A stretch of 38,794 nt of DNA from Ruminococcus sp. (GTDB lineage: Bacteria; Bacillota; Clostridia; Oscillospirales; Ruminococcaceae). Below the pieces are notes generated by a model, which saw only the letters and a program-made list of their open reading frames with translations, did no database searches and was not told the DNA's origin. The position numbers were made by a program, and so were the translations under genes. Within the stretch, counting starts at the first letter, position 1. The number at the start of each line of letters is the position of its first letter. Where the stretch lies: the NCBI GenBank assembly GCA_017960805.1, contig JAGCYM010000112.1:1-38794 (forward strand), given 5' to 3'. This document shows positions 1-38,794 of this stretch, one piece after another.

Positions 1-393
1 GCTGAACTGAGGTGCGCGACGTGCAGCCTTGAGACCGTACTTCTTTCTTTCCTTCATTCTTGGATCACGAGTGAGGAATCCGGCCTTCTTGAGAGTTGGA
101 CGAAGTTCAGCATCAAACTCGAGAAGAGCTCTGGAAACACCGTGTCTGATAGCACCAGCCTGACCTGTAACACCACCGCCAGCAACTGTGCAAACGATGT
201 CAAACTTATCAAGGTTGTCTGTAAGAGCTAGGGGCTGACGAACGATGAGCTTGAGTGTCTCAAGGCCAAAGTAATCATCGATGCCTCTGCCGTTGATTGT
301 AACATTACCTGAACCAGGGATGATTCTTACTCTTGCAACGGAGTGCTTTCTTCTGCCTGTTCCGTAGTAGTATTTTACTTTTGATTCGTACAT
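1..393 (-). CDS. rpsI: 30S ribosomal protein S9 (C-terminus cut by window edge)
   Basis: S9 is a small-subunit protein whose C-terminal tail reaches the P-site tRNA. The minus frame reads without a stop from an ATG at 393 to base 1, 131 codons. It opens [20 protein letters not shown] and carries the family stretches [20 protein letters not shown] and ALLEFD, ending RRAPQFS. The usual end is a few residues further (...SKR), so only about two residues and the stop are missing. A TAAGGAGG ribosome binding site sits at 402-410. It follows rplM by 17 bases, the usual rplM-rpsI order, so the two are co-transcribed. Confidence 0.97.
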
Positions 394-410
394 TTCAAAG
401 CGCCTCCTTA

Positions 411-839
411 TTATAATTCGTATGCAACAGGCTTCTGAGCTGCCTGCTTATGCTCTGCACCCTTGTAAGTTCTCAGTCTCTTGAGCTGAGCTCTTCCGAG
501 TGAGTTGTTAGGGAGCATACCATTTACTGCGATAGTCATAGCTCTGTCAGCTTGATCAGCCATCATATCCTTGTAAGCGATTGACTTAAGACCGCCGATC
601 CAGCCTGTGTGCCAGTAGTACTTCTTCTGCTCAAGTTTTTTACCTGTTAAAACAGCCTTGTCACAGTTGATTACGATAACGTGATCGCCACAGTCTACGT
701 TAGGAGTGTATGTGGGCTTATGCTTTCCTCTGAGGATGTGAGCAGCCTTGGCAGCAACACGTCCGAGGGACTGACCCTCTGCGTCGAGGATATACCATGT
801 ACGGCTTACTTCAGCCGGTTTAGCCAGTGTAGTTGACAT
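411..839 (-). CDS. rplM: 50S ribosomal protein L13
   Basis: L13 is an early-assembling large-subunit protein. The 142-residue product starting [20 protein letters not shown] has the usual family length and the motifs [22 protein letters not shown] and [10 protein letters not shown]. The ATG at 839 is preferred over an in-frame start 26 codons upstream because GGAGG lies at 848-852 and the upstream stretch contains the leader and the -10 region of the promoter. It is the first gene of the rplM-rpsI operon and reads from a perfect consensus promoter at 909-937. Confidence 0.97.
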
Positions 840-870
840 AATGTTTTCCTCCGTTATTATTATTTTTCGC

Positions 871-894
871 CGGGGGAAATTGTTCGAATCCCCG
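871..894 (-). promoter_or_regulatory. Leader hairpin of the rplM mRNA
   Basis: Between the predicted start of transcription (about 902) and the rplM start codon, CGGGG (871-875) can pair with CCCCG (890-894) and ATT (879-881) with AAT (887-889). This gives a bulged stem-loop. L13 leaders that bind L13 and repress translation are known in Firmicutes. Assigning this hairpin to that role is inference from position only. Confidence 0.35.
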
Positions 895-908
895 ACAGTG
901 CAAGAATT

Positions 909-937
909 ATTATACATGATACCAATAGACTTGTCAA
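909..937 (-). promoter_or_regulatory. Consensus sigmaA promoter of rplM-rpsI
   Basis: On the minus strand TTGACA (937-932) and TATAAT (914-909) are separated by exactly 17 bases, a perfect match to the housekeeping promoter. This fits a highly expressed ribosomal protein operon. The predicted 5' UTR is about 60 bases. Confidence 0.9.
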
Positions 938-1227
938 GCGCTTTTTGAGATTTTTTTCAATCTATAATGTTGTTTCTCTCTAATTCTCTCTGTTTTTCTC
1001 ATTTTCTCTCGCGTTCTCGTGTTTCGTTTCAATTATTTTGTGCCGAAATTCGCACTTGAGAAGTAATGAAAAATTGTCAAAAAAGACGGAAATTATTATG
1101 TATCATACAAATTGCCCCTCCATAAGGAAGAATAGTGTTTATCTGAAGATAGATTTAGAATATCCAAAATGTTTTTTGCATATACTATATCAATGAGTTC
1201 TCATTATTCTCTGACATATTACTTTTA

Positions 1228-1252
1228 GGCGGCATAAGCCGTCTGTTTTTTT
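1228..1252 (+). terminator. Intrinsic terminator with no gene upstream on its strand
   Basis: GGCGGC (1228-1233) and GCCGTC (1238-1243) form a 6-bp stem (one G-T pair) over an ATAA loop, followed by TGTTTTTTT. Upstream on the plus strand, 941-1227 holds no credible ORF, only a pyrimidine-rich tract at 971-1030. The promoter of the next gene lies downstream of this terminator. It may therefore end a short untranslated transcript. Confidence 0.7.
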
Positions 1253-1302
1253 GGATAGAATATTGAAAATAAGCATTAACAATAGGAAAATAAAAGTTGG
1301 TA

Positions 1303-1331
1303 TTGCATTTATATATATAGAGTGATATAAT
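1303..1331 (+). promoter_or_regulatory. Promoter of the first LRR-dockerin gene
   Basis: TTGCAT (1303-1308) and TATAAT (1326-1331) have a 17-base spacer. AGGAGG follows at 1351-1356, eight bases before the ATG at 1365, so the 5' UTR is short. Confidence 0.75.
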
Positions 1332-1364
1332 ATTTATATTCACTTTATTTAGGAGGTCGACTCA

Positions 1365-4300
1365 ATGAAATTGAAGAGATTCTTAGCGGCAGGTACTGCT
1401 ATGTTTGCAGTCAGCGCAATAGTGCCAACTCCGTTAATGCAGAAGTGCATTTCGATGGTATTTGCTGACGAAGAACTTACGTACGGTGATTTTATCTACC
1501 GAATTAACAAAGGAGCAGAGTATAATCTTGAAACAGGAAATTACGAAACCCGTGAATATATTCGTGTTTTCGGGCTTTCATCTTCGGCAAAGGGTGATAT
1601 TGTTATTCCTGACGAGATAGAGGGTCAGAAGGTTGAAGCTGTTGACTTCAGTGGCCTTTTCAACGGCAGGGACGATATTACTTCGGTGACATTTCCCAAA
1701 TATCTCACAGCTGCAGATGGATACTATGATATTCCAGAAAAGTGTGAGATAAAGATACCCGAGGGATGCGAGAATTTTTCTGTTGATGGTAATTTCCTTA
1801 TGCAGAACAATGCATCATACTATGATTACAGCGCAGGAAAAACTCAAAAGGGAAAATCCATACTTAGAGCACTTGGACCTCTTTCAGGGGAGGTTACTGT
1901 TCCTGAGGGCGTTGTCAAACTGGATGATGTTTTCAGAGGAAACTATGATATTACAGCTATCAATTTGCCTTCAACTGTAGGTTATATTGAATGGTATTTT
2001 TGTGAGAATATGCCCGCACTTAAAGCAATTAACGTTTCGGAGAACAATCCAACATATTTTTCATATAACGGTGCACTCGGTAAAAAATACGTTTCTGATG
2101 ATTGGGAATGGGATGAGGAAAAGAATGATTATGTGCGTTCAGGAGAAAGAATAGAGAAGGCCATTCTTGCTGTTCCTGAAGGATATGAAGGCGATTTTGT
2201 CGTTGAAGACGGGGTTGCTCTGACAATTTCAGGTGCAAGTTTTGAGAATGTGTCAAAAGTTACTTCTGTTAAGCTTGGTAAGGATACAATCTTTAACTGT
2301 AATGGATTTACAGGATGTACTTCACTTAAAGATATTGAAATCAATGGCGCAGTTTATTCAGTAAGCGGTATAGAAAAATGGCGTGGCTGGTCTTATGATA
2401 ATGAAAGTGGTCAATATAAGGAAAATGATGAAATTGACAGCTTTGATATGACAGCTGCGATGTTTGGTGATACCAAGTGGTATAAGGAGCATCCTGATGG
2501 TGTACTGTACTGCGGTGCTACTATTATAGGCTATAAGGGTACCCCCAAAAGCGATAAAATAGATGTTAAGGAAGGAACAAGAACTATTGTCGACAAGGCA
2601 TTCAATGGTCTTGAGATAGGAGAGGTAAATGTTCCTGCTACCGTTGAATATATTGGTGCGTATGCACTTGACTGTCCTACGCTCACTGCTGTCAACATTG
2701 ATGCGGACAACCCATATTACACATCTGATAAGGGTGTTGTTTATGATAAGAGCATGACCATGATGAAACTGTATCCACAGGCTAAGGCTGACTCTACATA
2801 TAAAGTTCCGGATGGGGTGCAGATAATTGCTGCAAATGCATGTGACGGCAACAAGTTACTCAAGCATATTGATTTACCAGATTCAATTAGTCTGATTTAT
2901 GGCTTTGGTGAAGGTGGTGGTGCATTCAAGAACTGCACAGGACTTGAAGATTTTGTACTGCCGAATGGTATTGATAGTTTTGATACAGGAGCAATATACA
3001 ACTGTAATCTGAAAGCTTTAGATCTGTCAGAAACAGTGAAGACATTCTCAGATGGTGGTGATCATGAAGAAATCAAGTGTTCGTTTGATTATCTTGTTTT
3101 CAGAAATCCTCAATGTGAGATAAAGGGAATGAAGAACTGTACTATCGTAGGTGTGGATGGTTCAAACGCTCAAGCATTTGCAAAGGAACACCAGATAAAC
3201 TTTATGCTTCTTGATGATTATGACAAGGCACAGTCTACAACTACTACCACAGTTACAACTACTCAGTCAACGACAACAACGACAACAACGGCTCAGCCAA
3301 CCACAACTACTACGGTAACAACGGCTCAGCCAACTACAACGACTACGGCAACAACGGCTCAGCCAACTACAACGACTACGGCAACAACAGCTCAGCCAAC
3401 TACAACGACTACGGCAACAACAGCTCAGCCAACTACAACGACTACGGCAACAACAGCTCAACCAACTACAACAACTACGACAATAACAGCTCAGCCTACA
3501 ACTTCTACAGCAATTGTTTCGACGACAGCACCAAACGGAGGTGAAAGCGGAACTATCCCAGTAAGTACAACGGTTTCCGCAAGCACTACTGAGCCAGTGA
3601 CAACGACACAACCGGCAAATGCTGATGAGCCCAATATGTCAACATTTTTTGGTAGCTGGATCTCATACAAACAATCTAACAAGGGAATCCCTAGTGATAT
3701 TCCTGAACAAGATGCCATGCAGCTTGTTATTGTAAAAGATCATACTGGAAGAATAGAAAAGAATGACCTTTCATGGAGCGCCGCAAGTGTTACGAAAATG
3801 TCAATAACAGCTGATGGCGATACAGCAGATCTTGCATTTGATGGAACAGATCTAATCCTCTATGTATCTGAGGGAAAGGCAGTATATTTCAAACATGGTG
3901 AGAAACCTGTCGAATTTGGTGATCCTAATGATGATAAGAAGATTGATGCAAATGATGCTTCTTTTGTCCTTATACAGTACGCAAAGATGTCAGTAGGTGG
4001 TGAATCAGCTCTTACTGATGCAGAAAAAGCTGCAGCAGACATCAATAAGGATGGCAAGATAGATTCAAAGGATGCTTCTGTAGTTCTTGCATTCTATTCA
4101 TACCTTTCGACCGGCGGCAAAGGAAAGATTGATGGCTTCCTTCTTATTGAAGATGCAAATGTTATTCTTAAAAATCTCGATAATATAGACAAGTTTGGTA
4201 CTGGTGTTGGTGACATAAAGCTAGACACGAATACCACGAAGAAAAACGACTCACAAACATTTGCTAAAGTAACTGACAGTAGATATACCACAGTTGCTGA

Positions 4301-4613
4301 TGTGAAGAAGTATGTTACTAACAATATCAGCGGTTCTCTTCTCAGCAGATACAGCGGATTTTATGAGGGTGAATCACCAAACTTTATTGAGAGTGATGGT
4401 TCACTTTGGATGCTCCAGAACCCAATGGGCTGTGGTTTCCAGTATGCAGAGGATCCTGTTATCAGTGATGTGACAGACAGTTCCTTTACTATTTCTGTTA
4501 AGATAGAGGATTATGGTTCACAGAGCGATATGATAGTCAAGGCTGTAAAGGAAGACGACCTTTGGAAAGCAATCTCATTTACGATTAATGGTGGGCAGGA
4601 AAACGCAAGATAA
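1365..4613 (+). CDS. Secreted BspA-type LRR protein with Thr linker, dockerin and C-terminal domain
   Basis: The 1082-residue protein starts with a signal peptide (basic MKLKR, hydrophobic core, likely cleaved near VFA-DE, residues 34-37). Residues about 45-620 are BspA-like LRR_5 repeats with recurring IPEG, VPATVEYIGAYAL and NPYY patterns. Residues about 622-750 are a Thr/Pro/Gln linker encoded by a 33-base tandem repeat. A small beta-rich stretch (GSWISYK, about 755-850) follows, then a dockerin from residue 852: calcium loops DPNDDKKIDANDAS and DINKDGKIDSKDAS, plus a partial third (GKIDGFLLIEDAN). Residues about 960-1082 form an extra domain that resembles IseA-type peptidase-inhibitor folds; that resemblance is tentative. 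Dockerins bind cohesins on scaffoldins, so this is probably a cellulosome or cell-surface component; LRR_5 regions often mediate adhesion. It is single-gene, with its own promoter and a downstream hairpin. Confidence 0.9.
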   Translation: MKLKRFLAAGTAMFAVSAIVPTPLMQKCISMVFADEELTYGDFIYRINKGAEYNLETGNYETREYIRVFGLSSSAKGDIVIPDEIEGQKVEAVDFSGLFNGRDDITSVTFPKYLTAADGYYDIPEKCEIKIPEGCENFSVDGNFLMQNNASYYDYSAGKTQKGKSILRALGPLSGEVTVPEGVVKLDDVFRGNYDITAINLPSTVGYIEWYFCENMPALKAINVSENNPTYFSYNGALGKKYVSDDWEWDEEKNDYVRSGERIEKAILAVPEGYEGDFVVEDGVALTISGASFENVSKVTSVKLGKDTIFNCNGFTGCTSLKDIEINGAVYSVSGIEKWRGWSYDNESGQYKENDEIDSFDMTAAMFGDTKWYKEHPDGVLYCGATIIGYKGTPKSDKIDVKEGTRTIVDKAFNGLEIGEVNVPATVEYIGAYALDCPTLTAVNIDADNPYYTSDKGVVYDKSMTMMKLYPQAKADSTYKVPDGVQIIAANACDGNKLLKHIDLPDSISLIYGFGEGGGAFKNCTGLEDFVLPNGIDSFDTGAIYNCNLKALDLSETVKTFSDGGDHEEIKCSFDYLVFRNPQCEIKGMKNCTIVGVDGSNAQAFAKEHQINFMLLDDYDKAQSTTTTTVTTTQSTTTTTTTAQPTTTTTVTTAQPTTTTTATTAQPTTTTTATTAQPTTTTTATTAQPTTTTTATTAQPTTTTTTITAQPTTSTAIVSTTAPNGGESGTIPVSTTVSASTTEPVTTTQPANADEPNMSTFFGSWISYKQSNKGIPSDIPEQDAMQLVIVKDHTGRIEKNDLSWSAASVTKMSITADGDTADLAFDGTDLILYVSEGKAVYFKHGEKPVEFGDPNDDKKIDANDASFVLIQYAKMSVGGESALTDAEKAAADINKDGKIDSKDASVVLAFYSYLSTGGKGKIDGFLLIEDANVILKNLDNIDKFGTGVGDIKLDTNTTKKNDSQTFAKVTDSRYTTVADVKKYVTNNISGSLLSRYSGFYEGESPNFIESDGSLWMLQNPMGCGFQYAEDPVISDVTDSSFTISVKIEDYGSQSDMIVKAVKEDDLWKAISFTINGGQENAR
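3291..3488 (+). repeat. Six tandem 33-bp units encoding the Thr-rich linker
   Basis: GCTCAG begins at 3291, 3324, 3357, 3390, 3423, 3456 and 3489, an exact 33-base period. Each unit encodes AQPTTTTTxTT. The first two copies differ slightly (GTAACA instead of GCAACA) and the last is more diverged. The middle copies are nearly identical, as expected for recent slipped-strand or unequal-crossover expansion. Confidence 0.95.
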
Positions 4614-4616
4614 CAG

Positions 4617-4644
4617 TATAGGGACAGCAAACGCTGTCCCTATA
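4617..4644. terminator. Hairpin between convergent genes
   Basis: TATAGGGACAGC (4617-4628) and its complement (4633-4644) form a perfect 12-bp stem over an AAAC loop. It lies just after the stop at 4613 and about 60 bases beyond the end of the convergent histidine kinase gene. There is no clear U-run on either side, so termination is inferred from position and stem strength. Confidence 0.6.
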
Positions 4645-4706
4645 ACTATTATATAAGGTAAATTCTTAAAGGCTAAAAAGTAAAGATGGGTAATAAAACA
4701 ATAATA

Positions 4707-6011
4707 CTATTCGAAAAAGATAATGAATTCCATTTCTGAGGTTTCTTCTATTCGTCTTGCATATACACTTCCGCCTAGAGCTTTGGTGATTTCATGTACA
4801 GCGTATAGACCTATTCCACTTCCCTCTTTAGTAGAAGCATTTGAGCCACGCCAGTAGCTCCTGAACACATAAGGAAGTTCGCTTTCAGGTAGAAGTTCTC
4901 CTTTATTGCGCACCGAAATAGAAAAACTATCATCTTGTTTCATCAGCTTAACTGTAATTCCATTACCATTTCCATATTTCAGAGCATTTTCAAGGAGCTG
5001 ACTAATGGCACGGTACAGAGCGTATTTATCGCTTTTCATTAATGGTTTCCCTATACATTCAACTTTGAACGGAATGTGGAGCAACTTCATTCTGTCCGTG
5101 TATTCATTTTTCAAGAGATCAGCTAGTTCATCAAGGTAAAACGAACAAATATCAATATCATATCCATCAAATGATGCATACGAAGCAGACATTAATTCTT
5201 CAGCAAGCAATTGGATCTTTTCTGCGTTTTTATCTATTTTATCGGCTATGTCTGAGGCCATTGGAGAATTGGAATATAGTCCAGTGCGAACGGCATCAGT
5301 ATAGAGCCGTATATTTGCAACGGGAGTTTTTACGCCATGAGCAATTGATGTTACTAGTTTCTGGCGTTCGCCCTCGAGAATGTGTATTCGTCGGCTGTTT
5401 GAAGCCAGAACATCCGAAAGCATATTCATCCCCCATATGTATTTTCCAAAGTAGCGGTTTTTACTTTCGGGGAGTTTTTGAATATCTTTAAGTTTTGCGA
5501 GCCTTTCGGGGTACTCAGAGAGCTTTCTGAATGGCATTATGATTTTGATGTATGTACCTGAGATAAATATTACGACTAATATGAAGCAGATACATAAAAC
5601 AGCATTTACACATAGCCTAAGTAAAATAGAGGGAGTATCTGAGAATTGATATTCTATGAGTCCAACAAGATCTCCGTTTTTGTTATATAAACTGCATAAT
5701 GCACATCTCTCATTTGCAGCTTTGAAAAATCTTGAATTGTTGTCAGAATTAATTGGTATGAATAAAATGGAAATAGGAGCTTTTTCTCCGTATGTATCTT
5801 TCCATAATTCTTGATTTTCAGTGATCGTTTTATCAGGTGTTTCATCACTGTTGACATAGTTTTCGGTAATAATGTGATTTATCCTGTTTGCAACGGTGTT
5901 TATATCAATATTCCGCCTTTGAGACATTTTGGTAAAGAGAATATTGAAGCATGATATTACAGCAATAAAGAGTACAGTTGCAACAATCAAAATACGAACA
6001 ATCTTTTTCAT
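4707..6011 (-). CDS. Sensor histidine kinase (two-component system 1)
   Basis: A 434-residue membrane kinase. TM1 is residues about 4-22, an external loop about 25-130, TM2 about 133-158. The H-box is SIAHGVKTP with phospho-acceptor His225, the N-box is LLENALKYG (Asn342), and the ATP lid is GSGIGLYAV near 398-405. The G1 box reads RNKG, with Asn where Asp is usual. The chosen ATG (6011-6009) overlaps the regulator's TGA stop (6010-6008) as ATGA, implying translational coupling; an in-frame start 11 codons upstream lies inside the regulator gene. It is the last gene of a five-gene operon with an FtsX-type ABC transporter. Bce/Vra-like systems sense cell-envelope stress this way; the actual signal is unknown. 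Confidence 0.93.
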   Translation of the reverse strand: MKKIVRILIVATVLFIAVISCFNILFTKMSQRRNIDINTVANRINHIITENYVNSDETPDKTITENQELWKDTYGEKAPISILFIPINSDNNSRFFKAANERCALCSLYNKNGDLVGLIEYQFSDTPSILLRLCVNAVLCICFILVVIFISGTYIKIIMPFRKLSEYPERLAKLKDIQKLPESKNRYFGKYIWGMNMLSDVLASNSRRIHILEGERQKLVTSIAHGVKTPVANIRLYTDAVRTGLYSNSPMASDIADKIDKNAEKIQLLAEELMSASYASFDGYDIDICSFYLDELADLLKNEYTDRMKLLHIPFKVECIGKPLMKSDKYALYRAISQLLENALKYGNGNGITVKLMKQDDSFSISVRNKGELLPESELPYVFRSYWRGSNASTKEGSGIGLYAVHEITKALGGSVYARRIEETSEMEFIIFFE

Positions 6012-6688
6012 TTTCTTGCACCAAATCTGTATCCTATCTTCCATACTGTTTGAATGAGTTGAGGAGAGTTAGGATCCTGTTCTATTTTTTCACGAAGCCA
6101 TCGTATGTGCACGCTTACGGTGCTTGGTTCAGTGAAACAGTCGGTCCCCCAGACAGCACAGAACAGGTCTTCTTTGCTTATGGCTTCACCTTCGTGTTCC
6201 ATGAGGAATTGTAGAAGTTCAAATTCTTTAACATTAAGTTTTAGTTCATTATTATTTAGTGTAACACGACGTGAAGCAGTGTCAAGTGATATACCATAGT
6301 AGTTTAATATCCTACCAGTGTTGCTTTGTGTTTTCCGTTTCATTAATGCCCGAATCTTTGCAGTAAGAACCTTAACTGAAAAAGGTTTGTCAATATAATC
6401 ATCCGCTCCCGTTTCATAGCCGAGCAGCTTGTTCTCCTCGCTGGTCTGAGCGCTCATCATTATAATAGGAATATCCTGGTTCCTGCGAATCATTTCGCAT
6501 GTTTCATAACCATTCATGGCTGGTAGCATAACATCGAGCAGCAGAAGGCGAAAAATATTTTCTTTAAGCAACACAAGGGCTTCCTCAGCAGAGCTGCAAA
6601 GCTTTACCGAGTAGCCCTCTTTTTTCAGAAAATCACTTAGGAGTTGCCCAAGTTCAGCGTCATCTTCAATAATAAGAATATCAGTCAT
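6008..6688 (-). CDS. OmpR/PhoB-family response regulator (two-component system 1)
   Basis: The product (226 residues from MTDILIIEDD) has a receiver domain with acidic pocket IIEDD, phospho-acceptor Asp52 in LLLLDVMLP and conserved Lys in DDYIDKPFS. It is followed by a winged-helix DNA-binding domain (KEFELLQFLMEHEGEAISKEDLF, then VSVHIRWLREKIE and GYRFG). The ATG at 6688 has GGAG six bases upstream. A start four codons earlier (6700) lacks a ribosome binding site. It most likely controls its own operon; direct repeats at 11382-11400 upstream of the permease gene are a candidate site. Confidence 0.93.
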   Translation of the reverse strand: MTDILIIEDDAELGQLLSDFLKKEGYSVKLCSSAEEALVLLKENIFRLLLLDVMLPAMNGYETCEMIRRNQDIPIIMMSAQTSEENKLLGYETGADDYIDKPFSVKVLTAKIRALMKRKTQSNTGRILNYYGISLDTASRRVTLNNNELKLNVKEFELLQFLMEHEGEAISKEDLFCAVWGTDCFTEPSTVSVHIRWLREKIEQDPNSPQLIQTVWKIGYRFGARK

Positions 6689-6735
6689 ATCATTCTCCAT
6701 GCATGAAATTCAGATAAGGATTATATGTGTATCAT

Positions 6736-8130
6736 TTATTTCCAGCTGCCAAGATCGATGAATACAGGTTTGTCATCAACGCCATCTTTGCCAGTTAGTA
6801 AAGCATGTAATTTACACGTTGAATAGTCTACCAACATCATATGAACCAGGTTATTACTTCGGATTCGATAGAGGTCATTATCTGTTTTTTCGCATGTCAT
6901 TAGTTGCTTCATACGCTTAAGAGACAGATTATTTTCATTACAAAAAAGTTCATTGTATCTTTTCCATCTGATAATGTTATTTGTAACTAAGGAAAGATTG
7001 TCGTTGTTGCCTTCGGCAGCAAAGGAATTTACTGCACATATATAATTAGGATTGTTCCAATCAACGCCTGTCATCAGTGGAGTATTACTATCTCGTATCA
7101 GCGAAGTACCAATCTCATCGGAAACACAGAGTTCTGCAACAAAAGCATCACTTTTATCCGTTGCCAGGACATTTACACAGTATGGAAATTGAGAAGCATT
7201 TGAAACAAGGTATGTTGCAGCTTCTTTCGCATTGGTGCAGTTTTCAAGAGCGTATCTTAATGCATATGTGTAGCTTATTTTATTGTTACTGGTATATTCT
7301 ACCATATTGTCGCTTCCTACGTCAAGTTCTCCGAGCATCAATCCATCATTATTTACTGGAGAAAGAATTGTGAGTGATCCTAGATAAGATAATGAAACGA
7401 AACTCTTATCGCCGTTTTTCATGTGTATAAATGCATGATTTTCACATAATTGATTATCACTTCCTAGTTGCCATTCAAGGAGCCGGCAGGTTAATCTTTC
7501 TCCGGTCGAAGTTGTTTTTCCATTAGCAGAAATTGCGCTACATGCAGTAGAACGTAGTACGTCTGGAACAAATTGGATAAGGATGGCTTCTTCTTTTGAA
7601 AGAATGCCATCTTCTTTTATACCTGTACTGTTTCCGCTTATTGTATCGGCAAAACCTTCTAGCTCGTCTTTGTATTCTTTGTCTAGAGATGAAAAGAAGT
7701 GGTCAGTTCTTTTTTCAATACTTGAATAATCGTTGTTGAGATCGTTGAAAGCAGCATTGATATTTTCGAAAATATACCCTTCACAAAAAACTGTATAATT
7801 TTCATATGCGAGTTGTATAGCCTCAGCGTATGCGGCGCCGACATCATAAGGAGTGCCTAGTTCTTTATCTAGTGTAACATCATAATAGCTATTCTTACAT
7901 TGTATTTCACATAGTTTGTCAGAACTAGATACGGTCTTATAAGTGTTTTCTGTAACAGAAAGCAATTCTTCATCACTATTGTCCCTGTATATGTTTTCTA
8001 TTGGTTGAAGAGTACTTGGTCCCTGTTCTGGTATAACAAATTCTTCGTATCCTCTTCTTCCACACGAACTTATAGCTGAGGAAAACGTAATTAGTGCTGT
8101 GAGTATAATTGTTATCTTTCTCTTTTCCAT
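6736..8130 (-). CDS. Lipoprotein of the penicillin acylase / C45 Ntn-hydrolase type
   Basis: The 464-residue product starts MEKRKITIILTALITF with a lipobox-like ISSC, predicting lipidation at Cys23. The body resembles acyl-CoA:6-APA acyltransferase / choloylglycine-type Ntn hydrolases. Cys197 in TACSAIS would become the N-terminal nucleophile after self-cleavage. It is followed by CRLLEW (usual GRNxDW), VNNDGLMLGEL, NCTNAKEAATYL, NVLATDKSDAFVAEL and AVNSF, in family order. These enzymes cleave linear or cyclic amides such as bile salts, penicillin V or N-acyl signals; the substrate here is unknown. The ATG at 8130 has GAGGAA upstream, overlapping the ATPase stop. It sits between the ABC genes and the two-component genes, so it probably acts on the same external compound. 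Confidence 0.75.
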   Translation of the reverse strand: MEKRKITIILTALITFSSAISSCGRRGYEEFVIPEQGPSTLQPIENIYRDNSDEELLSVTENTYKTVSSSDKLCEIQCKNSYYDVTLDKELGTPYDVGAAYAEAIQLAYENYTVFCEGYIFENINAAFNDLNNDYSSIEKRTDHFFSSLDKEYKDELEGFADTISGNSTGIKEDGILSKEEAILIQFVPDVLRSTACSAISANGKTTSTGERLTCRLLEWQLGSDNQLCENHAFIHMKNGDKSFVSLSYLGSLTILSPVNNDGLMLGELDVGSDNMVEYTSNNKISYTYALRYALENCTNAKEAATYLVSNASQFPYCVNVLATDKSDAFVAELCVSDEIGTSLIRDSNTPLMTGVDWNNPNYICAVNSFAAEGNNDNLSLVTNNIIRWKRYNELFCNENNLSLKRMKQLMTCEKTDNDLYRIRSNNLVHMMLVDYSTCKLHALLTGKDGVDDKPVFIDLGSWK

Positions 8131-8140
8131 TACTTGTTCC

Positions 8141-8899
8141 TCACCATCCACGTTCCATGAGCCACTTACTCAGGATATGTTCTCTGTTTGAAAGCTCATC
8201 TTCGTCATTAAGTTTACCTAGTTCAATCTCTCCTTGAATATCACCGTCCATAAGATATAGTATCTTATCGCTCATAGCTGCAACTTTTACGCTGTGAGTG
8301 ACCATCATGATACTTGTACCTTCACGGTTTGTATTTGTCAGTTCGCGCATAACATCAGCAGCTGCTTTTGAGTTAAGTGCTCCTGTTGGCTCATCTGCAA
8401 AGATGATCTGAGGTCGGTTTATTAGCGCTCTGCATAAGCAAGCTCGCTGAAGTTGGCCACCAGATACCTCATTAACTTCATGTTCTGCAGTCTCAATAAT
8501 ATCTAATCTTCTCATAAGAGATTCTGCTCGTTTGTTAGCTTCACTATGCGACATTCCAGCCTGATATGCCGGAAGTACAATATTGTCGAGTATGCAGAGC
8601 TTTTTCATCATATACATCTGCTGAAATATGAATCCCATTTCAGTAAGGCGAAGTTTTGATAGTTCTTTCTTGTTGAGTGAGCCTAAATCTCTTCCAATGA
8701 ATTCTACTGTTCCTGAAGTCATTGAATCCATGCCGCTGACTGTGTAGAGCAAAGTGGATTTGCCGCTTCCACTCGGACCCATAACAGTGACGAATTCACC
8801 CTCGCTGAGCTCGAAGCTGATATTCCTTAGCACATTGTTGCTGTTTTTCCTTATTATGTATGTTTTGCAAAGGTCCTTGACCGATAAGACTGTATTCAT
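8141..8899 (-). CDS. ABC transporter ATPase (MacB/LolD/BceA type)
   Basis: The 252-residue ATPase has Walker A GPSGSGKSTLL, Q-loop FIFQQMYM, signature VSGGQLQRACLCRAL, Walker B IIFADEPTGALN and H-loop MVTHSVKVA. This pattern is typical of ATPases paired with FtsX-type permeases in lipoprotein release, peptide export or antimicrobial-peptide detoxification. GGAGG lies just upstream of the ATG at 8899, and the gene follows the permease by 14 bases. Its first ~150 bases are GC-richer, like the permease, while the remainder matches the AT-rich downstream genes. Confidence 0.95.
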   Translation of the reverse strand: MNTVLSVKDLCKTYIIRKNSNNVLRNISFELSEGEFVTVMGPSGSGKSTLLYTVSGMDSMTSGTVEFIGRDLGSLNKKELSKLRLTEMGFIFQQMYMMKKLCILDNIVLPAYQAGMSHSEANKRAESLMRRLDIIETAEHEVNEVSGGQLQRACLCRALINRPQIIFADEPTGALNSKAAADVMRELTNTNREGTSIMMVTHSVKVAAMSDKILYLMDGDIQGEIELGKLNDEDELSNREHILSKWLMERGW

Positions 8900-8913
8900 T
8901 TATGTTCCTCCGT

Positions 8914-11331
8914 TTATTCCTCGGATATCTTCCAAATACCGATGTGTTTTATGTCTCTCAGCGTGAATCGTGCCGTCAGCAGCAAGCAGAAAAGCATGAT
9001 GAGCGGTATCACTATGAAGCTAATGGGAAATTCAAACTCGAATCCCATTCCCGTGACCTCGTACTGCCTCATAAAAGTTTCGAACATAATATTGCCGAGC
9101 GTCCAAATATACCCCTCGCCGAGTATCAGCGATATCAGCAGGAGTAGTGCTATCCTTATCATATACTCCGACTTTATTGTGATATCGCGAAAGCCCATGC
9201 TCTTTAGCAGAGCCGTCTCGGGCACCTCTTCGGCGACGAATATGCTCATGTAAAGGTATGTTATGAGCATCAGCACCAGCAGCACAGCTCCTCCCACGCC
9301 ATATTCGAGAAGCAGGAACAGCCTGTCAAAGTTGCCGACATCGCGGCGTATGGCTTCGTTTCCGTCTAATACTCTTCCGTCAGTAAATTCTCTCAACTGT
9401 TTTATCACGGCAGGCTTTTGACTTTCGGGAGCGTCGATAGTACATCCCGTGTTGAACTCCCCTAATTTGTATGCGCCTTCGAAGTCGTCGCCCATTATCA
9501 TTATAGGCGAGTTCTGCTCCATATAGTCTATCAGAGCTGTTATCACTATCTCTCTCTCGACAAGGACACGCCCAGTGTGGTCAGTATTGTTCTCGTTTAT
9601 CCTCATCTTTATAACATCACCCGTTTTCACGCCTATCTTTTTTGCGGTATATGCGCTCATAGCGGCTTCGTTGGCAAGCTTCGGAGCTGTACCACCCTTT
9701 CGGTAGATGAACTTTTCAGGCTCGCCTTCCTTCCATTCAATACTGATATAATGGCTCGTTCCGTCATCGAGGTCAATGTATCCGCTTCCATCGTACATAA
9801 AGTCGTAATGGGCGGGTATTCCTGCTGCGGCAAATCTGTCGTTCATTACTTCATAGAAGTTCCTGCCTGTTTTCTGCATTTCTCTGTGAATGCTGTCGTA
9901 TTCATCATCAGAGTATCTTATTTTGAAATCGTAGTCGTGATACCCCCAGAAACGTGTGTAATGCGGGTTGATGATGCTGTTTCTGACATTGAATACCAGC
10001 AGGAGTATCGCCGCTCCGAGCAAATAGGCTATGATGAGGAAAATGTAGCGCTTGAAGCGCCCGAGGATATCCGTCAGCGCAAAGAACAGCGGCACAGACA
10101 TTTTCTTCCTTTTGTGAAGAAACAGCGGGAAGCCCTTCTTGAAGCGCTCACCGTGGTTCTCGCCGTGAATGGCGTCGATAATGGATATTTTCTTTATCCT
10201 ACGCATTACGAAGAGCGAGAAAGCTATCATTACGAATATCATCACAACTACGGACGCTATGCCGATAAGTACCATGACGTAACTCTCGGGGAGAATGACG
10301 TCGGGACCAAACATATTCACCAGTATAGCCGCAAGCGGGAGTCCCGCGGCTATACCTATGATACCGCCAACTATAGCAAAGGCTATGTATTTAGCGGCAA
10401 ATATCCAGCGGAAGCTGAACGACTCTATACCCAGAGCCTTCATCATGCCAATCTCCTTTTCTTCGCTCTTAAGATCGGCTATCATGGTGAAACGTATTGT
10501 CATAAAGATTATCGCGATAAGGAAAACACTTATGAGTATGATGAATACCGAAATTATCTGCATCATAACGAGATTGTCGTCAACATAGCCCATGTAGGCT
10601 ATAGTTATCAGCGGAACGCCGTTTTCTTCAAGCTCGTTCTCGACAGCTTCTATCTTTATGTAGGAATTGTCCTTCAGGCATACGTTGTAGGAGGTGAACC
10701 TCCTGACGAAGCTCTCCGAAAGCACCTTGTAGTCCTCGTCGGAGACAATATATCTGCACAGTCCGTTGACGATATTGTCCTTGAATACAGTGCAAACCTC
10801 AAGCTCGTAAGTATCACCTGTATCGCTTGTTAACCTGATGAAATCACCCTTTTTTACGCCTGTCTCGAGTGATATTTCGGTTGGGACGGCGATACATCCG
10901 TTTGGTACATAAAATGGCTCGTCGTCAAGGTCATAGGTGAGGTCGTGCTCACGGGGGAGTGTTAAAAAGCACTGTATCTTACCGCTGAAGACGTAGGAGT
11001 TATCTTCCTCGTCGTAGTCGGGGAAGTCCAGATTCTTAATATTTATCAGCGTCATCTCCGATATGCTCCATTCGCTGACATTGTTGATGCTGTCGAGATG
11101 CTCCACGGCTTTTTGACTTATCTCTTCGCTGCCTTCCTTGTTCCTTACTGTCCAGAATATAGCGTCAGAACTGTGACACAGTCTCTTTGCCGTCTGCTCA
11201 CGGGTGAAATTGGAGAATATCTGCACCGAGCCTGCAAATACAAGTATCGACGCGACAGATATGAATATGAACAGTATTACGTTCAGACCTTTTTTTCGTT
11301 TAAGGTCGCTTTTCAGCATTTTAAAGAACAT
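8914..11331 (-). CDS. FtsX-family ABC transporter permease
   Basis: An 805-residue permease: TM1 at residues about 18-38, a large external domain (about 45-250), a first FtsX core with three TMs (about 252-385, including SEEKEIGMMKALGIESFSF), a further TM near 432-452, a second external domain (about 455-690), and a terminal FtsX core (VPETALLKSMGFRDITIKSEY, about 695-800). It is transcribed first and partners the following ATPase, anchoring it through the cytosolic coupling helices. AAGGAG lies before the ATG at 11331. Base composition is visibly GC-richer than the neighbours. MacB-like export, BceB-like detoxification or a cell-wall hydrolase activator are all possible; the linked sensor kinase favours the detoxification or sensing role. 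Confidence 0.93.
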   Translation of the reverse strand: MFFKMLKSDLKRKKGLNVILFIFISVASILVFAGSVQIFSNFTREQTAKRLCHSSDAIFWTVRNKEGSEEISQKAVEHLDSINNVSEWSISEMTLINIKNLDFPDYDEEDNSYVFSGKIQCFLTLPREHDLTYDLDDEPFYVPNGCIAVPTEISLETGVKKGDFIRLTSDTGDTYELEVCTVFKDNIVNGLCRYIVSDEDYKVLSESFVRRFTSYNVCLKDNSYIKIEAVENELEENGVPLITIAYMGYVDDNLVMMQIISVFIILISVFLIAIIFMTIRFTMIADLKSEEKEIGMMKALGIESFSFRWIFAAKYIAFAIVGGIIGIAAGLPLAAILVNMFGPDVILPESYVMVLIGIASVVVMIFVMIAFSLFVMRRIKKISIIDAIHGENHGERFKKGFPLFLHKRKKMSVPLFFALTDILGRFKRYIFLIIAYLLGAAILLLVFNVRNSIINPHYTRFWGYHDYDFKIRYSDDEYDSIHREMQKTGRNFYEVMNDRFAAAGIPAHYDFMYDGSGYIDLDDGTSHYISIEWKEGEPEKFIYRKGGTAPKLANEAAMSAYTAKKIGVKTGDVIKMRINENNTDHTGRVLVEREIVITALIDYMEQNSPIMIMGDDFEGAYKLGEFNTGCTIDAPESQKPAVIKQLREFTDGRVLDGNEAIRRDVGNFDRLFLLLEYGVGGAVLLVLMLITYLYMSIFVAEEVPETALLKSMGFRDITIKSEYMIRIALLLLISLILGEGYIWTLGNIMFETFMRQYEVTGMGFEFEFPISFIVIPLIMLFCLLLTARFTLRDIKHIGIWKISEE

Positions 11332-11381
11332 AATTGAACTCCTTATTTGTTTCTTGTTGATTTAATAATACCATATCATAG

Positions 11382-11400
11382 TTTAAAAAGTCTTTAAAAA
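11382..11400 (-). promoter_or_regulatory. Direct repeat upstream of the permease operon (candidate regulator site)
   Basis: The 8-mer TTTTTAAA occurs twice on the minus strand (11400-11393 and 11389-11382), an 11-base period. OmpR/PhoB-type regulators usually bind direct repeats of about one helical turn. The site lies about 50 bases upstream of the permease start, beside a weak TATGGT/TATTAT -10 region. The link to the operon's own regulator is inference. Confidence 0.4.
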
Positions 11401-11450
11401 TTAAAAAATAATAGCAACTTATCAAAAAATGCTATCTTTTAACAAAATTG

Positions 11451-11479
11451 TTGACTGTGAGTATAAAGTGTTGTATAAT
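11451..11479 (+). promoter_or_regulatory. Promoter of the second LRR-dockerin gene
   Basis: TTGACT (11451-11456) and TATAAT (11474-11479) with a 17-base spacer match the housekeeping consensus at 11 of 12 positions. AGGAG at 11521-11525 precedes the ATG at 11533. Confidence 0.85.
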
Positions 11480-11532
11480 TTACATACATTGGTTATTGTT
11501 CAATGATATTATAATATGTTAGGAGTAGTGAA

Positions 11533-14500
11533 ATGATCAAACGTATAATTGCGAGTACGCTTAGTGCAGTTTTGTGCAGTTCAGCAGCGTCTACGGGTTT
11601 GTCATCAAATATGATACACGCCATTTCAAGTCATGATCTAACAAATATGCATGTTGCAATTGATGAAAACGGCAAATCAGAAGAAATAACAACCCAAACA
11701 ACAGCAGCAGCAACAACATTAACTACAACAGGAACTCCAACAGAAGTAACTACAGTAAAAACAGAAGCGTCAGCTGAAACGACGACAGTAAGCAGCACAG
11801 AAGTTATAATGCCTGATGAACCATCTTCAACAATTGTTCTCGGAGAAAACATCAGTGCAGAAATATATGACAATGGATATGTTCATATCAAGGGATATGG
11901 AGAGATGAAAGAGTTTGATAATTCTCCGTTCAAGGATATGGAAATAAAGCAGGTGTTTATCGAGAACGAAGATCCTTCTAAGGATTTGGTTATTACAAGT
12001 CTTGGAAAAAATCTGTTCAATGGTTGTGATACCCTTTTGGCTGTTAGTGATAAAACAGAATTTACTGATGAGACTATAATATTACCTGATAGCATAAAAA
12101 ATATATGTGACAGTGCGCTTTTAGGTTGTTCAAAAATAAAAAATATAAGGCTCGATGGCGTTGAAACTATAGGACAATACGCTCTAGCCGGATGTACAGG
12201 TATTAAAAGTCTTGTTATTCCTGAGAATGTTACATCCATGGGTAGAATGCTACTTAGCGGATGTACTGAACTTGAAGAACTTTCGCTTCCTTATGCGTCA
12301 ACAGATGCGATTTGTTCAACAGTAGATGGAGATTTAAATCCTGATAAATCTGTCACAGATCTTTTCTATGATCAGCACTGGGCCTGGGAAAATGATGCTT
12401 TTGATTCTTCTCAGTATAAGCTCACAAAGATTATCATAACAGGCGGAGAAAAGGTACCTAAGTACGCATTCTCGAATTTTAACTGCCTTACAGAGATAGA
12501 TTTAAGTGGTGCTCCTATATCTGCAATAGGCGAATATGCTTTTAACGATTGTACCGGACTAAAAGAGATAAAGCTCCCTTCGACATTAAAAAACATTGAC
12601 AAGGCAGTATTCCGTAACTGTACTTCGATGAAGGAGTTCAAACTCGTGGATGGTCTTGAATGTGTAGGTCCATATTGTTTCGAGAACTGTACAGGGATAA
12701 ATTCGCTTACTATCCCAATGACAGTTACTTCGATGGGAAGAATGATGCTGCTTGGCTGTACTGAACTTGAGGAACTGATTCTTCCATATGCTGCAACTGA
12801 TGCAAGTTGTGCAGAGACAGCGGGAGATACAAATCCAGATAGATCTGTTGCAGATCTCTTCATAGATCAGCACTGGAACTGGGAAAATGATGAGATGGAT
12901 TTCTCTCCATACAAGCTTACAAAGATAACAATCAAAGGTGGAGATAAGGTACCTCGAAACGCTTTCGCAGGAATGACCGGAATTAAGGAGATCAATCTTA
13001 GTGAAACTAAGATCACAGCAATAGATGCATACGCTTTCTATAAATGTTCAGTTCTTACAAATATAAAAATACCGGAAACTTTGACGGATATCGGAAACTA
13101 TGCTTATTATGCGACGCCGATAACATCACTCCCGGATAACGGAAAAATCAAGAACCTAGGAGACGGTGTATTTGCGTATTGTACCAAACTTGAAATAACT
13201 ACACTTCCAGAGTCGTATGAGTCAATTGGGCAATATGGATTCTGTAACTGTACGGGAATCAAGACATTGGTTATTCCAGCAAATGTTAAATCTATGGGAA
13301 GAATGCTGTTGCTTGACTGTACTGAACTTACGGAACTAACTCTTCCATATGCTGCTACAAATGAAGACTGTGCAGTGATTGATGGCTCAACAAATCCAGA
13401 TCAATCGGTTACCGATCTCTTTGTGGATCAGCACTGGAACTGGGCAAATGATGCGTTTAATCCTTCTAAGTATAAGCTGACCAAACTTACCATAACAGGA
13501 GGAGAAAAGATTCCCAAGAATGCTTTTGCAAGTTTAAAGTGTCTCAATGAGATTGACCTTAGTGAAACTGCCATTACTCAAATAGATGAATATGCTTTTT
13601 ATGACTGTACAAATCTAACAGAGATAAAGCTTCCAAAAACCCTGAAAATGGTCGGTGTTGGAACATTTTGTAACTGTACTTCGATGAAGGAGTTCAAACT
13701 CGTTGATGGTATGGAAGCAATTGATCAGTATGCCTTTGCAAATTGTACAGGTATTAGTTCTCTTGTTATTCCAGATACAGTTACCTCAATGGGGAGAATG
13801 ATGGTGAATGGTTGCTTGGCTCTCGAGACACTACAAATTCCATATGCAGCTACAGATGCAAGTGCTGCAGAGGCAGAGGGGGCGGTAAATCCAGATCATT
13901 CGGTAGCTGATCTCTTCATAGATCAGCATTGGAACTGGGAAAATGATGAAATGGATTTTACACGCTATGGTATATCAAAGATAATAATAACAGGCGGAGA
14001 GAAAATACCACGCTATGCATTTTCAAACATGTCCACACTTAGAGAAGTTGATATTTGTGGTACAGCAACTACGCGTATTGACGAATATGCTTTCAATAAT
14101 TGCTCGGCATTAATATCTGCAGAGATACCTGAGAGCATAGCTATGATTAAGGGTAATGCATTCTCTGAAACTAACACAGATCTTTATATTTATGGCAAGG
14201 AATGTGTGATTGAAGATAAATCTTTGAACGATGAATATAGTGGAACAATTCATGGATACAAAGAATCTACCGCAAAAGAATATGCTGATGCAAATGAATT
14301 TAAGTTCGAGCAACTCGATGGAGAAATAGTAATCAGTCCAAAGGTACTTTCTATGGCTATAGGTGATAAGTATACAATCAAGGCGGGCATAGAAGGAGTT
14401 ACATTCAGTTCATCTGATGAAGCTGTTGTTACTGTTGATGAAAGAGGCGTTATTAGAGCTGCTGCTGAAGGGACAGCTACTGTAGTAGCATCAATTGCTG

Positions 14501-14802
14501 ATGGAAAGAGCGTTTCAATTGATGTGACAGTAAGACCGAGAGTTCCGATATACACTCTTGGAGATGTTAATGAGGACGGAAAGATTGATGCTAAGGATGC
14601 TTCACTGATACTTAAGGAATATGCGCTTGCGTCGACAAATTCACCTTCAGAGCTTGATGAGAAGCAGAAGGCTGCTGCTGATGTGAATGCTGATGGAAGT
14701 ATAAGTGCAATCGACGCATCTTCAATACTTGCTTATTACGCATACATTTCAACTAATGAAGAAGCAGTTTCATTGGAAGACTATCTGAAGAAAAGTGAGT
14801 AA
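11533..14802 (+). CDS. Secreted BspA-type LRR super-repeat protein with Big_2 and dockerin domains
   Basis: The 1089-residue product has a signal peptide (MIKRIIASTLSAVLCSS, likely cut near IHA, residues 28-32), a Thr/Ala linker (about 50-95), then LRR_5 repeats to about residue 920. These fall into four super-repeats, each carrying the motif DLFxDQHWxWxND. Next is a bacterial Ig-like (Big_2) domain (about 930-1003: VTFSSSDEAVVTVDERGVIRAAAEG in pieces) and a C-terminal dockerin from about residue 1010 (DVNEDGKIDAKDAS and DVNADGSISAIDAS loops). The domain order is a linker first and dockerin last, unlike the LRR protein at 1365. Probable cohesin-bound or surface-exposed adhesin; the ligand is unknown. 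It is divergent from the ABC/two-component operon and has its own promoter. Confidence 0.9.
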   Translation: MIKRIIASTLSAVLCSSAASTGLSSNMIHAISSHDLTNMHVAIDENGKSEEITTQTTAAATTLTTTGTPTEVTTVKTEASAETTTVSSTEVIMPDEPSSTIVLGENISAEIYDNGYVHIKGYGEMKEFDNSPFKDMEIKQVFIENEDPSKDLVITSLGKNLFNGCDTLLAVSDKTEFTDETIILPDSIKNICDSALLGCSKIKNIRLDGVETIGQYALAGCTGIKSLVIPENVTSMGRMLLSGCTELEELSLPYASTDAICSTVDGDLNPDKSVTDLFYDQHWAWENDAFDSSQYKLTKIIITGGEKVPKYAFSNFNCLTEIDLSGAPISAIGEYAFNDCTGLKEIKLPSTLKNIDKAVFRNCTSMKEFKLVDGLECVGPYCFENCTGINSLTIPMTVTSMGRMMLLGCTELEELILPYAATDASCAETAGDTNPDRSVADLFIDQHWNWENDEMDFSPYKLTKITIKGGDKVPRNAFAGMTGIKEINLSETKITAIDAYAFYKCSVLTNIKIPETLTDIGNYAYYATPITSLPDNGKIKNLGDGVFAYCTKLEITTLPESYESIGQYGFCNCTGIKTLVIPANVKSMGRMLLLDCTELTELTLPYAATNEDCAVIDGSTNPDQSVTDLFVDQHWNWANDAFNPSKYKLTKLTITGGEKIPKNAFASLKCLNEIDLSETAITQIDEYAFYDCTNLTEIKLPKTLKMVGVGTFCNCTSMKEFKLVDGMEAIDQYAFANCTGISSLVIPDTVTSMGRMMVNGCLALETLQIPYAATDASAAEAEGAVNPDHSVADLFIDQHWNWENDEMDFTRYGISKIIITGGEKIPRYAFSNMSTLREVDICGTATTRIDEYAFNNCSALISAEIPESIAMIKGNAFSETNTDLYIYGKECVIEDKSLNDEYSGTIHGYKESTAKEYADANEFKFEQLDGEIVISPKVLSMAIGDKYTIKAGIEGVTFSSSDEAVVTVDERGVIRAAAEGTATVVASIADGKSVSIDVTVRPRVPIYTLGDVNEDGKIDAKDASLILKEYALASTNSPSELDEKQKAAADVNADGSISAIDASSILAYYAYISTNEEAVSLEDYLKKSE
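12370..13941 (+). repeat. Four super-repeats inside the LRR protein
   Basis: The GATCAGCAYTGG segment encoding DQHW begins at 12370, 12865, 13426 and 13921. The steps are 495, 561 and 495 bases, that is 165, 187 and 165 residues. The 22-residue excess in the middle equals about one extra LRR. Flanking stretches such as TSMGRMM, CTSMKEFKLVDG and TGGEKxP recur in the same order, and several copies share long identical DNA, pointing to segmental duplication. Confidence 0.9.
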
Positions 14803-14886
14803 ATCACTCGGCTTTATGACTATTCAATCTTTTTAGAGAATAAAGCAACCAATTCAGGAACATATTCACAAACTTTTGTAGAATAA

Positions 14887-14920
14887 CAGGAAAAGCTCCC
14901 GTAAATGGGAGCTTTTCCTG
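14887..14920. terminator. Terminator of the LRR-dockerin gene
   Basis: CAGGAAAAGCTCCC (14887-14900) pairs perfectly over 14 bp with 14907-14920 around a GTAAAT loop. The GC core is flanked by AAAA and TTTT, the bidirectional intrinsic-terminator pattern. It lies 85 bases after the stop at 14802. Confidence 0.8.
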
Positions 14921-15017
14921 CTGAAAGTGAAAATGAATAATAAAAGAAAGAGATTTTTGAGTTGCACTTTATTCGAATAAAGTGACAAATGTAACTGAGA
15001 AAATGATATTTATCATC

Positions 15018-15046
15018 TTGACATGATCTCGGAAAGATAATATAAT
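15018..15046 (+). promoter_or_regulatory. Perfect consensus promoter of an orphan RNA
   Basis: TTGACA (15018-15023) and TATAAT (15041-15046) are exactly 17 bases apart. No convincing protein gene lies downstream on this strand before the terminator at 15251-15275, so it most likely drives the structured RNA. Confidence 0.85.
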
Positions 15047-15052
15047 AAGTCA

Positions 15053-15275
15053 AAAATATATAGTAATCTGTCATTATTATTTGTTGGATTACATAAATAA
15101 GAGCAAAGAATTTGGAGCAATTCAGACGAAAAAATCTGAAAATACAACCTCCTTAACAACCACCGTTCCTGTGCTATATGGCGACGCTGGCTCCGGAAAT
15201 CTGTCGGCGCCGCCTAAGCGGTGGTCTTTTGTTTTCATAGCCCAAATGTTCCCATGTCATTCATGGGCTTTTTTT
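15053..15275 (+). ncRNA. Candidate structured small RNA with its own promoter and terminator
   Basis: A ~220-base transcript is framed by the perfect promoter and an intrinsic terminator (CCCATG 15251-15256, CATGGG 15262-15267, then CTTTTTTT). Inside are: GTAATC/GATTAC (15063-15068 / 15087-15092); TTCAGA/TCTGAA (15121-15126 / 15135-15140); an unpaired CCTCCTT (15148-15154); and a nested element. In that element ACCACCG (15159-15165) closes with CGGTGGT (15219-15225). It encloses GGCG/CGCC (15180-15183 / 15211-15214) and CGCTGGC/GTCGGCG (15185-15191 / 15203-15209). TTCC at 15166 could pair with GGAA at 15195 as a pseudoknot. AGCCCA (15239-15244) can compete for the terminator's 3' arm. I do not recognise a known riboswitch, 6S or SRP family. 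An ORF crossing the region (15081-15317) has no ribosome binding site. Confidence 0.6.
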
Positions 15276-15288
15276 ATTTTGTGTAGAA

Positions 15289-15340
15289 TGCCGTCAATCA
15301 TGCAAAGCTACAGATAATTATGCTTTGTTGTCTGGCGGCA
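15289..15340. terminator. Compound hairpin after the EAL gene
   Basis: TGCCGTC (15289-15295) pairs with GGCGGCA (15334-15340) and inside it GCAAAGC (15302-15308) faces GCTTTG (15322-15327). It follows the stop of the cyclic-di-GMP operon by about 20 bases on the minus strand. There is no U-run, so termination is only suggested by position. Confidence 0.4.
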
Positions 15341-15362
15341 ATTTTGTTATAACGTAAACTCT

Positions 15363-17417
15363 TCATTCTGTATGAATGATTTCTTTTCCGTTATGAGACA
15401 AGACAAATTTACCACTATCAATAACAAGGTTCTCTGGATGAAAGTAATTGGACAGAGTTATAGGACTATCAATAGCAATATGTGTATCAGCTGTATTCTG
15501 GCTGAGGAGGGTATCTCCCGTAAATCCACCGATTCCAAGCGCCTGATCTCCACAAGAAGAAATGCGTATTGAAGCCGTTTCAACTGAGATCTCACTTTTC
15601 CCATCAAGAGCGGCAATTGCGGAACAGCATTCGCCTTTCATATTTATTATACAGCTTGCTTCACGAATAGACAGAGTGCTGCTTTCACCTCCCACAGAAC
15701 CTATTCCAACCAGTTCAACTCCTGACATGAATAATTTGGCGGATGTCTTGTATATATCAAGATTGCTTGACCTTCCTATTGAACCAATTGCTGCGCCTCT
15801 TGCCAAAGTAAGTTCCATGCCGATATCGCAGTCGTGTATTACTAGATCACATTTTGAGTACATCGCTCCGATTCCAAGGCCGACATCGCCTTGAAGATTA
15901 AGCCTGTACTGTCCTTGATTGATTCTGATGATGCCTCCGCTTCCAGATCCGATTGCAACGCCCGTTTGACCATGGGCATTTACAGTGATTCTGCCTGATT
16001 GTTCAAATATAAGTTCACCATGCAATAGGCCAATGCCGTTTCCAATACCGTAATACTCATTGCCATCTAGTTCAATCTCAAGTTTTCCGTCTCCGGAAAT
16101 CGTAAGCTTTGATGATTCAGGTACACGTATTCCGCCTGCTTCAAGTTTGTTTTCACCTATTAAAGCAATAGAAACGTTACAGTCTTCGCCTATGTCAATA
16201 CACGGTTTATTCTTTATGCTTGTCAGCCATGTATTCTCTAGAGTAATCTTTCCAGTGAAACCTTTTCTAACTTCAATGCGAAGTGGTGTGTCGATATTGA
16301 CATCACCCTCAATTGTGACGTCGCCGTTCCCATTAGCGCCGATAACAATACGTTTCATTTCGGATTGGGTTAGTCTTTCAATCATGATGCGTTCGGAACA
16401 GTCAGCTATATAAATCTGTTGACCAATGCCGTCTTCGCGTTCCTGATGATATCGTTTTATCTGTTGCTTGATTTCGTCTGGGATAGAAGCAATGATTTCT
16501 GGAGAGGGCCTTGATGTATAGTAGCCTTGAATGAGGTCGGCTCCGAGCATTATAACTGTGTGAAGCTCTTCAGAAGATTCAATTCCTTCAGCCAGTGCGA
16601 GAATATCATTATCATGGCAAAACTGAATAATTTCTCTGACAAAATGACGCTTTTTAGGGCTTTTTTGAATTTCGCTAAGCAGTGATCGGTCAACCTTTAC
16701 AACATTTGGCATGTATCTAAGAAGATTACCAACGTTTGAATAGCCTGAACCATAGTCGTCAATTGCCATTTTTATTCCCATATTATTATAGCGTTCTTTG
16801 ATGATTTCAAGATTGTAGTCATCAACTTCTGACTGCTCTGTCATTTCAATAACGGCAGTGTCTGCATGTTTTAGAAGCATATTGGTAACATTTTTGAAAT
16901 CATCAACATCTAGTTTGACTTCCGGAATGCTGTTTATAAATACAAATTTCCCACCAAATTCTTCTTTATGCGCATCTATGATTCCAAGCACATTCAAAAA
17001 AGTACCGCGCTCGATATCAGACAGTCTGTTCATTATTCCAGCGTATTTAAGGATTTGCAGCGGAGTGAGCTTCAAAGTGCTTTTAGGTCTCATAAGAGCT
17101 TCGTAAGAATAAATCTCTCCATCAGTTGTATTTACTATTGGCTGGAAATAATAATCAAACAGATTTTCATTTATGATATGTTCCGTTTCTTCAAGTTCAG
17201 CACGTTCAGTATCAGAGAGAGCCGATAATTTATGATCCATCGCGCTTATTAAAGTGTTTGACCGAATAAGAGCTTCAGTATCATTTATTATTTGCGAGTC
17301 CAATTCAGAAATATGGTTGTTGCGGTACTGATCAAGTAGTTCGAAGCGTTCTTTTTCAGATTTAACAAATGTAAGTTCAAATAACATGTTATGTATCCAA
17401 GAATAATCGTGGTTCAT
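15363..17417 (-). CDS. EAL cyclic-di-GMP phosphodiesterase fused to a beta-solenoid
   Basis: A 684-residue protein without signal peptide or TM, so predicted cytosolic. Residues 1-85 are helical. Residues about 86-325 are an EAL domain with metal and substrate residues intact: EAL 106-108, Asn162, EMTE (Glu191, Glu194), DD 220-221, Lys241 and Asp243 in KVD, AEGIE (Glu277) and Gln297 in QGYY. It should hydrolyse cyclic-di-GMP to pGpG. Residues about 365-684 are short beta-repeats with recurring GIGxG, AIGSGSGG and GIGSVGG turns, as in a right-handed parallel beta-helix. AAGGAGG at 17428-17434 fixes the ATG at 17417; an upstream in-frame extension to 17513 overlaps the intercistronic hairpin and is rejected. 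It is the last gene of the GGDEF-sensor-binding protein operon. Confidence 0.9.
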   Translation of the reverse strand: MNHDYSWIHNMLFELTFVKSEKERFELLDQYRNNHISELDSQIINDTEALIRSNTLISAMDHKLSALSDTERAELEETEHIINENLFDYYFQPIVNTTDGEIYSYEALMRPKSTLKLTPLQILKYAGIMNRLSDIERGTFLNVLGIIDAHKEEFGGKFVFINSIPEVKLDVDDFKNVTNMLLKHADTAVIEMTEQSEVDDYNLEIIKERYNNMGIKMAIDDYGSGYSNVGNLLRYMPNVVKVDRSLLSEIQKSPKKRHFVREIIQFCHDNDILALAEGIESSEELHTVIMLGADLIQGYYTSRPSPEIIASIPDEIKQQIKRYHQEREDGIGQQIYIADCSERIMIERLTQSEMKRIVIGANGNGDVTIEGDVNIDTPLRIEVRKGFTGKITLENTWLTSIKNKPCIDIGEDCNVSIALIGENKLEAGGIRVPESSKLTISGDGKLEIELDGNEYYGIGNGIGLLHGELIFEQSGRITVNAHGQTGVAIGSGSGGIIRINQGQYRLNLQGDVGLGIGAMYSKCDLVIHDCDIGMELTLARGAAIGSIGRSSNLDIYKTSAKLFMSGVELVGIGSVGGESSTLSIREASCIINMKGECCSAIAALDGKSEISVETASIRISSCGDQALGIGGFTGDTLLSQNTADTHIAIDSPITLSNYFHPENLVIDSGKFVLSHNGKEIIHTE

Positions 17418-17475
17418 AAACCGGCTGCCTCCTTTCCAAAATATTTGTGCTGAATAGGAATAATCAATTGGGAAT

Positions 17476-17513
17476 ATGCAGCCACAATAGGGGGTGGACC
17501 TTTGTGGCTGCAT
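17476..17513. other. Intercistronic hairpin between the binding-protein and EAL genes
   Basis: ATGCAGCCACAA (17476-17487) pairs perfectly over 12 bp with 17502-17513 around a 14-base loop. No U-run follows on either strand. It may protect the upstream mRNA or partly attenuate the EAL gene, lowering phosphodiesterase relative to cyclase. Confidence 0.6.
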
Positions 17514-17539
17514 CTATTTACAGAGAACAAAGGAACGTA

Positions 17540-19186
17540 TTATTTACAACGCCTTTGAACCTCTGCAGTAAGCTCGTCGAAGTAAACTTGCGTGTCAATA
17601 CTTCCATATTCTTCAACATAGTTACTCCAAGCAGCATCGAAGTCTTCGCTCATAACAATTAGCGGAAGATCTTTGTGTTTGAGTGCATCTATCTGCTTCA
17701 TTATTCTTCCATAATCTGTATCATCTGTGACAGCGTTGCTGAAAGTCCACATTGGATACCAGGGTGGATTATCCTCCGGTTCGTTGAGCATTTCTGCAAA
17801 AGTTTGTACTCCGTAAGCACTAAAGCATTTCTTTACGCTCTCAGAAAGTTGCTGATAGAATATGTTAGGCTGGTTAGCTGGCTGGTAGGCATTTATGCCG
17901 TCAGCAGCTAACCCTTGAATCTGTGGCATATAATCGTAAGTGCATACATGGTTGACTTTATAATCTGCATCGTTCCACCGTGCATACTGTTCATTTGTCA
18001 TTTCGAAAACGCCATCATCTCGGACAGTATAATCTACATCTTCAATGCCCCAGAATCTGAGAAGATGAACATCAGGTTCGAGCAGGTCACTAATAAATTT
18101 CATTGCGCCTTCAGGATCGCTGCAGCTAATTGAAATTCCAGCTCCTGCAGAACCATCAAATGAATTCTTATCTCTGTAACGAGGCTGAATACTCTCGTCT
18201 ATAGTAATACCAAATGGAATATATGTACAATCTTCAGGAAGCTTGTTTACTGCACTGTTGAAATTCCATCTCTGATCTACAAGTCCGAGTACTCTTCCAG
18301 TTCCAAGTTTTGAGTAGTACTGATCTGAAGTCATAACAAAGCATTCAGGATCAATAACACCTTTTTGGTATTCTTCGTTTAGCTTTTTAAACCACTTCTG
18401 TGCTGTTTCAGATAGATTATAGTCTTTTGCAACACGTGTTTCTGGATCAACGATACAGCAACCATCGTTTGGATAACCATCGAGGAACATTGGAGGATTG
18501 TCTAGCGCAAAGAACCATGCATCATTTGCTTCTATCTCATATCCAATATATGGTTCACCATTTTCATTCGTAGGATTTTCCTCGAGATAACTTTCAATGA
18601 GGTCAAAAAAATCATCAAGAGTTTTAAGCTCAGGATAATTTGCCCATTCAAGTACTTTAACTTGAACCCAGAAAGCTTCGCCACTGTGAGTAGGGTAAAC
18701 ATCTCTGGTATTTACAGAGTTGAATAGAGGAATATAATAGATGTGGCCGTCTGCTGCACGAGCTAAATCCCATTGGTTATCAGAATATAGTGCTTTGATG
18801 TTGGGATATTTATCCCAGTAATTATCGATTGGGATGAATGCGCCTGCTTTGATGAGTTCCTGACAGTTGGCAGCATCAGGTGCCATAAAATCCGGATATT
18901 TGTTTTTGATTATCATGTCACTGAATGTTTGGTTGATATCATCCTGATCAGCAATGAATTGCTGCTTTAGGATAACACCAGTCTTTTCAGCAATTAATTG
19001 TTGAATTTCATTTCCTTCGTTTACAGGAGTAAGTCTGGCTGCATATATGCCATCGAATTCCTTATAGGTGGATTGTTCTTCTTTCTCTTCTTTCGCAGAT
19101 GGTGAATCTGTAGTTTTACCACATGCAGAGAGAGAAAGTGACAGCATGGTCGCGGATATTACTGAAAATAAACGTTTGACTGTCAT
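17540..19186 (-). CDS. Orphan extracellular solute-binding lipoprotein (family 1 type)
   Basis: The 548-residue product starts MTVKRLFSVISATMLSL with lipobox LSAC (lipidated Cys near residue 22), a short Ser/Glu/Lys spacer, then a long bilobed binding protein of the oligosaccharide-ABC kind (KYPDFMAPDA, GHIYYIPLFNS, FWVQVKVLEWANYPEL-like stretches, PMWTFSNAV near the end). No permease or transport ATPase lies nearby, so it is probably a sensory subunit rather than an import component. The ATG at 19186 has AGGG eight bases upstream and begins one base after the stop of the sensor gene; a GTG at 19195 is less likely. A hairpin and 122 bases separate it from the EAL gene. Confidence 0.85.
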   Translation of the reverse strand: MTVKRLFSVISATMLSLSLSACGKTTDSPSAKEEKEEQSTYKEFDGIYAARLTPVNEGNEIQQLIAEKTGVILKQQFIADQDDINQTFSDMIIKNKYPDFMAPDAANCQELIKAGAFIPIDNYWDKYPNIKALYSDNQWDLARAADGHIYYIPLFNSVNTRDVYPTHSGEAFWVQVKVLEWANYPELKTLDDFFDLIESYLEENPTNENGEPYIGYEIEANDAWFFALDNPPMFLDGYPNDGCCIVDPETRVAKDYNLSETAQKWFKKLNEEYQKGVIDPECFVMTSDQYYSKLGTGRVLGLVDQRWNFNSAVNKLPEDCTYIPFGITIDESIQPRYRDKNSFDGSAGAGISISCSDPEGAMKFISDLLEPDVHLLRFWGIEDVDYTVRDDGVFEMTNEQYARWNDADYKVNHVCTYDYMPQIQGLAADGINAYQPANQPNIFYQQLSESVKKCFSAYGVQTFAEMLNEPEDNPPWYPMWTFSNAVTDDTDYGRIMKQIDALKHKDLPLIVMSEDFDAAWSNYVEEYGSIDTQVYFDELTAEVQRRCK

Positions 19187-19187
19187 A

Positions 19188-20777
19188 TCATTCACCCTTT
19201 TCTTTTTTTATTTTTATTACAAGACTGAGCTTGTTTTTACCGTTAATTTCGAGTTCTGCATTGTTTCCAAGACAGTGTTTGAGTCGGATGTATGGATTAA
19301 ACCTGTAACTTCTGTCAAATGCATACTCGCTGCTTACATTTTCATCTTCGAAAATAGCGCTGAGTTTGAGAACATCTGTTGATCTAGGAGCTTTTTCGCC
19401 TTCAAACTTTATCTCGGCTTTATCTGCGTTTTCATTTATTTCAACACTGTATGTACCAAGTTCTCTGAAAGCATCTTCAGCAACTAGTACCAACGAATAT
19501 GCGGGCACCTTCAGATTTGAATTAGAAACATTACCACTATACATCCCACCAAATTTTAATGCTGTTTTCTTAATAAGTTCTAATTCGAATGAAAGCGGAA
19601 AGAATTCTTCGTTGTTGTATGACATCAGATCAGGCAACCTTTCTGCAACAACAAGTTCTGCATCAAGTCGCATTGCTGTTGAGAACAACGAATCATATTC
19701 ACTGCTTTTCCGTACAAGAGAATCACTATGCTGTTTGAATTCACTACCTGTTGCTTCAAGTTTTTCGGACATTTCTCCGCACACATCAAGTAATCGTCCG
19801 ATTTCATCTCTTCCGTTTCCTGTTTCCAATAGAGATTTCATGCTTCCGATTGATGAGTATTCATTTATTGCTTTTTTAATGCGGCGTTTCATGTTAACTG
19901 CCATTACAGTTCCGGCTATAAAAGCTATAATAGTGATAATGAGCAAGCTTGATAGAGGTACTATATTTATCTCAACAAAATCCTTGAATCCTTTTTTATT
20001 TGAACAGGAATAGAATTCCATTTCTGTAGTGTAGTAATTTCGTTGGATACATTCAAAATCAGGACCAATAACAATACTGTCCACGGAAGTATCATCTTTA
20101 TTACTACTATAAATCAGATCACCGCCGCTCATAACATAGAGCTCACCGTCGAATCCAAAATCATCAGCAAAACTGCTGAGTACATTGGGCTCAAGATACA
20201 TGCAGATATAGCTTTCGCCTGTTTTGAGATTCTGATAATCCAGTTTCCTTACAAGGATTAATTCACTAGTATCAGGGTCAATACATAATACAGTAGGTTT
20301 TTTTGTCTTTATAAAGTATTTGTACCAATACTGTTCTTTGAATTCACTAAGCTTTCTTATGTTTCCTCCTGTAAGAACTGTAGAGTTAGATGTATAAATA
20401 AGGCAGCTTTTTATTATATTTGTATCAGCTATATTAAGTGCTGTGTTTTCCTGCAAGGGGAAATAAACCGAGTAGTATTCTGATGCTGAGGAATACTCAG
20501 TATTTAGGAAATTGTAGATATTTCCGTTAGTATAAATGCTTTTTGCAATAGATACAGCAGTTTCAACAGTAACATTCATTAAATCTGCAGTTGCGCTTAC
20601 TGCAGTGTTTTCCATTTGTTTATACTTTTCCTTCTGTGTTGCTTGTATTGATCGTATCATTGCTATCCATACGAGCAATACCGCAGTAACAAGAAGTATA
20701 TTCATAAAAACAAATTTAAACACTAAAGGCAGATTTGAAAGAAGCGCAGCTCTGCGTTTTTTCTCTTTCTTTTTCAC
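19188..20777 (-). CDS. dCache-like membrane sensor with degenerate histidine-kinase end
   Basis: A 529-residue protein: basic N-terminus, TM1 about 16-41, a large external domain about 43-270 resembling YesM-type dCache sensors, TM2 about 273-295, and a HAMP-like linker about 296-345 (RRIKKAINEY, GNGRDEIGRL). The last 180 residues look like a worn histidine-kinase ATPase domain: no HPHF-type His box, N-box or GxGxG lid is visible, though the final RLKHCLGNNAELEINGKN stretch keeps the shape of the last helix and strand. It probably transmits a ligand signal by conformation or partner binding. The GTG start at 20777 is preceded by GGGGTGAT; the gene lies 12 bases after the GGDEF stop and ends one base before the binding protein's start. 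Confidence 0.8.
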   Translation of the reverse strand: MKKKEKKRRAALLSNLPLVFKFVFMNILLVTAVLLVWIAMIRSIQATQKEKYKQMENTAVSATADLMNVTVETAVSIAKSIYTNGNIYNFLNTEYSSASEYYSVYFPLQENTALNIADTNIIKSCLIYTSNSTVLTGGNIRKLSEFKEQYWYKYFIKTKKPTVLCIDPDTSELILVRKLDYQNLKTGESYICMYLEPNVLSSFADDFGFDGELYVMSGGDLIYSSNKDDTSVDSIVIGPDFECIQRNYYTTEMEFYSCSNKKGFKDFVEINIVPLSSLLIITIIAFIAGTVMAVNMKRRIKKAINEYSSIGSMKSLLETGNGRDEIGRLLDVCGEMSEKLEATGSEFKQHSDSLVRKSSEYDSLFSTAMRLDAELVVAERLPDLMSYNNEEFFPLSFELELIKKTALKFGGMYSGNVSNSNLKVPAYSLVLVAEDAFRELGTYSVEINENADKAEIKFEGEKAPRSTDVLKLSAIFEDENVSSEYAFDRSYRFNPYIRLKHCLGNNAELEINGKNKLSLVIKIKKEKGE

Positions 20778-20789
20778 TTCATCACCCCA

Positions 20790-22076
20790 CTATCTGTCGG
20801 GCATCTGCAGTAGCTTTTTAAGCTCAGATTTCTTTCTGTACATATTATCCTCGGCTTCAGCGAGAAGATCGTCGTAACTAAACTCGCCCTTTGCGAAGGC
20901 ACAACCATATGACAGCGAACATTTTATGCTGTCAGTGTCCTTGCTGAGAATATATGGAGAATCATTTTCTAGTTTTTCCATTATACCATCAAGTTCCCGG
21001 AATGATTTTTCAGTCATGACTATTAGAAATTCATCTCCTCCCATACGGAAGCAGTAATCGCCTTGTCCTACGTAAGTTCGGATATAGTCAGCTGCGCTCT
21101 TTATAACATAGTCGCCGCTTTCATGACCGAGTTTATCATTCATTAATTTGAGGTTATTGACATCAAAGTAGATTACACAAAGCTGATTGCTATTGCGAAA
21201 TGTTTCTTCCATGCTGTGATAGCATCGTTTATTCAGGTGCTGAGTCATACCGTCGTGATTGGCATCATAAATTGCCTGAGAGAGATGCTCTGCGCCAGTA
21301 TTCATATCGAAGAATATTTTTTGAAGCGCAGCGCTAAGGCGTCCGATTTCATCGCTTCGTGTCGTATCAAACATTACTGATGCGTCTTTTCCTTCTGAAA
21401 CACTGTCATCACCTGACAGATACACAGCAGAATCGGTAATCTGCTTAATTGGGCGGAATACCCTTCTGTTGAGAAAATTGGCGATAATAAAAGCAAAGAG
21501 TAAACTTACAACAAACAATACGCAGAATAAATAAAATGCATATGTTAGAAATGATTTTTCATAATGACTCGTGAGTTTTACTATGATATATCCGCATAGT
21601 GTATCATCAACTGTTCTAATTGGACGAAGCGCAGTAATTGAGTCATTTGTCCTGTATTGAAGCGAACTTCTTCCGTTTATGAGTTCTGCTTTTGAGGCAA
21701 ATGTTTGTTCATTATAATTAAGCTTTGCACCCAATTCCTCACCCGCGGAATCGTAAATAAAGCTGCCAGATGAATTACTGAAGCTTACGAGTGATATACG
21801 ACTGACAGTCGCTTTATTCTTTTTCTGATAATCGCATATTTTATTTTGTACGGTATAGTAGTCTTCTGTTCTGTTCCTTGTTGAAAAGCATTCTTTGGCG
21901 GAATCGGCGTCAATGGTCAGCTCAGCAAAATCAAGCGCAGCTGATAATGCGGCTTCTTGATAGTGCCTTCCTATCTTACTGATAATAAGATAGGAAGCAC
22001 CGAAGCTGATCAGGACGAACAGGAAGAGTATCAGAGCCATTGAAACAGCGATTCTTCTTTTTATAGATCCTGACAT
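20790..22076 (-). CDS. Membrane diguanylate cyclase (GGDEF)
   Basis: A 428-residue cyclase making cyclic-di-GMP from two GTP. TM1 is about 10-33, an external sensor domain about 35-172, TM2 about 178-200, a HAMP-like segment about 201-255, and the GGDEF domain about 265-425. The active site RMGGDEF (346-350) is intact, with DVNNLKLMND for metal and nucleotide. The RxxD product-inhibition site, normally ending five residues before the first Gly of GGDEF, reads GQGD (337-340), so classical feedback inhibition is probably absent. The ATG at 22076 has GAGGT upstream; earlier in-frame ATGs (22097, 22103) lack one. It is the first gene of the operon, behind the promoter at 22138-22166. Confidence 0.93.
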   Translation of the reverse strand: MSGSIKRRIAVSMALILFLFVLISFGASYLIISKIGRHYQEAALSAALDFAELTIDADSAKECFSTRNRTEDYYTVQNKICDYQKKNKATVSRISLVSFSNSSGSFIYDSAGEELGAKLNYNEQTFASKAELINGRSSLQYRTNDSITALRPIRTVDDTLCGYIIVKLTSHYEKSFLTYAFYLFCVLFVVSLLFAFIIANFLNRRVFRPIKQITDSAVYLSGDDSVSEGKDASVMFDTTRSDEIGRLSAALQKIFFDMNTGAEHLSQAIYDANHDGMTQHLNKRCYHSMEETFRNSNQLCVIYFDVNNLKLMNDKLGHESGDYVIKSAADYIRTYVGQGDYCFRMGGDEFLIVMTEKSFRELDGIMEKLENDSPYILSKDTDSIKCSLSYGCAFAKGEFSYDDLLAEAEDNMYRKKSELKKLLQMPDR

Positions 22077-22137
22077 ATTATTACCTCTGTATATCATGTG
22101 CATTTAAGCACTGTTGTTTTTCATTAAGTATAATACT

Positions 22138-22166
22138 ATTTTACACTGAGACAAACAATATGTCAA
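22138..22166 (-). promoter_or_regulatory. Promoter of the cyclic-di-GMP operon
   Basis: TTGACA (22166-22161) and TAAAAT (22143-22138) on the minus strand, 17-base spacer. It places the start of transcription about 55 bases before the GGDEF start codon. Confidence 0.85.
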
Positions 22167-22372
22167 TATGTTTATAAAAATCAACGATTGCGTTCATAAA
22201 AATATTACATTTGAATATATATTTGGACTGAATAATACTAATTGGATATTTTGTGCTTGTCATATTATACAATGTTAAGCAAGTGTTATAGAGCAATTTA
22301 ACAAATGGAGAAAAATATGAAAATCATTTTTGCTAAGCTGTAGAATGAAAAGAGATATTTTAAATCATATTT
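22167..22372. other. AT-rich intergenic stretch without a supported gene
   Basis: This lies between the cyclic-di-GMP promoter and the terminator of the next operon. A ribosome-binding-site-like TGGAGA precedes a tiny plus-strand reading frame near 22308-22343 (12 codons), too short to support. I see no further structure. Confidence 0.5.
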
Positions 22373-22404
22373 AAAGAAAAAATGCCGCAGTTTCTGCAGC
22401 ATTT
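22373..22404 (-). terminator. Terminator of the HTH-cupin-acyl-CoA synthetase gene
   Basis: On the minus strand AAATGC-T-GCAG, an AAA loop, and CTGC-G-GCATTT form an 11-bp stem followed by TTTTTTCTTT. It begins 21 bases after the stop at 22425. A textbook intrinsic terminator. Confidence 0.9.
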
Positions 22405-22424
22405 GAAAGTTATTTTGGTCGGTG

Positions 22425-24761
22425 TTATTTCTGATATTTTGTCTTGTCCATTTCACGGATTGCAGCACGGCGTATTTTTCCGCTTCCGACAGTTTTGGGA
22501 AGTTCATCAATGAATTCAACAACACGTGGGTACTTGTATGGTGCGGTGCGACTCTTCACATATTCCTTGATTTCTTTAACAAGTTCATCAGAACCAGTGG
22601 TGCCTTTTGTAAGGACAATAGTTGCTTTAACTACCTGTCCGCGAATCTCATCAGGAACGCCTGTAACAGCACATTCAAGAACGTATGGAAGTTCCATAAG
22701 TACGCTTTCGATTTCGAATGGGCCGATGCGGTATCCGGATGATTTGATTACATCATCGACTCTTCCTACATACCAGAAGTATCCATCTTCATCGACCCAA
22801 GCTGTATCTCCGGTGTGATAGAAGCCTTCACGCCATGTTTCGGCAGTGTTTTCTTCATCACCGTAATAGCAAAGAGCCAGCCCGGGTACACCTTCATCTT
22901 TGAGTTTTATACAGATCTCACCGGTTTCTCCGACTCCGGCTGGAGTGCCATCAGGCAAAAGGACCTGAACATCATATTGAGGATTGGGTTTGCCCATGCT
23001 TCCGGGTTTGGGTTCCATTCCGACTACGTTTGCGATTGAGAGTGTTGTTTCTGTCTGTCCAAATCCTTCCATCAGCTTTATACCTGTTGCCTTATAGAAC
23101 TGATGGAATACTTCTGGATTTAGAGCTTCACCTGCAATGCAGGCGTATTTCAGTGATGAAAGATCATATTTTGAAATGTCTTCCTTTATAAAGAAACGAT
23201 ACATTGTAGGCGGAGCGCAGAATGATGTAACATTGTATTTTTTGAACATCGGAAGAATATCATCTGCGTGGAATCTTTCAAAATCATATACGAATATTGC
23301 TGCTTCACACATCCATTGACCATAGAGTTTTCCCCAGAGGGCTTTCCCCCATCCGGTATCCGAAATTGTGAAATGAAGACCGTTTGGATCAGCGTTTTGC
23401 CAGTAACGAGCTGTTACATAGTGACCTAGTGGGTACTGATAGCTGTGGAGAACAAGTTTGGGATTACCTGATGTTCCGGAACTGAAGAATATGAGCATGG
23501 GGTCTGTTCCACAAGGAGTATCAGCTGTGCGTTCAAAGTGGGTACTGTATGCGGGTAGTTCTGCATTGAAATCATGCCAGCCATCGCGCTGACCGTTTAC
23601 TATTATTTTAGTTTTCATTGAAGGAGATACTTTGCATGCTTTATCAACTTCATCAGCAACATCTCCGTCTGAAGTGCAGACAATAGCAGAAACTTCCGCA
23701 GAATTGAAACGATATTCTAGGTCATGTTCCTTTAGCATGTTCGATGCAGGGATAACAAGAGCACCGATGCGGTGAAGTGCAATAATTGAAAACCAGAACT
23801 GATAATGACGTTTCAGAATGAGCATTACACGGTCACCTTTTTTGATTCCGAGTGACTTGAAGTAATTTGCTGTCTGGCAGGAATAGCGTTTGATATCCTT
23901 GAAAGTGAAGCGACGCTCATTGTGATCAACATCAACATAGATCATTGCGGTTTTATCTGGACATTTTTCAGCCATAGCATCGACGATGTCAAAAGCAAAG
24001 TTGAATTTGTCCTGGTTCTCGAAATGAACTGCACTGAGAATTCCTTCTTCAGAAGTTTCACATTTAACAAACTTTTCTGAGATGGGATGAAGCAGTCCGG
24101 CTTTGTCAACGTTGGTGAGATGGTGTTCCGCAACATGCTCGCGGTATTCTGACATACCTGAAGTTCCATGAGGTGCCATTACAAAAGCATAGATCTCGCA
24201 GTCTTCTCCACCTAATGCGACTTCATCGTGAGGCATGGAACTATCATAATAGATACTATCACCTTCGTGCAGGATCTCAGTATGAGATCCGACTGTCATA
24301 CGAAGAGTACCTTTGAGAACAATGTCCATTTCCTGACCTGCGTGACTAGCCATATGGAGAGGTTCAGAAAGAGCGTCTTCTGAATAAGGGATTACTACAT
24401 GGAAAGGTTCAACAGTTTTATTTTTGAACTTTGAAGCTAGACGATTGTACGCAAAACCTTTTCTGCGGACAATTGGAACGCCTTCACCTTTTCTTGTAAC
24501 TGTGTAGCCGCTTAGCTCAGGGCTGCTGCCTTCCATAAGATCAGTTATCTCAACATGAAAAGCGTTTGCACACTTATACACAAATGTAAAGCTGAAGTCA
24601 AGTTCGCCGGATTCAAGTTTTTTATAGTCTTCAATTGAATGGTCAGTGATTTTAGCCATTTCTTCAATGGAAATGCCCAAGTCTTCACGTAGACGAGAGA
24701 TTCTTTCAGCGACCTCTTTGATTCTTTCTTCTGCATTCTGTACATTAGACTTTTCGCTCAT
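22425..24761 (-). CDS. HTH-cupin-AMP-forming acyl-CoA synthetase fusion
   Basis: A 778-residue three-part protein. Residues about 12-75 are an XRE helix-turn-helix (SRLREDLGISIEEMAKITDH). Residues about 118-200 are a small cupin (HMASHAGQEMDIVLKGTLRM, EGDSIYYDSSMPH). Residues about 235-775 are an ANL ligase with FFSSGTSGNPK, GFGQTETT, YHTGDTAWVDEDGYFWYVGR and the catalytic Lys in GSGKIRR. The enzyme should adenylate a carboxylic acid and form its CoA thioester; HTH plus cupin suggests ligand-dependent DNA binding. The substrate (medium-chain, branched or aryl acid) is not decided. The ATG at 24761 has AAGGAG upstream; an in-frame extension to 24857 runs through the T-box terminator and is rejected. 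Single-gene operon controlled by a T-box leader. Confidence 0.93.
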   Translation of the reverse strand: MSEKSNVQNAEERIKEVAERISRLREDLGISIEEMAKITDHSIEDYKKLESGELDFSFTFVYKCANAFHVEITDLMEGSSPELSGYTVTRKGEGVPIVRRKGFAYNRLASKFKNKTVEPFHVVIPYSEDALSEPLHMASHAGQEMDIVLKGTLRMTVGSHTEILHEGDSIYYDSSMPHDEVALGGEDCEIYAFVMAPHGTSGMSEYREHVAEHHLTNVDKAGLLHPISEKFVKCETSEEGILSAVHFENQDKFNFAFDIVDAMAEKCPDKTAMIYVDVDHNERRFTFKDIKRYSCQTANYFKSLGIKKGDRVMLILKRHYQFWFSIIALHRIGALVIPASNMLKEHDLEYRFNSAEVSAIVCTSDGDVADEVDKACKVSPSMKTKIIVNGQRDGWHDFNAELPAYSTHFERTADTPCGTDPMLIFFSSGTSGNPKLVLHSYQYPLGHYVTARYWQNADPNGLHFTISDTGWGKALWGKLYGQWMCEAAIFVYDFERFHADDILPMFKKYNVTSFCAPPTMYRFFIKEDISKYDLSSLKYACIAGEALNPEVFHQFYKATGIKLMEGFGQTETTLSIANVVGMEPKPGSMGKPNPQYDVQVLLPDGTPAGVGETGEICIKLKDEGVPGLALCYYGDEENTAETWREGFYHTGDTAWVDEDGYFWYVGRVDDVIKSSGYRIGPFEIESVLMELPYVLECAVTGVPDEIRGQVVKATIVLTKGTTGSDELVKEIKEYVKSRTAPYKYPRVVEFIDELPKTVGSGKIRRAAIREMDKTKYQK

Positions 24762-24782
24762 GATAACTTCTCCTTTTTTAAA

Positions 24783-25056
24783 AAATAAAAAACTCGCCTC
24801 AAAGAATAAGATCTTTGAGACGAGTAACATTTCATGTTTACCCGCGGTACCACTCAAATTGTGCCGCTATTGCGTAACACCACTTCAGACTCTAACAAGC
24901 CCTATTCATTATCGCAGAATCACGGGACTGCTTACTAGTAACTTTCAGCACTCCAGCTCAGAAGGGATACATAGTTTTGCATGACACCGACTTACACCAA
25001 ACGCCGGCTCTCTGAAGACATTGACAATACTCTGCTTGGCTTCCTCATAGCTTATG
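24783..25056 (-). promoter_or_regulatory. T-box leader (tRNA-sensing riboswitch)
   Basis: On the minus strand the leader starts near 25056. It shows a kink-turn-like base (AGCTATGAGGAAG pairing with CTTCTGAGCT), the AGAGAG bulge and GGTGTAAG distal loop of Stem I (about 25012-24985), an AGTAA box near 24936, and the invariant T-box TGGTACCGCGGG at 24852-24841. A terminator follows: ACTCGTCTCAAAG (24825-24813) pairs with CTTTGAGGCGAGT (24804-24792), then a T-run. UGGU in the T-box bulge fits a tRNA with discriminator A. Spacing from the Stem I base makes UAU (Tyr) the best specifier guess, with AUG or GUA in neighbouring registers. Uncharged tRNA would favour read-through into the synthetase gene. 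Confidence 0.92.
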
Positions 25057-25062
25057 TTTTGG

Positions 25063-25091
25063 ATTATAGCACATGAAAATTCATTTGTCAA
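25063..25091 (-). promoter_or_regulatory. Perfect consensus promoter of the T-box transcript
   Basis: TTGACA (25091-25086), 17 bases, TATAAT (25068-25063) on the minus strand. With a promoter this strong, control is expected at the leader terminator rather than at initiation. Confidence 0.92.
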
Positions 25092-25143
25092 CCCTTTTTT
25101 AAAATTTTATTATTTAATTTTGGTCAAGCTTCATTTCTCTGAT

Positions 25144-26061
25144 TTAAAGCCATTTTTTCTTTTTAAAGAAAATTAGGCTTATTATTACAATTATTATACT
25201 TACAGCAATTACAATAGGATATGCTATTTTGTATTCAAGCTCTGGCATATATCTGAAATTCATTCCATACCATCCTGCAATAAGTGTAAGAGGCATGAAT
25301 ATTGATGTAATAACTGTGAGCAGAGCCATAATGTGATTTTGCTTCACATCAAGCTGAGATTTGAACAGGTCGCGAATTTGTAGTGAGTATTCACGAAGAG
25401 AATTTGTAATGTCATGCAGTCTAGAAACACGTTGTGAAAACAAATGAAAATATCGAGTATTATCTTCGTTGAAAAAATCGTTTTCGTTTTCTTCGAGTTC
25501 CTGACTTAAGTCGAGAAGTTGTTCGTAGTGGATACGAAGATCACGAAGATTACTTCTTATATTACTTACCCTTAAGGACGGATCCTTATCATCGCCTTCA
25601 AGCAGTGCTGATTCTATCTCATCAAGTTCTTTATCGAACTTCTCGAGGATAAGCTGATCGCGTATAACAATCTGTTCCAGGAAATCGTATATGAAACGCT
25701 CGAGGCTTGGTATAGTCCATCGTTTTGAGTTGATTATATTTGTGATAATGCCGTTTACGAATCCGCTGTCATCAATGAATACTATGCCCTTTTCATCGAG
25801 AGCAAAAGCAAAACATGTGTTAGGTGCTGAAATATTATCTCTGTTTGGAACTGAAAAAGTTCCTGTAAGTGAATCATAGTTGACTTCGGCTTTGGTGGAA
25901 TTTATAGTGGATAGATCGATATCCATTTCGATTCCCATATCGAATAGTTCTTTGTTCTCAAGCCATTCTGCTGAAGTTAGAACTACTACGTATTTAGTGT
26001 TTTTGTCTTTGATGTGCAGTTCGTTAATAATTTCAAGTTTGTTTTTTATTATGTAATACAT
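25144..26061 (-). CDS. corA: CorA-family magnesium/divalent cation channel
   Basis: A 305-residue protein in CorA layout: a cytosolic N-terminal alpha/beta domain, long helices (about 125-240) forming the funnel, then two C-terminal TMs. The signature YGMN lies at the end of the first TM (MPLTLIAGWYGMNFRYMPEL) and a Lys-rich tail follows the second. The channel passes Mg2+ (or Co2+/Ni2+) as a pentamer. The ATG at 26061 has AGGAG seven bases upstream; an upstream in-frame start at 26121 lies over the promoter and is rejected. Monocistronic; no clear terminator before the T-box promoter. Confidence 0.92.
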   Translation of the reverse strand: MYYIIKNKLEIINELHIKDKNTKYVVVLTSAEWLENKELFDMGIEMDIDLSTINSTKAEVNYDSLTGTFSVPNRDNISAPNTCFAFALDEKGIVFIDDSGFVNGIITNIINSKRWTIPSLERFIYDFLEQIVIRDQLILEKFDKELDEIESALLEGDDKDPSLRVSNIRSNLRDLRIHYEQLLDLSQELEENENDFFNEDNTRYFHLFSQRVSRLHDITNSLREYSLQIRDLFKSQLDVKQNHIMALLTVITSIFMPLTLIAGWYGMNFRYMPELEYKIAYPIVIAVSIIIVIISLIFFKKKKWL

Positions 26062-26092
26062 TATAATTCTCCTAACCTTGAACTCTATCGTT

Positions 26093-26121
26093 ATTATATC
26101 ATATCTAAAAATGAATTCCAA
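26093..26121 (-). promoter_or_regulatory. Promoter of corA
   Basis: TTGGAA (26121-26116) and TATAAT (26098-26093) on the minus strand with a 17-base spacer, about 30 bases before the start codon. Confidence 0.75.
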
Positions 26122-26194
26122 GATATCAGAAATTCAACATAGGTAATATACGGAAAATATTGTGAAGAATTCAACAGAAAATCTTTCTAAACTA

Positions 26195-26223
26195 TTGATT
26201 TTTTGGTCAATATGTGCTACAAT
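26195..26223 (+). promoter_or_regulatory. Promoter of the mcrBC-like genes
   Basis: TTGATT (26195-26200) and TACAAT (26218-26223) with a 17-base spacer. The 5' UTR is about 95 bases. Confidence 0.7.
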
Positions 26224-26323
26224 AAAAAATAGCATTATCGATTCCGTTTGCAAAGACGTTTTATAAATTGTTTTTTAGAAAAGATATGGTTCCCAAAGCT
26301 AATATCGAAAGGCAGTCTGAAAT

Positions 26324-28081
26324 ATGGATAGAATGATTATTATTGATGAACTAAAGCGTAAGAATGAAATACTACCTAATGAATTTGACGGAACATACCG
26401 CTCAGTACGTAAAGCGGTTGAGTATTATGCCAAATTGAGAAGAATTGAGATAATTGATTTTCACGATTTAGAGTTACTATATTACTTAGCACTTGGGAAC
26501 TGGACAGACAATAAGATTGAGAGCAAGCAATATATTAAGAAAAGTCATTTGCTTCATAATGATAAACTCTTGCTAGAAACTACTGTCGACAGAATATGGA
26601 GTGATGACTCGAAAAAACTGTTTAGTCATACAGTCGGAAAAAAGGAAATGGAGTTTCTGGCAGAAACTCCGATGTTTGAATTCACAACATTTGGTGAAAA
26701 ATCCGAACCAATCCAGGCTTTTTTCAAATTGTGCATTAATCTTTCCGGACTTGAAATAGACAGTAAACTTTATGATACAGTTCAGCAGATGTTCGATTTG
26801 CAAATCAAGAATTCTGGGATTCCAGTATATGTCTTGTCGAGAATCCTTCACTGCTTGAAACCATTTACATTCCCAATTCTTGGGCAGAATGAAATTGATT
26901 CTCTGGTTTTTAAATCATTGGGAATTGGCGTTGAAAAAACAGAGGAGATTTCTCAATATATTCCAAATTGTCGTGTTATTCTGGATTTTCGTGAGACAAA
27001 TTTCAAATTCAAAAACATGAGAGTTTTTGACGTGTTGTCATGGGAATTAATCGATGCTAAGAATGAAACAGAATCATCAGAAGCTCCATTAACTGAACAT
27101 CAGCGCAGAAGGTTTGAGGCTCCTCTTAATCAGATCCTATACGGACCGCCTGGTACAGGTAAAACGTATAATGTTGTGAAATATGCAGTTGAATTAATAG
27201 AAGGTGAAAAAATAGCTGAAGGAGAGAGCTATTCTTCTATTAAAGAAAGATATGCAAAGTATGTCGCATTAGGGCATATCAAATTCACAACGTTCCATCA
27301 ATCATTGAGTTATGAGGAGTTTGTTGAAGGTATCAGGCCTGTTGTAGTTGATAAATATGGAAACGATACTAATATTGCCCACGCAGATACTACTGTTATT
27401 TATCGTCCGTATAACGGCGTTTTTAAGTCATTATGCGAGAAGGCTACAAAGAGCCCTAATATGAACTTTGTAGCTATTATGGACGAGATAAACAGAGGAA
27501 ATATATCAAGAATATTTGGTGAGCTGATCACTCTAATTGAGGAATCAAAACGCGGTTCTTCTGTAATATTACCATATTCGCAGACAGAGTTCTCAGTACC
27601 GTCAAATCTATATATTCTTGGTACTATGAATACAGCTGACAGATCTATTGCAATGCTTGATACTGCACTCAGAAGACGATTTGATTTTATTGAAATGATG
27701 CCAATACCCTCTCTGCTCGGAGACTGTGATGGAGTAAATCTCTGTGAACTTCTTACGGCACTTAATGAACGAATTGAGTATTATTATGACAGAGAGCATG
27801 CAATTGGTCATGCGTATTTCATGAACAGCAACGGGTGTATCAAAACAATCAATGAACTTAGAGAAGTATTCTCTACTAAGATAATCCCGCTTCTGCAGGA
27901 ATACTTCTTTGATGATTATGAAAGAATCAAACTTGTTCTAAACGATGACAATGCTTTTGTAGAATGTATAAAACCGAAATACATCAAGCATTTTGATTCA
28001 GGGCAAAAGCTATACAGATTAGGAAATCCTATGAACTGGAGTAAGGAACACTTTATAAGAATTTATAAAGACATTTCCTGA
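26324..28081 (+). CDS. mcrB: McrB-like AAA+ GTPase of a modification-dependent restriction system
   Basis: A 585-residue protein. Residues 1-255 are a non-catalytic N-terminal region, where McrB homologues carry the DNA-recognition domain; I do not recognise its subtype. Residues about 268-580 are the McrB motor with Walker A YGPPGTGKTYN, Walker B VAIMDEINRGN, the McrB signature MNTADRSI and the arginine-finger region ALRRRFDF. McrB translocates DNA using GTP and activates the McrC nuclease. The ribosome binding site is modest (AAAGG, 11 bases before the ATG at 26324). mcrC follows after 15 bases. Confidence 0.9.
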   Translation: MDRMIIIDELKRKNEILPNEFDGTYRSVRKAVEYYAKLRRIEIIDFHDLELLYYLALGNWTDNKIESKQYIKKSHLLHNDKLLLETTVDRIWSDDSKKLFSHTVGKKEMEFLAETPMFEFTTFGEKSEPIQAFFKLCINLSGLEIDSKLYDTVQQMFDLQIKNSGIPVYVLSRILHCLKPFTFPILGQNEIDSLVFKSLGIGVEKTEEISQYIPNCRVILDFRETNFKFKNMRVFDVLSWELIDAKNETESSEAPLTEHQRRRFEAPLNQILYGPPGTGKTYNVVKYAVELIEGEKIAEGESYSSIKERYAKYVALGHIKFTTFHQSLSYEEFVEGIRPVVVDKYGNDTNIAHADTTVIYRPYNGVFKSLCEKATKSPNMNFVAIMDEINRGNISRIFGELITLIEESKRGSSVILPYSQTEFSVPSNLYILGTMNTADRSIAMLDTALRRRFDFIEMMPIPSLLGDCDGVNLCELLTALNERIEYYYDREHAIGHAYFMNSNGCIKTINELREVFSTKIIPLLQEYFFDDYERIKLVLNDDNAFVECIKPKYIKHFDSGQKLYRLGNPMNWSKEHFIRIYKDIS

Positions 28082-28096
28082 TGAACGGAGATAATA

Positions 28097-28897
28097 ATGT
28101 ACACGAGACACTTTTGCGTATCGGCTAATGAGATGATAGCAGAGATCTCACGTGAGAATGAAAAGCTATCCGAAATGCTTGGAGATTTTGCTGAGGCATG
28201 TGCTGCTGATGGCAGGAATGCTATTATGGTAAAAAAGAATAACGGAAAGAAGTGTTTTGTTGCCGGTACATATTGTGGTTTTGCTTTTCTTGTTGACGGA
28301 ACACTTATTGAGATTCTACCGGAGGGAGAACGTTTAACTGCAAGGAAAGAACTTTGTACGGAGTTTTCAAGGAGATGCGGGATTACATTCAATCCTTCAG
28401 GCTTTGATTCCGATACTAATTTTATGGAATACTACATTTCTGTATTTGCAGAAGAAACGATGAAGATAATAAAAAGCGGAGTTCTTTCTACATATGCGAG
28501 TCGCGAGGAAAATATGAACAAGGTACATGGTACGATCCTGTTTTCAGAGAATATACGTCGTAATCTTGTTCACCGAGAACGCATATATGTTAGGCATGAT
28601 GTCTTTACTTCTGATCGTTCAGAGAATCGTATTATTAAAGCAGCAGCTTCAAAGCTGGTAAAAATAACTGATAATTCACATAGTTCACACCTCCTTAAGG
28701 AAGCATTGTCTTTCTTAGATGAGGTAAGAGTTCCTTATGATATAGCTGCAGAGTTTTCTAAATGCATAAACACACGTAATACAAAGAAATACAGCACCAT
28801 TCTTAATATATGTAGGATGCTTCTGGATAAGAATGAGGGAATTGCTTTTTCAGGAAAATACATTTCGTGTGCTCAGTTTTTCTGTAATAATGAATAA
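28097..28897 (+). CDS. mcrC: McrC-like protein lacking the nuclease domain
   Basis: The 266-residue product matches the N-terminal, McrB-contacting half of McrC: GTYCGFAFLVDGTLIEILPEG, HGTILFSENIRRN and the SDRSENRIIKAAA segment. In full-length McrC (typically 350-450 residues) a PD-(D/E)XK nuclease with an LKPDI core follows. Here the frame stops at 28897 right after SGKYISCAQFF, and the next gene's ribosome binding site begins 17 bases later, leaving no room for a remnant. CGGAG lies six bases before the ATG at 28097. The system may be a decayed restriction unit or may use another nuclease. Confidence 0.82.
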   Translation: MYTRHFCVSANEMIAEISRENEKLSEMLGDFAEACAADGRNAIMVKKNNGKKCFVAGTYCGFAFLVDGTLIEILPEGERLTARKELCTEFSRRCGITFNPSGFDSDTNFMEYYISVFAEETMKIIKSGVLSTYASREENMNKVHGTILFSENIRRNLVHRERIYVRHDVFTSDRSENRIIKAAASKLVKITDNSHSSHLLKEALSFLDEVRVPYDIAAEFSKCINTRNTKKYSTILNICRMLLDKNEGIAFSGKYISCAQFFCNNE

Positions 28898-28930
28898 TCT
28901 GGATATTATTGGCAAAGGAGGCCTGATTTA

Positions 28931-29464
28931 ATGAAAGTATTGGTAATTACTGGTTCAGCTCATAAGAATGGAACTTCTGCATATCTGGCTGAAAGGTTTA
29001 TTCAAGGAGCCGAAGAAGCTGGACACGAGGTCTATCGATTTGACGCAGCATTTAAAGATATTCACCCTTGCATTGCCTGTGAAAAGTGTCATACAGACGC
29101 TTCGGTTTGTACCTTCAAGGATGATATGAACGAACTTAATCCCCATCTTATTGAAGCTGATGTTGTTGTGTTGGTTTCGCCTATCTACTATTTTGACATT
29201 AATGCACAACTTAAAGTGGTTATAGATCGATTCTATGCAAATGATTCACTTCTTCATGGTGATAAGAAAGCTGTGCTGATGGTCACAATGGCAGATAAAA
29301 GTGGCGCTACAGCTTCTGGTGCAATCGAATCGTTTAAGGGAATGACTAAGTATCTGGATTGGGAAGTAAAAGGTTCTATAATTGCATTAAATTGTATGAC
29401 ACTTGATATGCTTAAAAATACTAGGTATCCGAATAGCGCATATGAATTGGGAAAATCTCTCTGA
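28931..29464 (+). CDS. NADPH-dependent FMN reductase / iron-sulfur flavoprotein-like
   Basis: A 177-residue flavodoxin-fold protein: phosphate loop GSAHKNGTSAYLAE binds FMN, and SPIYYFDINAQLKVVIDRF is the family's second FMN contact. A compact cysteine set, C47-x2-C50-x2-C53-x6-C60, matches the spacing of iron-sulfur flavoproteins that bind a 4Fe-4S cluster. It probably moves electrons to an unknown acceptor. AAAGGAGG lies nine bases before the ATG at 28931. It follows mcrC by 33 bases on the same strand, so it may be co-transcribed, but a role in restriction is not implied. Confidence 0.88.
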   Translation: MKVLVITGSAHKNGTSAYLAERFIQGAEEAGHEVYRFDAAFKDIHPCIACEKCHTDASVCTFKDDMNELNPHLIEADVVVLVSPIYYFDINAQLKVVIDRFYANDSLLHGDKKAVLMVTMADKSGATASGAIESFKGMTKYLDWEVKGSIIALNCMTLDMLKNTRYPNSAYELGKSL

Positions 29465-29509
29465 GGATAGTGTGCTCATTTGAAATATTATCATTTCAGG
29501 ATTATTGCA

Positions 29510-31036
29510 TTATAAGCAGATTGTTTCAGTTGCGATATTTTCACGGAATCTTATGTCATGTTCAGCGAATAACATTGTGGGATGATAAGTTTCAAGAAGA
29601 GTTTCAATCTGCATACGTGAAAAAACATCGATGAAATTCAGAGGCTCATCCCATATGTATATATGAGCGGGTGTTAGTAAACTTGCTGCGAGAAGCACTT
29701 TCTTCTTCTGTCCTGCTGAGTAATCAGAGATATCTTTGGTTAACTGTGATCGGCTGAAATCAAGCTGTCTTAGGACAGTGAAGAACAGACTTCGATCAAG
29801 CATGTGATTTTCACAGAATTCAGGTATTGATCCGTGAAGAAATGAAGTATCCTGTGGTACATATGAAATTATGAGCCGAGATGCAGTTTCACATGTTCCG
29901 CTGACAACCAGAGAATCATCTGCAGGAAGAAGACCTGCTGTTTGCATTATTAATCGCATCAACGTCGATTTTCCACATCCATTAGCACCGTGCAGCGCAA
30001 TGCGATCCCCTTGTTTAATGTTAAATGACAGATCTTTGAACACTGGCTTGTCTGCTGTTAAATACTGAAGAGTGCATTCGTGAAGTGTTATCAGAGTGTT
30101 CCTATGGTGGGGTAATGGTGTCATTTTCAGTGATGCGATTTCTTCAATGTCCTGCAGTAGTCCTTCCTGTTCACCGATCTCACGTTCAATTCGTTTTTCT
30201 GTGCTTTTAACTCTGCTCTGCATCTTTTTGGTTTTAGCTCCGATAAATGAGCGGGTACTTATACAACGATCATGTTCTTTTACAGGATCAAATCCGATCT
30301 TAGATCTTTCGTTTTTTTCGGCCCATTCTGAAGTGCGTTTTGCAGCCTGACGAAGCTTACGGATCTGTTTGCGATGTTTTTCATTTTCGGCTTCTGCAAA
30401 CTGATCTCGTCGCTGTTGGTTTTCCTGCCAGCATGTGAAGTTGCCATTTTGTACCATAATCGTTTTGCGGTTCAAGACAAGTATATGATCAGTACATGCG
30501 TCTAGCAGATCACGATCGTGAGATACAAGGATGAAGCCTTTCTTAGTAGAAAGGTACTGTCGTACTATTTCACGTGCTTGTGAGTCCAAATGATTTGTAG
30601 GTTCATCGATAAGAAGAAAATCATTATCTCCTGAAAAAAGAATTGCAAGTAATACTTTTGTGCGCTGTCCGTGACTAAGTGTATTAAACTGACGATAGAG
30701 TATTTCTGCATTCTCATGCAATTCTGAAAGTTCACAAATCACACGCCACAGTTCACAATCTTTCCGCAGCTCTTCCAAAAAATCGGCTGCGGTTTTTTGC
30801 ATCTGAATGGTAGTGATCTGATAGGGGAAGTATGCAACGTTTACTGATTTGGAAAGAGTCCCTTGACCTGATAGTTCCCCTGTTAATAATCGTAGAAATG
30901 TGGTTTTCCCTTTTCCGTTCCTGCCAATGAAACCAAGTTTCCAATCTGTATCTATAGTAAAGGTTGCGTTTTCAAAGACTGGTTCAACAGAACCGTCATA
31001 ACTGAATGTTAGGTGATCAGCTCTTATCTGAGACAT
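29510..31036 (-). CDS. ABC-F ATPase, Lsa/Vga-like ribosome-protection type
   Basis: The 508-residue protein has two ATPase domains and no TM. Domain 1: Walker A GRNGKGKTT, signature LSHGQRTK, Walker B LLIDEPTNHLD. Interdomain linker about 190-290 (charged helices; this region reaches the ribosomal exit site in antibiotic-resistance ABC-Fs). Domain 2: Walker A GANGCGKST, signature YSAGQKKK, Walker B YIWDEPLNFID. Length and the YIWDEPLN pattern resemble Lsa/Vga proteins, which displace lincosamides, pleuromutilins and streptogramin A. The ATG at 31036 has AGGAGG eight bases upstream; a TTG at 31042 is too close to it. The long leader with two small ORFs and a terminator supports drug-inducible control. 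Confidence 0.9.
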   Translation of the reverse strand: MSQIRADHLTFSYDGSVEPVFENATFTIDTDWKLGFIGRNGKGKTTFLRLLTGELSGQGTLSKSVNVAYFPYQITTIQMQKTAADFLEELRKDCELWRVICELSELHENAEILYRQFNTLSHGQRTKVLLAILFSGDNDFLLIDEPTNHLDSQAREIVRQYLSTKKGFILVSHDRDLLDACTDHILVLNRKTIMVQNGNFTCWQENQQRRDQFAEAENEKHRKQIRKLRQAAKRTSEWAEKNERSKIGFDPVKEHDRCISTRSFIGAKTKKMQSRVKSTEKRIEREIGEQEGLLQDIEEIASLKMTPLPHHRNTLITLHECTLQYLTADKPVFKDLSFNIKQGDRIALHGANGCGKSTLMRLIMQTAGLLPADDSLVVSGTCETASRLIISYVPQDTSFLHGSIPEFCENHMLDRSLFFTVLRQLDFSRSQLTKDISDYSAGQKKKVLLAASLLTPAHIYIWDEPLNFIDVFSRMQIETLLETYHPTMLFAEHDIRFRENIATETICL

Positions 31037-31101
31037 AAGCAATTCCTCCTGTATTTTGAGAATAAGTGTTTTGGATATATGTCCTGTAAAGCTCCGTAAA
31101 C

Positions 31102-31138
31102 AAAAAAACGGAACTGCTTGCTGTCATACAGTTCCGTT
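31102..31138 (-). terminator. Leader terminator before the ABC-F gene
   Basis: AACGGAACTG (31138-31129) pairs over 10 bp with CAGTTCCGTT (31116-31107) around a 12-base loop, followed by a T-run. It lies about 65 bases before the ABC-F start codon, between promoter and gene, so it must be conditional. Confidence 0.9.
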
Positions 31139-31210
31139 ATGTTTCATGATAACCTCAGAAATCAGGGCATATATGTCCTGACTATCACCTAAAAAAATAA
31201 TAACAAGAGG

Positions 31211-31303
31211 TTATGCGAACATAATCCACTTTTGACAGCACAAAAACAGTATATTCAATTGAAAATACTGTAACTGGTATTTATGCAAACAAAAGTGAAT
31301 CAT
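31211..31303 (-). CDS. Leader ORF 2 of the ABC-F attenuator
   Basis: A 30-codon ORF (starts MIHFCLHKYQ, ends KWIMFA) whose ATG overlaps the stop of leader ORF 1 as ATGA. It spans the first leader hairpin and ends within the 5' arm of the second. It has no independent ribosome binding site and would be translated by re-initiation. Its role as a leader peptide is inferred from position. Confidence 0.45.
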   Translation of the reverse strand: MIHFCLHKYQLQYFQLNILFLCCQKWIMFA

Positions 31304-31311
31304 TCCTTCAT
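31300..31311 (-). CDS. Leader ORF 1 (Met-Lys-Glu-stop) of the ABC-F attenuator
   Basis: A three-codon ORF preceded by a good GAGAGGTGA ribosome binding site, about 25 bases after the predicted transcription start. Ribosomes stalled or slowed here by drug could change folding of the following hairpins. A start-stop pair with a strong site in an otherwise untranslated leader is unlikely to be accidental, but function is untested. Confidence 0.5.
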   Translation of the reverse strand: MKE

Positions 31312-31339
31312 TTTCTCACCTCTCAGTAATATTAAATCG

Positions 31340-31368
31340 ATTATACCATCATATTAGAAATCTGTCAA
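31340..31368 (-). promoter_or_regulatory. Perfect consensus promoter of the ABC-F leader
   Basis: TTGACA (31368-31363), 17 bases, TATAAT (31345-31340) on the minus strand. Strong initiation followed by an attenuator is the expected arrangement. Confidence 0.92.
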
Positions 31369-31383
31369 GTTCTATATATGAAG

Positions 31384-31429
31384 ATAATCCCCGTTGAGAA
31401 GCAATCGAACGTAACTCAATGGGGATTAT
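31384..31429 (-). terminator. Hairpin after the second histidine kinase gene
   Basis: ATAATCCCC/GGGGATTAT (31384-31392 / 31421-31429) encloses TTGAG/CTCAA (31394-31398 / 31415-31419). It lies 41 bases beyond the kinase stop. No U-run is seen, so confidence as a terminator is moderate. Confidence 0.55.
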
Positions 31430-31469
31430 TTGAGGATTTTGTAGTTGAGAGTGATAGCTATGTTAATTG

Positions 31470-32945
31470 TTAGCTATTAAGAATAATACTGAAAGCACTA
31501 CCTTTTCCGACTTCGGATTCAGCTTTACATTGGCCTTTGTGAAGAGCAACAGTTTGTTTTACAATAGCAAGTCCGAGACCAGAAACTCCTTTTCCCTGAC
31601 GCTGGCGTTTGGTATAATACTTATCCCATATACGTTCAAGTTCTTCAGCTGCGATTCCTTCGCCATGATCTGATACTTCAATAATGATTTTTTCGTTTTC
31701 TGCTTTTAGTGTTATTCCGATCCATCTATCATCACCGGAGTGACGGACTGCATTGTCAATTAAATTATATACTGCTCTTTGCAGGCGTGAGATATTGCCT
31801 TTGATATGAATGTCATCCGAGATATTACGTTCAAAAGAATAGCCGTCTTTGACGTAAAGATTTTCAAAGCTGTCTGTAACAGAGTTTACTATTTCACTAA
31901 GATTGACATCACTCATTTCAAGTTCCATATCAGTCATCTGTAATTCAGAGTATTCAAGAATCTCGTTTACAAGTGCTGTGAGTCTGTCGGTCTCATCAAC
32001 GATTACGGCAACGTCTTCTGCGCATTGTTTTTCATCTTCACGGGAGATATCACGTATCATTTCTGCATAGCCTTTTATCATGGTAAGCGGGGTCCTTAGA
32101 TCGTGTGACACATTCGCCAGAAGTTCATTCTGAAACTCCTGAGACTTCTTGAGCTTATCTGCTGTGGCATCAAGTGTATCATTGAGTTCATCGAGTTCTG
32201 AACAAAAACCTTTTTGGAAAGATGTGTTTATTTTCTTTTCTCCAAGTCGATGGGCTTTTTCTGTGAGCTGAGCAACAGGACGTGAGAAACTTCTTGACAT
32301 AAACCATGCAAGCACAAAGGCGATAATAATTGACAGAATTGTAACCCAAATAAGCTGAAGTCTGATTATCCTGGCTGTTGAACCAACCGCGTTTAATGTT
32401 GTGCCGATATATAATACAGCTTTATCATCATGATCAAAAAAATTGATGTATCTTCCGTAAACATAAATATCTTCTGATTGCAATTCAGTTGTGCCATTAC
32501 TTGAAGCTGACAATGAGTTGAGAAATTCATTATAGTTTTCTGGAAGTTCTCTGTAGTGGCCGTGATCTTCCTTGAACGCTAGATTATTATTAGGTTCGAT
32601 GTAATGATTCTTATGCCCTTTTTTATATTCGTCTGAACTGTAAAAAATTTTCCCTTCAGTATCTGTGATGAAAACAAGAATTGAGTTGTCACGAGATAGT
32701 TCATCTATATATTCGGTTATATCGCTCTTGTTGCTTTTATCGGCTATTTTTTCTGCAGCTGAGATTGTGTTTTTTATTATCATTCCATTGTAGAATCGCT
32801 GTAGAAAAACAGTTTGTAAAAGCCAAAGAACAGCGAAAATAACCGCAGTAAAAAACATAAAGTAAACAAGGAGTTTTTTCTGGAACGATTTTGTTTTAAG
32901 ATTCAAATTTGTATCCCACCCCTCGTATCGTTTTGATACAGTCAC
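31470..32945 (-). CDS. Sensor histidine kinase (two-component system 2)
   Basis: A 491-residue kinase: TM1 about 25-47, external domain about 50-195, TM2 about 197-217, HAMP about 218-270, H-box LANVSHDLRTPL with His281, N-box NLIDNAVRHSG, G1 VSDHGEGI, G2 GVSGLGLAI. The GTG start at 32945 has AGGAG six bases upstream although it lies 50 bases inside the regulator gene; a TTG at 32906 is the alternative. Co-translated with the regulator and located just after the flavinylation operon on the same strand, so it may sense the redox or nutrient state served by that operon. Confidence 0.93.
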   Translation of the reverse strand: MTVSKRYEGWDTNLNLKTKSFQKKLLVYFMFFTAVIFAVLWLLQTVFLQRFYNGMIIKNTISAAEKIADKSNKSDITEYIDELSRDNSILVFITDTEGKIFYSSDEYKKGHKNHYIEPNNNLAFKEDHGHYRELPENYNEFLNSLSASSNGTTELQSEDIYVYGRYINFFDHDDKAVLYIGTTLNAVGSTARIIRLQLIWVTILSIIIAFVLAWFMSRSFSRPVAQLTEKAHRLGEKKINTSFQKGFCSELDELNDTLDATADKLKKSQEFQNELLANVSHDLRTPLTMIKGYAEMIRDISREDEKQCAEDVAVIVDETDRLTALVNEILEYSELQMTDMELEMSDVNLSEIVNSVTDSFENLYVKDGYSFERNISDDIHIKGNISRLQRAVYNLIDNAVRHSGDDRWIGITLKAENEKIIIEVSDHGEGIAAEELERIWDKYYTKRQRQGKGVSGLGLAIVKQTVALHKGQCKAESEVGKGSAFSIILNS

Positions 32946-33570
32946 GGTATTCTCCTAATTTACCGCGCAGAAGCTTGATTTGCCAGTCAACTGTTCTGTC
33001 AACGCCGAAGCTGTCATATCCCCATACTTCATTAAGGATCCTATCACGAGACAAAACGATTCCTTTATTCTGAACAAAAAGCAGAAGAATGGCATATTCT
33101 TTTGCGGTCAAATCCGCTTTTTCACCGTCAATTGTTACTGTCATTCCGAGTTTGTCTATAACTATTCCTCCGGCGCTTATAATACCGGCTTCAGTTTTTG
33201 ATTCAGGAACTTTTTTATGGTTAAGTATGACTTTGATCCGCGCCATTAGTTCCATAGGTGAAAATGGTTTGGTAACATAATCATCAACTCCTACTTCAAA
33301 TCCGAACAACTTGTCATACTCAGTGCCTCTGGCTGAGAGCATGATTACAGGAATATCTTTAAACTCCTTTATTTTTTTGCAAGCAGTGAATCCATCTGTA
33401 TCTGGCATCATTACGTCCATAATAATGATATCAAAGTCTTCATTTTTACATGCTTCAATGGCTTGTCTTCCGTCAGAGACGGTTTTGACTTCATAGCCTT
33501 CACGCTGAGCATATCGACTGATAAGCGTTACTATATTAGGTTCATCATCAGTTATAAGGATTTTCGGCAT
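32896..33570 (-). CDS. OmpR/PhoB-family response regulator (two-component system 2)
   Basis: A 224-residue regulator: receiver with ITDDE pocket, phospho-acceptor Asp52 in IIIMDVMMP, Thr/Ser at MLSARG, Lys in DDYVTKPFS, then a winged-helix domain (LTAKEYAILLLF, VDWQIKLLRGKLG, GVGYKFES). The second of two adjacent ATGs (33570) is chosen because GGAGG lies six bases upstream; the first (33573) is too close. Promoter at 33599-33627. Confidence 0.94.
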   Translation of the reverse strand: MPKILITDDEPNIVTLISRYAQREGYEVKTVSDGRQAIEACKNEDFDIIIMDVMMPDTDGFTACKKIKEFKDIPVIMLSARGTEYDKLFGFEVGVDDYVTKPFSPMELMARIKVILNHKKVPESKTEAGIISAGGIVIDKLGMTVTIDGEKADLTAKEYAILLLFVQNKGIVLSRDRILNEVWGYDSFGVDRTVDWQIKLLRGKLGEYRDCIKTIRGVGYKFES

Positions 33571-33598
33571 CATGCACCTCCACAGCTTTATTGTTTTT

Positions 33599-33627
33599 AT
33601 TATACACGAACGGCACTCTTTTGTAAA
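33599..33627 (-). promoter_or_regulatory. Promoter of the second two-component operon, inside a hairpin
   Basis: TTTACA (33627-33622) and TATAAT (33604-33599) on the minus strand with a 17-base spacer. The -35 box lies in the loop and arm of the stem-loop at 33611-33635, which also marks the end of the upstream flavinylation operon. Confidence 0.8.
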
Positions 33628-33635
33628 GAGTGCCG
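33611..33635. terminator. Hairpin at the end of the flavinylation operon
   Basis: CGGCACTCTTT (33611-33621) and AAAGAGTGCCG (33625-33635) form a perfect 11-bp stem over a TGT loop, four bases beyond the stop at 33640. There is no minus-strand U-run, so it may end or only trim the transcript. Confidence 0.6.
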
Positions 33636-33639
33636 CTGA

Positions 33640-35265
33640 TTAGTGCTGGTGCCTTCCATGGCCTTTTTCTGCGATGCTGTTTGGATTTGTGTATTCTATT
33701 CCTAAAGCATTTGCAACAGCTTCCTTAATTCCATTGCTGCTGAAAGTTGCACCGCTAACAGCATCAACATCAATATTCTGAGACCCAAGTATTTCTGTAA
33801 TTATTTGTTTTTGGGCACGATTGAAAAAATTGTCGTCATCTTGATATGATGTGATAGTGATATCATTTATCTCACCGTTTTTAACCGTCACAGTAACATT
33901 TGTAGCTCCACGGAATCCTGTTCCTGTTCCGGTATATACGCCGTCGGTGTATAAGCTTGTACTGCTTAAAGTTGTTTTCTCTTGATTAACGTTTTCAGTG
34001 CTCTTAACTGATTCTGTAACAGTTTGAGTAGTCGGTTCAGACTCCGTTGAAGTGGTTTGTTTTACCTTGTTTTCTGTCTGTTTGGTTGTGGTTTCCGAAG
34101 TTGCATTAGATGGCATCACATTATTCAGGGCATTTTTAATCGCTTCAATAAGGCCGTTACTACTGAATGTGGCACCGCTAACAGCATCAACATCAGTACT
34201 TTGTGTTCTAATTACTGATGATATGATAACACTTTCAGCCTGACTGAAAAACTCTTTATCGTCTTTAAAAGAGTCGACAGTTATTTCTGAAATAATACCA
34301 TTTTTTACTGTAACCGTGACATTTGTATTTCCTCGGAAGCCAGTTCCTGTTCCAGTGTATTGACCGTCCTTGTATGTTATCTTTTCCACATCTGTTGTTA
34401 TTATATTATTAGATTCATTGTTTGAATTTGTGGAGGAATAGTCTGATATAACTCCTGCATAAAACAAACCTGCGATTGCAGTAACTGCTAGTGTTCCTGA
34501 TATAGCAGGAAGAGTATCCGCTGTCATGTTTCCATTCAGACAGATTTCTGTGCATTTCATGCAATTGATACATTCTCCTGATGATATTTCGTCATACTTA
34601 TAAATCGGAATAGACATAGTGCACTTTGAAGTACATAGTTTACAGTTTCCGCATTTTCCATTCTGACGCTTGATTGGGAAAAGCCTTGTTCTTGAAATCA
34701 GAGAGAAAATCGCTCCGAGAGGGCACAGGTATTTGCAGAAGAATCTTTCTATGAGTAGTGAGCCTATTATTATGAGAAGGAGAAACAGACCGCCAAGAGA
34801 AACCAAATATTGAATATTGTTCCAGGTACTTGGGGATGAATAAATTCCGAATACTGTCCAAGGGCTCCATATAACGTCTCCGGTTAATGAAAAGCCCCAG
34901 ACAACTATAGCGATAAGAATAAGCACAACATATTTTATGTACTTTAGTATTTTATCAGTTTTTTCCGGAATTTTCGCTTTAAATGGGATAAGTTTTCCAA
35001 TAGTATATAGAAGATCCTGCATTGCTCCGAATGAGCAAATAAACCCGCAGAAGAAACGACCAAAAAGTAGAGTAGCCAAGAAGACTCCTAGAACCAGGGT
35101 TATTCTTCCAAGGTTTTCTGTTAAGACGAATGTTCTATTTATAATTGATGAGAATAAATATCCGATTGAAGAAAAGATAGATATAAACAGAGCAGGGACA
35201 AATATAAAGGAAATAAGCTGAATAATTGATCGTAATATCTGAATAGGCGATGCTTTTTTCTTCAT
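33640..35265 (-). CDS. NosR/NapH-like 4Fe-4S membrane protein with two FMN-binding domains
   Basis: A 541-residue electron-transfer protein. Several TMs in residues 1-265 include FCGFICSFGAMQD and FFCKYLCPLGAIF, the paired Cys-rich loops of the NapH/NosR family. Two ferredoxin motifs follow: CGNCKLCTSKC and CINCMKCTEIC (each CX2CX2CX3C). After a last TM come two FMN_bind domains (about 300-385 and 445-525), each with DGxYTGTGTGFRG and the flavinylation motif DAVSGATFSS. A Ser/Thr/Glu linker joins them and the tail is His-rich (GHGRHQH). ApbE should attach FMN to the motif Thr. It probably passes electrons from the membrane to external acceptors. The ATG at 35265 has AGGAGG nine bases upstream; an earlier ATG abuts that site. 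Confidence 0.93.
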   Translation of the reverse strand: MKKKASPIQILRSIIQLISFIFVPALFISIFSSIGYLFSSIINRTFVLTENLGRITLVLGVFLATLLFGRFFCGFICSFGAMQDLLYTIGKLIPFKAKIPEKTDKILKYIKYVVLILIAIVVWGFSLTGDVIWSPWTVFGIYSSPSTWNNIQYLVSLGGLFLLLIIIGSLLIERFFCKYLCPLGAIFSLISRTRLFPIKRQNGKCGNCKLCTSKCTMSIPIYKYDEISSGECINCMKCTEICLNGNMTADTLPAISGTLAVTAIAGLFYAGVISDYSSTNSNNESNNIITTDVEKITYKDGQYTGTGTGFRGNTNVTVTVKNGIISEITVDSFKDDKEFFSQAESVIISSVIRTQSTDVDAVSGATFSSNGLIEAIKNALNNVMPSNATSETTTKQTENKVKQTTSTESEPTTQTVTESVKSTENVNQEKTTLSSTSLYTDGVYTGTGTGFRGATNVTVTVKNGEINDITITSYQDDDNFFNRAQKQIITEILGSQNIDVDAVSGATFSSNGIKEAVANALGIEYTNPNSIAEKGHGRHQH

Positions 35266-35283
35266 ATTATCCATCCTCCTTTC

Positions 35284-36207
35284 TCATTTAGCAGCTATGA
35301 TTTCGTTCTTTATTTTTTTTGTCGCATATATTTCCTGTTTGTCAGTTATGAAAATAGCGTCTATATTTCGTATCTTCAGTAACTTCAGGCTATTATCTGC
35401 ACCAATTATGAAGGCTGAGGTTGCAAGAGCATCAAGCTCTTCTGCATTATTTCCTATGAGGGTTACTGCTATCAGACCAGAATTTGCTGGATACCCTGTT
35501 CGAATATCCGTGATGTGATGAATAAGGTTGTTATCGATAATCCGGAACTGCTCATAAATACCTGATGTGACAACAGATTTGCCGTCTGTGATTTTTATGG
35601 ATGCGTATGTCTTCCCATTTGAGGCAAATGGCTTTTGTAGGCCAATTTTGCGTGCTGGGCCGATATTAATGATTGTTCCTCCGAAATTAATTACTGCGTT
35701 TCTTACTCCGTATGATAGTAGCAGCTTTCGTACTTCATCTGCAGCATATCCTTTTGCAATTGCTCCTAGATCAAGTTGCTGATCTTTTTTTCTCAGCATT
35801 ATGGTTCGATTTTCGTTGTCAAATATTATATTTTTGTAATCGATAAGTTCCTTTGCCTGAGATATTTGCATGGAATCTGGATTTTCGCCGCATTTCATGG
35901 CTTGTTTCCATAATTGCGAAAGCGGACGTGAAGTTATGTCAAAGTATCCGTCAGTAAATTCAGAATACATAACTGAATGTTTGATAATCCTGAAAGTATC
36001 TTTTGAGACTTTCACTGGCGATATACCAGCATTTTTGTTGATATTGCATATTTCACTGTCATGTGCATATGCTGATAGTTTGCAGTCGAGTTCTTTCACC
36101 CGGTCTTTTGCGGCTGATAGAGCTTCTTCCGCATCTTCAAAAACTGTAATAGAATTGACTGTTCCCATTCCAAAGAACACTTTTTTAGTCTGAATATTAC
36201 TTGCCAT
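35284..36207 (-). CDS. apbE: FAD:protein FMN transferase (ApbE)
   Basis: A 307-residue ApbE that transfers FMN from FAD to Thr in FMN_bind domains. Family motifs: GMGTVNSITVF, SDxEICNIN-type loop, LDLGAIAKGYAAD, NFGGTI, VVTSGIYEQF, HHITDIRTGYPA and the metal-ligand region LDALATSAFIIG. GGTI and GIY replace the common GGD and GDY. There is no signal peptide, lipobox or TM, which is odd because its presumed targets lie outside the membrane. AAGGAG precedes the ATG at 36207. It ends 18 bases before the start codon of its likely substrate gene. Confidence 0.92.
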   Translation of the reverse strand: MASNIQTKKVFFGMGTVNSITVFEDAEEALSAAKDRVKELDCKLSAYAHDSEICNINKNAGISPVKVSKDTFRIIKHSVMYSEFTDGYFDITSRPLSQLWKQAMKCGENPDSMQISQAKELIDYKNIIFDNENRTIMLRKKDQQLDLGAIAKGYAADEVRKLLLSYGVRNAVINFGGTIINIGPARKIGLQKPFASNGKTYASIKITDGKSVVTSGIYEQFRIIDNNLIHHITDIRTGYPANSGLIAVTLIGNNAEELDALATSAFIIGADNSLKLLKIRNIDAIFITDKQEIYATKKIKNEIIAAK

Positions 36208-36231
36208 TTTGAAGCTCCTTACACTTTATAC

Positions 36232-37494
36232 TTAGAATCTTCCGCCGCGGCCTGGGCCCATTCCGCCTCGCATGCCTCCGGCCATGCCGCCACCCATCAT
36301 ACTCTGAGGTATCTCAGAGACTTCAGTGCCGTTTATTATTATTGTACCACCATTGAACTCTGCTGTCCTATCGTAGTCAAATGAGGACATCTGAGCCGTG
36401 ACATTTATTTTTCCACCGTTGACATATATTGAACCGTTTGCATCGAGAGCGTCTGTGTCGCCCTGGCCAACTTCAACATTCAGATAACCTCCGTTTATCT
36501 CGATGGCTGTTTCATATGTATTTGTGCCTGTGGATGCGTTTATGCCATCATCGGTAGCGTATATATTAATATCACCGTCATTGATGAGAATGTATGTTGC
36601 CTCAAGTCCTTCAGAAGCGCTTATATCCATTGTGCCTCCGTCTATCTGAAGCAGAGCACAAGCTTGTATGCCATCGCTCTTGCCATTTATGTTGAATGTG
36701 CCACCTGATATTATGATTGTTCCTTCAGCTTCACTATTTTCACAGTGGAATCCGTCTTTATTTGTTGTTATGTTAAATACTCCGTCACTAACTGAGATTG
36801 AGTCATTAGCTTCAAAGGAATCGAGAGCAGTCTGCATATTATAAGTTCCACCAGTTACCTTCATGTCATCCTTGCAAGAGATGCCATTTGCATAATTTGA
36901 TATGATGTTTAGTGTTCCTGTTCCGTTTAGAACTAGATCTTCTTTTGAAAAAATCACAGCGTCTGTATTTGTATCACCATCAGCGATGAACTGTCCGCTA
37001 ACTGAGAGTGTGTTTTCGCTGTCAGTAGTTGTGATGAATACTTTATCTGCTGATACAATATATATTGCTGGGAAATTGCTATTTGAGATGTTTACTCCGT
37101 CAAGAACTAATTGAACTTTGGCATTTTCATCAGCATCAACTTTTATTGTACAATCTTCAGCTGTTCCACTTATTACATAAACGCCCTCAGAAGTAATACT
37201 GATTGTCTCACCGTCTGTTACTGAAATTGTTTTTGCATCACTTGTATCAGCTGTCTGTTCAAGATCACGTTTTGTGTATGTTGTATCTTCGCTATTATCA
37301 GCAGTTACATTGCCTGAAAGCGGTGTTATATTATCAGTTTTATTTTCTTGTTTTTCATCATCTGAAACAGATGATGAAATAGTGCTATTTTCTAGAGTGT
37401 TATCGTTGACTGTTTCATTAATGTTTCCGCAGCCTGACAGCGAAGTTGCTACTGCTGCTGTGAGTGCGAATGCTAACATATATATTTTTTTCAT
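36232..37494 (-). CDS. Beta-solenoid lipoprotein (Cthe_2159-type carbohydrate-binding domain)
   Basis: The 420-residue product starts MKKIYMLAFALTAAVATS with lipobox LSGC (Cys22), then an acidic Ser/Asp/Glu spacer and a right-handed beta-helix of regular GGTF/GGTM/NGGY turns (for example DGVNISNSNFPAIYI, SGGTFNINGKSDGIQA). This matches the carbohydrate-binding Cthe_2159 family, relatives of polysaccharide lyases that bind calcium and acidic sugars. The C-terminus is Gly/Met/Arg-rich. It is first in an operon with apbE (24-base gap) and the FMN-binding membrane protein. Its role there, perhaps substrate capture or scaffolding at the surface, is inference. AAAGGAG precedes the ATG at 37494. Confidence 0.85.
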   Translation of the reverse strand: MKKIYMLAFALTAAVATSLSGCGNINETVNDNTLENSTISSSVSDDEKQENKTDNITPLSGNVTADNSEDTTYTKRDLEQTADTSDAKTISVTDGETISITSEGVYVISGTAEDCTIKVDADENAKVQLVLDGVNISNSNFPAIYIVSADKVFITTTDSENTLSVSGQFIADGDTNTDAVIFSKEDLVLNGTGTLNIISNYANGISCKDDMKVTGGTYNMQTALDSFEANDSISVSDGVFNITTNKDGFHCENSEAEGTIIISGGTFNINGKSDGIQACALLQIDGGTMDISASEGLEATYILINDGDINIYATDDGINASTGTNTYETAIEINGGYLNVEVGQGDTDALDANGSIYVNGGKINVTAQMSSFDYDRTAEFNGGTIIINGTEVSEIPQSMMGGGMAGGMRGGMGPGRGGRF

Positions 37495-37762
37495 AAAAGA
37501 TCGCTCCTTTCAAAACTATGTGTTTTGTTTCTATGTCTGTATTATATATGAGCTGTTTGAAAGAATAATGGAGTAAAAGTGGAAATAGCAGAATGAAATG
37601 TGGAATATATGTATTGCTTTGTGATGAGTATGTGAAATGCTGATTCATCTATGTCCTTGTATTTTAACCTAATATCGCTAGAAGCCTCCGACATCTACAG
37701 GTGAGAGATGAATAGAATTCCATGAAAAAGTGCGCTTTACGATAATACGAGAGAATATAGAA
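37495..37762. other. Intergenic region upstream of the flavinylation operon
   Basis: A TATAAT-like -10 on the minus strand (about 37547-37552) has no good -35, which would fit activator-dependent transcription. Further upstream ATTCATCT (37643-37650) and AGATGAAT (37706-37713) form an 8-bp inverted repeat around 55 bases. A 19-codon minus-strand reading frame in it (starting MEFYSSLTCRC, about 37665-37724) lacks a ribosome binding site and is not called. Confidence 0.45.
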
Positions 37763-37795
37763 AAGCGGAGATCTCGTTAATTGAGATCTCCGCTT
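37763..37795 (-). terminator. Terminator of the dockerin-esterase gene
   Basis: AAGCGGAGATCTC (37763-37775) pairs over 13 bp with 37783-37795 around a 7-base loop, followed on the minus strand by TTTTCTAT. It lies about 20 bases after the stop. Confidence 0.85.
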
Positions 37796-37815
37796 CAGAA
37801 ATATAGACTGAATAA

Positions 37816-38794
37816 TTAAGTTGCTTTGAATATGAATTTGATAAAGTTATACATCAAAGGTGTGACAGTGCTGCTGTCATGCCCGCCACCCGGTACAGAT
37901 AAGAATATGTTTTCTGTTCCGTGCTCTGTGAATAGATCACTGTATTGCTTTGGATATGTGCCTACCATGGAGTCACTCGTTCCACCGGCGATTATAAGTA
38001 AATATGGAGAATACGGAGGATCTATTCGGATTTCGTCCTTGCTCATAACGCCAGGATGATCCATGAATTGATCTTTTGTCGGGAAGATTCCAGGAGCAGG
38101 AGCGCCACCTCCTATGTATCCTATTTTGTCACAGCATTTCATTCCAATGTAGAGTGCTTCTCTTCCACCCATCGAAAATCCTGTTATGGCAGTGTTTTCA
38201 CGTCCAGTTTTAACTGGATAGTTTGATTCGATATATGGCATCAGACTGTCTGGGAGGTCTTCAACGAATGCATCGTATCCCGGAACGTCTGCAGCACCAT
38301 TTCCACTTTGTGTAGCACGGTTAGGATCCGTATACTGGTTTGTAAATACAATAATCATCGGTACTGCGTCACCGCTCTTTATCAGATTAGTTGCGATTTC
38401 GCGTATTCCCATACCGTTTAACATTGAAGATTCATCACCGCCATATCCGTGATTGACGTAGAGAACAGGATATTTCTGATTCTTGTCATATCCGGGCGGT
38501 AGCCAAACATTAGCGCCCTTATTGCGGTTTGCTTTCTTTGAGAAATATGTAATGTGTTCTACCGTTCCTTCTGCTTTTGACAATACTGAAGAAGGAACGT
38601 TTGCTGTTATCTGATTTTTGATGCTTGCCATATAATCTGCAGCACTTATTCCAGTAGTTGTAGTAGTTGTTGTTGTCGTTGTAGTTGTAGTGGTTGTAGT
38701 AGTCGTTGTCGTATATCCTTCCATGTAGCTCTCAGGAAGTTTATCAAGCATGGAAGCATCTAGCATCTGAATTGACAGAGCGTCTCTTGCTGTA
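37816..38794 (-). CDS. Dockerin-linked CE1/esterase D-type carbohydrate esterase (5' end cut by window)
   Basis: The frame is open to the window edge, so the N-terminus is missing. The visible part begins ARDALSIQMLDASMLDKLP, the end of a dockerin repeat, then 20 consecutive Thr, then an alpha/beta hydrolase of about 275 residues. It has GYGGDESSM near the oxyanion hole, the nucleophile elbow GFSMGG and the catalytic-His region GGGHDSST. This is the pattern of feruloyl and acetyl-xylan esterases (CE1), which remove side groups from hemicellulose. The dockerin lies N-terminal to the enzyme, so another module may precede it. The ATG at 38766 is an internal Met, not a start. Confidence 0.9.
   Translation of the reverse strand, partial: TARDALSIQMLDASMLDKLPESYMEGYTTTTTTTTTTTTTTTTTTTTGISAADYMASIKNQITANVPSSVLSKAEGTVEHITYFSKKANRNKGANVWLPPGYDKNQKYPVLYVNHGYGGDESSMLNGMGIREIATNLIKSGDAVPMIIVFTNQYTDPNRATQSGNGAADVPGYDAFVEDLPDSLMPYIESNYPVKTGRENTAITGFSMGGREALYIGMKCCDKIGYIGGGAPAPGIFPTKDQFMDHPGVMSKDEIRIDPPYSPYLLIIAGGTSDSMVGTYPKQYSDLFTEHGTENIFLSVPGGGHDSSTVTPLMYNFIKFIFKAT
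38653..38712 (-). repeat. Run of 20 Thr codons (ACN microsatellite)
   Basis: Twenty consecutive ACN codons (ACA, ACT, ACG and one ACC) encode the linker between dockerin and esterase. The mixed third bases reduce, but do not remove, the chance of slippage. Confidence 0.95.

Follow-up and report, generated by a model that had tools for sequence, protein, structure and literature searches.

Introduction

T-box leader RNAs of the isoleucine class (Rfam RF00230), as found on ileS, comprise a Stem I with an AUC specifier, an antiterminator with the sequence UGGUACCGCGG and a terminator, and are placed ahead of the gene that they control. Among the branched-chain acyl-CoA ligases, MbcS of Staphylococcus supplies the primer for branched membrane lipids. 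In the assimilation of aryl acids by IorAB and PaaK, the acid is converted to its acyl-CoA and then, by ferredoxin-driven carboxylation, to the 2-oxoacid. Cellulose-digesting ruminococci need branched-chain volatile acids, and one of these acids, 2-methylbutyrate, is a single CO2 short of the 2-oxoacid of isoleucine. It is named as an isoleucine precursor in rumen fermentation, with reference to Robinson and Allison 1969, in PMC7356843. According to PMC10311502, isoacids serve the fibre-degrading bacteria of the rumen as a nutrient factor and are added to ruminant diets as such. The acyl-CoA synthetase MacsMa has 2-methylbutyrate as its preferred acyl substrate, as stated in PMC10455477.

Here we analyse a locus in a 38,794-nucleotide stretch of Ruminococcus sp. 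DNA (contig JAGCYM010000112.1, hereafter the window), in which a T-box leader shares with the isoleucine class all the elements listed above, including the position ahead of a gene, but has as its target an acyl-CoA ligase rather than ileS, an ilv gene or a transporter. It appears that a rumen-type Ruminococcus switches on this ligase when isoleucine is low, and that the enzyme probably activates the waste acid 2-methylbutyrate, from which the amino acid could be rebuilt.

Results

A T-box leader ahead of an HTH-cupin-ligase fusion

The features of the locus are collected in Table 1. The RF00230 covariance model aligns with the region 25057-24813 of the minus strand over its whole length (model positions 1-219 of 219, E 2.3e-23), and this is the sole match in the window above the gathering score. 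The T-box sequence, which by analogy would pair with the free tRNA 3' end, and a competing terminator are both present ahead of the ligase gene, and the terminator region (24870-24770) folds with a z-score of -4.8 relative to shuffled sequences. The initial annotation had described a complete T-box leader behind a perfect promoter, followed by an HTH-cupin-ligase fusion alone, and all of this holds: the leader scores above the RF00230 threshold, the promoter agrees with the consensus at every position, and a single gene (24761-22425) lies downstream.

Table 1 Features of the T-box ligase locus (positions within the window)
Feature	Position	Strand	Evidence
Sigma-70 type promoter, TTGACA-17-TATAAT, extended -10 (TG)	25063..25091	-	12/12 consensus matches
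T-box leader RNA, Stem I to antiterminator	24813..25057	-	RF00230, 108.9 bits, gathering 93
Helix below specifier loop, 3' strand CUUC (5' strand GAAG, 25043-25040)	24961..24964	-	Compensatory change in relatives (GAAG/CTTC in 49, GAGG/CCTC in 7 of 59)
Specifier codon AUC (isoleucine)	24966..24968	-	Rfam alignment specifier columns; AUC in 59/59 readable relatives
T-box sequence TGGTACCGCGG (= UGGUACCGCGG), antiterminator	24842..24852	-	Sequence motif
Leader intrinsic terminator	24792..24825	-	14-pair stem, then T run
HTH-cupin-acyl-CoA ligase fusion, 778 aa	22425..24761	-	Pfam; NCBIfam MbcS 457 bits; PDB 3etc 665 bits
XRE-type HTH domain, residues 19-78	24528..24707	-	HTH_19 35.9 bits, cut-off 30.2
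Cupin domain, residues 133-192	24186..24365	-	Cupin_2 43.4 bits, cut-off 27.2
AMP-forming ligase large domain, residues 263-619, with W454 and G568	22905..23975	-	AMP-binding 209.4 bits
AMP-forming ligase C-terminal domain, residues 683-757	22491..22715	-	AMP-binding_C 77.7 bits
Terminator-like hairpin 3' of gene	22380..22404	-	11 pairs and T run

The most likely start of the gene is the ATG at 24761 behind an AGGAG, rather than the TTG of the longest open reading frame, and all four domains of the product (HTH_19, Cupin_2, AMP-binding and AMP-binding_C) exceed their Pfam cut-offs. The gene looks monocistronic, since a terminator-like hairpin follows it and the next open reading frame on the minus strand, encoding a GGDEF protein, starts 321 bases past its end. 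From the domain make-up, we would guess that the HTH-cupin part probably adds another layer of control, which would respond to a cupin ligand and act on the ligase gene itself or on others. The genome bin that holds the window is Ruminococcus-like (2.57 Mb in 114 contigs, 64% complete), and the nearest relatives of the gene, within the best 80 of at least 590, belong to Ruminococcus flavefaciens and other Ruminococcus, mostly from the rumen.

The specifier codon is that of isoleucine

According to the Rfam alignment, AUC occupies the specifier columns; next come a C and the CUUC that forms one strand of the helix under the specifier loop. For comparison we used the relatives obtained by protein similarity (80 loci, the best 80 of at least 590), in which a T-box motif was defined as GTGGTACC(G/A)CG no more than 450 bases upstream of the gene. 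The specifier could be read in 59 of the 62 motif-bearing loci (L015 and L053 end at a contig edge and L017 has no specifier stretch), and it is ATC in every one, while the bases on either side vary: T in 46, C in 12 and A in one on the 5' side, and A in 31, C in 25, G in two and T in one on the 3' side. The helix that sets the register is GAAG/CTTC in 49 of these leaders, GAGG/CCTC in seven, all of one clade, GGAG/CTTC and GAGG/CCCC in one each, and cut off in the last; the compensatory change between GAAG/CTTC and GAGG/CCTC therefore fixes the specifier register. Taken by itself, the sequence of the window also offers a tyrosine codon, UAU, if the frame is shifted upstream by one base; this reading was rejected on the variable preceding base and the invariant AUC of the relatives. 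Tyrosine, the best guess of the initial annotation for the sensed amino acid, thus gives way to isoleucine.

The same reading was applied to the own genome, which contains eight other T-box matches. The specifier is correct in all five whose product names an amino acid: tyrS (UAC), leuA (CUC), a trpB-like gene (UGG), cysS (UGC) and pheS (UUC). The remaining three comprise one whose gene is lost at a contig end, one before small open reading frames and one before a ligase. The RF00230 cut-off is strict for these leaders, since three of the five controls (81-90 bits) score under it, and so do six of the 11 related leaders that were sampled for the window's T-box, the other five being over. In 30 further loci of the genus, from species that partly overlap those of the 80, the motif is present in all 30 and the specifier is ATC in all 28 that can be read; at one of them (L102) the loose motif pattern also matches a second, chance place. 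Judged from its sequence, the leader is an isoleucine T-box, and the RNA itself is an ordinary one of this type.

The ligase is related to MbcS and MacsMa

In a phmmer search of the PDB, 3etc is the best match with 665 bits (residues 245-774), well ahead of the next distinct sequence at 372 bits; we take 3etc to be MacsMa, the acyl-CoA synthetase of Methanosarcina acetivorans. The two have similar ligase domains with the pocket Trp and Gly kept, but the match leaves the HTH-cupin part of our protein, residues 1-244, uncovered. The closest NCBIfam model is MbcS (NF047394), which covers residues 253-776 only and, at 457.2 bits against a cut-off of 850, does not admit the protein as a member.

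In MacsMa, Trp259 stands in for the pocket Trp of acetyl-CoA synthetase, whose own position is occupied by Gly, and many acids other than the preferred one are adenylated with no transfer to CoA, according to PMC10455477. W454 and G568 fit this acyl-pocket pattern (W454 aligns with position 260 of the 3etc chain, taken as Trp259), and each of the 28 aligned family rows has both, four of these rows (L028, L033, L042 and L060) being without a T-box motif. A ligase-only paralog with 52% identity also carries a YWH motif and GFGQTE. Because the Trp and Gly occur in T-box-free paralogs as well, the pocket marks the family and not the T-box group alone.

With isoleucine and not tyrosine as the sensed amino acid, the most likely kind of substrate is a short-chain branched acid rather than an aryl acid, and the nearest relatives, MbcS and MacsMa, indicate 2-methylbutyrate as the most likely first-choice substrate. 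This result is in keeping with the earlier proposal of a ligase for an acid related to the sensed amino acid, but the choice of an aryl acid in that proposal does not agree with the nearest named proteins.

The MbcS kinship also allows a different use of the same product, in which 2-methylbutyryl-CoA, or a related branched acyl-CoA, would serve as primer for branched membrane lipids, and the isoleucine T-box would report a shortage of the usual isoleucine-derived primer. We consider this unlikely as the main function: the match that favours it, best among the NCBIfam models, is under the cut-off, and the Ruminococcus carriers are mostly devoid of the usual isoleucine route (see below), so that isoleucine needs another source. 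Furthermore, the starting material of odd-chain iso acids is isovalerate or leucine and not 2-methylbutyrate. It is in odd-chain iso acids that R. flavefaciens is rich, as given in PMC6941105. A role in lipid priming and one in isoleucine synthesis can both hold.

Carriers tend to lack the standard isoleucine route

We searched the isoleucine pathway enzymes in 40 genomes of the genus, namely the own genome (64% complete) and 39 that are at least 90% complete. A close ortholog of the ligase gene (at least 89% identity) is present in 20 of them, the own genome included, and all 20 have a T-box with ATC. Threonine dehydratase (IlvA) is over the cut-off in only one of the 20 genomes with a close ortholog, versus 18 of the 20 others (Fisher p 6e-8, kinship ignored); when G013 and G065, with their 72-73% orthologs, are added to the carriers, the numbers become 3/22 and 16/18 (p 3e-6). 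IlvC and IlvD are each missing in 15 of the 20 close-ortholog genomes, compared with one of the 20 others, and both are missing together in 15. In these counts, IlvC matches of 20-24 bits were taken as absent, partial IlvD matches under the cut-off (G016 and G039) as present, and the partial IlvC of G023 is over the cut-off. Four genomes (G023, G031, G039 and G057) keep IlvC and IlvD and miss IlvA.

Citramalate synthase is over the cut-off in none of the 40 genomes. IorA exceeds its cut-off in 39 of them and ilvE_II in 38, with a partial ilvE_II match in G039 and none in G005. The own genome also encodes a VorB-class alpha subunit (score 538, cut-off 399), next to beta- and gamma-like neighbours that are under their cut-offs. 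From these profiles, carriers tend to lack the standard isoleucine route except for its last step, and to hold candidate reductive carboxylases. This is the enzyme set that isoleucine synthesis from 2-methylbutyrate needs.

Against this pattern, IlvA and the T-box ligase occur together in three genus genomes, G044 (6% contamination), G013 and G065, the last two with T-boxes of 100.8 and 97.9 bits, and both genes are missing from G010 and G024. In a kinship tree of IlvE and IorA from 39 genomes (G005 left out, 72-73% orthologs counted as the gene), IlvA requires three changes and the T-box ligase gene six. Six independent pairs differ in the ligase gene; a difference in IlvA accompanies this in only one or two of them, there in the direction expected (p 0.5-1), and the co-occurrence with IlvA loss is therefore mostly the history of one clade. 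As the kinship test is not significant, it is the set of enzymes present that carries the pathway argument, and not repeated independent co-loss.

Outside the genus clade, we searched the genomes of 47 of the 62 T-box loci, those that remain once L052, L053 and 13 members of the Ruminococcus ortholog clade are set aside. IlvA is over the cut-off in five of these, IlvD in six (ten with any match) and IorA in 42, where part of the enzyme absence may reflect missing sequence, genome completeness not being given. For IlvD, the background of the order is 49 of 97 genomes (the own genome plus others of at least 90% completeness), and the difference has a Fisher p of 8e-6 with kinship ignored.

The same enzymes bear on another possible substrate. 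Propionate is abundant in the rumen, and its activation and reductive carboxylation would give 2-oxobutyrate, which could feed the normal isoleucine route. MacsMa is able to adenylate propionate, but with such less favoured acids it releases the adenylate and not the CoA ester, according to PMC10455477. The route from propionate also requires IlvC and IlvD, and their absence from 15 of the 20 close-ortholog genomes speaks against it there, so that we hold this to be quite improbable.

The pairing of T-box and ligase is conserved

The genome search suggested in the initial annotation finds the T-box motif ahead of the same fusion in 62 of the 80 loci (the best 80 of at least 590), which have 60-93% identity in their best segment. 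The pair spans Oscillospiraceae, Lachnospiraceae and other groups. T-boxes duplicate and move between genes, as noted in PMC2494555, and the leader might thus be the leftover of a lost upstream gene with no working link to the fusion, the outcome that the initial annotation had named as contrary to its interpretation; retention of the pair to this extent among the best 80 makes such a remnant very improbable. Weakest of all is the original version, a tyrosine T-box on a ligase for hydroxyphenylacetate or a similar aryl acid, which we practically dismiss: a cluster suited to aryl acids (iorA, iorB-like and PaaK-like) does occur elsewhere in a genome of the genus and UAU is readable in the window's single sequence, but the relatives (best 80 of at least 590) keep AUC with T, C or A before it, the compensatory helix and the Rfam columns set the AUC register, and the ligase is nearest to 3etc and not to aryl-CoA ligases.

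In the remaining 18 of the best 80 (of at least 590), there is no T-box motif within 450 bases upstream of the gene, and three of these loci (L045, L049 and L050) have less than 500 bases of upstream DNA. Sixteen of the 18 fall in one clade of 17, which includes the 63% paralogs of Ruminococcus. A T-box of this kind (108 bits) precedes L052, a member of this otherwise T-box-free clade. Rfam finds no T-box in the stretches fetched for three paralogs, one full-length (63% identity), one ligase-only (52%) and one at 45%.

When the 757 open reading frames of the 80 loci were clustered, no widely shared neighbour gene was found: apart from the ligase gene's own cluster, even the most frequent two occur at eight loci each, and no oxidoreductase gene for 2-methylbutyryl-CoA adjoins the ligase. 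One of the eight-locus clusters lies downstream of T-box members and has weak ACT and metallo-beta-lactamase matches.

Discussion

The T-box, its AUC specifier, the conserved pairing with the ligase, the ligase family and the loss of the standard isoleucine route in many carriers are observed. Our preferred interpretation, to which we assign a probability of about 70%, is that isoleucine starvation turns on the activation of 2-methylbutyrate, from which isoleucine would be made by reductive carboxylation, the substrate and the pathway being those suggested by enzyme kinship and content. On the known mechanism of the T-box family, uncharged tRNA-Ile would accumulate, pair with AUC through its anticodon and with UGGU through its free 3' end, and allow the antiterminator to form, so that the ligase is made. 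The ligase would then convert 2-methylbutyrate, CoA and ATP to 2-methylbutyryl-CoA, which a 2-oxoacid:ferredoxin oxidoreductase could carboxylate with CO2 to 3-methyl-2-oxovalerate, both the carboxylase and the flux being presumed here. Amination by IlvE would yield isoleucine, and recharged tRNA-Ile would shut the leader again.

The proposed chemistry resembles that of the IorAB and PaaK-type pathway in the order of steps, from acid to acyl-CoA and, by ferredoxin-driven carboxylation, to the 2-oxoacid. In contrast, that pathway handles aryl acids with a ligase of another family, encoded at a separate locus in the genus. Taken as a whole, the initial interpretation was right in seeing a real T-box on the fusion, and its link between acid and amino acid fits our results; its tyrosine is replaced by isoleucine (AUC in 59 of 59 readable leaders among the best 80 of at least 590) and its aryl acid, most likely, by a branched short-chain acid.

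We found no report of a T-box on an acyl-CoA ligase in the full-text literature, a search that leaves out most subscription journals. The term "acyl-CoA" is absent from the main text of the T-box surveys searched (among them PMC2494555), and a Geobacter genome paper places a T-box on leuA only. Within the literature searched, which is no proof of a first report, the new part is the target class, by which acyl-CoA ligases join those of T-boxes. The gene is a candidate for the entry step from 2-methylbutyrate in fibre-digesting rumen bacteria, the T-box would be the switch that ties this step to isoleucine supply, and the absence of IlvA, IlvC and IlvD from many carriers offers a genomic reason for the need for branched acids. 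A physiological finding of the 1960s thereby becomes testable gene by gene.

A second T-box ligase in the own genome, a single instance with a guessed substrate, suggests that T-boxes may control further acid ligases. The fullest form of this idea would be a T-box regulon for isoacid salvage in gut and rumen Clostridia, in which each branched-chain amino acid, when scarce, induces its own CoA ligase (isoleucine the HTH-cupin ligase for 2-methylbutyrate, leucine a TIM-barrel ligase with a CUC T-box for isovalerate), reductive carboxylation replaces the lost Ilv pathway, and the HTH-cupin part makes the isoleucine ligase a gene-controlling trigger enzyme; as a whole we regard this scheme as speculative and rather doubtful. 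For a relative of the TIM-barrel ligase in another genome (G006), a search of 601 bases around the start gave no T-box. In the own genome, the second T-box (L139:5638-5888, 93.8 bits) has CUC, a leucine codon, in the specifier columns, and the gene behind it encodes an 842-aa protein in which a xylose-isomerase-like TIM barrel is fused to an AMP-forming ligase.

Additional T-boxes

The genome bin to which the window belongs contains a second Ile T-box, which lies at a contig end where the downstream gene is missing, and is likely another copy of the pair formed by the T-box and the HTH-cupin-ligase gene. An Ile T-box also precedes one member of the paralog clade, which is otherwise T-box-free, an arrangement possibly arising from exchange between paralogs. 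In the Ruminococcus flavefaciens bin RUG13777 (L017, about 3560-3860; L118), the T-box lacks the specifier stretch of Stem I, due either to an assembly error or to decay.

The same bin as the window has a further T-box upstream of an acyl-CoA ligase gene, whose 842-aa product fuses a TIM barrel resembling xylose isomerase to an AMP-forming acyl-CoA ligase. For the relative of this fusion in genome G006 (L134), a T-box was not found in the stretch searched.

Features identified in the window and in the fetched loci (L)
Feature	Location	Remarks
T-box, specifier AUC (Ile), 115 bits	L131:1-246 (G000, contig C16)	contig end
Ile T-box	L052:5644-5889	upstream of paralog-clade member
T-box, specifier ACC (Thr), read by eye	L004:1501-1706	upstream of small ORFs
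T-box and 842-aa fusion gene	L139:2908-5888 (G000, contig C60)	specifier CUC (Leu)
iorA, iorB-like gene and PaaK-like ligase, clustered	L128:4557-9744	near-complete genus genome
McrB-like AAA protein and short McrC-like protein	window 26324-28897	
NapH-like ferredoxin membrane protein carrying RnfG/NqrC-like repeats, adjoining ApbE-like FMN transferase	window 33640-36207	

Other gene clusters

The cluster with iorA is likely an aryl-acid assimilation locus; its PaaK-like ligase scores 536 bits, below the cut-off of 646. In the window, the McrC-like protein (266 aa) covers positions 4-207 of the 318 in the McrBC profile, and since the match stops at 207 its C-terminal part may be absent. The NapH-like, RnfG/NqrC-like and ApbE-like matches, all of them below the NCBIfam cut-offs, possibly form a flavin-based electron transfer cluster.
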